From positions 1-53,463 of the forward strand of contig NZ_JADYTX010000010.1 of NCBI RefSeq assembly GCF_021531475.1: DNA of 53,463 bases, written 5' to 3'. A model generated the notes under the pieces. It made no database searches, was not told the origin of the DNA, and saw only the letters and a program-made list of their open reading frames with translations. Source of the DNA: Fusobacterium perfoetens (GTDB lineage: Bacteria; Fusobacteriota; Fusobacteriia; Fusobacteriales; Fusobacteriaceae). The translations under genes and the position numbers were made by a program. Shown here piece by piece: positions 1 to 53,463 of the stretch (its first letter is position 1; each line of letters begins with the position of its first letter).

Positions 1-100
1 TATTTTTGTGATGCATTTTTTTAAATTAACAAATTTATTTAATTTTTTTATTTTTGACTTGACATTTAATAGTTAGTCTTAAATTTTTTCAAAATAAAAA

Positions 101-145
101 GCTCCCTTTGATTATATACTGAAAAATATATTTTATCAAGGGAGC
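101..145 (-). terminator. Terminator after csoR
   Basis: Inverted repeat with arms 101-112 and 135-145 (GCTCCCTTTGAT / ATCAAGGGAGC, one bulged base). On the minus strand it is followed by a T-rich run. It closes the copA-csoR operon, 5 bases past the csoR stop. Positions 1-100 hold no gene that I can see. Confidence 0.85.
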
Positions 146-150
146 ATTTA

Positions 151-492
151 TTAAAGTTTTAACATTTTATCTAAAGTATGAATTAACTCTTCTATTATTT
201 TTTCTTCTTTACCAGCTTTTATCTCATCTACTACACAGTGTTTCAAATGTCCTTCAAGAATAAGCTTAGAAACTCCACCAAGAGCTGCTCTAACTGATGA
301 AATTTGATTTAGGACATCATCACAATAAGCATCTTTTTCTATCATATTGCTTATTCCTTTTATCTGTCCCTCTATTCTATTTAGACGAACTTTTAGTTTT
401 TTCTTTATATCATAGGTACAATAATTTGCACAAAAACTTTTTTTCTCTTCGTTTTCATTATGTTGACACTCTTTACATAAATCTTTTTCCAT
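151..492 (-). CDS. csoR: CsoR/FrmR-family metal-sensing repressor
   Basis: A 113-residue all-helical repressor of the CsoR/RcnR/FrmR family. Members bind operator DNA without metal and release it when Cu(I), Ni, Zn or an aldehyde is bound. The copper-type ligand set is visible: Cys57, His82 and Cys86, with the 25- and 4-residue spacings of mycobacterial CsoR. An N-terminal extension carries four more cysteines (6, 9, 21, 25), which the core family does not need and which may add a metal site. The gene lies 10 bases downstream of copA on the same strand, so both are one transcript from the operator at about 3.12 kb, giving autoregulation. The ATG has an AGGAG site. A copper role is inferred from the residues and the neighbour. 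Control of the Zn-type ATPase at 19.26 kb is suggested by its near-identical operator. Confidence 0.92.
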   Translation of the reverse strand: MEKDLCKECQHNENEEKKSFCANYCTYDIKKKLKVRLNRIEGQIKGISNMIEKDAYCDDVLNQISSVRAALGGVSKLILEGHLKHCVVDEIKAGKEEKIIEELIHTLDKMLKL

Positions 493-502
493 CTCAATCT
501 CC

Positions 503-3094
503 TTATTTGTTAAAATTTCTAAGTCTTAAAGCATTAGTTACAACTGAAACTGAACTCATAGCCATAGCAGCTCCAGCCACCATAGGATTTAATAAAGCAC
601 CTGTAAATGGATATAAAATTCCAGCTGCTACTGGTATTCCTAAACTATTATATAAAAATGCCCAGAATAGATTTTCTTTGATATTTTTTATAGTGGCGTG
701 ACTAAGTCTTATAGCCACTTCAACATCTTTTAAATCCTCTTTCATAAGAACAATATCTGCACTCTCAATAGCTATATCAGTTCCGCCACCGATAGCTATT
801 CCAATATTAGCTTGAGATAAGGCTGGAGAATCGTTTATTCCGTCTCCTACCATTGCCACATTATATCCCTCTTCTTGTAATCTTTTTACTTCTAAATATT
901 TATCCTCTGGACTAACCTCTGATAAAATAATATCTATTCCTACTTTTTTCCCAATTATCTCAGCGGTTTCTTTTTTATCTCCAGTTATCATAGCAACTTT
1001 CATTCCCATTTTTTTAAGATTTGCTATACTTTCCACAGAATTTTCTTTTATCTTGTCAGCTACTCCAATAACTCCTATATATTTATCATCAATTCCTACA
1101 AAAATAGGTGTTTTTCCTTCACGAGCTAATCTATTTCCATCTTCTTCCCTAAAATCTTTAACAGATTTGTTTACAAATAGTTTTTTATTACCAACATAGA
1201 TTTTTTTATTATCTATCTCTCCGATAATCCCCTCACCAGAGATATTTAAAAAGTTTTCTACTTTTAATTTTCCTAAAACATTTCCAAGCTTTTCACTTTC
1301 GTTGACTATTGCCTCTCCTAGTGGGTGGTCTGAATATTTTTCTAAAGTTCCTATAATTTCTAAAATCTCTTTTTGAGAATATTTACTCTCATCTAAAATC
1401 AAATCTGTTACGGCAGGTTTTCCCTCTGTTATTGTACCTGTTTTATCAAAAACAATCATATTTACTTTATGAGCTTTTTCTAGTGCCTCTCCAGATTTTA
1501 TTAAAATTCCAAGCTCTGCCCCTCTACCAGTTCCAACCATTATAGCTGTTGGTGTAGCAAGACCTAAAGAGCAAGGACAAGCAATAACTAAAACAGAGAT
1601 TAAGATTGTAAGAGAAAATACTTGTGGGTTCATTGTAAGAGAAACTTTTCCTGTAACTCCTAACACATACCATAAAACACTTGCTATAATAGCAATCACA
1701 ATAACTATCGGTACAAAATATCTTGAGACTTCGTCAGCAATTTTTGCTATTGGAGCTTTCGACTCTTGAGCATCTTCTACCAATTTTATTATTTTTGAAA
1801 GAACAGTATCTTTTCCTACTGCTGTTGCCTCTATTTTTAAAGCACCATTTTTATTTATTGTGGCTCCAAAAACATTATCTCCAACACCTTTTTTTACAGA
1901 GATACTTTCTCCAGTAAGCATCGCCTCGTCTATATAGCTATTTCCCTCAATAACTTTTCCGTCAACTGGCACACTTTCTCCTGGTTTTATAAGAACAATA
2001 TCTCCCACTATAACTTCATTTACATCTATTTTTATAAGTTGATTATTTTTTATAATTGTGGCTGTCTTTGATTGTAGACCCATAAGTTTTTTTATAGCCT
2101 CAGAGGTTTTTCCCTTACTTCTTTTTTCTAAAAGCTTTCCAAATCTAATAAGAGCTATAATAACCACAGCTGATTCATAATAAAGACTGTGTACATATTC
2201 TAATTTTCCATTAAATATTTCAAAAGTTCCATAAAGGCTGTATAAAAATGCTGCTCCAGTTCCCATTGCTATTAGAGAATCCATATTTGGAGATTTTCTA
2301 ATAAGTGATGAAATTCCCACTGTGTAAAAATTTCTTCCTGTATATAGAACAGGGATTGTAAGTACAAGTTGGATAAGAGCATAATTTATTGGATTTTCCA
2401 TTGGATTTATTATACTAGGTAGGGGGAAACCTATCATATGTCCCATTGTAATATAAAATACTATAAGTGCCAAAACTATTGAGAATTTAAACTCCATTAC
2501 CTCTCTTTTTTCAAGAAGTTCTTTCTCTTTGAAAAACTCCTCAGTAATCTCCTCTTCTCTCATAGCTTTGTAACCAAGAGAATCTATTTTTTCAATAATC
2601 TCATCTATTTTTATTTTTGAGTTATCAAATAAAAATCTTCCCTTATTTGTAGCAAGATTTACTACTGCCTCTTGGACACCATCTAATTTTCCAATATTTC
2701 TTTCTATATTTGCCACACAAGCTTGGCAGTGAATATTTTCTATTTTTAGACTTATTTGTGAAATATTTTTATTTTCTGTTTCTTCAGAGTTTTTAAATTT
2801 TTCACATCTCTCAACTGGTTTTGATTCTTCTAAGTTTTTTTCACAACAAGAATCTAAATTACAGTTTTTTTTTACGTCCTCTGTTACTTCAGATTCTATT
2901 CCATATCCTAATTCAACTATTCTCTCTTCTATCTCTTTTTTTCCAAGTTTTGTTTCATCAAAAGATATATCCATAACCTTAGTTGCTAAATCTACTTTAG
3001 CAGATGAAACTCCATCAAATTCTTTAAAAGAATTTTCTATTTTGTTGACACACATTATGCAACCAACACCTGATAATTTAAATTTTTTATCCAT
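503..3094 (-). CDS. copA: Copper-exporting P1B-type ATPase CopA
   Basis: An 863-residue inner-membrane pump that exports Cu(I) using ATP. Two N-terminal heavy-metal-associated domains carry CxxC pairs at Cys12/15 and Cys123/126. The linker between them has four further cysteines (78, 83, 84, 97), an unusual enrichment. The membrane metal site is CPC followed by SLGLATPTA, the Cu(I) type. The phosphorylation motif DKTGTITEG, the SDHPLGE nucleotide-binding motif and the GDGINDSPAL hinge follow. The C-terminal helix has the copper-ATPase signature MSSVSVVTNALRL. It is first gene of a copA-csoR operon, with a CsoR-type operator just upstream. The length suits a two-HMA CopA. No broken motif was found. 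Confidence 0.96.
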   Translation of the reverse strand: MDKKFKLSGVGCIMCVNKIENSFKEFDGVSSAKVDLATKVMDISFDETKLGKKEIEERIVELGYGIESEVTEDVKKNCNLDSCCEKNLEESKPVERCEKFKNSEETENKNISQISLKIENIHCQACVANIERNIGKLDGVQEAVVNLATNKGRFLFDNSKIKIDEIIEKIDSLGYKAMREEEITEEFFKEKELLEKREVMEFKFSIVLALIVFYITMGHMIGFPLPSIINPMENPINYALIQLVLTIPVLYTGRNFYTVGISSLIRKSPNMDSLIAMGTGAAFLYSLYGTFEIFNGKLEYVHSLYYESAVVIIALIRFGKLLEKRSKGKTSEAIKKLMGLQSKTATIIKNNQLIKIDVNEVIVGDIVLIKPGESVPVDGKVIEGNSYIDEAMLTGESISVKKGVGDNVFGATINKNGALKIEATAVGKDTVLSKIIKLVEDAQESKAPIAKIADEVSRYFVPIVIVIAIIASVLWYVLGVTGKVSLTMNPQVFSLTILISVLVIACPCSLGLATPTAIMVGTGRGAELGILIKSGEALEKAHKVNMIVFDKTGTITEGKPAVTDLILDESKYSQKEILEIIGTLEKYSDHPLGEAIVNESEKLGNVLGKLKVENFLNISGEGIIGEIDNKKIYVGNKKLFVNKSVKDFREEDGNRLAREGKTPIFVGIDDKYIGVIGVADKIKENSVESIANLKKMGMKVAMITGDKKETAEIIGKKVGIDIILSEVSPEDKYLEVKRLQEEGYNVAMVGDGINDSPALSQANIGIAIGGGTDIAIESADIVLMKEDLKDVEVAIRLSHATIKNIKENLFWAFLYNSLGIPVAAGILYPFTGALLNPMVAGAAMAMSSVSVVTNALRLRNFNK

Positions 3095-3112
3095 AGTAAT
3101 ACTCCTTTCAAA

Positions 3113-3163
3113 ATAGGGTACCCCCCTATTTAAAAGAATATCATATTCCTATAAAAAAGTCAA
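3113..3163 (-). promoter_or_regulatory. copA promoter with CsoR-type operator
   Basis: Read on the minus strand: -35 TTGACT (3158-3163), a 17-base spacer, and -10 TATTCT (3135-3140) with an upstream TG. Then, 5 bases on, comes the near-palindrome ATAGGGGGGTACCCTAT (3113-3129) over the expected start of transcription. A G/C-tract palindrome flanked by AT is the form of CsoR operators. The same 17-base site, 15 of 17 identical, occurs at 19223-19239 in the same position relative to its promoter. Repression by CsoR is inferred. Confidence 0.85.
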
Positions 3164-3354
3164 TAGAATCATAATATTTTATTTACAAAGTATATTTTAT
3201 TTTTTTTACAAATTTATTATATTTTAATCTGAACTAAGTTTTATAAAAATAATAAGTTATATCTTTGATAGAATTTTATATTTGTGTATTTATAAATTAT
3301 TTGATATAATTTATCCATATGTTTATTTTGTATAATATAATTTAGGGGTGAAAA

Positions 3355-4710
3355 ATGAAAATAATTATAGTGGGAGCTGGAAAAATAGGAGAACTATTGT
3401 GTAAAGACCTTTCTACAGAAGGAAACGATATTACTCTTATTGAAGAAAATCCTAAAATTTTAGATAGGATCTTATCTTCTTCAGATATTATGGGACTTGA
3501 AGGAAATGGTACTAACTGTGAAATTTTAAAAGAGGCTTATATTGAGACTGCTGACATTTTTATAGCTGTTACTCATTCTGATGAAATCAATATAATCTCT
3601 TCAATAATGGCAAAAAAACTGGGTGCAAAATATACTATCGCTAGGGTTAGAAATCCTGAATATTCTTCTCAAATGAAATTTATGAGTGAATCTTTAGGTA
3701 TAGATATGATGATAAATCCTGAATCAGAGGCAGCATATTTCATAACTAGAAACTTACAATTTCCAAATGCTTTAAATGTTGAGTCATTTGCTGGAAATAA
3801 AGTTAATATGGTTGAAGTTTTAGTTGAGAAAAATACTTATCTTGATGGATTAAAACTTAAAGATTTTAAACATAATCACTTTAGCACAATCTTAGTGTGT
3901 ATCGTTCAAAGAGGACAAGAGGTTTATATACCAACTGGTAACTTCGTTCTTGAAGAGGGTGACAGAATCTATGTTACTGGTGGACAATCTCAACTTTCTG
4001 AATTTTATAAATCACTTGGACATAAAGAAGAAAGAGTTAAATCTGTTCTTATAATCGGTGGAGGAAAAATTTCTCACTACCTAGTAGAACAACTACTTAA
4101 TAAAAAAATGAAAGTTAAAGTCATAGAGATAAATGAAGAAAAAGCTCTTGCTCTTAGTGAGACTTTTGAACATGCAAGTGTTATCTGTGGAGATGGTACT
4201 AACAGCCAACTTCTTGATGAAGAAAGAATAACTGAGTTTGATGCTTGTATATCTTTAACTGGTATTGATGAAGAAAATATCATACTTTCTATGTATGCTA
4301 ATAAAATGGGAGTTAAAAAGACTATAACAAAAATAAATGGAATATCTCTATTTAATTTCTTAGAGCTTGATGGATTACAATCTATTGTCACTCCAAAAAA
4401 ATTAACTGCTGACAATATTGTTAAAAAAGTTCGTTCTCTTATAAACTCTCAAGGAGAAAATATAGAAACTCTTTATAGAATCGCTGATAATAAAGTAGAG
4501 GCTATCGAGTTTAAAATTCCTAAAGATAGCTCTCTTATAAATGTTCCTTTAAAAGAACTTCCAATCAAAGAAAATGTACTTATCACATATATCATAAGAA
4601 ACAATGAACTTATCTTCCCAGGTGGTTCTGACATTCTTTTAGAAAATGATAGAATTATCATTGTTACTACTGAAAAATATCTAAATGATGTTAATAAAAT
4701 TTTAAGATAG
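3355..4710 (+). CDS. trkA: Trk potassium uptake NAD-binding subunit TrkA
   Basis: A 451-residue cytoplasmic gating subunit of the Trk K+ channel. It has the duplicated E. coli-type layout: RCK_N (about 1-120, GAGKIGE nucleotide loop), RCK_C (about 140-225), second RCK_N (about 228-345, GGGKISH loop, with an acidic residue ending the second strand) and second RCK_C (about 370-451). Shorter KtrA proteins have only one such half. It sits 10 bases upstream of trkH in the same direction, an operon encoding both halves of the transporter. Some RCK_C domains in low-GC bacteria bind cyclic di-AMP, and the c-di-AMP synthase gene disA is the next locus. Binding here is not shown by the sequence. Confidence 0.95.
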   Translation: MKIIIVGAGKIGELLCKDLSTEGNDITLIEENPKILDRILSSSDIMGLEGNGTNCEILKEAYIETADIFIAVTHSDEINIISSIMAKKLGAKYTIARVRNPEYSSQMKFMSESLGIDMMINPESEAAYFITRNLQFPNALNVESFAGNKVNMVEVLVEKNTYLDGLKLKDFKHNHFSTILVCIVQRGQEVYIPTGNFVLEEGDRIYVTGGQSQLSEFYKSLGHKEERVKSVLIIGGGKISHYLVEQLLNKKMKVKVIEINEEKALALSETFEHASVICGDGTNSQLLDEERITEFDACISLTGIDEENIILSMYANKMGVKKTITKINGISLFNFLELDGLQSIVTPKKLTADNIVKKVRSLINSQGENIETLYRIADNKVEAIEFKIPKDSSLINVPLKELPIKENVLITYIIRNNELIFPGGSDILLENDRIIIVTTEKYLNDVNKILR

Positions 4711-4720
4711 TGGTGATTGT

Positions 4721-6172
4721 ATGAACAATAAAATGATTAAATATGTAATTGGACTTATTCTAAAATTAGAAGCTGGATTTATGATAATCCCTTTCATTTT
4801 AACTTTTGTTTATAAAGAGCCTTTTATTTTAAAAGTATCTTTTCTATCAACAATAGTTGTATTACTGATGGCTAGTTTTTTTCTTTCGAGAAAATCTCCA
4901 GAAAATACAAAGATATTTGCAAAAGAGGGTCTGGTTATTGTTGCTCTATCTTGGATAGCTCTTTCAGCTTTTGGGGCTTTACCATTTGTTATCAGTGGAA
5001 AAATTCCATCTTTTATAGACGCTTTCTTTGAAGTTGTCAGTGGATTTACTACTACTGGAGCTAGTATTCTTACAAACGTTGAGGCTTTGGACAAATCTTT
5101 ATTGTATTGGAGAAGTTTTACTCACCTTGTTGGAGGTATGGGAGTTTTAGTTTTAGCTCTGGCAATACTACCTAAGAATAATAACCAATCAATGCATATA
5201 ATGAAAGCCGAAGTTCCCGGTCCAACTGTTGGAAAACTTGTAGCAAAGATGTCGTATAACTCAAGAATCCTTTATATGATTTATCTTTTTATAACAGGAA
5301 CTATCGTTGTTTTTCTTCTGCTTGGAGGAATGTCACTATTTGATGCTGTTACTCATGCCTTTGGTACTGTTGGTACTGGAGGATTTGGAATAAAAAATAC
5401 AAGTGTTGCTTACTATCAAAGTCCTTATATAGAGTATGTTTTAGGAATAGGTATGTTACTTTGTGGTATGAACTTCAACCTTTTCTATGCACTACTACTT
5501 AAAAACTTTAAACAAGTTTATAAAAATGAGGAACTTAGATTTTATCTATCAGTTGTAGGACTTTCTATTTTATTTATTTGTATAAATATCTATCCTAGTT
5601 ATGATAGTGTATCTCATCTTTTTAGAGATGTATTCTTTACAGTTTCATCAGTAGTTACTACAACAGGATTTTCTACTGCTGACTTTGATAAATGGCCAAT
5701 ATTCTCAAAAACTATTCTTTTACTTTTGATGTTTATGGGAGGTTGTGCTGGTTCAACTGCTGGAGGATTTAAAGTATCAAGGGTCGTTGTACTTTTTAAA
5801 TCTGCAATAAATGAGTTTAGAAGAGTTGGTACTCCTAATAGAGTTTTCAGTATAAAAATGGACGGAAAAATAATATCTAAAGAGTTGTTTGGAAGTATCG
5901 GAACATACTTAATATTATATATAACAGTTTTCTTTGTTTTAATATTATGTATAGCTCCAGAATCTCCTGATTTTGCATCAGCTTTCAGTGCTGTTTCAGC
6001 TACTTTCAACAATATCGGTCCTGGACTTAGTGTAGTTGGTCCAACTTGCAACTACTCACATTTTTCTGATTTTAATAAAATCGTTTTATCATTTAGTATG
6101 TTACTTGGTAGACTAGAGATTTTCCCAATACTTATCCTATTCTCTCCAAGCCTTTACCAAAAAAATAGATAA
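4721..6172 (+). CDS. trkH: Trk potassium channel membrane subunit TrkH
   Basis: A 483-residue inner-membrane protein forming the K+ pore that TrkA gates. The four pore repeats show their selectivity-filter segments: TTTGAS near residue 108, GTVGTGGFG near 222, VVTTTGFSTAD near 313 and NNIGPGLS near 430. These alternate with hydrophobic helices over the whole length, which is typical of TrkH. The ATG follows the trkA stop by 10 bases with a GGTGAT site. A bidirectional terminator follows directly. Nothing is missing. Confidence 0.95.
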   Translation: MNNKMIKYVIGLILKLEAGFMIIPFILTFVYKEPFILKVSFLSTIVVLLMASFFLSRKSPENTKIFAKEGLVIVALSWIALSAFGALPFVISGKIPSFIDAFFEVVSGFTTTGASILTNVEALDKSLLYWRSFTHLVGGMGVLVLALAILPKNNNQSMHIMKAEVPGPTVGKLVAKMSYNSRILYMIYLFITGTIVVFLLLGGMSLFDAVTHAFGTVGTGGFGIKNTSVAYYQSPYIEYVLGIGMLLCGMNFNLFYALLLKNFKQVYKNEELRFYLSVVGLSILFICINIYPSYDSVSHLFRDVFFTVSSVVTTTGFSTADFDKWPIFSKTILLLLMFMGGCAGSTAGGFKVSRVVVLFKSAINEFRRVGTPNRVFSIKMDGKIISKELFGSIGTYLILYITVFFVLILCIAPESPDFASAFSAVSATFNNIGPGLSVVGPTCNYSHFSDFNKIVLSFSMLLGRLEIFPILILFSPSLYQKNR

Positions 6173-6179
6173 AAAAATA

Positions 6180-6210
6180 AGACTATTGTGGTTTTTAGCT
6201 ACAATAGTCT
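6180..6210. terminator. Bidirectional terminator between trkH and disA
   Basis: Perfect 10-base arms AGACTATTGT (6180-6189) and ACAATAGTCT (6201-6210). A T run follows on the plus strand, and an A run precedes it that reads as T on the minus strand. It serves both convergent genes. Confidence 0.9.
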
Positions 6211-6218
6211 TTTTATTA

Positions 6219-7280
6219 TTATTTATCTAATTCAATTGTAAACTTAAGTCTTTCTATACCTTTTTTAATCGCATTTGCTTTAAACTTACTTATACCTTTT
6301 GTTTCTACTAGTTCATCAACACTAGCCTCTTGAATTTTTGGTAAATCTCCAAATTTTTCTATAAGAGCATCTATGTCTTTAGAGTTAATTTTACCAAATT
6401 TTCCAAGTATTCTATATCCTTTTGGAGTAATTGTATTATCTAGTTTTGAAGCTGTTTTTCCAAATCCAAGTAATGACGCAATCTTTGTAAGGTCAAAAAT
6501 CTCTGTATCGTCCATCTTAGCTAAATCTGATTTTAGCATTTCAATATCTTCATCTTCTTCGCCTTTTATATAATAATCACTTAAAAATTCATTTTTCTCA
6601 TCTTCAATACCTTTTAAAAGGTCTTCAAGTTGTAGGTCAATAAGATTTCCTTCACTTCCAAGTTCTTGTATACATTCATAAACATATCTTTTAATTCTGT
6701 TAATCATTTCAAATTTTTGTAACACTTGACACACATCTTCAACTGTTACCATATCATCTAACTCAAGAATAGTTAAATTCCCAAGACCTTGTTCCAAAAC
6801 TTTTGTATATCTTTCTAGGGTATTAAAGGCTTGTGACGCCTCGTTAGTAAGCTCTAAAAGATTTTTTAATTTGTAACGTTCTTCACCTTTATAAAGAGTC
6901 AAAACTCTCTTTCTTTCAGAGATAGCTATAACAAGTCTATTAAGTTGTTTTGCTACCCTTTGAGCTGTTCTGTGTCTTGTACCACTTTCATCAGTAAGAT
7001 ATTTTATATTAGGTTGAAGATGAACGTTAGCATATAAAATTTTTGAAATTTTTTCATCTAAGATTATAGCTCCGTCCATTTTAGCAAGTTCAAAAAGTCT
7101 TTCTGGAGTATATTCACAATCTAGTAAAAATCCTCCATCAATTAGCTTTTCTACCTCTTCATCTATACCAACAACAATTAAAGCTCCCTTATTTCCATCT
7201 AAAATATTGTCTAATCCCTCTCTTAGTTTTGTTCCTGGTTGAACTAAACTAAACACATCTAACATTTTTTCTCTATCCAT
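6219..7280 (-). CDS. disA: Diadenylate cyclase / DNA integrity scanning protein DisA
   Basis: A 353-residue octameric DNA-scanning protein that makes c-di-AMP from two ATP. The N-terminal DAC domain (about 1-145) shows the DGA motif in MDGAIILDEK and the RHR motif in SGTRHRTA, both needed for synthesis. A helical linker follows, and the C-terminal helix-hairpin-helix domain (about 280-353) contains the repeated KGISKFKA-type hairpin. It is the last gene of the radA-disA pair, 3 bases after radA, an arrangement also found in Bacillus and Clostridium. It converges on trkAH. Catalytic motifs are intact, so an active cyclase is expected. Confidence 0.96.
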   Translation of the reverse strand: MDREKMLDVFSLVQPGTKLREGLDNILDGNKGALIVVGIDEEVEKLIDGGFLLDCEYTPERLFELAKMDGAIILDEKISKILYANVHLQPNIKYLTDESGTRHRTAQRVAKQLNRLVIAISERKRVLTLYKGEERYKLKNLLELTNEASQAFNTLERYTKVLEQGLGNLTILELDDMVTVEDVCQVLQKFEMINRIKRYVYECIQELGSEGNLIDLQLEDLLKGIEDEKNEFLSDYYIKGEEDEDIEMLKSDLAKMDDTEIFDLTKIASLLGFGKTASKLDNTITPKGYRILGKFGKINSKDIDALIEKFGDLPKIQEASVDELVETKGISKFKANAIKKGIERLKFTIELDK

Positions 7281-7283
7281 ATG

Positions 7284-8657
7284 TTAAATCCTTTCTAAAA
7301 ACTCATCTAAGTTTTTAAGATAAATTAATTTTAAATTGTAAGTTTTTTTCTCTACCTCTTTTCTATTTGCCTCAGGAACATATACCCCTTTAAATCCTAA
7401 TTTTTCTAGCTCCCTCAGTCTTTTATCTATAAAAAATACCTTTCTTATCTCTCCTCTTAAGCCAAGCTCTCCAATAGCAGCAATTTTTTGACTTATCTCT
7501 ACATTTTTGTAAACTGACATCAAAGATATTAAAGCTCCCAAATCTGCAGCAGGGTCTTTTATAGATATTCCTCCCGGGATATTAACAAAGACATCTTTCA
7601 TTCCCAAGTTAATTCCCATTCTTTTTTCTCCAATTGCCATTAAAATCTGTATTCTATTTTTATCAAATCCTTGTACAACTCTTTTAGGAATCCCTATTGG
7701 ATTTCCATCAGTTATAAGGGTTTGAACTTCTAAAAGAAATACTTTTGTCCCCTCTAAAACTGGTACAATCATACTTCCTATATTTTTTTCATTTCTCTCA
7801 CTTATAAAATATTCTGAAGAGTTTTGAATCTCCCTCAGTCCATCTTCTTCCATACTAAAAATAGCCAGTTCATTGGTAGAACCAAATCTATTTTTTTCAC
7901 TTCTTAAAATCCGATAGAATAACCCCTCTTCTCCCTCAAATGTAAAAACAGCGTCAACCATATGTTCTAGCATCTTTGGTCCTGCAACTTTTCCATCTTT
8001 GGTAATATGACCAACTATAAAGAAACATATATTATTTTTCTTAGCTGCATCAACAATCTTTAAAGTTGCCTCTCTTATCTGAGTAGGAGTACCAGCTATT
8101 GAGTCACTAGCCTCACTATAAAGAGTTTGGATAGAATCTATCACAACTACCTTTGGTTTTTTTGAAGTCACATATTCATAAATTTTATCTACATTGGTTT
8201 CTGACATAAGATATAGATTTTTATTTTTTATTCCTAGTCTTTCACCACGACTTTTTATTTGTGAAAGAGATTCTTCTCCAGATATATAAAGTATCTCCCC
8301 ATAGTTTGTATATTCATTTGCCATCTGTAAAAGAAGAGTTGATTTTCCAATCCCCGGATTTCCTGTAAGAAGTATTACCTCTCCTTGTACAAGTCCACCA
8401 CCAAGAAGTCTATCAAACTCCTTTATATGAGATTTATATCTAAAGTTTTCTTCCATCTTAATCTCATCAAAAGAAACTACTTTTTTATCTAACTCACTAA
8501 AAGAAAGAGTCGGTTTAGCCATTTTTGTATTGGCCACATTGTTTACAACCTCTTCTTCAAGAGTTCCCCACTCTCCACAGTTTGGACATTTTCCCATCCA
8601 TTTTATACTTTTGTAACCACACTCAGTGCAAACATACATAGGTTTTTCTTTTGCCAT
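7284..8657 (-). CDS. radA: DNA repair protein RadA
   Basis: A 457-residue RecA-like helicase that drives branch migration during recombination. It has an N-terminal four-cysteine zinc finger (CTECGYKS and GKCPNCGEW, residues 10-31), a Walker A loop GNPGIGKST near residue 98, the RadA-specific KNRFGS motif near 256, and a C-terminal Lon-protease-like domain (about 290-457) in which GDP-type proteolytic residues are not expected. It lies between coaD and disA on the same strand with very short gaps, so it is probably co-transcribed with them. Confidence 0.96.
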   Translation of the reverse strand: MAKEKPMYVCTECGYKSIKWMGKCPNCGEWGTLEEEVVNNVANTKMAKPTLSFSELDKKVVSFDEIKMEENFRYKSHIKEFDRLLGGGLVQGEVILLTGNPGIGKSTLLLQMANEYTNYGEILYISGEESLSQIKSRGERLGIKNKNLYLMSETNVDKIYEYVTSKKPKVVVIDSIQTLYSEASDSIAGTPTQIREATLKIVDAAKKNNICFFIVGHITKDGKVAGPKMLEHMVDAVFTFEGEEGLFYRILRSEKNRFGSTNELAIFSMEEDGLREIQNSSEYFISERNEKNIGSMIVPVLEGTKVFLLEVQTLITDGNPIGIPKRVVQGFDKNRIQILMAIGEKRMGINLGMKDVFVNIPGGISIKDPAADLGALISLMSVYKNVEISQKIAAIGELGLRGEIRKVFFIDKRLRELEKLGFKGVYVPEANRKEVEKKTYNLKLIYLKNLDEFLERI

Positions 8658-8671
8658 ACAACTCCTCCTTT

Positions 8672-9166
8672 TTATTTAGGAGCAAATTTTTTTCCTCTCT
8701 CTAAAACCCTTTGAGCTATTCTTTCATCTACATAACACTCTACTTTTCCACCATATCTTGCAATCTCTCTAGCAGCAGTTGAGCTTGTGTGCATATATTC
8801 TTTTAAAGCTGGTAAAAAAACTGTATCTACTTTTTTATCAGATATAATATAGTTTCCATCTGCAAAATAAAGTTCTAAAGCACAATCCTCTTGATTTCTT
8901 ACACCTTTTACAATTATGCTTAGATCTCTTTCTATAAGATAGTTTACTAAAAGTCCTGAATATGAATCTATCTCTATATTGTCAATATCTTGTAAAAGTT
9001 CTTTTACCATTTCTGTTCTCTCTTCTAAAGAAAACCAATATTTTTTCTCACTGTTATTACCAACAACTACAATAAGTTTATCAAACATCTTAGCTGCTCT
9101 TTTTATAACATCTTGATGCCCTAAAGTAATAGGGTCAAAACTTCCTGAATATACCCCGACTCTCAT
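8672..9166 (-). CDS. coaD: Phosphopantetheine adenylyltransferase CoaD
   Basis: A 164-residue enzyme making dephospho-CoA from 4'-phosphopantetheine and ATP, the fourth step from pantothenate. The nucleotidyltransferase motif TLGH follows GSFDPI at residues 7-18, and the second signature is the STAAREIA segment near residue 127. The reading frame stays open for 11 more codons upstream, but the ATG at 9166 has a GGAGG site 6 bases before it and matches the usual MRxGVYxGSFDP start, so I use that. It follows rng by 10 bases. Confidence 0.95.
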   Translation of the reverse strand: MRVGVYSGSFDPITLGHQDVIKRAAKMFDKLIVVVGNNSEKKYWFSLEERTEMVKELLQDIDNIEIDSYSGLLVNYLIERDLSIIVKGVRNQEDCALELYFADGNYIISDKKVDTVFLPALKEYMHTSSTAAREIARYGGKVECYVDERIAQRVLERGKKFAPK

Positions 9167-9176
9167 ATTTCCTCCG

Positions 9177-10634
9177 TTATTTTCCCAAGGTAATCTCATA
9201 ATTCCATGTATCTTTTTCTTCTAAAATAAACTCTTTTTTCCTTAAATTTAGATATTCTGAAAGCATATCAAAATAACTATCTTTTATTAGATTGATAACC
9301 TCTCTTCTAGCCCTTATATAGATTTTACTTATATCTTTTTCATTAGCCACTTGTTTTATCTCTCTTATTATCTCAAAAGCCAGTGACTCACTAGATTTTA
9401 TCTTTCCTTTTCCACTACAAAATGGACATTCCTCTTCATAGAAATAACTTAAGTTTCTTCCCACTCTCTTTCTTGTCATCTCAACTAGCCCTAAATCTGT
9501 AAAGTGAACTATATTATTTTTTATTCTATCTCTTTTTAATTCTGCGTCTAATTGTTGAAGTACAAGCTCCTTGTCCTCTTGAAGTTTCATATCAATAAAA
9601 TCTATTATTATTATTCCACTTAAATTTCTTAACCTTAACTGTCTTGGAATCTCCCTAGCTGCCTCTAGGTTAGTATTTAAAACTGTTCTCTCTAGATTGT
9701 AACTTCCAGTATTTTTTCCAGTATTTACATCTATACTTACCAAAGCCTCAGTCTTTTCTATTACTAAATATCCACCACAGTCAAGCCAAACTTCTTTTTT
9801 TAAAGCTCTTTCTATCTCACTATCCACTCCATACTCTTGGAAAATATCTTTTTCTCCAGTATAAAGTTTTATCTTTGTAGTTATATTACTTTCACTAAAA
9901 GCGTTTATATAATCAATAATATCAAGATATATTTTTTCATTGTCAACAATAAGTTCGTCCACTGAGTTATTTAAAACATCTCTTAAAATAGTTGTCACTA
10001 TATCATTATCGTTATATAAAATCTCTCCTGTCTTAGCTCTTTTTATACGTCTTTCTATCTCTTCCCATTTTTTTACAAGATAAACCATCTCTCTCTCAAA
10101 ATGGTGGATAGATTTTCCCTCAGCAGCTGTTCTTATTATTACACCCATTTTAGCAGGTTTTATCTCTTTAAAAATATCCTCTAATCTTTTTCTCTCGTCT
10201 TCATCTTTTATTTTTTTTGAGATAGCCAAATGGTCATTGTTTGGCATAAGCACTAGATATTTTCCCGGAATTGTAAAGTTGGTTGTTACTCTAGCCCCTT
10301 TATTACCACGAGGAACACTTAAAACTTGAACTACAACCTTATCTCCCACTGTTAAAAGTTCCTCAATAGCTTTATTACTATTTACTATTCCATTTAGATA
10401 TTTTTCTTCAAACTCTCTCAAATCATCTACATAAAGAAAACTATTTTTCTCTAATCCTATATCCACAAAGGCTGATTCCATACCAGGTAAAACATTTGCT
10501 ACCTTTCCCTTGTAGATATTTTTTATAATATTTGATTCGTCGTTTCTCTCGTTAAAAATCTCTACAACTTTATCTTCTTCGATTATAGCAGCTCTTTTTT
10601 GAAAGTCATTAACATTTATTATTATTCTGTTCAT
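9177..10634 (-). CDS. rng: Ribonuclease E/G family protein, RNase G type
   Basis: A 485-residue endoribonuclease of the RNase E/G family, cutting single-stranded RNA in rRNA maturation and mRNA turnover. It has an N-terminal S1 domain (about 35-120), the DNase I-like catalytic core with the metal-binding aspartates in SIDVNTG and IIIIDFIDM (about 300-345), and the zinc-link CPFCSGKG (about 405). It lacks the long C-terminal scaffold of RNase E. I take ATG 10634 rather than the in-frame GTG at 10643, because GGGTGAG sits at normal distance. It overlaps the end of the upstream radical SAM gene by 26 bases, indicating translational coupling. Confidence 0.93.
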   Translation of the reverse strand: MNRIIINVNDFQKRAAIIEEDKVVEIFNERNDESNIIKNIYKGKVANVLPGMESAFVDIGLEKNSFLYVDDLREFEEKYLNGIVNSNKAIEELLTVGDKVVVQVLSVPRGNKGARVTTNFTIPGKYLVLMPNNDHLAISKKIKDEDERKRLEDIFKEIKPAKMGVIIRTAAEGKSIHHFEREMVYLVKKWEEIERRIKRAKTGEILYNDNDIVTTILRDVLNNSVDELIVDNEKIYLDIIDYINAFSESNITTKIKLYTGEKDIFQEYGVDSEIERALKKEVWLDCGGYLVIEKTEALVSIDVNTGKNTGSYNLERTVLNTNLEAAREIPRQLRLRNLSGIIIIDFIDMKLQEDKELVLQQLDAELKRDRIKNNIVHFTDLGLVEMTRKRVGRNLSYFYEEECPFCSGKGKIKSSESLAFEIIREIKQVANEKDISKIYIRARREVINLIKDSYFDMLSEYLNLRKKEFILEEKDTWNYEITLGK

Positions 10635-11661
10635 AACTCTCACCCAATTCTCTTTCTAGTATTTCTCTTCTACTATATTCTACATCATTTACAATAATTT
10701 TTGAAATAGATATTTCATTATTTATTGTAAAATTAATTTCTCCCAATCTCTTAAGATTTTTTCTTTTTAGCCCCACTACTCTTGAAACAAGTCTTTCATT
10801 AAGAATAATATTTAACTTTCCGTCTTTCTCTTTTATTTTTTTCAAAAAATCAAAATAGATCTCTCCATCTACTAGCTCCCTAAAAGCTGGATGAAAAGCT
10901 CCCTCTACTGCAACTCCACCGTTTCTCAGATCATCTGACGGTTGAAGTCCCACTCTTATTATATTTATTCCATTAAGTTCTAAAAGACTTATTATCTTTC
11001 TACATCTTTTTATTGCCTCATCTAGAGTGAATACCTCATACTCTCCTCTTTGATACATTCTCTCCATCTCTGTATCTTTTATAATAAGAGTTGGATAAAC
11101 TCTAGCATTTTGTGGCATAATCTCAACAACTTTTTTAGCTGTTTCAAAATCTGTTTCAAATGTTGAACCTGGAAGTCCCGGCATAAGTTGAATACCTAAA
11201 TCTATTCCATAGGATTTTATAAGTTTTGATGCTTCATAAACAACCTCTATAGGATAGTATCTCGCACTTTTTCTTAATACATCTTCATCAAGAGATTGAA
11301 CTCCAAGTTCTATCGTTGTTACATTATATTTTTTTAGTTGATCTAAAACCTCTTTATTTATATAATCTGGTCTTGTAGAAAGTCTAATCCCTTGCACAAG
11401 TCCTTTATCTAAATACTCTTTTACACCCTCTAGATATTCCTTTTGTTTTCCAAGAGAAATCCCTGTAAAAGTACCACCAAAAAAAGCTACTTCTTTATAG
11501 GAATCCTTTGGAAGTATTTTTAAATATTCGTCTATTATATTTCTTAAATCTTCTATTGTTACATCAGTTTCTCTACCATTAATCTTCACTTGGTTACAAA
11601 AAACACAAGCGTTTGGACAACCAAAATGGCTTATAAAAATAGGGATATTATAATGTTTCAT
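10609..11661 (-). CDS. Elp3-like radical SAM protein
   Basis: A 350-residue radical SAM enzyme. The [4Fe-4S] cluster motif is C15-x3-C19-x2-C22 in FGCPNACVFCN. A TIM-barrel core follows, with FFGGTFTG (the GGE-like SAM-binding strand) and ELGVQSLDEDVL. It resembles the catalytic part of Elp3/COG1243 proteins, but the C-terminal acetyltransferase domain of full Elp3 (over 500 residues) is absent. A tRNA-modification role is therefore only a guess. It overlaps rnc by one base and rng by 26. This place next to rnc is common in Clostridia. It could also be described as a coproporphyrinogen-oxidase-like protein, but motif spacing favours the Elp3 group. Confidence 0.8.
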   Translation of the reverse strand: MKHYNIPIFISHFGCPNACVFCNQVKINGRETDVTIEDLRNIIDEYLKILPKDSYKEVAFFGGTFTGISLGKQKEYLEGVKEYLDKGLVQGIRLSTRPDYINKEVLDQLKKYNVTTIELGVQSLDEDVLRKSARYYPIEVVYEASKLIKSYGIDLGIQLMPGLPGSTFETDFETAKKVVEIMPQNARVYPTLIIKDTEMERMYQRGEYEVFTLDEAIKRCRKIISLLELNGINIIRVGLQPSDDLRNGGVAVEGAFHPAFRELVDGEIYFDFLKKIKEKDGKLNIILNERLVSRVVGLKRKNLKRLGEINFTINNEISISKIIVNDVEYSRREILERELGESYEQNNNKC

Positions 11662-12371
11662 TAGTATTTTACACCTAACTTTTTACATAGAGCTTGAGCT
11701 GCTCCGTGTTCTGCTAATTTTTTACTTTTTCCGATTCCTCTTTCAGAAATCTCATCTCCAATTTTCACTACAATTTCAAAAAGTTTTTGATGATCTGGTC
11801 CTGTTTCGTTTATAACTTCATAAGTTGGCACTTGTTTATATACTTTTTGGCTATACTCTTGAAGTATAGTTTTAAAGTCCATTATCTCTTCATCTTCTTC
11901 TATATGGTCAATATAATATTTTAGGTGATGAAGTGCCACACGTCTTGCTGTATCAAAATCTGAGTCAAGATATACAGCTCCAAGAACTGCCTCAAACAAA
12001 TCTCCAAGGATAGAACTTCTATCTCTACCACCTGTTAACAGCTCTCCTCTACTTAGATATAAATATTCTCCTAAACCTAACTTTCTTGAAACTTTAGCTA
12101 AAACTGGTTCACTTACAGCCATAGATTTTATTTTTGCTAAATCTCCCTCAGTATAATTTGTATGATTTTTATAAAGATATTCAGCAACAATAAGATCTAG
12201 AACTGCATCTCCTAGCAGTTCTAGTCTTTCATTGTTTATTTTTTTATATCTTTTATTTTCATTACCAAAGGATCTATGTACTAGTGAATTTTTTAATAAA
12301 CCTATATCTTTAAATTCATACCCTATTTTTTCTTCCAAAGAGTTTAAATCTAATTTTGAATCCACTTCCAT
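11661..12371 (-). CDS. rnc: Ribonuclease III
   Basis: A 236-residue double-strand RNA endonuclease that processes rRNA precursors and structured RNAs. The signature NERLELLGDAVLDL (about 45-58) carries the metal-binding Glu and Asp, and the second acidic pair lies in GDLFEAVLGAVYLD (about 122-135). The double-stranded RNA-binding domain covers about 163-234. It is intact and of normal length. It follows fabF by 17 bases and overlaps the next gene by one base, so the fatty-acid and RNA-processing genes may share a transcript. Confidence 0.97.
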   Translation of the reverse strand: MEVDSKLDLNSLEEKIGYEFKDIGLLKNSLVHRSFGNENKRYKKINNERLELLGDAVLDLIVAEYLYKNHTNYTEGDLAKIKSMAVSEPVLAKVSRKLGLGEYLYLSRGELLTGGRDRSSILGDLFEAVLGAVYLDSDFDTARRVALHHLKYYIDHIEEDEEIMDFKTILQEYSQKVYKQVPTYEVINETGPDHQKLFEIVVKIGDEISERGIGKSKKLAEHGAAQALCKKLGVKY

Positions 12372-12388
12372 ATTTTCTCCTAATCTAA

Positions 12389-13621
12389 CTAATCTTCAAA
12401 TTTTTTCATAGCAATAACAGCGTTATGTCCACCAAATCCTAAAGAACTTGACATTCCTACTTTGATTTCTCTTTGTACTGCTACATTTGGAGTACAATTT
12501 AAATCACATTCTGGGTCTGGATTTTCATAGTTTGCTGTTGGAGGAATTACTCCTTCCTCTATACTTTTTGCAAGTATTACCCCTTCGATTCCACCTGCTC
12601 CACCTAAAACGTGTCCAGTAGCTCCTTTTGTTGAAGAAACGTTCATTTTATATGCCCATTCTCCAAATACTTCTTTTATAGCTGCTGTTTCATTTTTATC
12701 GTTAAGAGGTGTTGAAGTTCCGTGAGCATTTATATAAGTAACATCTTCTAAGTTGATATTTCCTTCAGCTAATGCCATTTTAAACGCTCTAACTGCTCCG
12801 TCTACTGCCGGTGCTGTAATATGGTGAGCATCACAAGTTTCTCCATATCCTATAACTTCAGCATATATTTTTGCATTTCTAGCTTTTGCATGTTCAAGTT
12901 CTTCTAGAACTAAAACTCCTGCTCCCTCTCCCATTACAAATCCATCTCTATCTAAAGTAAATGGTCTTGATGCTGTTTTTGGGTCTGGGTTTGTTGAAAG
13001 AGCTTTCATATTTGCAAAAGAGTTGATACCAAATTCTGTGATACAACCTTCAGTCCCTCCAGCAAACATAACATCAGCTTTTCCAAGTTTTATTGTTTCA
13101 TAAGCATCTCCTATTGAGTGAGTTCCAGCTGCACAAGCTGTAACTACTGCTTTATTAGGTCCTTTAGCTCCTAAATAAATTCCAACATTTCCAGCAGCCA
13201 TATTAGCTATTATAGCTGGGATTGTGAAAGGAGATATTCTTCTATTTCCTTTTGTAAGTCTTGTTTCTATTTGAGATTCAAATACTTCCATTCCACCGAT
13301 TCCTGATGAAACAATAACTCCAACTCTTTCTGCATTTGTTTCATCTATTACAAGATTTGAATCTGCTTGAGCCATTTTTGATGCTGCAATAGCAAATTGA
13401 GCATTTCTTGCTAATTTTTTTACTTCTTTTTTCTCTATTCCAAAGTCTTCAGGTGAAAAATCTCTAACTTCTCCAGCACATTTTACGGGAGTGTTTGTAG
13501 TATCAAAACTTTCTATTGTTTTTATTCCACTTTTTCCCTCTTTTATAGCTGTCCAAGATTTTTCTAATCCTGTCCCTAAAGCTGTAATAAGACCTAGTCC
13601 TGTAACTACAACTCTTCTCAT
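12389..13621 (-). CDS. fabF: Beta-ketoacyl-ACP synthase II
   Basis: A 410-residue condensing enzyme that extends acyl-ACP by two carbons from malonyl-ACP. The Cys-His-His triad is visible: Cys in VVTACAAGTHS (about 163), His in NAHGTSTPLND (about 300) and His in GATGHVLGGAGG (about 337). KASII usually reads ACATGTHN, so the Ala-Ala-Gly and Ser variants are small local changes. It is downstream of acpP, separated by a terminator-like hairpin that probably lowers its transcription relative to the carrier protein. GAGGTGATG precedes the ATG. Confidence 0.96.
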   Translation of the reverse strand: MRRVVVTGLGLITALGTGLEKSWTAIKEGKSGIKTIESFDTTNTPVKCAGEVRDFSPEDFGIEKKEVKKLARNAQFAIAASKMAQADSNLVIDETNAERVGVIVSSGIGGMEVFESQIETRLTKGNRRISPFTIPAIIANMAAGNVGIYLGAKGPNKAVVTACAAGTHSIGDAYETIKLGKADVMFAGGTEGCITEFGINSFANMKALSTNPDPKTASRPFTLDRDGFVMGEGAGVLVLEELEHAKARNAKIYAEVIGYGETCDAHHITAPAVDGAVRAFKMALAEGNINLEDVTYINAHGTSTPLNDKNETAAIKEVFGEWAYKMNVSSTKGATGHVLGGAGGIEGVILAKSIEEGVIPPTANYENPDPECDLNCTPNVAVQREIKVGMSSSLGFGGHNAVIAMKKFED

Positions 13622-13651
13622 CTCATCACCTCATATTTATATATATAAAAT

Positions 13652-13677
13652 AAAGGGGATTGTTTCTTATCCCCTTT
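13652..13677 (-). terminator. Terminator or attenuator between acpP and fabF
   Basis: Perfect 9-base arms AAAGGGGAT (13652-13660) and ATCCCCTTT (13669-13677). On the minus strand the continuation is TTTATTTTATAT. Since fabF has no clear promoter of its own, partial read-through is likely. This would give more acpP than fabF transcript. Confidence 0.8.
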
Positions 13678-13693
13678 AGATTTCGTACATTTC

Positions 13694-13918
13694 TTACTTG
13701 TTAGCTTCGATATAATCAATTACATCTTGTACAGTTTTTATGTTTTCAGCATCTGTATCAGGAATTTCTACGTCAAATTCTTCTTCAAAAGCCATTATTA
13801 ACTCAACAGTATCTAATGAATCTGCTCCTAAATCCTCAACAAAGTTTGCTTCAGGTGTTACTTGGTCAGCATCTACACCTAATTGTTCTACTACTATTTC
13901 TTTTATTTTGTCTAACAT
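13694..13918 (-). CDS. acpP: Acyl carrier protein
   Basis: A 74-residue acidic four-helix carrier of growing acyl chains. The 4'-phosphopantetheine is attached to the Ser in [10 protein letters not shown] (Ser36 region), the invariant DSL motif. It lies between fabD and fabF with a GGAGG site before the ATG. The strongly biased codons and the terminator just after it suit a very abundant protein. Confidence 0.97.
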
Positions 13919-14015
13919 ATTTATTTCCTCCTAAATTTTATTTTTTTATCTTACTCTACATAATAATATTATCAAATTTGGTTATACTTTTCAATAGTTT
14001 TATTAAAATTTATGA

Positions 14016-14927
14016 TTATAAATTGTTAACATCTTCTACTGAATTTATATTTACTACTTTTATTTCTTTATCTATTTTTTTGATAAGTCCTGCTAAAACT
14101 TTTCCAGGTCCTATTTCATAAATAGTGTCTACACCATTTTCTTTTAATTTTTTTATAGTGTCAACCCATTTTACTGGTCCAAAGCTTTGAGCATAGATCT
14201 CAGCTTTTATCTCTTCTGGTTTTGTTAAGAAGTCAGCTGTTGTATTTGCAACTAATGTAACTTCAGCATCTTTAAAGTTATATTTTTCTGCTTCTTCTCT
14301 TAATTTTTCTCCAGCTGGTTTCATAAGAGATGAATGGAAAGGTCCAGATACTGCAAGAGGCATAGCTCTTCTTGCTCCTTTAGCTTTTAATACTTCACAA
14401 GCTTTTTCTATAGCTTGTTTATCTCCAGCTATAACAGTTTGTTTTGGTTCGTTAAAGTTTACTGCTTCAACAACTCCATCAACTTCTTTTAAAGCTTCGA
14501 TTATATCAGATGATTCCATTCCAATTATAGCAGCCATTCCACCATTTACTTGTTCAGCTATCTCGTTCATAACTTCTCCTCTGAAAGAAGTAAGTTTTAC
14601 TGCTTCAGATAAAGTTAAAAATCCTGCTGAACCCATTGCTGCATACTCTCCAACAGAGTGTCCTGCTACAAAGTCTGGTGTAATTCCTTTAGCTCTTACT
14701 AATTTTTCTAAAACTAAACTCATAGCAACTATTGCTGGTTGAGTATATTTTGTTTTCTTTAAAGTTTCTTCAGGTCCGTTAAACATTGCATCTTTTAAAT
14801 CAAATGAAAGACTTCCAAAGATTTCATCAAATTCTTTTTTAGCTATTTCGCTATTTTCATATATATCTTTTCCCATTCCAACAAATTGAGTTCCTTGTCC
14901 TGGGAAAACAAATGCTATCTTAGACAC
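14016..14927 (-). CDS. fabD: Malonyl-CoA:ACP transacylase
   Basis: A 303-residue enzyme that loads malonate from CoA onto ACP. The serine nucleophile is in GHSVGEYAA (about 88-96), with the FPGQGTQ motif at the N-terminus, and the partner His in SGPFHSS (about 198). The frame is open from a TTG at 14939, but the GTG at 14927 is preceded by GGAGG at 5 bases and gives the family start MSKIAFVFPGQGTQ. It is fourth in the yceD-rpmF-plsX-fabH-fabD-acpP-fabF series. A gap of about 97 bases before acpP is AT-rich and may hold a promoter. Confidence 0.95.
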   Translation of the reverse strand: MSKIAFVFPGQGTQFVGMGKDIYENSEIAKKEFDEIFGSLSFDLKDAMFNGPEETLKKTKYTQPAIVAMSLVLEKLVRAKGITPDFVAGHSVGEYAAMGSAGFLTLSEAVKLTSFRGEVMNEIAEQVNGGMAAIIGMESSDIIEALKEVDGVVEAVNFNEPKQTVIAGDKQAIEKACEVLKAKGARRAMPLAVSGPFHSSLMKPAGEKLREEAEKYNFKDAEVTLVANTTADFLTKPEEIKAEIYAQSFGPVKWVDTIKKLKENGVDTIYEIGPGKVLAGLIKKIDKEIKVVNINSVEDVNNL

Positions 14928-14996
14928 TTTAACCTCCAATTTATAAAATTACATCAGTAATTTTAACATAATATTTATTAGTAGTCAACAATTTTT

Positions 14997-15986
14997 TTAT
15001 TTTGACCATCTCATTATAAGAGAACCATAAGTTAATCCTGCTCCAAATCCTGTAAGAGCGATTAGATCACCTTTTTTAAGTCTTCCCTCTTCTAGTGCAT
15101 CTCCTATTGCAAGTCCTATTGATGCTGCTGAAGTGTTTCCATATTTATGGATATTTAAGTAAACTTTTTCCATAGGGATTCTAAGTCTTTTTGCTGCAGC
15201 CTCGATTATTCTAAGGTTTGCTTGGTGAGGGAATAATATATCTATTGTACTTAAATCTACATTTCCTTTTTTAGCAGCCTCTTTTGTAGCAAAAGGAAGT
15301 GCTTTTACTGCAAATTTAAATACATCTGTTCCGTTCATTTCTAAGTAAATTTCTTTGTTTAATACTCTTTCAACAGTGGCAGGATACATAGTTCCTCCAG
15401 CTTTTATTCTAAGAGTACCGTCATCTACACCTTCAGTTCCCATATAAGAAGAGATTATTCCATAACCTTCTTCAACTTCTCCCATAACTGCTGCACAAGC
15501 TCCATCTCCAAAAAGAATAGCTGTGTTTCTGTCTGTCATATCTAAAAGTCTTGAAACTGATTCAGCACCGATAACTAATATTTTTTTGTACATTCCAGTT
15601 TGGATTAAAGATCTTCCAACTGTAAGTGAGTAGATAAACCCACTACAAGCTGCTTGAATATCAAAACAAGCTGCGTTTACTGCTCCTATTTTCTTTTGAA
15701 CAAGTGATGAACAGTTTTGAACTCTATAATCTGGTGTACAAGTTGCAAGAATTATAAGTTCTATATCTTCTGGGTTTAAATTTGCATCAGCTAGAGCTTT
15801 TTTTGCTGCCTCTGCTGCAAGATCAGATGTACCTTGTCCATCTACTGCATATCTTCTTTCTTTTATTCCAGTTCTAGTAGTAATCCACTCATCTGAAGTA
15901 TCTACTAATTTTTCCCAATCAGCATTAGTCATAACTCTTTCAGGAACATATTTTCCAAAACCTAATATTCCTACGTTTTCTATCAC
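14997..15986 (-). CDS. fabH: Beta-ketoacyl-ACP synthase III
   Basis: A 329-residue enzyme that starts each fatty acid by condensing acetyl-CoA or a branched acyl-CoA with malonyl-ACP. The triad is Cys in DIQAACSGF (about 113), His in FPHQANLRI (about 253) and Asn in YGNTSAAS (about 283). It begins with GTG after an AGGAGG site. It follows plsX by 19 bases. The length and all motifs are normal. Confidence 0.96.
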   Translation of the reverse strand: MIENVGILGFGKYVPERVMTNADWEKLVDTSDEWITTRTGIKERRYAVDGQGTSDLAAEAAKKALADANLNPEDIELIILATCTPDYRVQNCSSLVQKKIGAVNAACFDIQAACSGFIYSLTVGRSLIQTGMYKKILVIGAESVSRLLDMTDRNTAILFGDGACAAVMGEVEEGYGIISSYMGTEGVDDGTLRIKAGGTMYPATVERVLNKEIYLEMNGTDVFKFAVKALPFATKEAAKKGNVDLSTIDILFPHQANLRIIEAAAKRLRIPMEKVYLNIHKYGNTSAASIGLAIGDALEEGRLKKGDLIALTGFGAGLTYGSLIMRWSK

Positions 15987-16005
15987 TATTTTTTCCTCCT
16001 ATAAA

Positions 16006-17037
16006 TTATTCTACCATATTTTTTTCTTCTTTTTCTTCTCTCTCTTTTTCTTCAATAGCAGAGCTTAGTTTTTCTACAAATCTATTTTTAGCAAATTCGT
16101 TAGCCACTTTTATTGCATTTTTAAAAGCTAGAGCATCTGAGTTTCCGTGAGCTTTTATAGATATTCCGTTAAGTCCTAAGAATAACGCTCCTCCATATTC
16201 TGAAGAATCCATTTTATTTTTCATTTTCTTAAGAGCTTTCTTCATAAATAAGAATCCTATTTTGGCAAAGAAACTTTTCTTTATCTCCTCTTTTAAAACA
16301 TCAAAAATAAAAGTTGCCACTCCCTCAGCTGTCTTTAAAACCATATTTCCAGTAAATCCATCAGTGACAATAACATCAATATCCCCACTCATCATATCTC
16401 TACTTTCGATATTTCCAACAAAGTTTATTGAGGGATTATCAACTAAAAGGTCAAATGCCTCTCTTGTAACTTCGTTTCCTTTTCCCTCTTCACTTCCTAT
16501 ATTTAAAAGTCCAACTGTAGGATTTTCTTTTTTTAGAATCTCTTTAGCAAATACACTTCCCATTGTAGCAAATTGATTTATAAACTCAGATTTTGTATCG
16601 GCATTGGCTCCCATATCCATAAACACAAAGTTTCCTTTTTTACAAGGGAAAACTGTGGCAATAGCTGGTCTTAAAACTCCTTTTATTCTTCTAAGTTTTA
16701 GTTGGCTAGCTGAAATATGAGCCCCTGTATTTCCTGCTGATACAAAAGCATCACCAAGTCCAGATTTTACAAGTTCTAACCCTACATTTAAAGATGAATC
16801 TTTTTTCTTTCTAACAGCTTGAACTGGATCGTCGTCCATCTCTACCACCTCAGTGGCATTTACTACCTCTAGACGATTTCTATCTATTTTTAGTCTATCT
16901 ATGATTGTATTTAATTTTTCTTCTTTTCCAACAACTGTTATATCTATATCTGGCATTTCCTTAAGAGCTAGAGATATACCTTTTAGTACTTCTTCGCTTC
17001 CTCTATCTCCACCCATACCATCTACAACTATTTTCAT
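16006..17037 (-). CDS. plsX: Phosphate acyltransferase PlsX
   Basis: A 343-residue peripheral membrane enzyme that turns acyl-ACP into acyl-phosphate, feeding PlsY in phospholipid synthesis. It opens with the family signature VDGMGGDRGSEEVLKG and has the conserved ADTKSEFINQFA and SEYGGALFLGLNG segments. The C-terminus ends in a charged Glu/Lys tail (about 325-343) that is not conserved. It starts the plsX-fabH-fabD part of the cluster. A terminator after rpmF and an AT-rich 160-base gap suggest its own promoter. Confidence 0.95.
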   Translation of the reverse strand: MKIVVDGMGGDRGSEEVLKGISLALKEMPDIDITVVGKEEKLNTIIDRLKIDRNRLEVVNATEVVEMDDDPVQAVRKKKDSSLNVGLELVKSGLGDAFVSAGNTGAHISASQLKLRRIKGVLRPAIATVFPCKKGNFVFMDMGANADTKSEFINQFATMGSVFAKEILKKENPTVGLLNIGSEEGKGNEVTREAFDLLVDNPSINFVGNIESRDMMSGDIDVIVTDGFTGNMVLKTAEGVATFIFDVLKEEIKKSFFAKIGFLFMKKALKKMKNKMDSSEYGGALFLGLNGISIKAHGNSDALAFKNAIKVANEFAKNRFVEKLSSAIEEKEREEKEEKNMVE

Positions 17038-17111
17038 TAAAAATACACCTCTTTTTAATAACTTTACTAAATTATATCACAATTATCATAAATTATATAA
17101 AGTTTTTTTGC

Positions 17112-17123
17112 AATTTGCAAATT
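17112..17123. promoter_or_regulatory. Palindrome in the plsX upstream gap
   Basis: A perfect 12-base palindrome AATTTGCAAATT, 75 bases before the plsX start, flanked by T and A runs. Fatty-acid genes in low-GC bacteria are often controlled at such a place by FapR or FabT. The sequence does not clearly match either operator as I know them. Function unknown; it could be chance in AT-rich DNA. Confidence 0.3.
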
Positions 17124-17162
17124 TTTTAAAATTACAGGTGTACTTTAAAAAGTTATAAAAAA

Positions 17163-17187
17163 AGCAAGTTGGTTGAATCCACTTGCT
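17163..17187 (-). terminator. Terminator after rpmF
   Basis: Arms AGCAAGT (17163-17169) and ACTTGCT (17181-17187) with additional GG/CC pairs inside. The minus-strand product is followed by seven T. It lies 14 bases past the rpmF stop, so rpmF and plsX are at least partly uncoupled. Confidence 0.82.
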
Positions 17188-17200
17188 CTTTTTATCTTGA

Positions 17201-17383
17201 CTATTCTGCTGACGCATTTAGTACTTGTTTTCCGTTATAATCTCCACACTCTAAACAAACTCTATGAGGTCTTTTAGTAGCTCCACATTTTTCACAAGTA
17301 ACAAGAGTTGTTCCTGCGATTGCGTGGTGTGATCTTCTCATATTTTTTTTAGCTTTTGAAGTCTTTTTCTTAGGTACTGCCAT
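17201..17383 (-). CDS. rpmF: 50S ribosomal protein L32
   Basis: A 60-residue ribosomal protein beginning [14 protein letters not shown]. It has a four-cysteine zinc site, CEKC and CLEC, in the second half, so this is the zinc-binding form. The frame is open for six more codons upstream, but the MAVPKKK start is universal and has a GGAGGGGG site. It follows yceD by 29 bases, the usual yceD-rpmF pair upstream of plsX. Confidence 0.97.
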
Positions 17384-17412
17384 TAGTTTCCCCCTCCTCA
17401 CAAATTCATATT

Positions 17413-17904
17413 TTAATTATTTATTTTTATGTTCATCAGTCCTGCCCATCTTGAATCTGTCTCTTCTCCAGAATATTTTTCCAAGTAAGTCTCGTCTTCA
17501 CATTTTGGAGTGCAAGAGGGATACTGGGGCATATCTAATATTAACTGCTCTCTTACGATCTCATCAATATCAAGTTCATCATCTCTGACTTCGATATAAT
17601 CTCTGTCGTCCATTAGACCTTGTTTATCCAAACCATCAAGATATTCTTGATAATCTCTTTCGTTAATAGCCACTCCGTAAAAATCTTTATCTTTTAACTC
17701 TACTTCAAGTGGAGATAAACATCTTACACAAGTAGTTGAAATTTTAGCTGAATATTTTCCAAAAACAATATATTCATTTTTATCTTTTTGGATCGTTCCT
17801 TCAACTGTAACATTTCCTATTAACTGGATATCCTCTAAATGAGATATTTCGTACTCAAATTTTTTAGTGTTCACAACATCAATTTCGCTCAATCTTATTT
17901 TCAT
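17413..17904 (-). CDS. YceD/DUF177 family protein
   Basis: A 163-residue protein of the YceD (DUF177) family, which in many bacteria precedes rpmF. In plants and some bacteria the family is tied to 23S rRNA accumulation; the mechanism is unclear. Visible features are a conserved [10 protein letters not shown] segment (about 66-75), an acidic [13 protein letters not shown] stretch and a second pair of cysteines in PSCTPKCED (about 131-139), probably one zinc site. The ATG at 17904 is chosen over a TTG one codon earlier because AGGAGG fits it. It is first gene of the rpmF transcript. Confidence 0.88.
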
Positions 17905-17936
17905 CAATAAGCCTCCTATTATTGTGATACCTATCT

Positions 17937-17965
17937 ATTTTACACATTTTTTTATATTTTGTCAA
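17937..17965 (-). promoter_or_regulatory. Promoter of yceD-rpmF
   Basis: Minus-strand TTGACA (17960-17965), exact 17-base spacer, TAAAAT (17937-17942), about 33 bases before the yceD ATG. A second TTGACA lies about 20 bases further upstream. Confidence 0.8.
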
Positions 17966-18004
17966 GAAGATTTTATCTTTTTTGTCAAGGATTTTTATAT
18001 TTTA

Positions 18005-19099
18005 TTACACATTAAATAAAAATTCCATTAAATCCCCGTCTTGAACTACATAATCTTTTCCTTCAAGTCTCATTACACCAGCTTCTTGAGCACCTTTCCA
18101 ACCACCAAGTCTTACAAAATCTTCATAAGAACAAACTTTCGCTCTTATAAATCCTCTTTCGAAGTCTGTATGGATTACTCCTGCTGCTTTTGGAGCTGTA
18201 TCTCCTATGTTGATTGTCCAAGCTCTTACTTCTTTTACTCCTGCTGTGAAGTATGTTTGAAGTCCTAAAAGTTTAAATCCAGCTTTTATAAGTCTGTTAA
18301 GACCTGCTTCTTCTACACCTAAGCTTTCTAAAAACTCTTTTTTGTCAGCCTCTTCCATCTCTTGTAGTTCTTCTTCTACTTTTGCTGAAACTATAACTAC
18401 TTCTGATCCTAAAGACTCAGCATACTCTTTTACTTGGTCAACATATTGGTTACCAGTAGCTATATCATCTTCTGATACGTTTGTAACAAATATCATAGGT
18501 TTTATAGTTAAGAATTGATATACTTTTAATAGATCTTTTTCATCATCAGTAAGGCCTAAAGTTTTTAAAAGTTTTTCTTCTGATAAATGAGCATAGCATT
18601 TTTCTAAAACTGGAACTAATTTCATAGCCTCTTTGTTTTTGTTTACTATTAGCTTTTTATTTTTTTCTAAAGCTTTTTCAACAGTTTCCATATCAGCTAA
18701 GATTAATTCTCCGTTTATTACGTTTATATCTTTTATAGGGTCAACTTTTCCATTAACGTGAACTACGTTTTCGTCATCAAAACATCTAACTACTTGACAG
18801 ATTGCAGCAGTTCCTCTTATATTTGATAAAAATTTATTTCCAAGCCCCTCACCTTTTGATGCTCCAGCAACAAGCCCAGCTATATCAACAAATTCTACTG
18901 TGGCATTAAGTATTCTTTGTGGATTTATAATCTCAGCTAGTTTTTCAAGTCTTTCATCTGGAACTGTTACCATTCCAACATTTGGCTCTATTGTACAAAA
19001 AGGATAGTTTGCTGCCTCTGCTGCTCCAGCTTTTGTTATCGCATTAAAAAGAGTAGATTTTCCAACGTTAGGTAATCCTACTATTCCTATTCCTATCAT
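18005..19099 (-). CDS. ychF: Redox-regulated ATPase/GTPase YchF
   Basis: A 364-residue Obg-family P-loop protein (YchF/OLA1) that binds ribosomes and hydrolyses ATP in preference to GTP. The Walker A motif GLPNVGKST is at residues 8-16, the switch segment [17 protein letters not shown] near 69-85, and the C-terminal TGS domain at about 280-363 ends in the usual [11 protein letters not shown]. In this family the NKxD-like element is altered; here the equivalent stretch reads FVTNVSEDD. It is alone on its transcript, with its own promoter. Confidence 0.96.
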
Positions 19100-19136
19100 A
19101 CCGCTTTCCTCCTAAAAAAATTTTCTTTTACTACAA

Positions 19137-19165
19137 ATTTTATCATAAATACTTTCTTTTGTAAA
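19137..19165 (-). promoter_or_regulatory. Promoter of ychF
   Basis: Minus-strand TTTACA (19160-19165), 17-base spacer, TAAAAT (19137-19142). It stands back to back with the metal-ATPase promoter at 19188-19216. Confidence 0.7.
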
Positions 19166-19187
19166 TTATTTATTTTTTAAAAAATTT

Positions 19188-19239
19188 TTGACAGTAAAAA
19201 ACAAATGTGCTATAATCAAAATATAGGGTATACCCCTAT
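19188..19239 (+). promoter_or_regulatory. Metal ATPase promoter with CsoR-type operator
   Basis: Perfect consensus promoter: TTGACA (19188-19193), 17 bases, TATAAT (19211-19216). Six bases on is the near-palindrome ATAGGGTATACCCCTAT (19223-19239), covering the expected +1. It equals the copA operator at 15 of 17 positions and has the same spacing. The promoter should be very strong unless repressed, which fits a repressor released by metal. Confidence 0.88.
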
Positions 19240-19259
19240 ATAGTTTAAAGGAGGCTAAT

Positions 19260-21713
19260 ATGAACTTAAAATTGTCTGTTGAAAATCTTAATTGTGCCCA
19301 CTGTGCTGGGAAAATCACTGAGGCTATCGAAAATCTTCCTGAGGTTAAAGAGTGTTCTCTTAACTTTATGACTAAAAAATATTCTATAAATATAGATGAT
19401 AATATCAATGTAGAAGAGTTTCTAATAAAAATTAACAAGATTGCTAACAGTATTGAACACGGGGTTATTATTAAAAATCCAAATAAAACTTCTAACGAGT
19501 TTAAAACAATAAAGCTTACTGCTGAAAATCTTAACTGTGCTCACTGTGCTGGGAAAATCACTGAGGCTATTGAAAATCTTCCTGAGGTTAAAGAGTGTTC
19601 TCTTAACTTTATGATAAAAAAATATTCTATAAAAATAAAATCTAATATAGATGAAAAAGAGTTTGTCGAAAAAGTTAATAATATTGCAAAGAGTATCGAA
19701 CACGGAGTTATATTAAAAAAAGCTAGTAATATATCTCTTAATGTAAGTAGTGGTAGAAAGGTAAGTAGAGTAAAACCTAAAGTATCGGCTCATAGTCATA
19801 GTCACGTTGGATATACTCATAACCACTCAGTAAAAAATGATACACCTAAAACAGAGATTGAAAACAATAAAAAAACTTTTAACTTTGAAAAAATCTCCCT
19901 TATTATAGGTATAGTTTTATTTATCTCTACATTCCTTATAAAAGATAACAGTATAAAACTTATTATCTCCCTTGTAGCTTATCTATTAGTAGGATCTGAT
20001 GTTTTATACAAATCTCTTATGAATGTAAAAGGTAAAAACTTTCTTGATGAAAACTTCCTTATGTCTATTGCTACAATAGGAGCTTTTGCTGTGAGAGAGT
20101 ACAGCGAGGCTGTGGGAGTTATGATATTTTACAAAATCGGAGAATATTTCCAAGAAAAAGCTGTAAACAACTCTAAAACTTCCATTGAAAGTCTACTTAA
20201 ATTAAAAGTAGTTACAGCAAATTTAAAAAATCCTGATGGAAGTATATCTAAGATTGCTCCTGAAGAAATAAGCATTGGAGATATTTTAGTTATAAAAGCT
20301 GGGGAAAATATCCCAGTTGACGGAGTTATTGTATCTGGTACTTCTAACCTAAATCTATCAGCATTAACTGGAGAATCTCTACCTATATGTGTAGAAAAAA
20401 ACAGCGAAGTCTTAAGTGGTAGTATAAATATAGATGGAGTTTTAGAAATCCGTGCCACTAAAGAATATAAAAACTCTACTATTAATAAGATAATAGAGAT
20501 GATTGAAGACGCTGGAGATAAAAAAGCCCATTCTGAAAAGTTTATAACAAAATTTGCTAAATACTATACTCCTGTGGTAGTTGGTATTGCTGTGATAGTT
20601 GCATTTGTATTCCCTGCTATAATGGGAGATTTTAAACTTTGGTTCGGTAGAGCTTTAATCTTCTTGGTTATCTCTTGCCCTTGTGCTTTGGTGTTATCTG
20701 TACCACTTACTTTCTTTAGTAGTATTGGTTACGCCTCTAAAAATGGTATCCTTATAAAAGGTGGAAACTTTTTGGAAAGACTTAAAAATATAGATTCTGT
20801 TGTATTTGATAAAACTGGTACTTTGACAGAAAATAACTTCCAAATAGAAAAAATCTATTCTTTGGAAGAAAGCGAAGAAACTGTTATTGAACTTGCTAAG
20901 GCTGGGGAAATATATTCTAACCACCCTCTTGGTAAAGTTATCCTTAACTATAAAGATATAAAAGTTGATGAAAATAGTATCGAGGACTATCAAGAAATCT
21001 CTGGTAAAGGGGTGTCTTGTAGATATAAAGATAGTAATATTATGGTAGGAAATAAAAAGTTGATGCTAGAAAATAATATTGCTATCGGAAAACTTTTAGA
21101 AAAAGAATTAGATTCTATGGTATATGTGGCTAAAAATGGTATCTTAGTAGGAGCAATAAGTTTTAGTGGAATAATCAAGAAAACTTCTGCAAAAACTATA
21201 GCTGACCTTAAATCCCTTGGAATAAAATCTTTTATGCTTACAGGTGATAATAAAATATCTGCTGAAAAAGTAGGAACATCTCTTGGAATAGATTCTCAAA
21301 ATATCCATTCAGAACTTTTACCACAAGATAAGGTATCAACTCTTGAAAAAATCCAATCATCTAGTAAAGGGGTTATCTATATAGGTGATGGTATAAACGA
21401 CGCTCCTGTACTTTCTTTAGCTGATGTGGGAATTGCTATGGGTGGAGTTGGAAGTGATATTGCTATTGAGTCTGCTGATATAGTTTTATTACAAGATGAC
21501 CCTTACAAAGTAGTTGAAGTTCTTAAACTTGCAAATATCAATAAAAATATTGTTTTCCAAAATATAGTCTTCTCCCTTGGAATAAAAATTATAGTTATGA
21601 TTTTGGGAGTTTTAGGTTTTGCTAATATGTGGCTTGCTATATTTGCTGATGTGGGAGTATCACTTCTTGCAGTTCTTAATGCCTCTCGTATTTTAGCTCT
21701 AAAAAAATTATAA
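19260..21713 (+). CDS. Zn/Cd/Co-type P1B ATPase with two HMA domains
   Basis: An 817-residue heavy-metal exporting ATPase. Two N-terminal HMA domains with the CAHCAGKIT metal loop (Cys12/15 and Cys93/96) are followed by a His-rich linker (His178, 180, 182, 187, 189), seen in Zn and Cd pumps. The membrane site is CPCALVLSVPL, the ZntA/CadA form, unlike the CPCSLGLATP of CopA. DKTGTLTEN, SNHPLGK and GDGINDAPVL follow. The last helices read MWLAIFADVGVSLLAVLNA, also ZntA/CadA-like. Zn(II) or Cd(II) efflux is therefore expected. The operator upstream is CsoR-type. A clear terminator closes the gene, so it is monocistronic. Confidence 0.93.
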   Translation: MNLKLSVENLNCAHCAGKITEAIENLPEVKECSLNFMTKKYSINIDDNINVEEFLIKINKIANSIEHGVIIKNPNKTSNEFKTIKLTAENLNCAHCAGKITEAIENLPEVKECSLNFMIKKYSIKIKSNIDEKEFVEKVNNIAKSIEHGVILKKASNISLNVSSGRKVSRVKPKVSAHSHSHVGYTHNHSVKNDTPKTEIENNKKTFNFEKISLIIGIVLFISTFLIKDNSIKLIISLVAYLLVGSDVLYKSLMNVKGKNFLDENFLMSIATIGAFAVREYSEAVGVMIFYKIGEYFQEKAVNNSKTSIESLLKLKVVTANLKNPDGSISKIAPEEISIGDILVIKAGENIPVDGVIVSGTSNLNLSALTGESLPICVEKNSEVLSGSINIDGVLEIRATKEYKNSTINKIIEMIEDAGDKKAHSEKFITKFAKYYTPVVVGIAVIVAFVFPAIMGDFKLWFGRALIFLVISCPCALVLSVPLTFFSSIGYASKNGILIKGGNFLERLKNIDSVVFDKTGTLTENNFQIEKIYSLEESEETVIELAKAGEIYSNHPLGKVILNYKDIKVDENSIEDYQEISGKGVSCRYKDSNIMVGNKKLMLENNIAIGKLLEKELDSMVYVAKNGILVGAISFSGIIKKTSAKTIADLKSLGIKSFMLTGDNKISAEKVGTSLGIDSQNIHSELLPQDKVSTLEKIQSSSKGVIYIGDGINDAPVLSLADVGIAMGGVGSDIAIESADIVLLQDDPYKVVEVLKLANINKNIVFQNIVFSLGIKIIVMILGVLGFANMWLAIFADVGVSLLAVLNASRILALKKL
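19281..19632 (+). repeat. Near-identical duplication of the HMA coding segment
   Basis: The segment coding for HMA1 (from about 19281) is repeated 243 bases (81 codons) later (from about 19524). Over roughly 110 bases the two copies differ at only a handful of positions, mostly silent, so the encoded core from ENLNCAHC to SLNFM is identical. Flanks diverge more. This points to recent duplication or gene conversion inside the gene. Confidence 0.85.
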
Positions 21714-21740
21714 TTTATAACATAATTATATGGTATAATA

Positions 21741-21773
21741 AAGCTATCTTAATTTTTTAAGATAGCTTTTTTT
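21741..21773 (+). terminator. Terminator after the metal ATPase, in the holA leader
   Basis: Perfect 12-base arms AAGCTATCTTAA (21741-21752) and TTAAGATAGCTT (21757-21768), loop TTTT, then T run. It ends directly at the holA ribosome site. A TGGTATAAT extended -10 element (TATAAT 21734-21739) lies just before it, so a transcript starting there would begin with this hairpin. Confidence 0.88.
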
Positions 21774-21787
21774 GAGGAGTGATTATT

Positions 21788-22780
21788 TTGATTTATTTTT
21801 TATATGGAGATGTACCCTTACAACTAAAATATGAAGAGCTTATAAAAGAGATAAAAAAAGAAAATCCTACTATTGAGGAGCAATATTTCGATATTTCCCA
21901 AGATAATATTGATGATATTTTTACAGCTCTTTCATCTAATAGTATGTTTTCACCTCTTACTCTTTTGGTTATAAAAAGACTTGAAAAAATCAAGGACTTA
22001 TCAAAATTTTTAAAATCTCTTGGGGAGTTTAACTATTCACAGAAGATAATAGTTTTACTTTATGAGGAGTTTTTAAATGATTTTGGAAAAGCTAGCAATG
22101 AAGTGGATAAGACTTCTCTTAAGAATGCTGAAAAAATAGCAAAACTTATTCCAGCTCGTAAAGCTCTTGAAAAAAAGGCTATGGAGTTTTATGTGGAATC
22201 TAACCTTTCTTGCTCTCCCTATGAGGCAGAGAAGTTTTTGGAAATAGTTGGAGATGATTTTTCTAAGGTTAAAAATGAGATAGAAAAGGTTAAAAACTTT
22301 TTAAATGGAGAGGCTTTTAATCTTGAAAAAACTATAAATATTTTATCTGTTAGCAATGAATATAGCCTTAATAAACTTATAGAACTATTCCTTTATAGAA
22401 AGGAAAAAACTCGTCTTGTAAACTATCTACAAAGAGAAAAAAACTATATGTTATTCTTAACTATATTAGTTGAGGAGATAACTATCCTTGCAAAGCTTAA
22501 AAATCTCCAAAAACGTGGAATAATATTTATAAATATTTCATATAATCAGTTTAAAAGTGATGTATATCCTAATATTAAAAATCTTTTTAAAAAAGATAGC
22601 TATAGATTTATTGCTGAATATCCACTTTTTCTTAAGTTTAAATATCTAAATGATTTCTCATATGATTTCTTTGATGATAAACTTTTAAGATGTCTTGATG
22701 CAGAGTATAATTTTAAAAGTGGTTTTATGGACGAAAATATAGCTGTTGAGATGCTTATTAATAATTTTTTTGAAAAATAA
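21788..22780 (+). CDS. holA: DNA polymerase III delta subunit
   Basis: A 330-residue protein matching the delta subunit of the clamp loader, which opens the sliding clamp at replication forks. The N-terminal strand MIYFLYGD is the usual HolA start. The AAA+ fold without a working P-loop, as expected for delta, gives way to helical domain III (about 200-330). The frame also starts with GTG at 21779, but that overlaps the GAGGAG site; TTG 21788 is 8 bases downstream of it and is preferred. Sequence identity in this family is low, so the call rests on overall pattern and length. Confidence 0.8.
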   Translation: MIYFLYGDVPLQLKYEELIKEIKKENPTIEEQYFDISQDNIDDIFTALSSNSMFSPLTLLVIKRLEKIKDLSKFLKSLGEFNYSQKIIVLLYEEFLNDFGKASNEVDKTSLKNAEKIAKLIPARKALEKKAMEFYVESNLSCSPYEAEKFLEIVGDDFSKVKNEIEKVKNFLNGEAFNLEKTINILSVSNEYSLNKLIELFLYRKEKTRLVNYLQREKNYMLFLTILVEEITILAKLKNLQKRGIIFINISYNQFKSDVYPNIKNLFKKDSYRFIAEYPLFLKFKYLNDFSYDFFDDKLLRCLDAEYNFKSGFMDENIAVEMLINNFFEK

Positions 22781-22879
22781 AAATTTTTTGCAATCTTTGA
22801 ATAAGGTGTCTTGTGATTTTCCCATTTTTAGAAAATTTATCCTAAAATATTTGTATAGAAATTTTAAAGAAGGAATAAT

Positions 22880-23257
22880 ACGACAGAATTAATTAAGATT
22901 CAAGAAAGAGGTAGAGAGCAATTTGTAAACGGTAGAGAATTACATAGATTTTTAGAGGTATTAACTCCCTATAAAAAATGGTTTGATAGAATGTGTGATT
23001 ATGGATTTATTGAAAATAAAGACTTTATAGCATATGTACAAAAAAGTACACTTGCTAATAATAGAGAATATACTAAAACAGACTATCTTATGAAAATATC
23101 TATGGCTAAGGAAATATCAATGCTACAAAGAAATGAGAAAGATAAAGAGATACATTTCTATTTTATAAAATGCAAATAGACTTGGAACTCTGATGAAATA
23201 GTGATCGCTAGGGCTTTTTTAATACAAAATAAGAAAATACTTAGATATAAAAAATAA
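22880..23257 (+). pseudogene. Decayed phage AntA-type antirepressor
   Basis: An unbroken frame from 22880 codes for TELIKIQERGREQFVNGRELHRF... and continues to KISMAKEISMLQRNEKDKEIHFYFIKC, the AntA/AntB antirepressor domain of phages. Two lesions are visible. The position expected for ATG is ACG (22880-22882) with an AAGGA site still in place 5 bases before it. TAG at 23177-23179 interrupts the frame, yet the same frame then reads TWNSDEIVIARAFLIQNKKI, the normal continuation of this family, up to TAA at 23257. The C-terminal KilA-type part is missing. No other phage gene is left nearby. A shorter product from ATG 22991 would lack half the domain. Confidence 0.85.
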
Positions 23258-23734
23258 GAGGATTAATTCTTTGAAAAGTGTCCAACTGTTTCCAAAAGTT
23301 AGACAAAAGCTATTGTTTTAATATCTGATAATATAAGAATATATAAAAAGTGTAGATCTTTTATAAAAACTTTGACTACATCATAAAATAAGTAATATTA
23401 AGTATTTATATTAATTTATATTAAAATGTAGTCAAAAAATATGTTTTTCTTTATAATAATAAAGTATGAATTAATATCTTATAATAGATTAATGTATAAA
23501 TATATATGTATGTATGGAATATAAAATTTTGGCTACAAATCTAGTTTTTTAATCATAACCTACTATAATAAAGCATCTTAGAGCGTAGTCACTTTTAAAA
23601 AAAATTGTTACACTTTGTCAACAATTTACCTTAACTATAGCAATTAATTTACTTTAAAAAAGTATAATTTTGGTAACAATATTTTTAATCTCTGGCTACA
23701 TTTTAATTTTTATCTTTTTTCCATATAGAGAATT
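23258..23734. other. Gene-free AT-rich stretch with a repeated CTACA motif
   Basis: I see no gene here on either strand. It holds an inverted repeat TTTGACTACAT (23371-23381) and ATGTAGTCAAA (23426-23436). Related words follow at 23528-23537 (TTTGGCTACA), 23584-23591 (CGTAGTCA) and 23691-23700 (CTGGCTACA). At 23279-23305 a short imperfect palindrome runs from TGTCCAAC to GTTAGACA. With the antirepressor remnant upstream, it may be leftover prophage control DNA, but that is only inference. Confidence 0.5.
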
Positions 23735-24463
23735 TTATCTATACTCTTCCAAGATTTTCTTAGTTAAGTCTGGATAGTTTCCTATAACTATATCTATACC
23801 TTTTTCTATCATATCCCTTATATCTTTTTCTTCATTTACTGTATAGACATTTATCTCAATATTATGCTCTTTTAACTCTTTTACATTTTCGGCAGTCATA
23901 CTTAAAAAATGAGGGTGATAACATTTTACACCTACATCTTCAGTGTATTTTCCAGCATTAATTATCCAAGTTTCAGTAAGTAACCCATATTTTAAATTAG
24001 GTGCAATATTTTTCATTCTTAGGACTGAATAATGATTAAAACTAGAAATAAGCACTCTATCCTCTAGCTTATACTCTTCAATTAATTTCCACACTTTTTC
24101 TTCAATACCAAAATATTCATTTAACCCTGTTTTTAGCTCAATATTTGTAACTATATTTTTATCTTTTACAAGTTCAAAATACTCTCTCAAAGTTGGAATA
24201 GGATTAAATCCACATTGCCCTCTAAATTTAAAAGAGGCATCAAATTTTCTTAACTCATCATAAGTATATGACACTACCAAACCTTTTCCATCAGTAGTAC
24301 GGTCTATTGTTTCGTCGTGGATAATCACAACTTCTCCATCTTTAGTCAACTGAACATCTAGTTCTATTCCGTCTACTCCCTCTTCTACTGCTTTTCTAAA
24401 AGCTAACATTGTATTTTCTGGATATTTTCCACTAAATCCTCTGTGAGCAAAATTTTTAGTCAT
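23735..24463 (-). CDS. Glycerophosphodiester phosphodiesterase
   Basis: A 242-residue cytoplasmic GDPD that splits glycerophosphodiesters from phospholipid breakdown into glycerol-3-phosphate and an alcohol. The catalytic motifs are HRGFSGKYPENTMLAF (His7, Glu17) and ELDVQLTKDGEVVIIHD (Glu, Asp and His about 38-54), all intact. There is no signal peptide, so it resembles UgpQ rather than periplasmic GlpQ. It lies 14 bases after the small unknown gene on the same strand and is probably co-transcribed. Confidence 0.93.
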   Translation of the reverse strand: MTKNFAHRGFSGKYPENTMLAFRKAVEEGVDGIELDVQLTKDGEVVIIHDETIDRTTDGKGLVVSYTYDELRKFDASFKFRGQCGFNPIPTLREYFELVKDKNIVTNIELKTGLNEYFGIEEKVWKLIEEYKLEDRVLISSFNHYSVLRMKNIAPNLKYGLLTETWIINAGKYTEDVGVKCYHPHFLSMTAENVKELKEHNIEINVYTVNEEKDIRDMIEKGIDIVIGNYPDLTKKILEEYR

Positions 24464-24477
24464 CTTAACTCCTTTAA

Positions 24478-24696
24478 TTATTCTTCAACTACATTATCTT
24501 TATATATTCTTGAATAAATATCCTGTGCTTTTGTACCTATCTCATTTAACTCATATTCCTCATCAGTACCATATTGAGCTATAAATTTTACAATAGATGT
24601 CAAAACCTCATCAATAGGCATTTCATATATCATATAAAATCCATCATCAAAATATTCCTTTAAAAATTCTTGATCCTCTTTAGATATCTTTAACAT
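24478..24696 (-). CDS. Small acidic protein of unknown function
   Basis: A 72-residue soluble protein rich in Glu, Asp and Tyr, with no transmembrane segment or known motif. The frame is open for nine more codons, but ATG 24696 has a GGAGG site at proper distance and starts a sensible MLKISKEDQEFLKEYF. It precedes the glycerophosphodiesterase by 14 bases in the same direction. I do not recognise it. Confidence 0.7.
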   Translation of the reverse strand: MLKISKEDQEFLKEYFDDGFYMIYEMPIDEVLTSIVKFIAQYGTDEEYELNEIGTKAQDIYSRIYKDNVVEE

Positions 24697-24823
24697 ACTT
24701 CCTCCAAATATTTTTTTATACAATTTAGTTATACCCTATGTAAAGTTTTTTTTCAACTACTTTTTACATAATTTTTACATATTACTATTTTTAATTTTTT
24801 CTGTTTCCTTGCTAATAAAAAAA

Positions 24824-24852
24824 TTTACAAAGTCAAAAAATTAAGATAAAAT
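24824..24852 (+). promoter_or_regulatory. Promoter of hydE-cbiK
   Basis: TTTACA (24824-24829), 17-base spacer, TAAAAT (24847-24852), 31 bases before the hydE ATG, which has an AGGAG site. Confidence 0.7.
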
Positions 24853-24883
24853 ATATATCATACTATATTTTTAGGAGAAACAG

Positions 24884-25966
24884 ATGATAAAAAAAATTTT
24901 AGAAAAAGAAAATCTGTCGCCAGAGGATTTGCTTACACTTATTAAGATAAACAACCCTCAAGATTTACAACTTCTTTTTGATAAAGCATACGAAACAAAA
25001 CTAAAATATATTGGTAATAAAGTTTATTATAGAGGGCTTATAGAATGTTCGAATATCTGCATTAAAAACTGCAAATACTGTGGTATAAGGCGTGATAATA
25101 AAAATGTAGATAGGTTCGCTCTTTCCAAAAATGATATTTTAGATATTTCTCGTTGGATATATAAAAATGGTTATGGTTCTTTAGCTCTACAATCTGGAGA
25201 GAGAACTGATAAGGAGTTTATAGATTTTATAGAAGATACCTTAAAAGATATTCAAAAAATCTCAAATAACTCCCTTGGAATAACCCTATCCCTTGGAGAA
25301 CAAACCCTTGATACCTACAAAAGATGGCTAAAAGCTGGGGCTAGTCGTTATCTTTTAAGGATAGAAACTACCAACAGAGAACTTTTTAAAAAAATCCATT
25401 TTGATGATGACTTACACTCATTTGACAAAAGATTACAAGCTCTTAAAGACTTAAAAACAGCTGGTTATCAAGTGGGAACTGGTGTAATGATAGGGCTACC
25501 TGACCAAACCTATAAGGATTTAGTAAATGATATTATATTTTTTAAAGAAAATGATATTGATATGATAGGAATGGGACCATATATTCTTCACGAAGAAACT
25601 CCTCTTGGTCAAAACTCAGTAGATAAAATATTATCTGATGAAAAAAGATTTGAACTTAGTCTAAAGATGATTGCTCTTTGTAGAATTTATCTAAAAGATA
25701 TAAATATTGCTGCTACAACAGCACTTCATGCTCTTGACCCACTTGGTAGAGAAAAAGGAATCCTTGCTGGAGCCAATGTTATTATGCCAAATGCCACATC
25801 AAAGAGCATAAAACCAAAATATCAACTTTATCGTGGAAAACCAAATCTTGAAGATGATGCTATCACTGGAAAACTTGCCCTTGAAAAAAGTCTAAAGAGT
25901 ATAGGGGAAGAGGTAATTTACTTTAAGCAAGGAAATTCTCCACATTTTTATAATAGAATAAAATAG
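24884..25966 (+). CDS. hydE: [FeFe]-hydrogenase maturase HydE (radical SAM)
   Basis: A 360-residue radical SAM enzyme that helps build the dithiomethylamine-bridged diiron site of [FeFe] hydrogenase. The cluster motif is C59-x3-C63-x2-C66 in ICIKNCKYCGIRRDNKN. LQSGE, TLSLGEQ and RYLLRIETTN follow, then the BATS-like C-terminal part with ATTALHALDPLGREKGILAGANVIMPN. Overall it follows Thermotoga HydE closely in order and length. BioB and PylB are relatives, but the CGIRRDNKN and VIMPN segments favour HydE. The partners hydF, hydG and a hydrogenase gene are not in this window. Cotranscribed with cbiK, 11 bases apart. Confidence 0.92.
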   Translation: MIKKILEKENLSPEDLLTLIKINNPQDLQLLFDKAYETKLKYIGNKVYYRGLIECSNICIKNCKYCGIRRDNKNVDRFALSKNDILDISRWIYKNGYGSLALQSGERTDKEFIDFIEDTLKDIQKISNNSLGITLSLGEQTLDTYKRWLKAGASRYLLRIETTNRELFKKIHFDDDLHSFDKRLQALKDLKTAGYQVGTGVMIGLPDQTYKDLVNDIIFFKENDIDMIGMGPYILHEETPLGQNSVDKILSDEKRFELSLKMIALCRIYLKDINIAATTALHALDPLGREKGILAGANVIMPNATSKSIKPKYQLYRGKPNLEDDAITGKLALEKSLKSIGEEVIYFKQGNSPHFYNRIK

Positions 25967-25977
25967 CGAGGTGTTTA

Positions 25978-26829
25978 ATGGAAGGATATATAAAATCAAA
26001 CTTTTTAGAAAATTATAACGAAAATAGTAAAAAAGCTATACTTGTAGTAAACTTTGGTACTACTCATTTTGACACAAGAGAAAATACAATCGAAGTTTTA
26101 ATAAATGAAGTAAAAGAAAAATTTACTGACTTTGAAGTTAGAGAATGTTATACTTCAAGAATTATCTTAAAAAAATTAAGAGAAAAAAATATTTTTATTG
26201 ATAATCCTGTTGAGGCTATGGAAAGATTAAAGAATGAGGGATATACTCATGTGATTATTATCTCTAGCAATGTTATAGACGGTATTGAGTACAAAGCCCT
26301 AGTTAAAAATATTGAGCATTTTAATGGAGATTTCGAAGAGTTAAGGATTGCTCCCCCTCTTCTTAACACAAATACTAGCTTTTTAAAAGTGGCTAAGGTT
26401 TTAAACGAATATTTTGGAAATCCTAGTGAAAAAGAGGCTTATCTATTTGTAGGTCACGGAACTTTAGATTCATCAGACTCAGCTTATCCTTGTATGGATT
26501 ATATTTTTAAATATCTTGGTTATAGCTATTATGTGGGAACTATTGAGGGATTTCCATCAATAGATGAGATAAAAGAGATTTTAACAAAAGATGGTATCAA
26601 AAAAGTTACTCTTATTCCATTTATGATTGTAGCTGGGGAACACGCTAAAAATGATATTGCTAATGATTGGAAAGAGGAGCTTGAAAAAGAGGGCTTTGAA
26701 GTAAATTTAAATCTTACAAGCCTTGGAGCTATAAAAGAGATAAGAGATATATTCGTAGAAAATGGTGAGCTTTTACTAGATTATAAGAAAGAAGATATAC
26801 TAGAGAAAAAACTATTTTATAGTAAATAA
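25978..26829 (+). CDS. cbiK: Sirohydrochlorin cobaltochelatase CbiK
   Basis: A 283-residue class II chelatase that inserts Co(II) into sirohydrochlorin at the start of anaerobic cobalamin synthesis; some relatives insert iron. The metal-binding histidines lie in LFVGHGTLDSSD (about 158-169) and MIVAGEHAKND (about 217-227), as in Salmonella CbiK. There is no signal peptide, so it is cytoplasmic. No other cob/cbi gene is nearby, and it follows hydE by 11 bases, an unexpected partner. Cobalt versus iron cannot be decided from sequence. Confidence 0.9.
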   Translation: MEGYIKSNFLENYNENSKKAILVVNFGTTHFDTRENTIEVLINEVKEKFTDFEVRECYTSRIILKKLREKNIFIDNPVEAMERLKNEGYTHVIIISSNVIDGIEYKALVKNIEHFNGDFEELRIAPPLLNTNTSFLKVAKVLNEYFGNPSEKEAYLFVGHGTLDSSDSAYPCMDYIFKYLGYSYYVGTIEGFPSIDEIKEILTKDGIKKVTLIPFMIVAGEHAKNDIANDWKEELEKEGFEVNLNLTSLGAIKEIRDIFVENGELLLDYKKEDILEKKLFYSK

Positions 26830-26854
26830 TAAAATCTTCTCAACACAAAAAACA

Positions 26855-26883
26855 TTGATTTTTCAAAGATAAAATGGTAAAAT
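26855..26883 (+). promoter_or_regulatory. Promoter of the ToxI-like antitoxin RNA
   Basis: TTGATT (26855-26860), 17-base spacer, TAAAAT (26878-26883). The predicted start, about 26890, falls at the first base of the repeat array (26892), as expected for a type III antitoxin RNA. Confidence 0.8.
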
Positions 26884-26891
26884 ATAGTAAA

Positions 26892-27012
26892 TAAAAGAGC
26901 GGTGTTTCCCCACCATTAAGCAGGGAGTTAAAAGAGCGGTGTTTCCCCACCATTAAGCAGGGAGTTAAAAGAGTGGTGATTCCCTACCATTAAGAGTGGA
27001 AGCCAAAAGATT
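26892..27012 (+). ncRNA. toxI: ToxI-like antitoxin RNA, three 37-base repeats
   Basis: Three head-to-tail units of 37 bases begin at 26892, 26929 and 26966. Units 1 and 2 are identical; unit 3 differs at about a dozen positions. Each folds as an H-type pseudoknot. Stem 1 is GGTG with CACC (units 1, 2) or with TACC (unit 3, one G-U pair). Stem 2 is TTCCC with GGGAG (units 1, 2) or TTCC with GGAA (unit 3). The change in stem 2 is matched on both sides. The GGTGATT...CTACC...TTAAG words of unit 3 resemble the 36-base ToxI unit of Pectobacterium as I remember it. A promoter lies before it, and a terminator and ToxN-like gene follow. In known systems these RNAs cage the toxin in a ring. Confidence 0.92.
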
Positions 27013-27042
27013 AAGGTTGGTTACTAAATAGCCAACCTTTTT
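27013..27042 (+). terminator. Terminator between ToxI repeats and toxN
   Basis: Arms AAGGTTGG (27013-27020) and CCAACCTT (27032-27039), then T run. In type III systems this hairpin gives an excess of antitoxin RNA and lets only some transcripts reach the toxin gene. Confidence 0.9.
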
Positions 27043-27060
27043 ACATACAAGGAGCTTTAT

Positions 27061-27543
27061 ATGAAATTATACACTATCAATGAAGAATATATAAATTATT
27101 TAAGACAATTTTCAGAAAATGTAAAATATAATAAAAAGGAAAGTAGACCCTATGTTGGTATTATACTAAAAATAGATGATTATACTTATTTTGCACCTTT
27201 AGGCTCTCCAAAGCCCAAACATTTGAAAATGAAAGAATCTCTTGATTTTATTAAAATAGATAATGGAAAAATCGGAGTTATAAACTTAAATAATATGATA
27301 CCTGTATCAGAGGATAAGGTTACAAATATAATATTTAATACTCTCTCTGATAAGAAATATGCTACTTTACTAGAAAGTCAATTAAGATGGATTGAGAGAA
27401 ATACAGAACTTATATCTTCTAAAAGTTTTAAATTATATAAATTGATAACAACAAAAGAAAATACAATGTTTCACAAAAGATGTAATAATTTTAAATTATT
27501 AGAAGAAAAATCTCTAGAATATTTATCAACAAAAGAAAAATAA
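27061..27543 (+). CDS. toxN: ToxN/AbiQ-family endoribonuclease toxin
   Basis: A 160-residue RNase toxin of a type III toxin-antitoxin system. It shares with ToxN the start MKLYTINEEYINYLRQF, the strand VGIILKI, the active-site segment YFAPLGSPK (Ser49, Lys51) followed by MKES, IGVINLNNMIPV, a C-terminal LLESQLRWI helix and NFKLLEEK near the end. The length is typical. It has an AAGGAG site and lies 18 bases past the terminator of the antitoxin repeats. Known relatives abort phage infection or stabilise plasmids by cutting mRNA until bound by the pseudoknot RNA. All core residues I can compare are present, so it looks functional. Phage defence here is inferred. Confidence 0.93.
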   Translation: MKLYTINEEYINYLRQFSENVKYNKKESRPYVGIILKIDDYTYFAPLGSPKPKHLKMKESLDFIKIDNGKIGVINLNNMIPVSEDKVTNIIFNTLSDKKYATLLESQLRWIERNTELISSKSFKLYKLITTKENTMFHKRCNNFKLLEEKSLEYLSTKEK

Positions 27544-27553
27544 AAAATAAAAA

Positions 27554-27584
27554 CCTAAGTTATATTACATAGCTTAGGCTTTTT
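27554..27584. terminator. Bidirectional terminator between toxN and the lysine transporter
   Basis: Arms CCTAAGTTA (27554-27562) and TAGCTTAGG (27570-27578), one G-U pair, with a T run on the plus strand and an A run on the other side. It serves convergent genes. Confidence 0.85.
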
Positions 27585-27592
27585 TATAATTA

Positions 27593-29065
27593 TTATTTTT
27601 TCAGTCTTACAGTTGGCTCACTTGGTAGTTTAAATAGTGGCACAAATCTATCCCAACCAGTTAGAGTGAGTATAAGTATAGAGAATACCGCTATCATTGC
27701 CAAGAAATTACATTTTATAATATCTGTTGGCACAAATTTATAAAGTGGATAAACTACATTTGCTATCCCTGTAAAAAACACTGTATAAGTATGCCAAGGA
27801 ATAAACTGAGAACCAAAAACTCCCATTGCGTCATTAAAGCAACCGTTTCTAAGTCTTAATTTATATTTATCTTCTTCAAACCCTTCCACATTTTCATCTA
27901 CAAGATTTTTTATAATTGGACCAATAGTTACTATCTGTGCCATCTCATCAGCTAAAGAAACATTTCCTAATATTGCAAATATTCCATTGAAGAACATAAG
28001 TTGTCTTACATTTTTAGATAACTTTCTTACAACTCTAGAAAGTGGCTCAAAAGCATTTATACTTCCCATTATTCCACCAAAAGCTGTTATCCACATCATC
28101 ATTACAATAACACTTCCACCAGCTCCAGAAAAACCAGAATACATAAGTCCTAAGAAATCTTTTATATTGTCAACAGTCCCTGCATAAAGTCCAAATCCTA
28201 GAGAACTCATTATCCCTATAAACAGACACATCAAAGTAGGCATTCCTTTTATAGCAGCTCCTAATACAAGAAGAAGTGGCATTCCCATATAAAGTGGTAC
28301 ACCTTGTTTTACCTGCTCAAGTAAAATCACTGCTGATTCTCTTTCACGAGCCAGTGCCACCCACACATCTTGAGGTATCTCGTTAATGGCATCTCTTGCA
28401 TTTCCCACAACATCAGGTAATCCCATTACAACTGATGCAAGATAAAAAGTTATTATCCCAGCCACCAAACAAAGCAATGACCAACCACCTTGATGTCTTA
28501 TTCTATGGATTACTTCTACTTTTTGTATTCCAGAACTTACAACAGTAGTATCAGAGATAAGTCCAATATTATCTCCAAAACAAGCTCCCCCTGCAATAGC
28601 CCCAAGAGTTAAAATTATATTTCCATCAACAATATGATTCAGCCATAAAAATATTGGAGCACAAGCTGCGAAAGTTCCCCAAGAAGTTCCGATAGTTACT
28701 GAAAGAACACTTGTAACTATTATCCCTGTTACAGCAATAGTTTTTGCAGTCAAACCAAAGTTTAAAGCCATAATGATAATTGATGCCCCAACTCCTGTTG
28801 CCATAAATGCCTCTGCCATAGCATAAGCAAGCATAAGTATAAAAAATACAAGTTGGATCTCTTTTACACTATCCACAGCTTTTTCTACTATTTTATTAAA
28901 AGTAAATTTTTCAGTTAGCCAAGCTATAATAGCCACATAGATAGTTGCTATTGGTGCAGCTACTAAAAAATCTAGTTTCATTCCTACCATTAATATTCCT
29001 AATAAAACTACTGGAGAGAGTTTTAAAACCTCAATAAAAACCCCTCTTCTTTCACTGTTCGTCAT
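27593..29065 (-). CDS. NhaC-family transporter, predicted lysine importer (LysW type)
   Basis: A 490-residue polytopic inner-membrane protein of the NhaC ion antiporter superfamily, with about 11-12 hydrophobic helices and the polar segments SWGTFAACAP and GACFGDNIGLISDTTV typical of that group. The annotation as Na+/H+ antiporter would be misleading: the gene is headed by a lysine riboswitch, and comparative work on such riboswitches has proposed NhaC-like LysW proteins as lysine carriers. I start at ATG 29065 (MTNSERRG), which has a GGGAGG site, and not 20 codons further up, where the frame would run into the riboswitch terminator. Expression should fall when lysine is plentiful. Confidence 0.88.
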   Translation of the reverse strand: MTNSERRGVFIEVLKLSPVVLLGILMVGMKLDFLVAAPIATIYVAIIAWLTEKFTFNKIVEKAVDSVKEIQLVFFILMLAYAMAEAFMATGVGASIIIMALNFGLTAKTIAVTGIIVTSVLSVTIGTSWGTFAACAPIFLWLNHIVDGNIILTLGAIAGGACFGDNIGLISDTTVVSSGIQKVEVIHRIRHQGGWSLLCLVAGIITFYLASVVMGLPDVVGNARDAINEIPQDVWVALARERESAVILLEQVKQGVPLYMGMPLLLVLGAAIKGMPTLMCLFIGIMSSLGFGLYAGTVDNIKDFLGLMYSGFSGAGGSVIVMMMWITAFGGIMGSINAFEPLSRVVRKLSKNVRQLMFFNGIFAILGNVSLADEMAQIVTIGPIIKNLVDENVEGFEEDKYKLRLRNGCFNDAMGVFGSQFIPWHTYTVFFTGIANVVYPLYKFVPTDIIKCNFLAMIAVFSILILTLTGWDRFVPLFKLPSEPTVRLKK

Positions 29066-29094
29066 CTTTCCTCCCAAATTTTTCAATAAAAAAA

Positions 29095-29115
29095 GCCTTA
29101 TAAAAAATATAAGGC
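29095..29115 (-). terminator. Lysine-riboswitch terminator
   Basis: Perfect 8-base arms GCCTTATA (29095-29102) and TATAAGGC (29108-29115), followed on the minus strand by seven T. It lies between the aptamer and the transporter start, so it is the expression platform that turns transcription off when lysine is bound. Confidence 0.9.
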
Positions 29116-29140
29116 AAAATTTCAAAAAAATATCTAAAAT

Positions 29141-29307
29141 GATAGCCCTACATTAGTCCTACTAATGTCAGTACTGAAGATATTCTCCTCAGTCCCAAGT
29201 GTTTGATTAAGCTCTCTCAAACCTTTCGGCAAAATCCCCTTTCAATCTTTTTCACAGCCTTGCTAAGCTCCAAAGATTTAATAATGTTTCTTGCAACCTC
29301 TACCTAA
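29141..29307 (-). ncRNA. Lysine riboswitch (L box) aptamer
   Basis: On the minus strand the conserved L-box words appear in order: GGTAGAGGTTGC at the 5' end, CTTTGGAGC, CTGTGAAAAAG, GAAAGGGGA, TTGCCGAAAGG, CTTGGGACTG, ACTGACATTAGT and the closing GGGCTATCAT. This follows the Bacillus lysC leader closely. It folds as the five-way junction that binds L-lysine, with a terminator 26 bases downstream and an NhaC-type transporter after that. Repression by lysine is known for the family. Confidence 0.95.
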
Positions 29308-29330
29308 AATATTTGATTATTCCACAGAAA

Positions 29331-29359
29331 ATCATATCATCTTTTATACTTATTGTCAA
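29331..29359 (-). promoter_or_regulatory. Promoter of the lysine riboswitch transcript
   Basis: Minus-strand TTGACA (29354-29359), 17-base spacer, TATGAT (29331-29336). The start should fall near 29324, about 17 bases before the aptamer. Confidence 0.82.
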
Positions 29360-29441
29360 CGTGTATTTTTTATTTTTTTGTTTCATTTTACTCTTATCAA
29401 TGTTATAATTAGTATAATAACTGATTTTTATGGAGAAATTA

Positions 29442-30392
29442 ATGGAAAAAATTATTTTAAATGTCACAGAGGAATTTATTGGAAAAAGAATAGATGTTTT
29501 TTTACAAAAAAATATTTCTGACACTAGTAGAGCTTTTATTCAAAAGCTTATAGATGACGGAAATGTCTTAGTTAATGCTAAGATTTGCAATAAATCTTCA
29601 TTAAAGCTAAAAGGAAATGAAATAATTGAAATAACTTTACCTGAGGAGGAAGTAAAAGAAATTTTACCTGAAAATATCCCATTGAACATAGTCTACGAAG
29701 ATGAAGATATTGCGGTTATCAATAAACCAGCAGGTCTAACTGTACACCCTGCCCAAGATATTGTTAGTGGTACTCTAGTAAATGGACTTTTATTTCATTT
29801 TAAAACTCTAGCAAATATTGAAACAGAAAAAGTAAGACCGGGGATTGTCCACAGGTTAGACAAAAATACAAGTGGTTTAATAGTTATTGCAAAAACTGAC
29901 AGAGCCTCTGAAAAACTTATTGAAAAATTTAAAACAAAAGACATAAAAAAAACTTATATTGCAATCTGCAAAGGAAATTTTAGTGAAAAATCTGGAAGAA
30001 TAGAAAATCTTATTGGTCGTGACCCAGCAGAGAGAAAAAGAATGGCTGTTGTAGAGATAAATGGAAAACCAGCTATAAGTAACTATCAAGTTATTGACGA
30101 GGTGCAAGATTTTTCATTGGTAAAAGTTCATATTGAAACTGGTAGAACTCATCAAATAAGAGTTCATATGAAATATCTTAACCACCCAATATTAGGTGAT
30201 GACACTTATGGCAACCCTTCAAAAATTGCAAAACGTCAAATGCTACACGCATACTTTTTAGAGTTTAACCACCCAATAACAAATGAGCCTTTAAAAATAT
30301 TTGGAGAGTTACCTGATGATTTTGTAGAGGTTGCAAAAAAATTAAAATTAAACATAGATATTATAAAAGAAAACGGTGATAACAATGAGTAG
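29442..30392 (+). CDS. RluD-family 23S rRNA pseudouridine synthase
   Basis: A 316-residue enzyme that converts specific uridines to pseudouridine, most likely in 23S rRNA helix 69 if it is a true RluD. It has an N-terminal S4 RNA-binding domain (about 10-70) and the catalytic motif GIVHRLDKNTSGLIVIAKT with its Asp near residue 136, plus GRTHQIRVHMKYLNHPILGD. The ATG at 29442 is used, not the one at 29430, since the GGAG site lies between them. The last 8 bases overlap the rnhB start, a sign of coupled translation. Confidence 0.92.
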   Translation: MEKIILNVTEEFIGKRIDVFLQKNISDTSRAFIQKLIDDGNVLVNAKICNKSSLKLKGNEIIEITLPEEEVKEILPENIPLNIVYEDEDIAVINKPAGLTVHPAQDIVSGTLVNGLLFHFKTLANIETEKVRPGIVHRLDKNTSGLIVIAKTDRASEKLIEKFKTKDIKKTYIAICKGNFSEKSGRIENLIGRDPAERKRMAVVEINGKPAISNYQVIDEVQDFSLVKVHIETGRTHQIRVHMKYLNHPILGDDTYGNPSKIAKRQMLHAYFLEFNHPITNEPLKIFGELPDDFVEVAKKLKLNIDIIKENGDNNE

Positions 30393-30990
30393 TCTTTATG
30401 AGTTTGATAAGGAAAAAGGAGATATTTTGGGAGTTGACGAGGCTGGACGTGGACCACTTGCTGGACCAGTTGTTGCTGCTGCTGTTAAAATCCACCAATA
30501 TCACGACTTTTTCGAAATGATAAATGATTCTAAAAAACTTAGTGAAAAAAAACGTGAAGAACTTTTTGATAAAATTCTAACTTACTGTGATGTTGGAGTT
30601 GGGATTGCCTCAGTTGAAGAGATAGATGAAGTAAACATTTTAGAGGCTACTTTTATAGCTATGAATAGAGCTATTGAAGATGTTAGCAAAAATTCTGATG
30701 TTACTTTTGACACTGTTTTAGTTGATGGTAATAAACTTATAAAAAAATATAATGGAAAACAAGAATTTTTGGTAAAAGGCGATGCAAAATCTCTGTCTAT
30801 TGCTGCTGCCTCTATTATTGCAAAGGTTACGAGAGATAGAATAATGCTTAAATTTGCTGAGATTTATCCAGAGTATCATTTTGAAAAACACAAAGGTTAT
30901 GGAACAAAACTTCATAGAGAGATTTTACTAGAAAAAGGTGTTCTTCCAATCCATAGAAAAACTTTTTTAAAAAAAATTCTATCTAAATAG
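30385..30990 (+). CDS. rnhB: Ribonuclease HII
   Basis: A 201-residue enzyme that removes ribonucleotides and RNA from RNA/DNA hybrids. The DE-D-D active site is visible: GVDEAGRGPLAGPVVAA (Asp and Glu about 17-18), VLVDGNK and KGDAKSLSIAAASIIAKVTRD. The HFEKHKGYGTKLH segment is the usual C-terminal signature. The start ATG overlaps the stop of the preceding gene; a GTG three codons earlier is less likely. It is 16 bases before yraN. Confidence 0.95.
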   Translation: MSSLYEFDKEKGDILGVDEAGRGPLAGPVVAAAVKIHQYHDFFEMINDSKKLSEKKREELFDKILTYCDVGVGIASVEEIDEVNILEATFIAMNRAIEDVSKNSDVTFDTVLVDGNKLIKKYNGKQEFLVKGDAKSLSIAAASIIAKVTRDRIMLKFAEIYPEYHFEKHKGYGTKLHREILLEKGVLPIHRKTFLKKILSK

Positions 30991-31006
30991 TATTGGTGGT
31001 GCTTAT

Positions 31007-31381
31007 ATGAAAAATTTTTTAAATAAGAGAGTTCAAGGAGAATATTTTGAAAATTTAGCCCTTAATTTTTTAGAAAAAGAGGGATTTTCTCTTTTGGAAA
31101 AAAATTTTTACTGTAAGCACGGAGAGATTGATATAATCTTAAGAAAATCTGACCTTATTGTTTTTGTAGAGGTAAAACAAAGGAGTTCTAAAAGTTTTGG
31201 AACTGGATTTGATGCAATATCTTATACAAAACAAAAGAAAATGTATCTCACTGCTCAAAACTTTCTTTATAGGAATAGCTTAGAAAATTTTAATTTTCGT
31301 TTTGACGCAGTGGTATTTGATGAGAAAGATAATTGTCATTGGATTAAAAATATAATGTGGGGTGATGAAATTGGATTTTAG
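31007..31381 (+). CDS. YraN family (UPF0102) endonuclease-like protein
   Basis: A 124-residue protein of the YraN family, with a restriction-endonuclease-like fold. The core motif is visible as GEIDII (Glu, Asp) and FVEVKQR (E-x-K), the metal-binding residues of PD-(D/E)xK nucleases. It follows rnhB, a neighbour it has in many bacteria, and overlaps the next gene by 17 bases. The biological role of the family is not settled. Confidence 0.88.
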   Translation: MKNFLNKRVQGEYFENLALNFLEKEGFSLLEKNFYCKHGEIDIILRKSDLIVFVEVKQRSSKSFGTGFDAISYTKQKKMYLTAQNFLYRNSLENFNFRFDAVVFDEKDNCHWIKNIMWGDEIGF

Positions 31382-31580
31382 ATGTCCTAAGTGCGGTAGT
31401 GCTGATTTTTTTGTAAAAACTGCTGTATTTCCTGAAAAAGATACAAAGCTAAAACTTGAGTTTGGTACTTATTACTTGAAAATTTGTGCTGACTGTGGAT
31501 ATACTGAGATGTACTCAGCCAAAGTCGTAAACAAAGACTTAAAGGAAAAAGATGCCCCTACACCTAAGCCAGTACCTTAG
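31365..31580 (+). CDS. Small zinc-ribbon protein
   Basis: A 71-residue protein with one four-cysteine zinc ribbon: CPKCGS at residues 7-12 and CADCGY at about 41-46. It matches the small 'zinc ribbon nucleic-acid binding' family found in Firmicutes and Fusobacteria. A proline-rich tail ends it. It overlaps yraN upstream and comF downstream, so all three are translated from one message. Function unknown. Confidence 0.8.
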   Translation: MKLDFRCPKCGSADFFVKTAVFPEKDTKLKLEFGTYYLKICADCGYTEMYSAKVVNKDLKEKDAPTPKPVP

Positions 31581-32226
31581 AAAATTTTTCTACTATGATA
31601 GATGTAGTGTATGTAATGAAATTTTATCTAATTCTGAGATTTACATCTGTAAAAAGTGCCAAGAAAAATTTAAAAACAACAACCAATTAAAAAATTTTAA
31701 AAATATCTATTATATTTTTAAATATGATAGTGATTTTAAGAATTTAATAAAAAATTATAAATTTTACAACAGGAAATATTTAGGTTTTTTTATAAGTCAT
31801 TTGATTGAGAGAAATTTAAAAAAAGTTATTGAAGAAAAAGATATCGATATTATTATCCCTGTACCTTTAAATAAGAAAAGGTTTTTTTCTCGTGGATTTA
31901 ATCAAGTGTCATATATTTTGGATATTCTAGACATAGATTATCAAAAGATAATAAGAACAAAAGACACAAAACATATGAGCCTTTTGCTTGATAAAAATAT
32001 GAGAAAATTTAATATTAGAAATGCCTTTTCTATACCTTTTGAGGTAAATGGCAAAAATATCTTGATAATTGATGATATTATAACTACTGGTAGTACAATC
32101 CATGAGATTATAAAAGAGATTAATCTCATAGGAAAGCCAAAAAGTATAACTATCTTTGTTTTTTCAATGGCTAAGACTTTTGAAAAATCTAATTTGGGGA
32201 GAAAAAATGAAAATATTAGTAGATAA
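31552..32226 (+). CDS. ComF family phosphoribosyltransferase-like protein
   Basis: A 224-residue ComF-family protein. It has an N-terminal double-CxxC zinc module (CSVC and CKKC, about 18-37) and a type I phosphoribosyltransferase domain whose PRPP loop is ILIIDDIITTGSTIHE (about 171-186). PVPLNKKRFFSRGFNQV is the other family signature. In naturally competent bacteria ComF acts in DNA uptake, probably on single strands in the cytosol; elsewhere the role is unclear. It overlaps both neighbours. Confidence 0.88.
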   Translation: MPLHLSQYLRKFFYYDRCSVCNEILSNSEIYICKKCQEKFKNNNQLKNFKNIYYIFKYDSDFKNLIKNYKFYNRKYLGFFISHLIERNLKKVIEEKDIDIIIPVPLNKKRFFSRGFNQVSYILDILDIDYQKIIRTKDTKHMSLLLDKNMRKFNIRNAFSIPFEVNGKNILIIDDIITTGSTIHEIIKEINLIGKPKSITIFVFSMAKTFEKSNLGRKNENISR

Positions 32227-32809
32227 CAAAGAGTTTATTATAAATAAAACTTTTAATAGTTTTGGAGAACTAATAAACGAAATCACTAAAAAATTAAAAA
32301 CAGAGGATAAAATCTTAGAAACAATAATAGTTGACGGAGTAGTTCTTAACACTGCCTCTATTGTTGATATATCTAAGGTTACTTTGATTGAGATTTTTAC
32401 TAAAAGCCACAGAAATATTTTATACCACTCACTTTTTCTTTTGGAAGAGTATATACAAGAATATTTTAAATCTTTAAAAATCTTAGAGGATTATGAGCTC
32501 GATCCATTCACTTATGATATGAAAATAAATGAGATTTTAAGTTTTTTAAACTGGACTTTAAACCTTTTATACAGCCTAAAAGAAAATACCTATGTAGACT
32601 ATCTATATTTTGGTTATAACGAACTTTTAGAGGAGTTTAAGGATAGTTATAATAATCTTTTAAAAGCTATTGATAGCGGAGATTATGAAACAGCCTTTGA
32701 TATACTAGAATTTGAAATCTCAGATATGCTTTCTGCTCTAGGAGAGAACATCGAAAGTTACAAAAAAGACATCTTAATAGATGAAGATTCTTCAAATCAT
32801 ACAAATTAA
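32207..32809 (+). CDS. Unrecognised protein of the comF operon
   Basis: A 200-residue soluble acidic protein that I do not recognise. Residues 1-65 look like alternating strands, and the rest (about 70-195) is helical with many Leu, Glu and Tyr. There is no membrane segment or cysteine motif. ATG 32207 is taken because GGGGAG precedes it; the frame upstream lies inside comF. It overlaps comF by 20 bases, so it is the last gene of the rluD-rnhB-yraN-zinc ribbon-comF run. Confidence 0.75.
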   Translation: MKILVDNKEFIINKTFNSFGELINEITKKLKTEDKILETIIVDGVVLNTASIVDISKVTLIEIFTKSHRNILYHSLFLLEEYIQEYFKSLKILEDYELDPFTYDMKINEILSFLNWTLNLLYSLKENTYVDYLYFGYNELLEEFKDSYNNLLKAIDSGDYETAFDILEFEISDMLSALGENIESYKKDILIDEDSSNHTN

Positions 32810-32942
32810 TAAATAATGTATAAAAATTAATCAAAAAAAATCAACTTATTAACTTATAGAAAATTAGTATTTTTTTTAAGAATATGGTAAAATCTATTTG
32901 TAAAAGAATAATATAAATTAAATATTTTTAGGAGGATCAGTT

Positions 32943-33698
32943 ATGAGAAAAACAATAATCGCTGGAAACTGGAAAATGAACAAAACTAATAAAGAAGCTG
33001 TTGAAATGTTAACAGAATTAAAAGAAATCGTAAAAGGAATCGACTCTGTTGGAATCGTTATCGGAGCACCTTTCACAGCTTTATCTGACGCAGTAAAAGC
33101 TGTTGCTGGAAGCAATATTAAAATCGCTGCTGAAAACGTTTACCCTAAAGAATCTGGAGCATATACTGGTGAAGTTTCTCCTGTTATGTTAAAAGAAATC
33201 GGTGTTGAATATGTAATCCTTGGACACTCTGAAAGAAGAGAATATTTCAAAGAATCTGATGAATTTATAAATGAAAAAGTTAAATGTGTATTAGCACATG
33301 GAATGACTCCAATCCTTTGTATCGGAGAAAAATTAGAAGATAGAGAAGCTGGAAGAACTAACGATGTTAACAAAACTCAAATCAACGGAGGACTTGCTGG
33401 TCTTACTGCTGAAGAAGCTAAAAAAGTTGTTATCGCTTACGAACCAGTATGGGCAATAGGAACTGGAAAAACTGCTACTCCTGAAATAGCTGAAGAAACT
33501 CACAAAGCTATAAGAGAAGAATTAGCAAGAATGTTCGGTGAAGAAGTTGCCAACGAAATCACTATCCAATATGGTGGATCTATGAAACCAGAAAACGCTC
33601 AAGAATTACTTGCTCAAGCTGACATTGACGGAGGATTAATCGGAGGAGCATCATTAAAAGCTCAAGATTTCTCTAAAATAGTTAAAGCTGGATTATAA
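32943..33698 (+). CDS. tpiA: Triose-phosphate isomerase
   Basis: A 251-residue glycolytic enzyme interconverting dihydroxyacetone phosphate and glyceraldehyde 3-phosphate. GNWKMNK carries the catalytic Lys (about 12), GHSERREYF the catalytic His (about 95) and [16 protein letters not shown] the catalytic Glu (about 166) and flexible loop. The phosphate-binding QYGGSMKP and GGLIGGASL are present. It has a strong AGGAGG site and biased codons, as expected of an abundant enzyme. It is 32 bases before gpmI. Confidence 0.98.
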
Positions 33699-33730
33699 TT
33701 AAATTTTATTTTTAGGAAGGAATTAGAAAA

Positions 33731-35248
33731 ATGACAAAAAAACCATTAATGTTAATGATATTAGACGGTTGGGGAATCAGTACTTGTGATTCTTGCGTAA
33801 ATGCTATTAAAAACGCTCACCCAGATTTTTACTTAAGTCTTTTAGAAAAATATCCACACTCAGAACTTTTTGCTTCTGAAGAATATGTTGGATTACCTGC
33901 TGGACAAATGGGAAACTCTGAAGTTGGACACTTAAACATCGGAGCTGGAAGAGTTATATACCAACCACTTGTTCAAATCAGTAAAGATATAAAAGATGGA
34001 GCTTTCTTTGAAATCCCTGTATTAAAAGAAGCTTTTGAATATGCTAAAAACCATAACAACAGAGTTCACATTGGAGGACTTTTATCAGATGGAGGAGTTC
34101 ACTCTCACACTGAACACTGTTTCGGACTTTTAGAAATGGGTAAAAAATATGGAGTAGAAATGTATCTTCACGCTTTCTTAGATGGAAGAGACACAGCTCC
34201 AACTTCTGGTGCAGGATTCTTACAACAAACAGAAGATAAAATGGCTGAATTAAACTATGGTAAAATAGCTACTATCTCTGGAAGATATTTTGCTATGGAC
34301 AGAGATAAAAACTGGGACAGAACTAAAAAAGCTTATGACAATATGACTATTGGAAACGGAGTTCAAGGAACTTCTGTTGCAGAAGCTATAAAAGCATCTT
34401 ATGATAAAGGAATTACAGACGAATTCGTAGAACCAACTGTAATCGACAAAGAAGGATTAATCAGAGAAGGAGATGTATTTATAAACTTCAACTTCAGACC
34501 TGATAGAGCTAGACAAATAACTAGAGCTTTAAACGATAAAGAATTCCCTTATTTCGAAAGAAATATTGCTCCAGTAAAAGTTTACTGTATGAGACAATAT
34601 GATGCTACAATAGATGCACCAGTTATCTATGTAGACCAAGAAATAAAAAATACTTTTGGTGAAGTAATCTCTAAAGCTGGATTAAAACAATTCAGAACTG
34701 CTGAAACTGAAAAATATGCTCACGTTACTTTCTTCTTCAACGGTGGAAAAGAAACTCAATACGAAGGAGAAGACAGAAAACTTGTTGCATCTCCAAAAGT
34801 TGCTACATATGACTTAAAACCAGAAATGTCAGCTTATGAAGTTTGTGACGGACTTTTAGAAGCTTTAGACTCTAACAAATATGATGTATTTATCGTAAAC
34901 TTTGCTAACCCTGATATGGTTGGACATACTGGAGTTGTTGAAGCTGCTGAAAAAGCTATCAAAGCTGTTGACGAATGTATTAAAAAAGTGGCTACAAAAG
35001 TTTTATCACTTGATGGAACTTTACTTGTTACAGCTGACCACGGAAATGCAGAATTAATGGTTGATCCAGTAACTGGAGCTCCATTTACATCTCATACTAT
35101 AAACAAAGTTCCTTTCATCTATGTATCTAACCACACTGAAGGTTTAGAAGTTAAAGATGGAAAATTAGCTGACCTTGCTCCTACAATGTTAAACATCTTA
35201 GGAATTGAAAAACCAGCTGAAATGGACGGAGTAAACTTAGTTAAATAG
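33731..35248 (+). CDS. gpmI: 2,3-bisphosphoglycerate-independent phosphoglycerate mutase
   Basis: A 505-residue Mn-dependent alkaline-phosphatase-superfamily enzyme converting 3-phosphoglycerate to 2-phosphoglycerate. LDGWGIS holds the first metal Asp. GNSEVGHLNIGAGR has the phosphorylated Ser near residue 62. VTADHGNAELM and SHTINKVPFIYV carry later metal ligands. It forms a glycolytic pair with tpiA and ends at a terminator. Confidence 0.97.
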   Translation: MTKKPLMLMILDGWGISTCDSCVNAIKNAHPDFYLSLLEKYPHSELFASEEYVGLPAGQMGNSEVGHLNIGAGRVIYQPLVQISKDIKDGAFFEIPVLKEAFEYAKNHNNRVHIGGLLSDGGVHSHTEHCFGLLEMGKKYGVEMYLHAFLDGRDTAPTSGAGFLQQTEDKMAELNYGKIATISGRYFAMDRDKNWDRTKKAYDNMTIGNGVQGTSVAEAIKASYDKGITDEFVEPTVIDKEGLIREGDVFINFNFRPDRARQITRALNDKEFPYFERNIAPVKVYCMRQYDATIDAPVIYVDQEIKNTFGEVISKAGLKQFRTAETEKYAHVTFFFNGGKETQYEGEDRKLVASPKVATYDLKPEMSAYEVCDGLLEALDSNKYDVFIVNFANPDMVGHTGVVEAAEKAIKAVDECIKKVATKVLSLDGTLLVTADHGNAELMVDPVTGAPFTSHTINKVPFIYVSNHTEGLEVKDGKLADLAPTMLNILGIEKPAEMDGVNLVK

Positions 35249-35270
35249 TTTTATGACTAAATAAAAAATT

Positions 35271-35298
35271 GAGGTTATTGTGATTATACAGTAACCTC
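35271..35298. terminator. Terminator after gpmI
   Basis: Ten-base arms GAGGTTATTG (35271-35280) and CAGTAACCTC (35289-35298), one T-G pair, then TTTTAATTT. On the minus strand it is followed by ATTTTTTATTT, so it can also stop transcripts from the Hsp70-like gene. Confidence 0.85.
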
Positions 35299-35305
35299 TT
35301 TTAAT

Positions 35306-35332
35306 TTGACTTTTTTTAAAATATTTTATAAT
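35306..35332 (+). promoter_or_regulatory. Promoter of candidate small RNA
   Basis: TTGACT (35306-35311) and TATAAT (35327-35332), spacer 15, or 16 if read as TTTGAC. No protein start follows before the next terminator. It lies just after the gpmI terminator. Confidence 0.6.
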
Positions 35333-35338
35333 ACATAT

Positions 35339-35460
35339 GTAAATACCCGCTGGGTACCTAGATGATATTAAAATTAAGCTTAGAATAAAGGCTCTCAATT
35401 TTTTTGGAGTTTTTATTATTAATCTTATCTGTAATCTCAACCCTTCGGGGGTTTTTTTTA
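35339..35460 (+). ncRNA. Candidate small RNA of about 120 bases
   Basis: Between the gpmI terminator and the convergent Hsp70-like gene lie a promoter and about 120 bases with three possible hairpins. TACCC/GGGTA is at 35344-35356. An 11-pair stem is AATAAAGGCTC (near 35384-35394) with GAGTTTTTATT (near 35407-35417), including two G-U pairs. The closing hairpin is AACCC-TTCG-GGGGTT at about 35439-35453, followed by seven T. That last hairpin works only on the plus strand, so something is transcribed this way. No reading frame of note. I do not recognise it as 6S, SRP or tmRNA. It may also act on the 3' end of the opposite gene. Confidence 0.55.
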
Positions 35461-35464
35461 TAAA

Positions 35465-37360
35465 TTAAAAAATTAAAATCTCCACATCTTGAGCTAATTT
35501 TTCTAATTTTTGATTTAACTCTCTTGAAATATTATGAGATAATTCCTCCACAAAACTATTTCCATTTTTTTCAAGCTCATCAAATATAGCTTTATTTAGT
35601 TTTTCACGAGTTTTATCAGATAAAAACATATCTTTTCTCACAAGTTTTCTAAGAAGAACTGGCACAGATTTTTTAATAAACAGGTGTTTACTTCTATTAA
35701 ATCCCACCATTCCAGCTAAAATTCCAATTATCGCTCCACCTAAAAATCCAAGAGGACCTGTTGCTATAAGAGCTGTACCACTTCCTCCACAAAGCATTCC
35801 AATCAAAACTCCAACTATAAGAGAAACTATTCCATTTATTATATTTTCCCCTTGAAGATTTTTTATAGAAAAATCTATATTGTGAAAATCTGTTTTTATA
35901 TCCACTGCCAAAAGATTCATCTCCTCTTTTGGTATCATATATCTATCACAAATCTCATCAATAGGTACTTGCAATTTATCACAAAGTTTTACTGACCAAC
36001 CGATTATTGATTCTTCCAAAAGAGATTTTATCTCACCTGGCTCTAGTATCTCCCTTACCTTTTGAGAAATAATTCCATTCATCTCCTCAATTGTATCAAT
36101 CTGACCTTTTTTCCAAAGGGAGATATTTGGCAAAATACTTGTATTTATAACAAACTCAGTTATTTTTTCAACCATTGGATATACAAGAGAATAAATATCC
36201 TCTTTTACATTTTTTTCTACCACTCCACTATTTATAAAAGTTTTTACTTCCTCTCTAAACTCTCTCAATCTTTCGTCTATAATTCCAGAATATGCCAAAC
36301 CTTTTCCGATAGAAAACTCTGGCTCTTCAGAATTAACTATTATTGCATTAGGAAATGAAAATTTACATTGCTCCCTAAAAAATTTCATTCTCGATGCTCC
36401 ACCAGTCAGTATCAAAAGTTTTGGTAGATTATCCTTTGTAACTTTTGCTGACTCATAAAGGGAGTATTGTATCCCCTCTACAAAAGATTTTCCATTTAAT
36501 TCTGGTATAGGTTTATTTATAATCTTTCTTATAATCTCCTCGTTGGCTTTTATAGAAAGGTTTTGTATTCCGTCATAATAAAGAGATACTACCTCTTCAT
36601 AAAAGGAATTTTTATATAAATCCTCATTTGTAAAATATTTTTCTTTTACCTTTCTAGCCACTAGCTCTGCATAACAACGCCAACCATAACTCTCATCAAA
36701 GGTTTCTTTTATTTTTTCTTTATCAATACTTTGAGATATTGCCTCTTCCAAAAGATATTTATCTATCAAACCACTTCCAAGATTGTTATTTCCAAAAACT
36801 CCAATCCCTGTTTCTTTTCCATTTACTATATAGGCAAAATCCAAAGTCGACGAACCAATATCCACAACTAACACACTTTCTTTCAGAAGTTCTGGATTGA
36901 CCCTTATATTTTTTGCCTCACGAGCATAGAGAAAAGCCGCCCTTGACTCTGATATAACTCTTACATTCGGAACTCCAGCTTTTATCAAAAGATTTCTATA
37001 TCTTTTTCTCATCTCTAAATCCCAACCAGCTGGACAACCTACTGTTATTTGAATATCATTCCCAAGCTCTAACTCAGAAAGTTTTTGTACAACACCTTTT
37101 GCAAAGAGAACTATATCATTTTCTGAAATCTCTGATTTTTCTGAGAAACGACTTTTAAATCTAACTCTTAAGGAATTTTTATCCCCCAAAGATATTGCTT
37201 GTTCTCCGATTAAAATCTCATCTCCGTCTAAAGCCACAGCAGAGATAAAACTTTTTTTGTCCCCTAATGATAAAATTATAGGCTCTATATCTTTACTAGC
37301 TGATGATATTTCAGCAACTGTACTTTCTCCGTCACCTAAATCAAATCCTAAGTATCTCAT
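35465..37360 (-). CDS. Hsp70-like ATPase with C-terminal membrane segment
   Basis: A 631-residue actin/Hsp70-fold protein. The nucleotide-binding motifs are FDLGDGESTVAE (phosphate 1, residues 5-16), LVVDIGSSTLDFAYI (phosphate 2, near 170) and LILTGGASRMKFF (adenosine, near 320). The usual Hsp70 substrate-binding domain is missing. Instead residues about 507-552 form a Gly-rich hydrophobic stretch (SLIVGVLIGML... GGAIIGILAGMV) able to span the membrane once or twice, followed by a charged helical tail of about 80 residues. It follows the small membrane protein by 14 bases on the same strand. It is no DnaK/HscA/StbA I know. Function unknown; a membrane-anchored ATPase acting with its neighbour is inferred. 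Confidence 0.85.
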   Translation of the reverse strand: MRYLGFDLGDGESTVAEISSASKDIEPIILSLGDKKSFISAVALDGDEILIGEQAISLGDKNSLRVRFKSRFSEKSEISENDIVLFAKGVVQKLSELELGNDIQITVGCPAGWDLEMRKRYRNLLIKAGVPNVRVISESRAAFLYAREAKNIRVNPELLKESVLVVDIGSSTLDFAYIVNGKETGIGVFGNNNLGSGLIDKYLLEEAISQSIDKEKIKETFDESYGWRCYAELVARKVKEKYFTNEDLYKNSFYEEVVSLYYDGIQNLSIKANEEIIRKIINKPIPELNGKSFVEGIQYSLYESAKVTKDNLPKLLILTGGASRMKFFREQCKFSFPNAIIVNSEEPEFSIGKGLAYSGIIDERLREFREEVKTFINSGVVEKNVKEDIYSLVYPMVEKITEFVINTSILPNISLWKKGQIDTIEEMNGIISQKVREILEPGEIKSLLEESIIGWSVKLCDKLQVPIDEICDRYMIPKEEMNLLAVDIKTDFHNIDFSIKNLQGENIINGIVSLIVGVLIGMLCGGSGTALIATGPLGFLGGAIIGILAGMVGFNRSKHLFIKKSVPVLLRKLVRKDMFLSDKTREKLNKAIFDELEKNGNSFVEELSHNISRELNQKLEKLAQDVEILIF

Positions 37361-37374
37361 TTTTTACCTCCACT

Positions 37375-38229
37375 TTAAATTTTTTTAGTAGCCACTCCTC
37401 TTGCCAATACTTTTTTGCTATCCCTATCAACAAAAGCTGATTTTATAGTCATTGAAGAGGTTTTACTTGGGAAAACATCAAAATACTTTTCTGTTTCATC
37501 TGAATAATCTAATTTTTCTATATTATTAGAAAGTAATACATTTGCTGTTTCCCTATTAAGAGTTGATATTATCTGTTTATTATCAGTTTTTTCTATCTCA
37601 TCTATTTTTTGGAAAATCTCTAAGATATTTTTATCAATATTCATATCGTTTTTATTTTCCAAACCATTTAAAATCACAAACTCATCTATATATCTGTCCA
37701 TTGATTCCATAGTTCTATCCATAAAAACTAAAAGTTTTTCTACATCAATATTTATCTCTGTTTTTTGGATTTTATCGATTGTTTTTGTTTTTTCTCTATA
37801 TTTTTTTAGGATAAGTAAAACTATTATAGCCTCACAGATAAATCCAACAATAGCTCCTCCAACATTTGTATAAAGTTTATTTTTTAAACCTTGTGAAAAA
37901 CTAAACCAAATTGAATAAACTAAAATACAGTGAATTACTGCTAAAAATACACTATTTCCTTTTTCTTTGTAAGTAATTCCACTTTCTTCTGACCAGATTT
38001 TCGCCTCTCCTAAAGTATTATAAATATTAAAATTTTCTTTTACCATAGAAAACATAATCCCTATCTGTTGACGAAGTTTTGAATCCCTCTCTTCTGACAT
38101 TGTAGTATGTTGAATAGTTTCTATTTTCTCTAAAATAATATTTTTTATATCTTGAATAGTATTTTCTTTTGCAAGGATAGTTTTTCTAGTATCCTCTCTA
38201 ATATCAAGCCATTTATCTTTTATTTTCAA
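37375..38229 (-). CDS. Two-helix membrane protein, partner of the Hsp70-like ATPase
   Basis: A 284-residue protein I do not recognise. An N-terminal charged helical region (about 1-90) is followed by two membrane helices (about 93-111 and 122-143, the second with a Gly-Gly start), then a mostly helical cytoplasmic region (about 144-240) and a beta-like end. It begins with TTG 38229, preceded by GGAGGTG at 6 bases; no ATG is close. It is the first gene of a two-gene unit with the Hsp70-like ATPase. The upstream gap is taken up by a palindromic element. Confidence 0.75.
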   Translation of the reverse strand: MKIKDKWLDIREDTRKTILAKENTIQDIKNIILEKIETIQHTTMSEERDSKLRQQIGIMFSMVKENFNIYNTLGEAKIWSEESGITYKEKGNSVFLAVIHCILVYSIWFSFSQGLKNKLYTNVGGAIVGFICEAIIVLLILKKYREKTKTIDKIQKTEINIDVEKLLVFMDRTMESMDRYIDEFVILNGLENKNDMNIDKNILEIFQKIDEIEKTDNKQIISTLNRETANVLLSNNIEKLDYSDETEKYFDVFPSKTSSMTIKSAFVDRDSKKVLARGVATKKI

Positions 38230-38286
38230 TTTAACACCTCCATATTTTATTTGACGAAAAATCTAGCTAAAAAGATATTAAAATAA

Positions 38287-38495
38287 GCTGTTGCAACTTT
38301 AAGAAATATAAGATTAAAAATTACTACAGATTACGAAAAATTGATTTATTTAAAGCTCATCTCACTAAAATCACAAAACTCACTTCGTTCAAACAGTTGT
38401 GATTTTTAGCGTTCAATGTCGCTTTATAAATCTAATTTTTCTCCATAATTTCCGTAATTTTTAATCTATATTCTTTTTATAAAAAATGCAACAGC
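38287..38495. repeat. 209-base imperfect palindromic element
   Basis: Nine-base terminal inverted repeats GCTGTTGCA (38287-38295) and TGCAACAGC (38487-38495). The inside is also an imperfect inverted repeat (AGATTAAAAATTAC... pairing with GTAATTTTTAATCT), with a central hairpin TAAAATCACAA (38366-38376) and TTGTGATTTTTA (38397-38408). No coding capacity. It looks like a MITE or large palindromic unit and fills the gap of about 280 bases between two minus-strand genes. It may serve as their terminator. Confidence 0.75.
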
Positions 38496-38507
38496 CTATT
38501 GTTATTT

Positions 38508-39938
38508 TTAATTATTATTTTCCATTTTTTTGTTTACTTTTTTTCTCTTATGAAAACCTAAATCTGCTGGATTTATACTTCCATTTATATAAAGTATCTC
38601 TCCACCATTTTCTTCAAATTCCTTTCTCAATAAAACTACTTTATCAATTAATTCCTTTTCCTCAAAAGAAATTTTAGAAGATATTTTTTCTCCCTTGCTC
38701 CAATTATTAATCACACCTAAATTATCTCCTGCAATTTTTTTATATTTGTTATTTTCTTTAGATATTAAAAGTGCTAGATAAAGTCCAAAAAGTTCCCCAT
38801 ACATAATATTATTAATCTTTCCTAAATTATAATTTCCATACCCATTCAAAGAATTTTTATACTCAGATAATTTTTCTATAATTGGATTTCCCATATAATC
38901 ACTTACACAGACTTCTGCTCCTATTCCTCTACCTGTTCCTACATCAAAAAATATTGTATCCTCTTTTAAAAGATTTTTCATATCAATTATATAGTTTTGT
39001 TCCATATTTCTTAACCATCTATCTGCTTCATTAACAGTATCAAATATTCTTGTTATATTAGCTCTATCTTTAGTAAAATTTTTTTGTATTTCCAAATCAA
39101 AAACAATTAAACTTTTTAATTCTTCTACCAAAAAAATAGCATAACATATTCTTCTTTCAGTTTTACACTGTTCAAGCCATTCAAAAGCATCTTTTTCATT
39201 TATAAAACCTTTGAAAACTCCCTTTTCATCATTTATAGCAATATTTACTTTTTCAAAAAAATCAGTTATAAAACTTTCTCTATTCTCTGGAAAATATACT
39301 GCATAATGTTTTTTCTTTAATTCTTTAGGAATTTTTTTAGGATTGATGTCCTTTTCCTTTTCTGCCACTATTTCCAACCATCTTTTTGCCTCTTCCTCTG
39401 TGACAAATTTTCTGCAAAGATATGAACTTTTATAAAGCATAGAATTTACTTCCTCTGGGGCAGTTAATATTTTTTTCTCTTTTGTATCTTTGAAAAAAAT
39501 TGCATAATATTTTTTAGGTTTTGCTGAAATATTATTGACTGAAGAACTACTTTTACTTTCATTAACAATAACTAATCTATCTTTTTTTATATTTTCTAAC
39601 CACTCTAGCCCTTCTTCTTCAGAAAAGAATTTTTTACAAAAAGATGTCTTTTTATAAATAGTTTTTGTTACTTCTTGTGGGTCAGTTAATATTATCCCCT
39701 CTTTTTCTTTTTTTAAATAAACAGCATAATAGATTTTCTTTTTTTCTGGAAGTTTTATCTCTCCATTTTTAAGTTTTTCTATCCATTCAAGTGCTTTTTC
39801 CTTAGTTTCAAATTTTTCTGTTAAATTATATACCCCTTTTCTATGACTATCAGCCTCTATATAATTATCAACTATTAGATATTCTTTCGTCAAAGGAAAA
39901 AATATAGCATAATAAATTTCTAAAGTATTTTCTTCCAT
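38508..39938 (-). CDS. RNase H-fold protein with five viroplasmin-type repeats
   Basis: A 476-residue protein of unusual build. Five repeats begin with a [K/I]xYA[I/V]xF/YL-like strand and end in a W(I/L)E/R helix: about 8-56, 69-117, 143-191, 210-256 and 263-311. They match the caulimovirus viroplasmin / RNase H1 N-terminal hybrid-binding domain, usually found once. The C-terminal domain (about 327-463) has an RNase H fold with the acidic set Asp332 (FFDVGTGRG), Glu382 (GELFGLYLAL), Asp405 (AGDNLGVINNW) and Asp459 (NPADLGFHK), so activity on RNA/DNA hybrids is plausible. It stands alone between smpB and the palindromic element. A TGGTATAAT extended -10 element lies upstream. Confidence 0.82.
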   Translation of the reverse strand: MEENTLEIYYAIFFPLTKEYLIVDNYIEADSHRKGVYNLTEKFETKEKALEWIEKLKNGEIKLPEKKKIYYAVYLKKEKEGIILTDPQEVTKTIYKKTSFCKKFFSEEEGLEWLENIKKDRLVIVNESKSSSSVNNISAKPKKYYAIFFKDTKEKKILTAPEEVNSMLYKSSYLCRKFVTEEEAKRWLEIVAEKEKDINPKKIPKELKKKHYAVYFPENRESFITDFFEKVNIAINDEKGVFKGFINEKDAFEWLEQCKTERRICYAIFLVEELKSLIVFDLEIQKNFTKDRANITRIFDTVNEADRWLRNMEQNYIIDMKNLLKEDTIFFDVGTGRGIGAEVCVSDYMGNPIIEKLSEYKNSLNGYGNYNLGKINNIMYGELFGLYLALLISKENNKYKKIAGDNLGVINNWSKGEKISSKISFEEKELIDKVVLLRKEFEENGGEILYINGSINPADLGFHKRKKVNKKMENNN

Positions 39939-40004
39939 AATATTTTTTCCCCCTTTGATATTTAAAACTTTTACAATATTATACCATATATTTAAAAAAA
40001 TTTT

Positions 40005-40034
40005 AGGGGTTACTGCAAAACTGCAACAACCCCT
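40005..40034 (-). terminator. Terminator after smpB
   Basis: Arms AGGGGTT (40005-40011) and AACCCCT (40028-40034), with TGCA/TGCA pairs inside. On the minus strand AAAATTTTTTT follows. Confidence 0.7.
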
Positions 40035-40039
40035 ATTTT

Positions 40040-40483
40040 TTAATATCTTTCTTTCATTGCTCTTTCTATATCTCTCTTTTGGTCTTTTTTCGCTATACTT
40101 TCTCTTTTGTCATAAGTTTTCTTACCACGACCAAGAGCAATATCAACTTTTACATATCCCTTTGACAAATGAACATTTAAAGGAACGATAGTATATCCTT
40201 TTTGGCTCACTTTTTCGTGAAGTTTTCTTATCTCTTTTCTATGGAGTAAAAGTTTTCTTACTCTTTTTTCTTCAGGATTATATACACTTCCAAACTCCCA
40301 AGGAACGACGGACATTCCCATTATATACACTTCATCTTTTATAATTCTTACAAAAGATTCTTTTATACTTACTTTCCCAGCTTTTATAGATTTTACTTCA
40401 CTACCTACAAGCTCAATCCCAGCCTCTATTTTATCCTCTATAAAATAATCAAAGTAAGCTTTTTTATTATTTGCTAAAATCAT
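40040..40483 (-). CDS. smpB: SsrA-binding protein
   Basis: A 147-residue partner of tmRNA that brings it to stalled ribosomes. The OB-fold core AYFDYFIEDKIEAGIELVGSEVKSIKAG and the basic tail ending DKRESIAKKDQKRDIERAMK are typical. It overlaps rnr by 4 bases, the classic rnr-smpB pair. RNase R degrades the tagged message, so the two act together in ribosome rescue. The tmRNA gene is not in this window. Confidence 0.97.
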   Translation of the reverse strand: MILANNKKAYFDYFIEDKIEAGIELVGSEVKSIKAGKVSIKESFVRIIKDEVYIMGMSVVPWEFGSVYNPEEKRVRKLLLHRKEIRKLHEKVSQKGYTIVPLNVHLSKGYVKVDIALGRGKKTYDKRESIAKKDQKRDIERAMKERY

Positions 40484-42627
40484 TTTTCACCTCTTCTGTT
40501 TCTTCTCTCAGAAAAATATTCCTCGTTATATGGAGCCACTTCAACCTCTAAGTCTGACATATCAGCTCTTACAACTATTACATCAAGTTTATCTCCAAGA
40601 TTAAAAATCTCTCCACTATCTGTATCTATCATTGCATAATTTTTCTCATCAAACTCATAATAATGTGGAGAGTTTGTAACGTCCCACATACATTCAACAA
40701 GCTCTTCAGTTTCTACAAAAACTTTTCTATTGGAAATTCCAACAATAGTTCCCTTGAAAACCTCTCCAATCTTATCAAGCATATATTCTACTATTTTTAT
40801 TTTTTTACTTTCCTCTTCCACTTTCATAGCATCTCTCTCTGTTTTAGAAATCGCTATACAGATTGTTGGAAGATTTTTTTCCAGTTTTTCTAAATATTTT
40901 TTCTTTGGATAACCTACCAAAGTTTCTCCCAAAATTCTATGAATCATAAGGTCTGAATATCTTCTTATTGGAGAAGTAAAATGTGTATAATAGCTTGACG
41001 CAAGACCAAAGTGACCAATATTTTCTGGTGTATATCTAGCTTGTTTTAATGCCATAAGTATCATCTTATGAACTATCATACTTATACCTTTTATTTGAGA
41101 ATCTTCAATAATTGATTGGAATTTTTTAGGGTGAACTCCCTCAGAACCAAACATAACTTTATAACCAAATTTTCCAAGAACATCATTTAACTCTTGTATT
41201 CTCTCAGCATCTGGTTTTTCGTGAGTTCTGTAGATACTTGGCACTTCTAGCCAGAAAAGTTTCTCTGCCACAGCCTCATTTGCCTCAATCATAAAGTCCT
41301 CAATTATTTTTTCAGCCTCTCCTCTTTCTCTTTTTTCCAAGTGGTCAACTTTTAATTTTTCGTCCAATACAACTTTTATTTCTGGTAGATCAAAATCTAT
41401 ACTTCCTCTACTATGTTTTACATTTCTTATAATTTTAGAAAGCTCTAGCATCATATCCACCATATTTTTTATCGGTGCATATTTTTTACAGATTTCTTCA
41501 TCATTTTCCAAAATTTTATTTACATCAGTATAAGTCATACGGTAGGCTGTTCTTATTACAGCTTTGTAAGTTTTTACATCTTTTACTTTTCCTAGAGAGT
41601 CTATCTCCATTTCACAAGTAAAAGTAAGTTTATCCTCATTTGGATTTAGAGAACAGATTCCATTTGAAAGTTCTCTTGGTAGCATTGGAAGAACTCTATC
41701 TACAAGATAAACTGAATTTCCTCTTCTAAGTGCCTCTTTATCCATTGCAGAACCCTCTTTTACATAATAGCTTACATCTGCAATACTAACTATAAGTCTA
41801 TAGTTTCCATTTTCTTTTTTTTCAACATATACTGCGTCGTCTAAATCTTTTGCGTCAGCTCCATCTATTGTTATTATTGAAAGATTTCTCAGATCCACCC
41901 TTGAATTTATCTCATCTTGGTGAACTTCTTGAGGAGTTTCTCTCGCCTCTCTCATTACCTCTTGTGGAAAATCTTCTGATAGATTTTCTCTTCTAAGTAG
42001 TGCCTCCATCATAACTTTACTATCAAGAGGATTTCCTAAAACTTCTATGATTTTTCCCTCAGGTTTTCTCTCTTTATCTCCAAAGAAATCTATTTTTACA
42101 ACTACTAACTCTCCGTCACGAGCAATATTTGTAAATTTTTTAGGAATATATATGTCTTTTCCAAAAGAGTGAGTTGGAGTAACAAATCCAAAACTTTTTT
42201 GTTTTTGTAAAATACCAATAACTGTGTCATTAGTTCTTTTTATGATTTTATAGACTTCTCCCTCTTTTTTATCAGAGTTTCTACTCTCTTTTGTAATTCT
42301 GACTAAAACTATATCACCATTTAATGCTCCGTTAAATCCATTTTTAGGAATAAAAATCCCCTCTGTTTCAGTGTCAACAAAAGCAAATTTATTTCTTATT
42401 ACACTAAACTCTCCACAAACCATTCCAATATTTTCAGGAATATTATATTTTCCTTTATTATTTTTTACAAGCTCTCCAAGCTCTACCCAAGAATCTAAAA
42501 TATCTCTATTTTTCTTTTTTAACTTTGAAGACCAAGACAAAATCTTATAAATCTCATCTATTCCAACTGATTTTTGATGGTCAGTAAAATATTTTTTTAG
42601 CACTTCTAAATCTCTTTTTATGTCCAT
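40480..42627 (-). CDS. rnr: Ribonuclease R
   Basis: A 715-residue processive 3'-5' exoribonuclease able to pass through RNA structure. It has an N-terminal winged-helix region (about 1-60), two cold-shock domains (about 60-210), the RNB catalytic domain with IDGADAKDLDDAVYVE (four Asp near 253-262) and LASSYYTHFTSPIRRYSDLMIHR, then an S1 domain (about 615-700). The C-terminal end is short and basic. It overlaps smpB and follows yqeK by 11 bases. Confidence 0.96.
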   Translation of the reverse strand: MDIKRDLEVLKKYFTDHQKSVGIDEIYKILSWSSKLKKKNRDILDSWVELGELVKNNKGKYNIPENIGMVCGEFSVIRNKFAFVDTETEGIFIPKNGFNGALNGDIVLVRITKESRNSDKKEGEVYKIIKRTNDTVIGILQKQKSFGFVTPTHSFGKDIYIPKKFTNIARDGELVVVKIDFFGDKERKPEGKIIEVLGNPLDSKVMMEALLRRENLSEDFPQEVMREARETPQEVHQDEINSRVDLRNLSIITIDGADAKDLDDAVYVEKKENGNYRLIVSIADVSYYVKEGSAMDKEALRRGNSVYLVDRVLPMLPRELSNGICSLNPNEDKLTFTCEMEIDSLGKVKDVKTYKAVIRTAYRMTYTDVNKILENDEEICKKYAPIKNMVDMMLELSKIIRNVKHSRGSIDFDLPEIKVVLDEKLKVDHLEKRERGEAEKIIEDFMIEANEAVAEKLFWLEVPSIYRTHEKPDAERIQELNDVLGKFGYKVMFGSEGVHPKKFQSIIEDSQIKGISMIVHKMILMALKQARYTPENIGHFGLASSYYTHFTSPIRRYSDLMIHRILGETLVGYPKKKYLEKLEKNLPTICIAISKTERDAMKVEEESKKIKIVEYMLDKIGEVFKGTIVGISNRKVFVETEELVECMWDVTNSPHYYEFDEKNYAMIDTDSGEIFNLGDKLDVIVVRADMSDLEVEVAPYNEEYFSERRNRRGEK

Positions 42628-42638
42628 TTTTTACCTCC

Positions 42639-43208
42639 CTATTGTTTCAACTTTCTTTTTGAAACTAAGTCTTCTAGCATATCTTTTGTATTTTTATGGA
42701 TAATTCCACCTTTTTCTTTTAAATATTCAAGCTTTCTACTAATTTCAAAAATTATTCCCTCATCTATATCTTGAAAAGTTCTTTTTCTAATCTCGTCAAC
42801 ATTTGGATAATCTCTATTTTCCTCAATAGCATCTCCTATATAGATTATTTTTTCAAGAATTGACATATTTTTTCTTCCAATAGTATGATATTTTATACTG
42901 TTTAGTATATCCTCATCATCTATCCCAAACTCTTTTTTTAAAACTTCATACCCTGCAAGACCGTGAAAAATTTCTGGAAGATTTTCATACCCTTTAGCCT
43001 CAGGCATATCTTTACAAATCTCTTTTAAAGTTTCCACATCATCTTTTTTTAAATAATCGTGAAGTAGTGACGCAACTCTTGCTTTCTCCTCATCTACTCC
43101 ATATTTTTTAGCAAGCTCCACACACACTTTTTCAACTCCCAATGTATGAATATATCTTTTTTCTGGGAGTTTATTTTTTACAATCTCTCTTAATTTTTCT
43201 ATATCCAT
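42639..43208 (-). CDS. HD-domain Ap4A hydrolase, YqeK family
   Basis: A 189-residue HD-domain protein of the YqeK family, which symmetrically cleaves diadenosine tetraphosphate to ADP. HTLGVE holds the first His, LLHDYLKK (His-Asp) the HD pair, and FHGLAGYE plus IKYHTIG later His ligands of the diiron site. In many Firmicutes yqeK lies between nadD and rsfS; here nadD is absent. ATG 43208 is chosen for its AAGGAG site. It is co-oriented with rnr, 11 bases apart. Confidence 0.88.
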   Translation of the reverse strand: MDIEKLREIVKNKLPEKRYIHTLGVEKVCVELAKKYGVDEEKARVASLLHDYLKKDDVETLKEICKDMPEAKGYENLPEIFHGLAGYEVLKKEFGIDDEDILNSIKYHTIGRKNMSILEKIIYIGDAIEENRDYPNVDEIRKRTFQDIDEGIIFEISRKLEYLKEKGGIIHKNTKDMLEDLVSKRKLKQ

Positions 43209-43228
43209 TTTATCTCCTTGCAAAAAAA

Positions 43229-43244
43229 GGGTGTTTGAACACCC
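43229..43244 (-). terminator. Terminator before yqeK
   Basis: Perfect 16-base palindrome GGGTGTTTGAACACCC overlapping the stop of the GerMN gene, followed on the minus strand by seven T. It separates the amidase-GerMN genes from yqeK-rnr-smpB. Confidence 0.82.
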
Positions 43245-44041
43245 TAAATATCTTTTCTAAATTTAAAATCTCTCTTCAGATTAGCATATTTTACTTTGTC
43301 CGTATCCATACCATTTATCAAGATTTTAACTGTTTTTATATTTGTATCAACATTTGTCATTGTATTTACAAAAGAATAAATTAAAAGTAACTCATCTTTT
43401 GGACTCTTTACTTTATCAAAAAGTTTTTCTGGTAGATCTAAATAGACAACATTATCTATTAAGTAACAGAAAACCTCTACTTTTTCATTTATATTTGGTA
43501 TCTTATCAAGCTCTTTTAATCTTCTTATTGTTTCATCTAAAGTTCTTCTCATAAGCATATTTTTACTTTCTATTTTATTAACTTCAAGTTCAGAACTTAC
43601 TAATTTTTCTCCATCTGGGAAGAATATATATATTTTTTCCTTTTCACTCTCTTTTATAGTTGATTTTCTTTCAAATACAACTTTTGGTGCATCATTACTT
43701 GAAGAGTTAAAGTATAAAATTCCAGAAATAATAGTAACACACCAAAGACCTACCGTTATTTTTATTGACAGGTTTTCTCCATCTGCAAAAGATTTTTTTA
43801 TCTTTGAAAGATTTTCTTTAATTAAAGAAAAAATCTCTTTTGTTGCACTTGGAGGGTTAGATTTTTTTTGTTTTTTATCAAAGTTAAATTTTGATTTTTT
43901 TATATCTTCTTTTTTTTCTAATTTTTCTTCATCTAAATTATCTTTTTCAATAAAAATATTTAGATGTAAACTCTCTGGCTCATATTTCAGATTTTTCTTT
44001 TTCTCATTATTCTCTTCGTTATTATTTCTAAAATTTATCAT
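43244..44041 (-). CDS. Membrane-anchored GerMN-domain protein
   Basis: A 265-residue protein with a long charged cytoplasmic N-terminus (about 1-92, rich in Lys, Glu and Asn), one membrane helix (about 94-111) and an outer GerMN domain (about 135-260: IYIFFPDGEKLV, RTLDETIRRL, VYLDLPEKL, LLLIYSFVNTMT, VKILINGM). GerMN domains were first seen in the spore germination protein GerM but also occur in non-spore-formers, often near peptidoglycan amidases. Here it lies 9 bases after the amidase gene, so a cell-wall role is likely. No spore genes are implied. Confidence 0.85.
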   Translation of the reverse strand: MINFRNNNEENNEKKKNLKYEPESLHLNIFIEKDNLDEEKLEKKEDIKKSKFNFDKKQKKSNPPSATKEIFSLIKENLSKIKKSFADGENLSIKITVGLWCVTIISGILYFNSSSNDAPKVVFERKSTIKESEKEKIYIFFPDGEKLVSSELEVNKIESKNMLMRRTLDETIRRLKELDKIPNINEKVEVFCYLIDNVVYLDLPEKLFDKVKSPKDELLLIYSFVNTMTNVDTNIKTVKILINGMDTDKVKYANLKRDFKFRKDI

Positions 44042-44050
44042 TAAGTTCTC

Positions 44051-45076
44051 CTAATAAAAATAATTTCTTATATGCTCAGCTATATTTTTAGCCATTTTCT
44101 TTTGATGGCTTCTTGAATTTATTATAGAATAATCTTTTGGACTTTTTATAAATCCAACCTCTATTAAAATCCCTGGACAATTTACCCCTCTAAGTACAGC
44201 AAAGTTTGCTCCGTGTATTCCTCTATTACGCATACCCATTGTCTTAGAAAGATTTTTTGTCAGATTGCTAGCAAAAGGGATACTTTTTTCTTGGTTTTTA
44301 TTATAAGCTATCTCACCAGCTATCTGAACGATTGAACTTGTATTTTCACCATATTTCTCTCCGAAACTGTTTTCATATCTAGCTACACTAGCAGCATATG
44401 GTGATGATTTCTTTGAAAAATAAAATATTTCCATTCCATTGTGAGATGATTGATTTGATGAGTTAGCATGGATACTTACAAAAATATCTGCTCCTTTTTT
44501 ATTAGCTATTCTACTTCTATTTGTAAGGGAGATAAATTCATCTCTATCTCTCGTCATTACTACATTAAAATCTTCTTTAAGTTCATCTCTTAGATATTTT
44601 CCTATATTTAAAACTATATCTTTTTCTTTTACATTTTTTATTCCAATAGCTCCAGAGTCTTTTCCTCCATGCCCTGGGTCAATGACAACTGTATATTGTT
44701 TTATGTTTCTACTTTTAGATAGATCTATAACTAATCTATTTGGATTTTTTCTTATGCTCACTTTATGAAATATATTTTTTTGTAGTTTTAAGAAAAATCC
44801 GTGAGAGCCGTCATATTTATATTCTTGAATACTCTCCACATATTTAGGAAGTTTATTTGTTACCTTTTTATCATAATGGTCTGTCACTCCTCCTACCTCA
44901 ACAAATAGAGTACGACTTGTTTCGTCATATTCACTTATGTATATAGGTTTTGTTTCATCTAAATCAAAAACTACTTGTGTAGGAAAACTATTAAATCTTA
45001 CATTTTTAATATTAGATGAAAAAGATAGAGCAAACGTTAAAAGAAAAATTAAAACTGTATATATTTTTTTTACCAT
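44051..45076 (-). CDS. N-acetylmuramoyl-L-alanine amidase (AMIN + Amidase_3)
   Basis: A 341-residue exported cell-wall hydrolase that cuts between N-acetylmuramic acid and L-alanine. A signal peptide (about 1-21, VLIFLLTFALSFSS) precedes an AMIN domain (about 25-120) and the Amidase_3 domain (about 130-338). Zinc ligands are His in IDPGHGGKDSG, Glu in VKEKDIVLN and His in SIHANSSN; the catalytic Glu is in LIEVGFIKS. The AmiC-like build suggests septal or envelope localisation. It is translated just before the GerMN gene. Confidence 0.93.
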   Translation of the reverse strand: MVKKIYTVLIFLLTFALSFSSNIKNVRFNSFPTQVVFDLDETKPIYISEYDETSRTLFVEVGGVTDHYDKKVTNKLPKYVESIQEYKYDGSHGFFLKLQKNIFHKVSIRKNPNRLVIDLSKSRNIKQYTVVIDPGHGGKDSGAIGIKNVKEKDIVLNIGKYLRDELKEDFNVVMTRDRDEFISLTNRSRIANKKGADIFVSIHANSSNQSSHNGMEIFYFSKKSSPYAASVARYENSFGEKYGENTSSIVQIAGEIAYNKNQEKSIPFASNLTKNLSKTMGMRNRGIHGANFAVLRGVNCPGILIEVGFIKSPKDYSIINSRSHQKKMAKNIAEHIRNYFY

Positions 45077-45112
45077 AAGACCGTCCTAAAAATTTTAATA
45101 TAAATACAAAAA

Positions 45113-45137
45113 AACGACAATTAAATTAATTGCCGTT
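45113..45137 (-). terminator. Terminator after yajC
   Basis: Arms AACGACAATTAA (45113-45124) and TTAATTGCCGTT (45126-45137), which pair throughout on the minus strand with one G-U, followed by seven T. Confidence 0.82.
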
Positions 45138-45150
45138 TTTATTCAACAGA

Positions 45151-45420
45151 TTAATCTAAAAGACCAGCAATTGCTGATTTTCTAACTGTCATATGAACAC
45201 CTTTATCTATTCTAATTACGACAAAAGCTTCTTCTACACTTGAAATAACACCTTTTATTCCACCAACTGTAACTACTGTATCTCCAGCTTTTAAGCTATT
45301 TAACATTTCATTTTGTTTTTTTTGTTTTTTCTTATTAGGTAAAATCATAAACACATAGATAACAATTACCCAAACAGCTATCATTATAAGTGTTCCGTAT
45401 CTAGCAAATATTTCTTGCAT
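45151..45420 (-). CDS. yajC: Preprotein translocase subunit YajC
   Basis: A 89-residue single-span membrane protein accessory to SecDF-SecYEG. One hydrophobic helix (about 10-27) is followed by LPNKKKQKKQNEMLNSLKAGDTVVTVGGIKG, the family signature, and a small beta domain. ATG 45420 is used with a GGAGG site; a TTG one codon earlier is less likely. It stands apart from secDF in this window and ends in a strong terminator. Confidence 0.93.
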   Translation of the reverse strand: MQEIFARYGTLIMIAVWVIVIYVFMILPNKKKQKKQNEMLNSLKAGDTVVTVGGIKGVISSVEEAFVVIRIDKGVHMTVRKSAIAGLLD

Positions 45421-45485
45421 CAAATCGCCCTCCCAGTTTTTTATTCATATCTAAGTATATCATAGTTATATTTATTTTTCAATTT

Positions 45486-46634
45486 TTATTTGAATAAATC
45501 TTTTAGTCTATCTAAAAAGCTTTTATTCATTTTATAATTTTTATCTTTTAGGCTTTTATCGAATTTTTTAAGTAATTCTATTTGAGTATCATTTAAGTTT
45601 GTTGGAACTTCTATAACTATTTTTACAAGTTGGTCTCCAGCTCCATAAGCTCTAGGATTATTAATTCCCTCTCCTCTTAATTTAAAGATTTTTCCATTTT
45701 GAGTTCCTGCTGGTATTTTTATAGCTTTTTTACCATTTAATGTAGGGATTTCTACTTCTCCACCAAGAGCTGCTTTTGCATAAGTGATAGGTACTTCACA
45801 GATTATATTTTCTCCATCTCTTACAAAGAAATCGTGTTCTTTTACATGGAAGAAGATGTATAAATCTCCATCAATTCCACCTTCAGCACTAGCATCTCCC
45901 ATTCCATGGATTCTTAATCTTTGTCCATCATGGATACCTACTGGTATTTTTATTTTTTTAACTACATTTTCTCTTTCTAAACCTGTACCACCACATTTTT
46001 TACATTTAGTTTCTGGTATTTGTCCTTTACCTTTACATTTATCACATTCTTCAACACTTTTAAAGTTTCCAAGCATTGTTCTTTGAATTTTTTCAATTCT
46101 ACCTTTTCCACCACATTTATCACAAGTTTTCATCTTGCTTCCTGGCTCAGCACCAGTTCCATTACAAGCTTTACATTTTGCTCTTCTTGTGTATCTTATC
46201 TCTTTTTCTCCACCTTTTGCAACTTCCTCTAGGGTAATAGTTACATCAACTCTTAAGTCTTCACCAGGTTCTGGTCCTCTTTGTTGAGCACCTCCACCAA
46301 ATCCACTTCCACCGAAGAAAGATGAGAAAATATCTTCAAAGCCACTTCCAGAGAATCCTTCAAATCCTCCTCCGTAACCTCCTGCCCCACCATTTTCAAA
46401 AGCAGCGTGACCAAATCTATCATATTTTGCTCTTTTATCTTGGTCAGATAAAACTTGATAAGCTTCATTTATCTCTTTAAATTTTTCTTCAGCTTCTTTT
46501 TTTTCGGTTTCACTAGCATTTGCAAATCTATCTGGGTGATATTTCATAGCTAATTTTCTATAAGCTTTCTTTATCTCGGCTTCAGAAGCTGTTTTTTCTA
46601 CACCTAAAAGATCATAATAATCTTTCTTTGCCAT
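45486..46634 (-). CDS. dnaJ: Chaperone protein DnaJ
   Basis: A 382-residue co-chaperone that stimulates DnaK ATPase. The J domain (1-70) has the HPD motif in KYHPDRF. A Gly/Phe-rich linker (about 75-115) follows, then four zinc-binding CxxCxGxG repeats ([32 protein letters not shown]; about 145-210) and the substrate domains. It is a type I DnaJ. It is not directly after dnaK: a sugar epimerase gene and a terminator intervene. ATG 46634 with GGAGG chosen over a TTG four codons up. Confidence 0.97.
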
Positions 46635-46654
46635 TTTTTCCTCCAAAATCTATC

Positions 46655-47512
46655 TTAAAATATTTTTATTCCTATACCTTTTTGATATATTTCACCTTTT
46701 TCCAATTTTTTTATTCCTAATTTTTGTGTAATATCTCTATTAGTTTTATAATAATCACTTATTCCGTCCCACGGTTCAAAGCAAACAAAATTAGATCCAG
46801 GAACACTCCAAAAAGCTATATATTCAAATCCGTTGTAATCAAACTCCAATATTTTATCATCTTTTTTAGATTTTAACCACACTTTTCTTGAATTAGTTTT
46901 TTCAAATATTAACGCATCATTTCTAAAAGTATCATCATCAAAATTAAGAATTTTTCCTTGGAAAATATCTCTTTTTTTATCAACTATAACAGCATTTTCT
47001 ACTGTTAAAGCTTTTCCATCTTCATCTTTTTCAAATTCTATATAGTTTCCACCATCTTTTGAAAAAATATTAAATGCAGGGTGTGCTCCGATAGAGAAAT
47101 ACATCTCTCCATCTGTTAAATTTTCAACTCTGTATTCTAATTTTAACTCTTTTTCTTCTAAAATATATTTTAAATATAGTTTAAAATCAAAAGGATATTT
47201 TTCTTTTGTATCTTCATTTGACTCAAATAAAAATTCTACGAAGTTTTCACCTTTGCTTGAAATTACAAACTCATTATCTCTTGCAAATCCATGTCTAGTA
47301 TTTATATTATACTCTTTTCCCTCATAAGAAAATTTTTGATCTTTTAGACTTCCTACAAATGGAAAAAGTACTGGAGAAGATTTTCCCCAAAATTTTGCAT
47401 CTTTTTGCCACATATGTTCAAATCCAGTGGTTTTGTCAAAAAGACTTTCTAACTCTGCTCCTTTACTTTCTATTACAACTTTTATTTTTTCATTTTCTAA
47501 TTGATATTTCAT
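46655..47512 (-). CDS. Aldose 1-epimerase family protein (LacX type)
   Basis: A 285-residue protein of the galactose mutarotase-like fold, LacX/YeaD subgroup. The sugar-handling residues expected are visible: RHGFAR (His near 74), GAHPAFN (His near 147) and FEPWDGISD (Glu near 256). These proteins interconvert alpha and beta anomers of hexoses or hexose phosphates; the substrate cannot be told. It sits between dnaK and dnaJ, 20 bases before dnaJ, and is probably cotranscribed with it. This is not a known part of the heat-shock system. Confidence 0.85.
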   Translation of the reverse strand: MKYQLENEKIKVVIESKGAELESLFDKTTGFEHMWQKDAKFWGKSSPVLFPFVGSLKDQKFSYEGKEYNINTRHGFARDNEFVISSKGENFVEFLFESNEDTKEKYPFDFKLYLKYILEEKELKLEYRVENLTDGEMYFSIGAHPAFNIFSKDGGNYIEFEKDEDGKALTVENAVIVDKKRDIFQGKILNFDDDTFRNDALIFEKTNSRKVWLKSKKDDKILEFDYNGFEYIAFWSVPGSNFVCFEPWDGISDYYKTNRDITQKLGIKKLEKGEIYQKGIGIKIF

Positions 47513-47550
47513 TATACTTCACCCATAATCACAACATTTAATCTAAAAAT

Positions 47551-47577
47551 TGGGAATAGAGCCAAGCTCTATTCCCA
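47551..47577 (-). terminator. Terminator after dnaK
   Basis: Perfect 12-base arms TGGGAATAGAGC (47551-47562) and GCTCTATTCCCA (47566-47577) with a three-base loop, then ATTTTTA on the minus strand. One of the strongest terminators of the window. Confidence 0.92.
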
Positions 47578-47595
47578 GAAAAATCATAATCAATA

Positions 47596-49428
<1,833 letters not shown>

Positions 49429-49481
49429 TCAATATTCCTAAAAATATTTATATATTCTAAAAATTTTAATTACCATTTTAA

Positions 49482-50051
49482 TTATTTCTTACATACTTTA
49501 ACCATTGATGGTCTTATTACTTTACCTTTTAATTTATATCCTCTTTGAAGTTCCATCATTATATAATTATCTTCAAAATCTTCACTTGCTTCAACCATTA
49601 CAGCCATATGTTCCTCAGGATTAAATTCTTTTCCTTCAGTATCTATTGCTTCTAATCCCTCAGCTTTAAATATTTCTCTGAATTGATTAAGTGTAAGTTC
49701 TACACCTTTTACTAATCCATCAAAATCATTTGATTGTTTTGAAGTTTCAGCAGCTCTAGTAAGATTATCTATACCATCTAAAAGTTTTGTTATTATCTTT
49801 TCAGAAGCGAATTTTCTAAGTTCGTCCATCTCTTTTTCTTTTCTTTTTGTAAAGTTTTGGAAATCAGCTTGTTTTCTTAAGTAAGATTGTTTCCAATCTT
49901 CTACTTCTGCTTTTAATTTTCCATTTTCTTCTTGAAGAGCTTCTACTTCATTTACTTCTTGTGATTTTTCATTTTCACAAGCTTCATTAGTTTCTTCGCA
50001 AACTTGTTCTTTTTCTAACTCTTCTATATCTTGTAATTTTTCTTCTGACAT
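49482..50051 (-). CDS. grpE: Nucleotide exchange factor GrpE
   Basis: A 189-residue factor that releases ADP from DnaK. A long N-terminal acidic coiled coil (about 1-95, many Glu) leads to the beta-wing domain with GVELTLNQF, FNPEEHMAVM and LQRGYKLKGKVIRPSMVKV, the GrpE signature. ATG 50051 is chosen because AGGAG fits it. It is between hrcA and dnaK, 13 bases after hrcA. Confidence 0.96.
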   Translation of the reverse strand: MSEEKLQDIEELEKEQVCEETNEACENEKSQEVNEVEALQEENGKLKAEVEDWKQSYLRKQADFQNFTKRKEKEMDELRKFASEKIITKLLDGIDNLTRAAETSKQSNDFDGLVKGVELTLNQFREIFKAEGLEAIDTEGKEFNPEEHMAVMVEASEDFEDNYIMMELQRGYKLKGKVIRPSMVKVCKK

Positions 50052-50064
50052 CACCAATCTCCTT

Positions 50065-51087
50065 TTACTTTTTTTTATTTCCGATTAATTTTTCTTTATT
50101 TATTACTTTTTCAACTTCTTTACTTATATAATCTATAAGTCCCATAGTTTTTGAATAAGGCATTCTCTTTGGTCCAATAACTCCTATTACACCTTTTGAA
50201 TCTCCTTTTTTATATACTGAGTAAACAAAGCTATAATCCTCAAGACCTTTTACAGGAAGATCATCTCCAAGTATAACATTTACTTTTCCCTCTGCATACT
50301 CATTACTTCTTACAATCTCTTCAAAAATATTTCTTACTTCTTGTTTTTCATTAAACATTTCCATTACGTCTAAAACTTCATTGACATTTTTATTTTTGAA
50401 AATGCTTGGAGAATTGCTTAGATATAATTTTCCTTCTATATCTTTATAAATCTCTTTTTCTATATCATTGTAAGTTTCAAAGTTTTCTTTTATTAAATCT
50501 ACAATTTCGTAGCTTTTTATCTTTTGAGTTTTTATTTTTTTATTAAGTCTTTCTGATAGATCAAAAAGTTTTTCTTTTGTAATTCCAGATTGTAACTTTA
50601 TCTTTTTAGTTGTTACATTCATATCTTCAGTAACGATTATAGCCAAAATCAAATAATCATCAATATGAACCAACTCTACTTTTTTTATATTTTCTTTTCT
50701 ATGGTTTGGCTCTATAACAACTGAAGCGTATGAAGTTAATCTTGATAGAATTGAAGATGTCTCTTTTAATATATTATCCAAAGCACTTATCTTTTGTTCA
50801 TATTCATTATTTATTCTCTTCTTTTCTTCAATAGATAACTTTTCAACCTTTAAAAGTTCATTAAGATAATACTTATATCCTAAGTCTGTTGGGATTCTTC
50901 CTGATGATGAATGAGTTTTCTCTATAAATCCCGCATCTTCCAAATCAGACATAACATTTCTGATTGTTGCTGAAGATAATTCAATATTATATTTTTTTAC
51001 TAAAGTTCTTGAACCTATTGTTTCACCATATGTAAGATAGAAATCTATAATAGCGTTAAGAACCAATTTTTCTCTTTCACTTAACAT
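50065..51087 (-). CDS. hrcA: Heat-inducible transcription repressor HrcA
   Basis: A 340-residue repressor that binds CIRCE and needs GroEL to fold, so it senses chaperone load. The N-terminal winged helix (about 1-75) shows GSRTLVKKYNIELSSATIRNVMSDLE, the DNA-reading helix, and GRIPTDLGYKYY follows. The C-terminal GAF-like part has GVIGVIGPKRMPYSK. It is the first gene of its operon and controls itself through the CIRCE site upstream. Confidence 0.96.
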   Translation of the reverse strand: MLSEREKLVLNAIIDFYLTYGETIGSRTLVKKYNIELSSATIRNVMSDLEDAGFIEKTHSSSGRIPTDLGYKYYLNELLKVEKLSIEEKKRINNEYEQKISALDNILKETSSILSRLTSYASVVIEPNHRKENIKKVELVHIDDYLILAIIVTEDMNVTTKKIKLQSGITKEKLFDLSERLNKKIKTQKIKSYEIVDLIKENFETYNDIEKEIYKDIEGKLYLSNSPSIFKNKNVNEVLDVMEMFNEKQEVRNIFEEIVRSNEYAEGKVNVILGDDLPVKGLEDYSFVYSVYKKGDSKGVIGVIGPKRMPYSKTMGLIDYISKEVEKVINKEKLIGNKKK

Positions 51088-51106
51088 CAAACCACCTTCC
51101 TAAATA

Positions 51107-51173
51107 TTAGCACTCATTCTCAAGGAGTGCTAACTAACAAATTCATAGTACCACTTTTCAATTAGTTTGTCAA
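51107..51173 (-). promoter_or_regulatory. CIRCE operator and promoter of hrcA-grpE-dnaK
   Basis: Perfect CIRCE: TTAGCACTC (51107-51115), nine bases, GAGTGCTAA (51125-51133). Upstream on the minus strand TTGACA (51168-51173), 17 bases, TACTAT (51145-51150). The operator lies just past the start of transcription, so HrcA bound there blocks RNA polymerase. Confidence 0.96.
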
Positions 51174-51224
51174 CAGTTTTTATAAATTTTTTTAGTTTTT
51201 TTCTATAATTTTTCCAATAAAAAA

Positions 51225-51252
51225 ACCCAACCTACTCTCTAGTAAGTTGGGT
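51225..51252 (-). terminator. Terminator after fucO
   Basis: Arms ACCCAACCTACT (51225-51236) and AGTAAGTTGGGT (51241-51252), one G-U pair on the minus strand, then seven T. Confidence 0.88.
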
Positions 51253-51259
51253 AATAATT

Positions 51260-52408
51260 CTAGTAAACTATTCTATATAATTTTTCAATATCTTCTAAAG
51301 TTACGTCTTTTGGATTTCCTCCTGTACAAACATCTGCTAAAGCATCTTTAGAAAGTTTTGCAATTCCTTCTTCAGGGATATTTATTTCTCTTAAAGTTTG
51401 AGGAATTCCTACATCTATTGAAAGTTTTCTTACAGCATCAACTGCTGCTTGAGCTGCTTCATCTTTTGTCATTCCTGTTGTATCTACACCTAAAGCTCTT
51501 GCTATATCTCCATATTTTTCAACACAAGCTGATTTGTTAAATTCCATTACTGTTGGTAAAAGTAAAGCATTTGCTACTCCGTGAGGTATATCATAAACTG
51601 CTCCTAATGGGTGAGCCATTGAGTGAACTATTCCAAGTCCTACGTTAGAGAATCCCATTCCAGCTACATATTGAGCTATACTCATTCCTTCCATATCAGT
51701 TAAGTTTTTATCAGCAACAGCACCTCTTAAATGTTTTCCTATCATTTCGATAGCTTTTATTTCAAACATATCAGAGATAACATGAGCTCCTTTAGTTATG
51801 TATCCTTCGATTGCGTGTGTTAATGCATCCATTCCTGTTGCAGCTATTGTTCTATTTGGCATTGTCAACATAAGTTCTGCGTCAACGATTGCTACTAATG
51901 GAATATCTTTTGGGTCAACACAAACTATTTTTCTATTTTCTTCTTCTATTGTAATTACATAGTTAATTGTAACTTCAGCAGCAGTTCCACAAGTTGTTGG
52001 AAGAGCTATGATAGGTACACATTTAGTGTGAGTTGGCGCAACTCCTTCTAATGATTTTATATCAGCAAATTCTAGATTATTTTTTACAATTGCAACAGCT
52101 TTTGCAGTATCGATTACTGATCCTCCACCTACTGCTACGATAAAGTCTGCTCCAGCTTTATTGAAAGCTTCTAATCCATCTTTACAGTTTTTAATTGTTG
52201 GGTTTTGTTTTAAGTCTGTAAATACTTCGTAAGGTATATTTGCCCCTTCTAATACTTCTTTTACCTTATCAAGTACACCACAAGTTTCAAGAATTTTATC
52301 ACTTACTAGTAAAGCTTTTTTATATCCTCTTGCTTTTACTTCAGTAGCTAACTCAGCTCTACAACCAATTCCAAAATAACTTGTTTCATTAAGAATATAT
52401 CTTGCCAT
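51260..52408 (-). CDS. fucO: Iron-dependent alcohol dehydrogenase, lactaldehyde reductase type
   Basis: A 382-residue group III alcohol dehydrogenase. It follows E. coli FucO almost throughout in length and motifs: RYILNETSYFGIGC at the start, VGGGSVIDTAKA (NAD-binding), PTTCGTAAEVT, and the iron ligands in TGMDALTHAIEGY (Asp, His) and GIVHSMAHPLGA, IPHGVANA (His). FucO reduces L-lactaldehyde to 1,2-propanediol during fucose or rhamnose fermentation. Similar enzymes act on other short aldehydes, so substrate is not certain. It is monocistronic, with its own promoter and terminator; no fuc or rha genes are nearby. Confidence 0.9.
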   Translation of the reverse strand: MARYILNETSYFGIGCRAELATEVKARGYKKALLVSDKILETCGVLDKVKEVLEGANIPYEVFTDLKQNPTIKNCKDGLEAFNKAGADFIVAVGGGSVIDTAKAVAIVKNNLEFADIKSLEGVAPTHTKCVPIIALPTTCGTAAEVTINYVITIEEENRKIVCVDPKDIPLVAIVDAELMLTMPNRTIAATGMDALTHAIEGYITKGAHVISDMFEIKAIEMIGKHLRGAVADKNLTDMEGMSIAQYVAGMGFSNVGLGIVHSMAHPLGAVYDIPHGVANALLLPTVMEFNKSACVEKYGDIARALGVDTTGMTKDEAAQAAVDAVRKLSIDVGIPQTLREINIPEEGIAKLSKDALADVCTGGNPKDVTLEDIEKLYRIVY

Positions 52409-52451
52409 TTTTTTCCTCCACTCATATATTTTTTTTACGTTATCTTTGGGT

Positions 52452-52480
52452 ATTATAACTTTTTTTTATATTTTTTTCAA
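52452..52480 (-). promoter_or_regulatory. Promoter of fucO
   Basis: Minus-strand TTGAAA (52475-52480), 17-base spacer, TATAAT (52452-52457), about 44 bases before the ATG. Confidence 0.8.
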
Positions 52481-52575
52481 CATAAATATTTATTTTTTAA
52501 ATTCTTTTGTAAACAATTTTAATATAATGTTCTAAAAATACTCTTTTAATTATATATCTACATATTTAAAAGAAA

Positions 52576-52602
52576 AACCTCTCAAGCTAAACTCAAGAGG
52601 TT
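52576..52602 (-). terminator. Terminator after cstA
   Basis: Arms AACCTCT (52576-52582) and AGAGGTT (52596-52602), with further pairing inside, then TTTCTTTTA on the minus strand. Confidence 0.75.
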
Positions 52603-52636
52603 ATTTCTTATCTATCACTGGGTTTCTTTTATGGTT

Positions 52637-53425
52637 CTATTTATTTTCTACTGCTTTTTTATAAATAGGATTAAATTTAACATAGAAAGCTATTGCTGAT
52701 ATAGCTGCTACTACTAAACCAACTGGATTTCCTATTGATTCAGACATTTTAAATCCTTCTGGAGCTATTAAAATGTAAGATGTAACAACCACTGTCATAA
52801 ATGTAGCTGGGATTGCTGCCATTAAATATGCTTTTCCTAATTTTGCTAAATAAGCTGCTGCTGCCCATAGAGCTATTGTTGCTAGAGTTTGGTTAGACCA
52901 GCTGAAATATCTCCATAAGATATTAAAGTCGATAAAACATAATGCCACACCAATTGCAAATAATGGGATAGCTACAATAAATCTATTTGCTACTGGACCT
53001 TGTTTATATCCTATTGCATCAGCTATTGTAAGTCTAGCACTTCTAAATGCTGTGTCTCCAGATGTTATTGGACAAGCTACAACTCCAAGTATTGCTAAAG
53101 CTCCTCCAACTTTTCCTAAAACTGTTCCAGAAATTTTATTAACAACTACAGCTGCTCCACCTTTTGATAATGCTACACCTAAACCAGGAGTTCCACCGAA
53201 GAAAGACATTGCTGCTGCTGCCCAAATAAGAGCAACTACACCTTCACATATCATTGCACCGTAGAATACTTTTCTACCTTGAGTTTCATTTCCAAGACAT
53301 CTAGCCATCATAGGTGATTGAGTAGCGTGGAATCCAGATATTGCTCCACAAGCTATTGAGATACATAGATATGGGAATACTGATTGATATGATACCCATA
53401 AAGGACACATATATATTATCAACAA
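52637..53425 (-). CDS. cstA: CstA-family peptide/pyruvate transporter, 5' part missing or broken
   Basis: C-terminal part of a carbon-starvation CstA-type membrane transporter, about 255 residues against roughly 470 or more for the family. CISIACGAISGFHATQSPMMARC and PITSGDTAFRSARLTIAD are family signatures, with about six hydrophobic helices. Homology fades upstream of the PLWVSYQSV segment (about 53400). There the same frame becomes AT-rich and meets TAG at 53459-53461, while another frame reads IRHTLPTFLYF, possibly the displaced continuation. So the gene is cut by the window edge and probably also shifted or interrupted. The listed start is only the open-frame limit. Confidence 0.85.
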   Translation of the reverse strand: MLIIYMCPLWVSYQSVFPYLCISIACGAISGFHATQSPMMARCLGNETQGRKVFYGAMICEGVVALIWAAAAMSFFGGTPGLGVALSKGGAAVVVNKISGTVLGKVGGALAILGVVACPITSGDTAFRSARLTIADAIGYKQGPVANRFIVAIPLFAIGVALCFIDFNILWRYFSWSNQTLATIALWAAAAYLAKLGKAYLMAAIPATFMTVVVTSYILIAPEGFKMSESIGNPVGLVVAAISAIAFYVKFNPIYKKAVENK

Positions 53426-53463
53426 ATTAAAAAATATAAGAAAGTTGGTAATGTATGTCTAAT

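Follow-up and report, generated by a model that had tools for sequence, protein, structure and literature searches.

Our analysis confirms that a single gene of Fusobacterium perfoetens encodes five domains of the viroplasmin or hybrid-binding (HBD) type joined to an RNase HI domain. Judged from sequence, the most likely identity of the product is an RNase HI paralogue that is mobile and has been neofunctionalised. The gene lies at 38508-39938 on the minus strand of the DNA analysed here (the window, 53,463 nucleotides), where it forms one open frame with an ATG start and an RBS-like stretch at 39936-39956 (Table 1). The folds of the protein have been kept and the residues that grip hybrids are largely gone, so its job has probably changed, and not toward exceptionally tight binding. 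The reading we put forward, tentatively, is that of a horizontally acquired paralogue from a distinct, long-branch subfamily, in which the HBD was amplified to five copies that would form a low-affinity tether for an altered nuclease.

Table 1. Features of the five-repeat gene and its surroundings in the window
Feature	Position	Strand	Evidence or remark
Five-HBD RNase H protein, 476 aa (P0001)	38508..39938	minus	ORF with start signals; orthologue in G079
HBD-type repeat 1, residues 7-63	39750..39920	minus	18.4 bits to canonical HBD profile; predicted strand-strand-helix-strand-helix
HBD-type repeat 2, residues 67-126	39561..39740	minus	26.5 bits; predicted strand-strand-helix-strand-helix
HBD-type repeat 3, residues 142-200	39339..39515	minus	30.9 bits; model fits 3bsu at Z 6.0
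HBD-type repeat 4, residues 209-262	39153..39314	minus	26.9 bits; predicted strand-strand-helix-strand-helix
HBD-type repeat 5, residues 263-322	38973..39152	minus	15.1 bits; predicted strand-strand-helix-strand-helix
RNase HI domain, residues 325-464	38547..38966	minus	Aligned to 56 canonical homologues; fold matches RNases HI
Extended -10 promoter-like element TGGTATAAT, 5' of the five-repeat gene	39978..39986	minus	Consensus match only
Terminator-like stem-loop 3' of smpB, between smpB and the RNase H gene	40004..40035	minus	
smpB, upstream neighbour at the insertion point	40040..40483	minus	Kept in all genus members
284-aa gene, directly after smpB in sister G003	37375..38229	minus	
Palindromic, MITE-like interspersed repeat that touches the five-repeat gene at its 3' end	38262..38514	none	Inverted arms

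Pfam and NCBIfam recognised neither domain, returning no Cauli_VI and no RNase_H match for the five-repeat protein, and the claim of five repeats therefore needed other tests; phmmer likewise found no match to the protein in the PDB. A profile of canonical fusobacterial HBDs, drawn from members that themselves match PF01693, matched all five repeats in full register at 15.1-30.9 bits. Each repeat scored above all of its own shuffles (1000 per repeat, the best reaching 6.8 to 14.7 bits), and the whole protein scored 71 bits, with an E value of 1.6e-22 in a search of 58 sequences. The five repeats of the orthologue in G079, a genome from a different genus of the same family, behaved in the same way (22.0 bits for its repeat 5). 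Membership of the HBD/viroplasmin family (Cauli_VI, PF01693) is thus supported by the canonical-profile route and not by the Pfam model, and the profile search proposed in the initial annotation came out negative with the library models and positive with the fusobacterial profile.

For the whole protein AlphaFold2 returned the order E-E-H-E-H five times and then an RNase H fold, in a model built on a three-sequence alignment with a mean pLDDT of 66 and a pTM of 0.40. Modelled alone on an alignment of the other repeats and two phage HBDs, repeat 3 reached a pLDDT of 82. Its superposition on 3bsu, the human HBD, has a Z of 6.0 and an rmsd of 2.0 Å and takes in 47 of the 48 residues, the next match scoring Z 3.2. 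Foldseek returned nothing significant for repeat 3, and 3bsu ranked first only in a second look with VIA-align. The beta-beta-alpha-beta-alpha fold of 3bsu and 1qhk is therefore supported by superposition for repeat 3 and by the predicted order of elements for the other four. The five divergent HBD-type repeats and the RNase H domain read in the initial annotation, which suggested structure prediction as a check, accordingly hold up.

The C-terminal domain superposes on RNases HI with a Z of about 10 and is 46-51% identical to canonical fusobacterial RNase H domains; the protein terminates 12 residues beyond it. Four acidic residues had been picked out in the initial annotation, and D332, E382, D405 and D459 indeed align with columns that are invariant in 56 canonical homologues. 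Also invariant in these homologues is the NN of the TNN motif preceding the catalytic Glu. The TNN/TNQ substrate-contact motif is absent from both five-repeat proteins, which have N377-I378-M379 (window) and N-V-T (G079) in its place. Both have also lost the Asp of SGD-x-NPAD, where Ser or Gly stands instead (S454 in the window). In an engineered Bacillus halodurans RNase H variant with a changed N105/N106 pair, activity was greatly reduced or lost (PMC3526281); aligned through the common TNN motif, I378 and M379 would occupy those two positions.

The repeats depart from functional HBDs at the positions that contact hybrids. The equivalents of human W43 and C46 are present in all 74 HBDs that we collected by HMM from the 56 canonical proteins and are missing from all ten repeats of the window protein and its G079 orthologue. 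Alignment and the predicted model place Y, P, P, F and L at the putative Trp43 position of repeats 1-5 in the window and Y, P, S, L and L in G079. The F58 equivalent is aromatic in one repeat of ten, and a basic residue stands at the K59 position in nine and at the K60 position in seven, so the full contact set (W43, F58, K59, K60) is not found in the repeats. Kept in all ten are the structural positions: a Tyr in the first strand, an Ile in the second, a Phe in the third and a Trp in the last helix. W43, F58, K59 and K60 define hybrid binding, not membership of the fold. Net charge averages about zero in the repeats as against about +2.4 in canonical HBDs, for stretches of slightly different length. 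W43A, or K59A/K60A, abolishes R-loop labelling by an artificial three-HBD array (PMC10639055), and an enzyme carrying W43A/K59A/K60A/D210N serves as a non-binding control (PMC6868509). We infer that the canonical stacking contact of Trp43 has been lost and that mainly the fold and some K59/K60 basic residues have been kept.

These departures bear on the suggestion, made in the initial annotation, of very tight or multi-point binding of R-loops or of retroelement or phage hybrids. Five HBD folds and the DEDD residues could make a high-affinity hybrid binder with an active RNase H, clearing long R-loops or such hybrids by avidity, all the more so as repeats 2 and 3 retain basic K59/K60 positions and an engineered triple HBD binds R-loops well (PMC10639055). 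We nevertheless consider this improbable, because the contact Trp whose replacement alone silences that triple HBD is missing from every repeat, the repeats are near neutral and the substrate-contact Asn pair has gone. As to the proposed targets, the ORFs of the window show no sign of a reverse transcriptase or any further retroelement gene, and the phage homologues are of the ordinary one-HBD form.

Loss of nucleic-acid contacts in both the HBDs and the catalytic domain could also befit a protein-interaction scaffold or decoy, with proteins as the ligands of the HBD folds and an RNase H domain of little or no activity. There is precedent in the HBD-type domain of ANKLE2, which is needed for the interaction with PP2A and showed no hybrid binding (PMC13179284), and human RNase H1 is reported to bind P32 via its HBD. 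However, all four catalytic acids remain and no part of the protein is better conserved than the catalytic domain (74% identical between the two five-repeat proteins), which would be unexpected in a dead enzyme, and we regard a scaffold as unlikely.

Comparison of the window protein with the G079 orthologue, to which it is 55% identical over its whole length, helps to separate change from decay. By rough Nei-Gojobori estimates, dN is 0.17 against a dS of 0.92 in the RNase H domain (dN/dS about 0.19) and 0.32 against 0.93 for the whole protein. The repeats evolve faster than the catalytic domain, with dN below dS in every one, and by these estimates the pair is under purifying selection. A formerly mobile gene losing its function, with degenerate repeats, would account for the faster change in the repeats, for the presence of the gene in only 2 of 98 genomes and for an in-frame TAG within repeat 4 of the G079 copy. 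Against such decay, the window copy is intact with start signals, and this one stop is the sole interruption of the G079 frame and may therefore be recent or a sequencing error. Since both proteins share the same departures and dN is below dS, functional change under selection is the better account, and decaying cargo seems to us quite unlikely.

In the model that we prefer, the N-terminal HBD of the fusobacterial HBD-RNase HI family would have been amplified to five, and the accessory paralogue so formed would have arrived on mobile DNA to live beside the housekeeping copy. With the Trp43 contact lost, each HBD would bind a nucleic-acid backbone weakly, or another partner, and the five jointly would form a low-affinity multivalent tether. 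This tether would bring an RNase H-fold nuclease, its acidic centre intact and its substrate handling altered, with an activity that is changed and perhaps reduced, to a target other than ordinary R-loops, such as a replication intermediate of a mobile element. Housekeeping hybrid removal would be left to the canonical copy. It is also conceivable, if somewhat unlikely, that the mobile-borne array reads a non-hybrid ligand (another nucleic acid, or a host or phage protein) and directs the altered nuclease in element maintenance or in conflict with other elements. A defence-system reading was rejected, as PADLOC gives nothing for the RNase H proteins.

Several lines of evidence support horizontal transfer. 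In sister genome G003 a 285-aa gene and an Hsp70-like gene come immediately after smpB; in the window the RNase H gene stands between smpB and this pair, and the stretch at this point is about 1.7 kb longer. The remaining five sisters have different genes 3' of smpB. In G079 the five-repeat gene sits on an 18.6-kb contig with a MobA/MobL relaxase, a ParA-type ATPase, Fic, HipA and transposases, an incomplete contig with the look of a plasmid or some mobilizable element. Between the five-repeat proteins the RNase H domains are 74% identical, closer than the canonical copies in the same genomes (56%). Together these observations suggest that the five-repeat gene was acquired horizontally and is apparently moving between genera. 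The case for mobility comprises one insertion and one incomplete contig, and gene loss in the sister genomes is a less probable alternative to the former. GC, GC3 and codon use gave no clear sign of foreign origin. In a midpoint-rooted tree of 58 RNase H domains, the five-repeat proteins pair with a support of 100/100 on a branch of 1.32, outside both the canonical and the phage sequences. They are thus an old divergent line, and did not arise by recent copying of the gene that the host already had.

The RNase H family is present in 92 of 98 Fusobacteriota genomes. Canonical proteins carry one HBD in 38 cases and two in 18 of the 56; the Pfam HBD model never found more than two per genome among the 98. 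The five-repeat form occurs in the window's host and, as the same architecture in one further genome, in G079, each of which also has a canonical copy. That of the host is a two-HBD gene adjoining upp and a gene that encodes a ywaF-like membrane protein, and the neighbours are similar in the other genomes inspected. Searching the phylum with a profile of the two arrays turned up no other array; the weak matches of this profile in G052, G093 and G094 were to a radical-SAM/HemN-like protein and DeoR-type regulators and were rejected as HBD arrays. Pattern-seeded scans of 84,980 prokaryote genomes and IMG/VR returned no further five-repeat member, but such scans miss divergent DNA and did not return even G079, so this absence is weak evidence. 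No HBD-RNase HI was found in G008, G021, G038 and G097, or in the low-completeness G082 and G091, a set that includes both surveyed species of one genus (g3). In G077 the canonical gene seems to be divided in two (G077:C1:2293022-2293617), with the HBD match in a 69-aa frame and the RNase H match in a 156-aa frame.

How does the five-repeat protein compare with described systems? The canonical fusobacterial HBD-RNase HI, exemplified by the upp-rnh-ywaF-like locus (G000:C9:48205-49026), similarly has its HBDs directly before RNase HI, the DEDD residues and a C-terminal NPADLGFH motif, but it has one or two HBDs with the Trp43 and Cys46 equivalents, and its TNN and SGD motifs are intact. The order of an N-terminal HBD and a C-terminal RNase HI is shared with RNase H1 of human, Drosophila, S. 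cerevisiae and B. halodurans. The yeast and Drosophila enzymes have two HBDs, and in the literature consulted eukaryotic and bacterial RNases H1 have at most two, in contrast to five here; the human enzyme further differs in having the hybrid contacts, at least in its main HBD. A tandem array is also found in RHINO, an engineered R-loop sensor of three human HBDs, which unlike the window protein is artificial, has intact HBDs and lacks a catalytic domain, and whose W43A form stops labelling R-loops (PMC10639055). RNase LS/RnlA-type HEPN toxins resemble the window protein in being encoded on accessory DNA and in joining a viroplasmin domain to an RNase H fold (PMC3710099). Pfam, NCBIfam and PADLOC gave no HEPN match in the five-repeat protein, and in the ORF list no small unassigned gene that might encode a partner like the RnlB antitoxin is evident beside it. 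The initial annotation knew of no described protein with five copies, and we found none in the open-access papers that we searched. With one- and two-HBD RNases H1 and an engineered three-HBD sensor known, the natural five-HBD form is a variant, its copy number having been surveyed in Fusobacteriota. The use of HBDs as R-loop sensors assumes that a domain with this fold binds hybrids; a five-copy protein that has the fold without the contacts, and is under selection, offers a system for testing other ligands of the HBD fold and a test case for an accessory RNase HI role on mobile DNA.

Repeat 1 of both five-repeat proteins matches phrog_2978, a phage family of unknown function (E 5e-11 and 8e-6; window match 39705-39869, residues 24-74), and has a below-cut-off match to Pfam Phage_g100; the phage proteins may carry a related domain. 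The weak matches to Phage_g100 (PF23772), DUF7793 and phrog_2978 on the second halves of repeats were considered as a sign of phage origin and set aside: tblastn with repeats 1-2 retrieved no phage match even at E 10, and we therefore claim no such origin.

Several features of the surroundings are recorded here. On the G079 contig (C44; L051 7868-12386), genes for AAA-ATPase-like proteins (PF09820) lie on both sides of the five-repeat gene, one of them with PDDEXK_9, and the HipA, Fic and ParA genes lie upstream. In the window, two genes at 35465-38229, one of membrane type (284 aa) and the other a divergent Hsp70/ParM-like gene whose product ends in a glycine-rich C-terminus, make up a pair that is retained 3' of smpB in G003 only, and the Hsp70-like protein has a weak PADLOC match to LeoBC. 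The palindromic, MITE-like repeat that touches the five-repeat gene is about 250 bp long and has the ends GGCTGTTGCA...TGCAACAGC. It has 56 matches in its own genome, counting fragments and reverse-orientation self-matches; near-full copies number about 17 more, at 87-97% identity, and there are many fragments.
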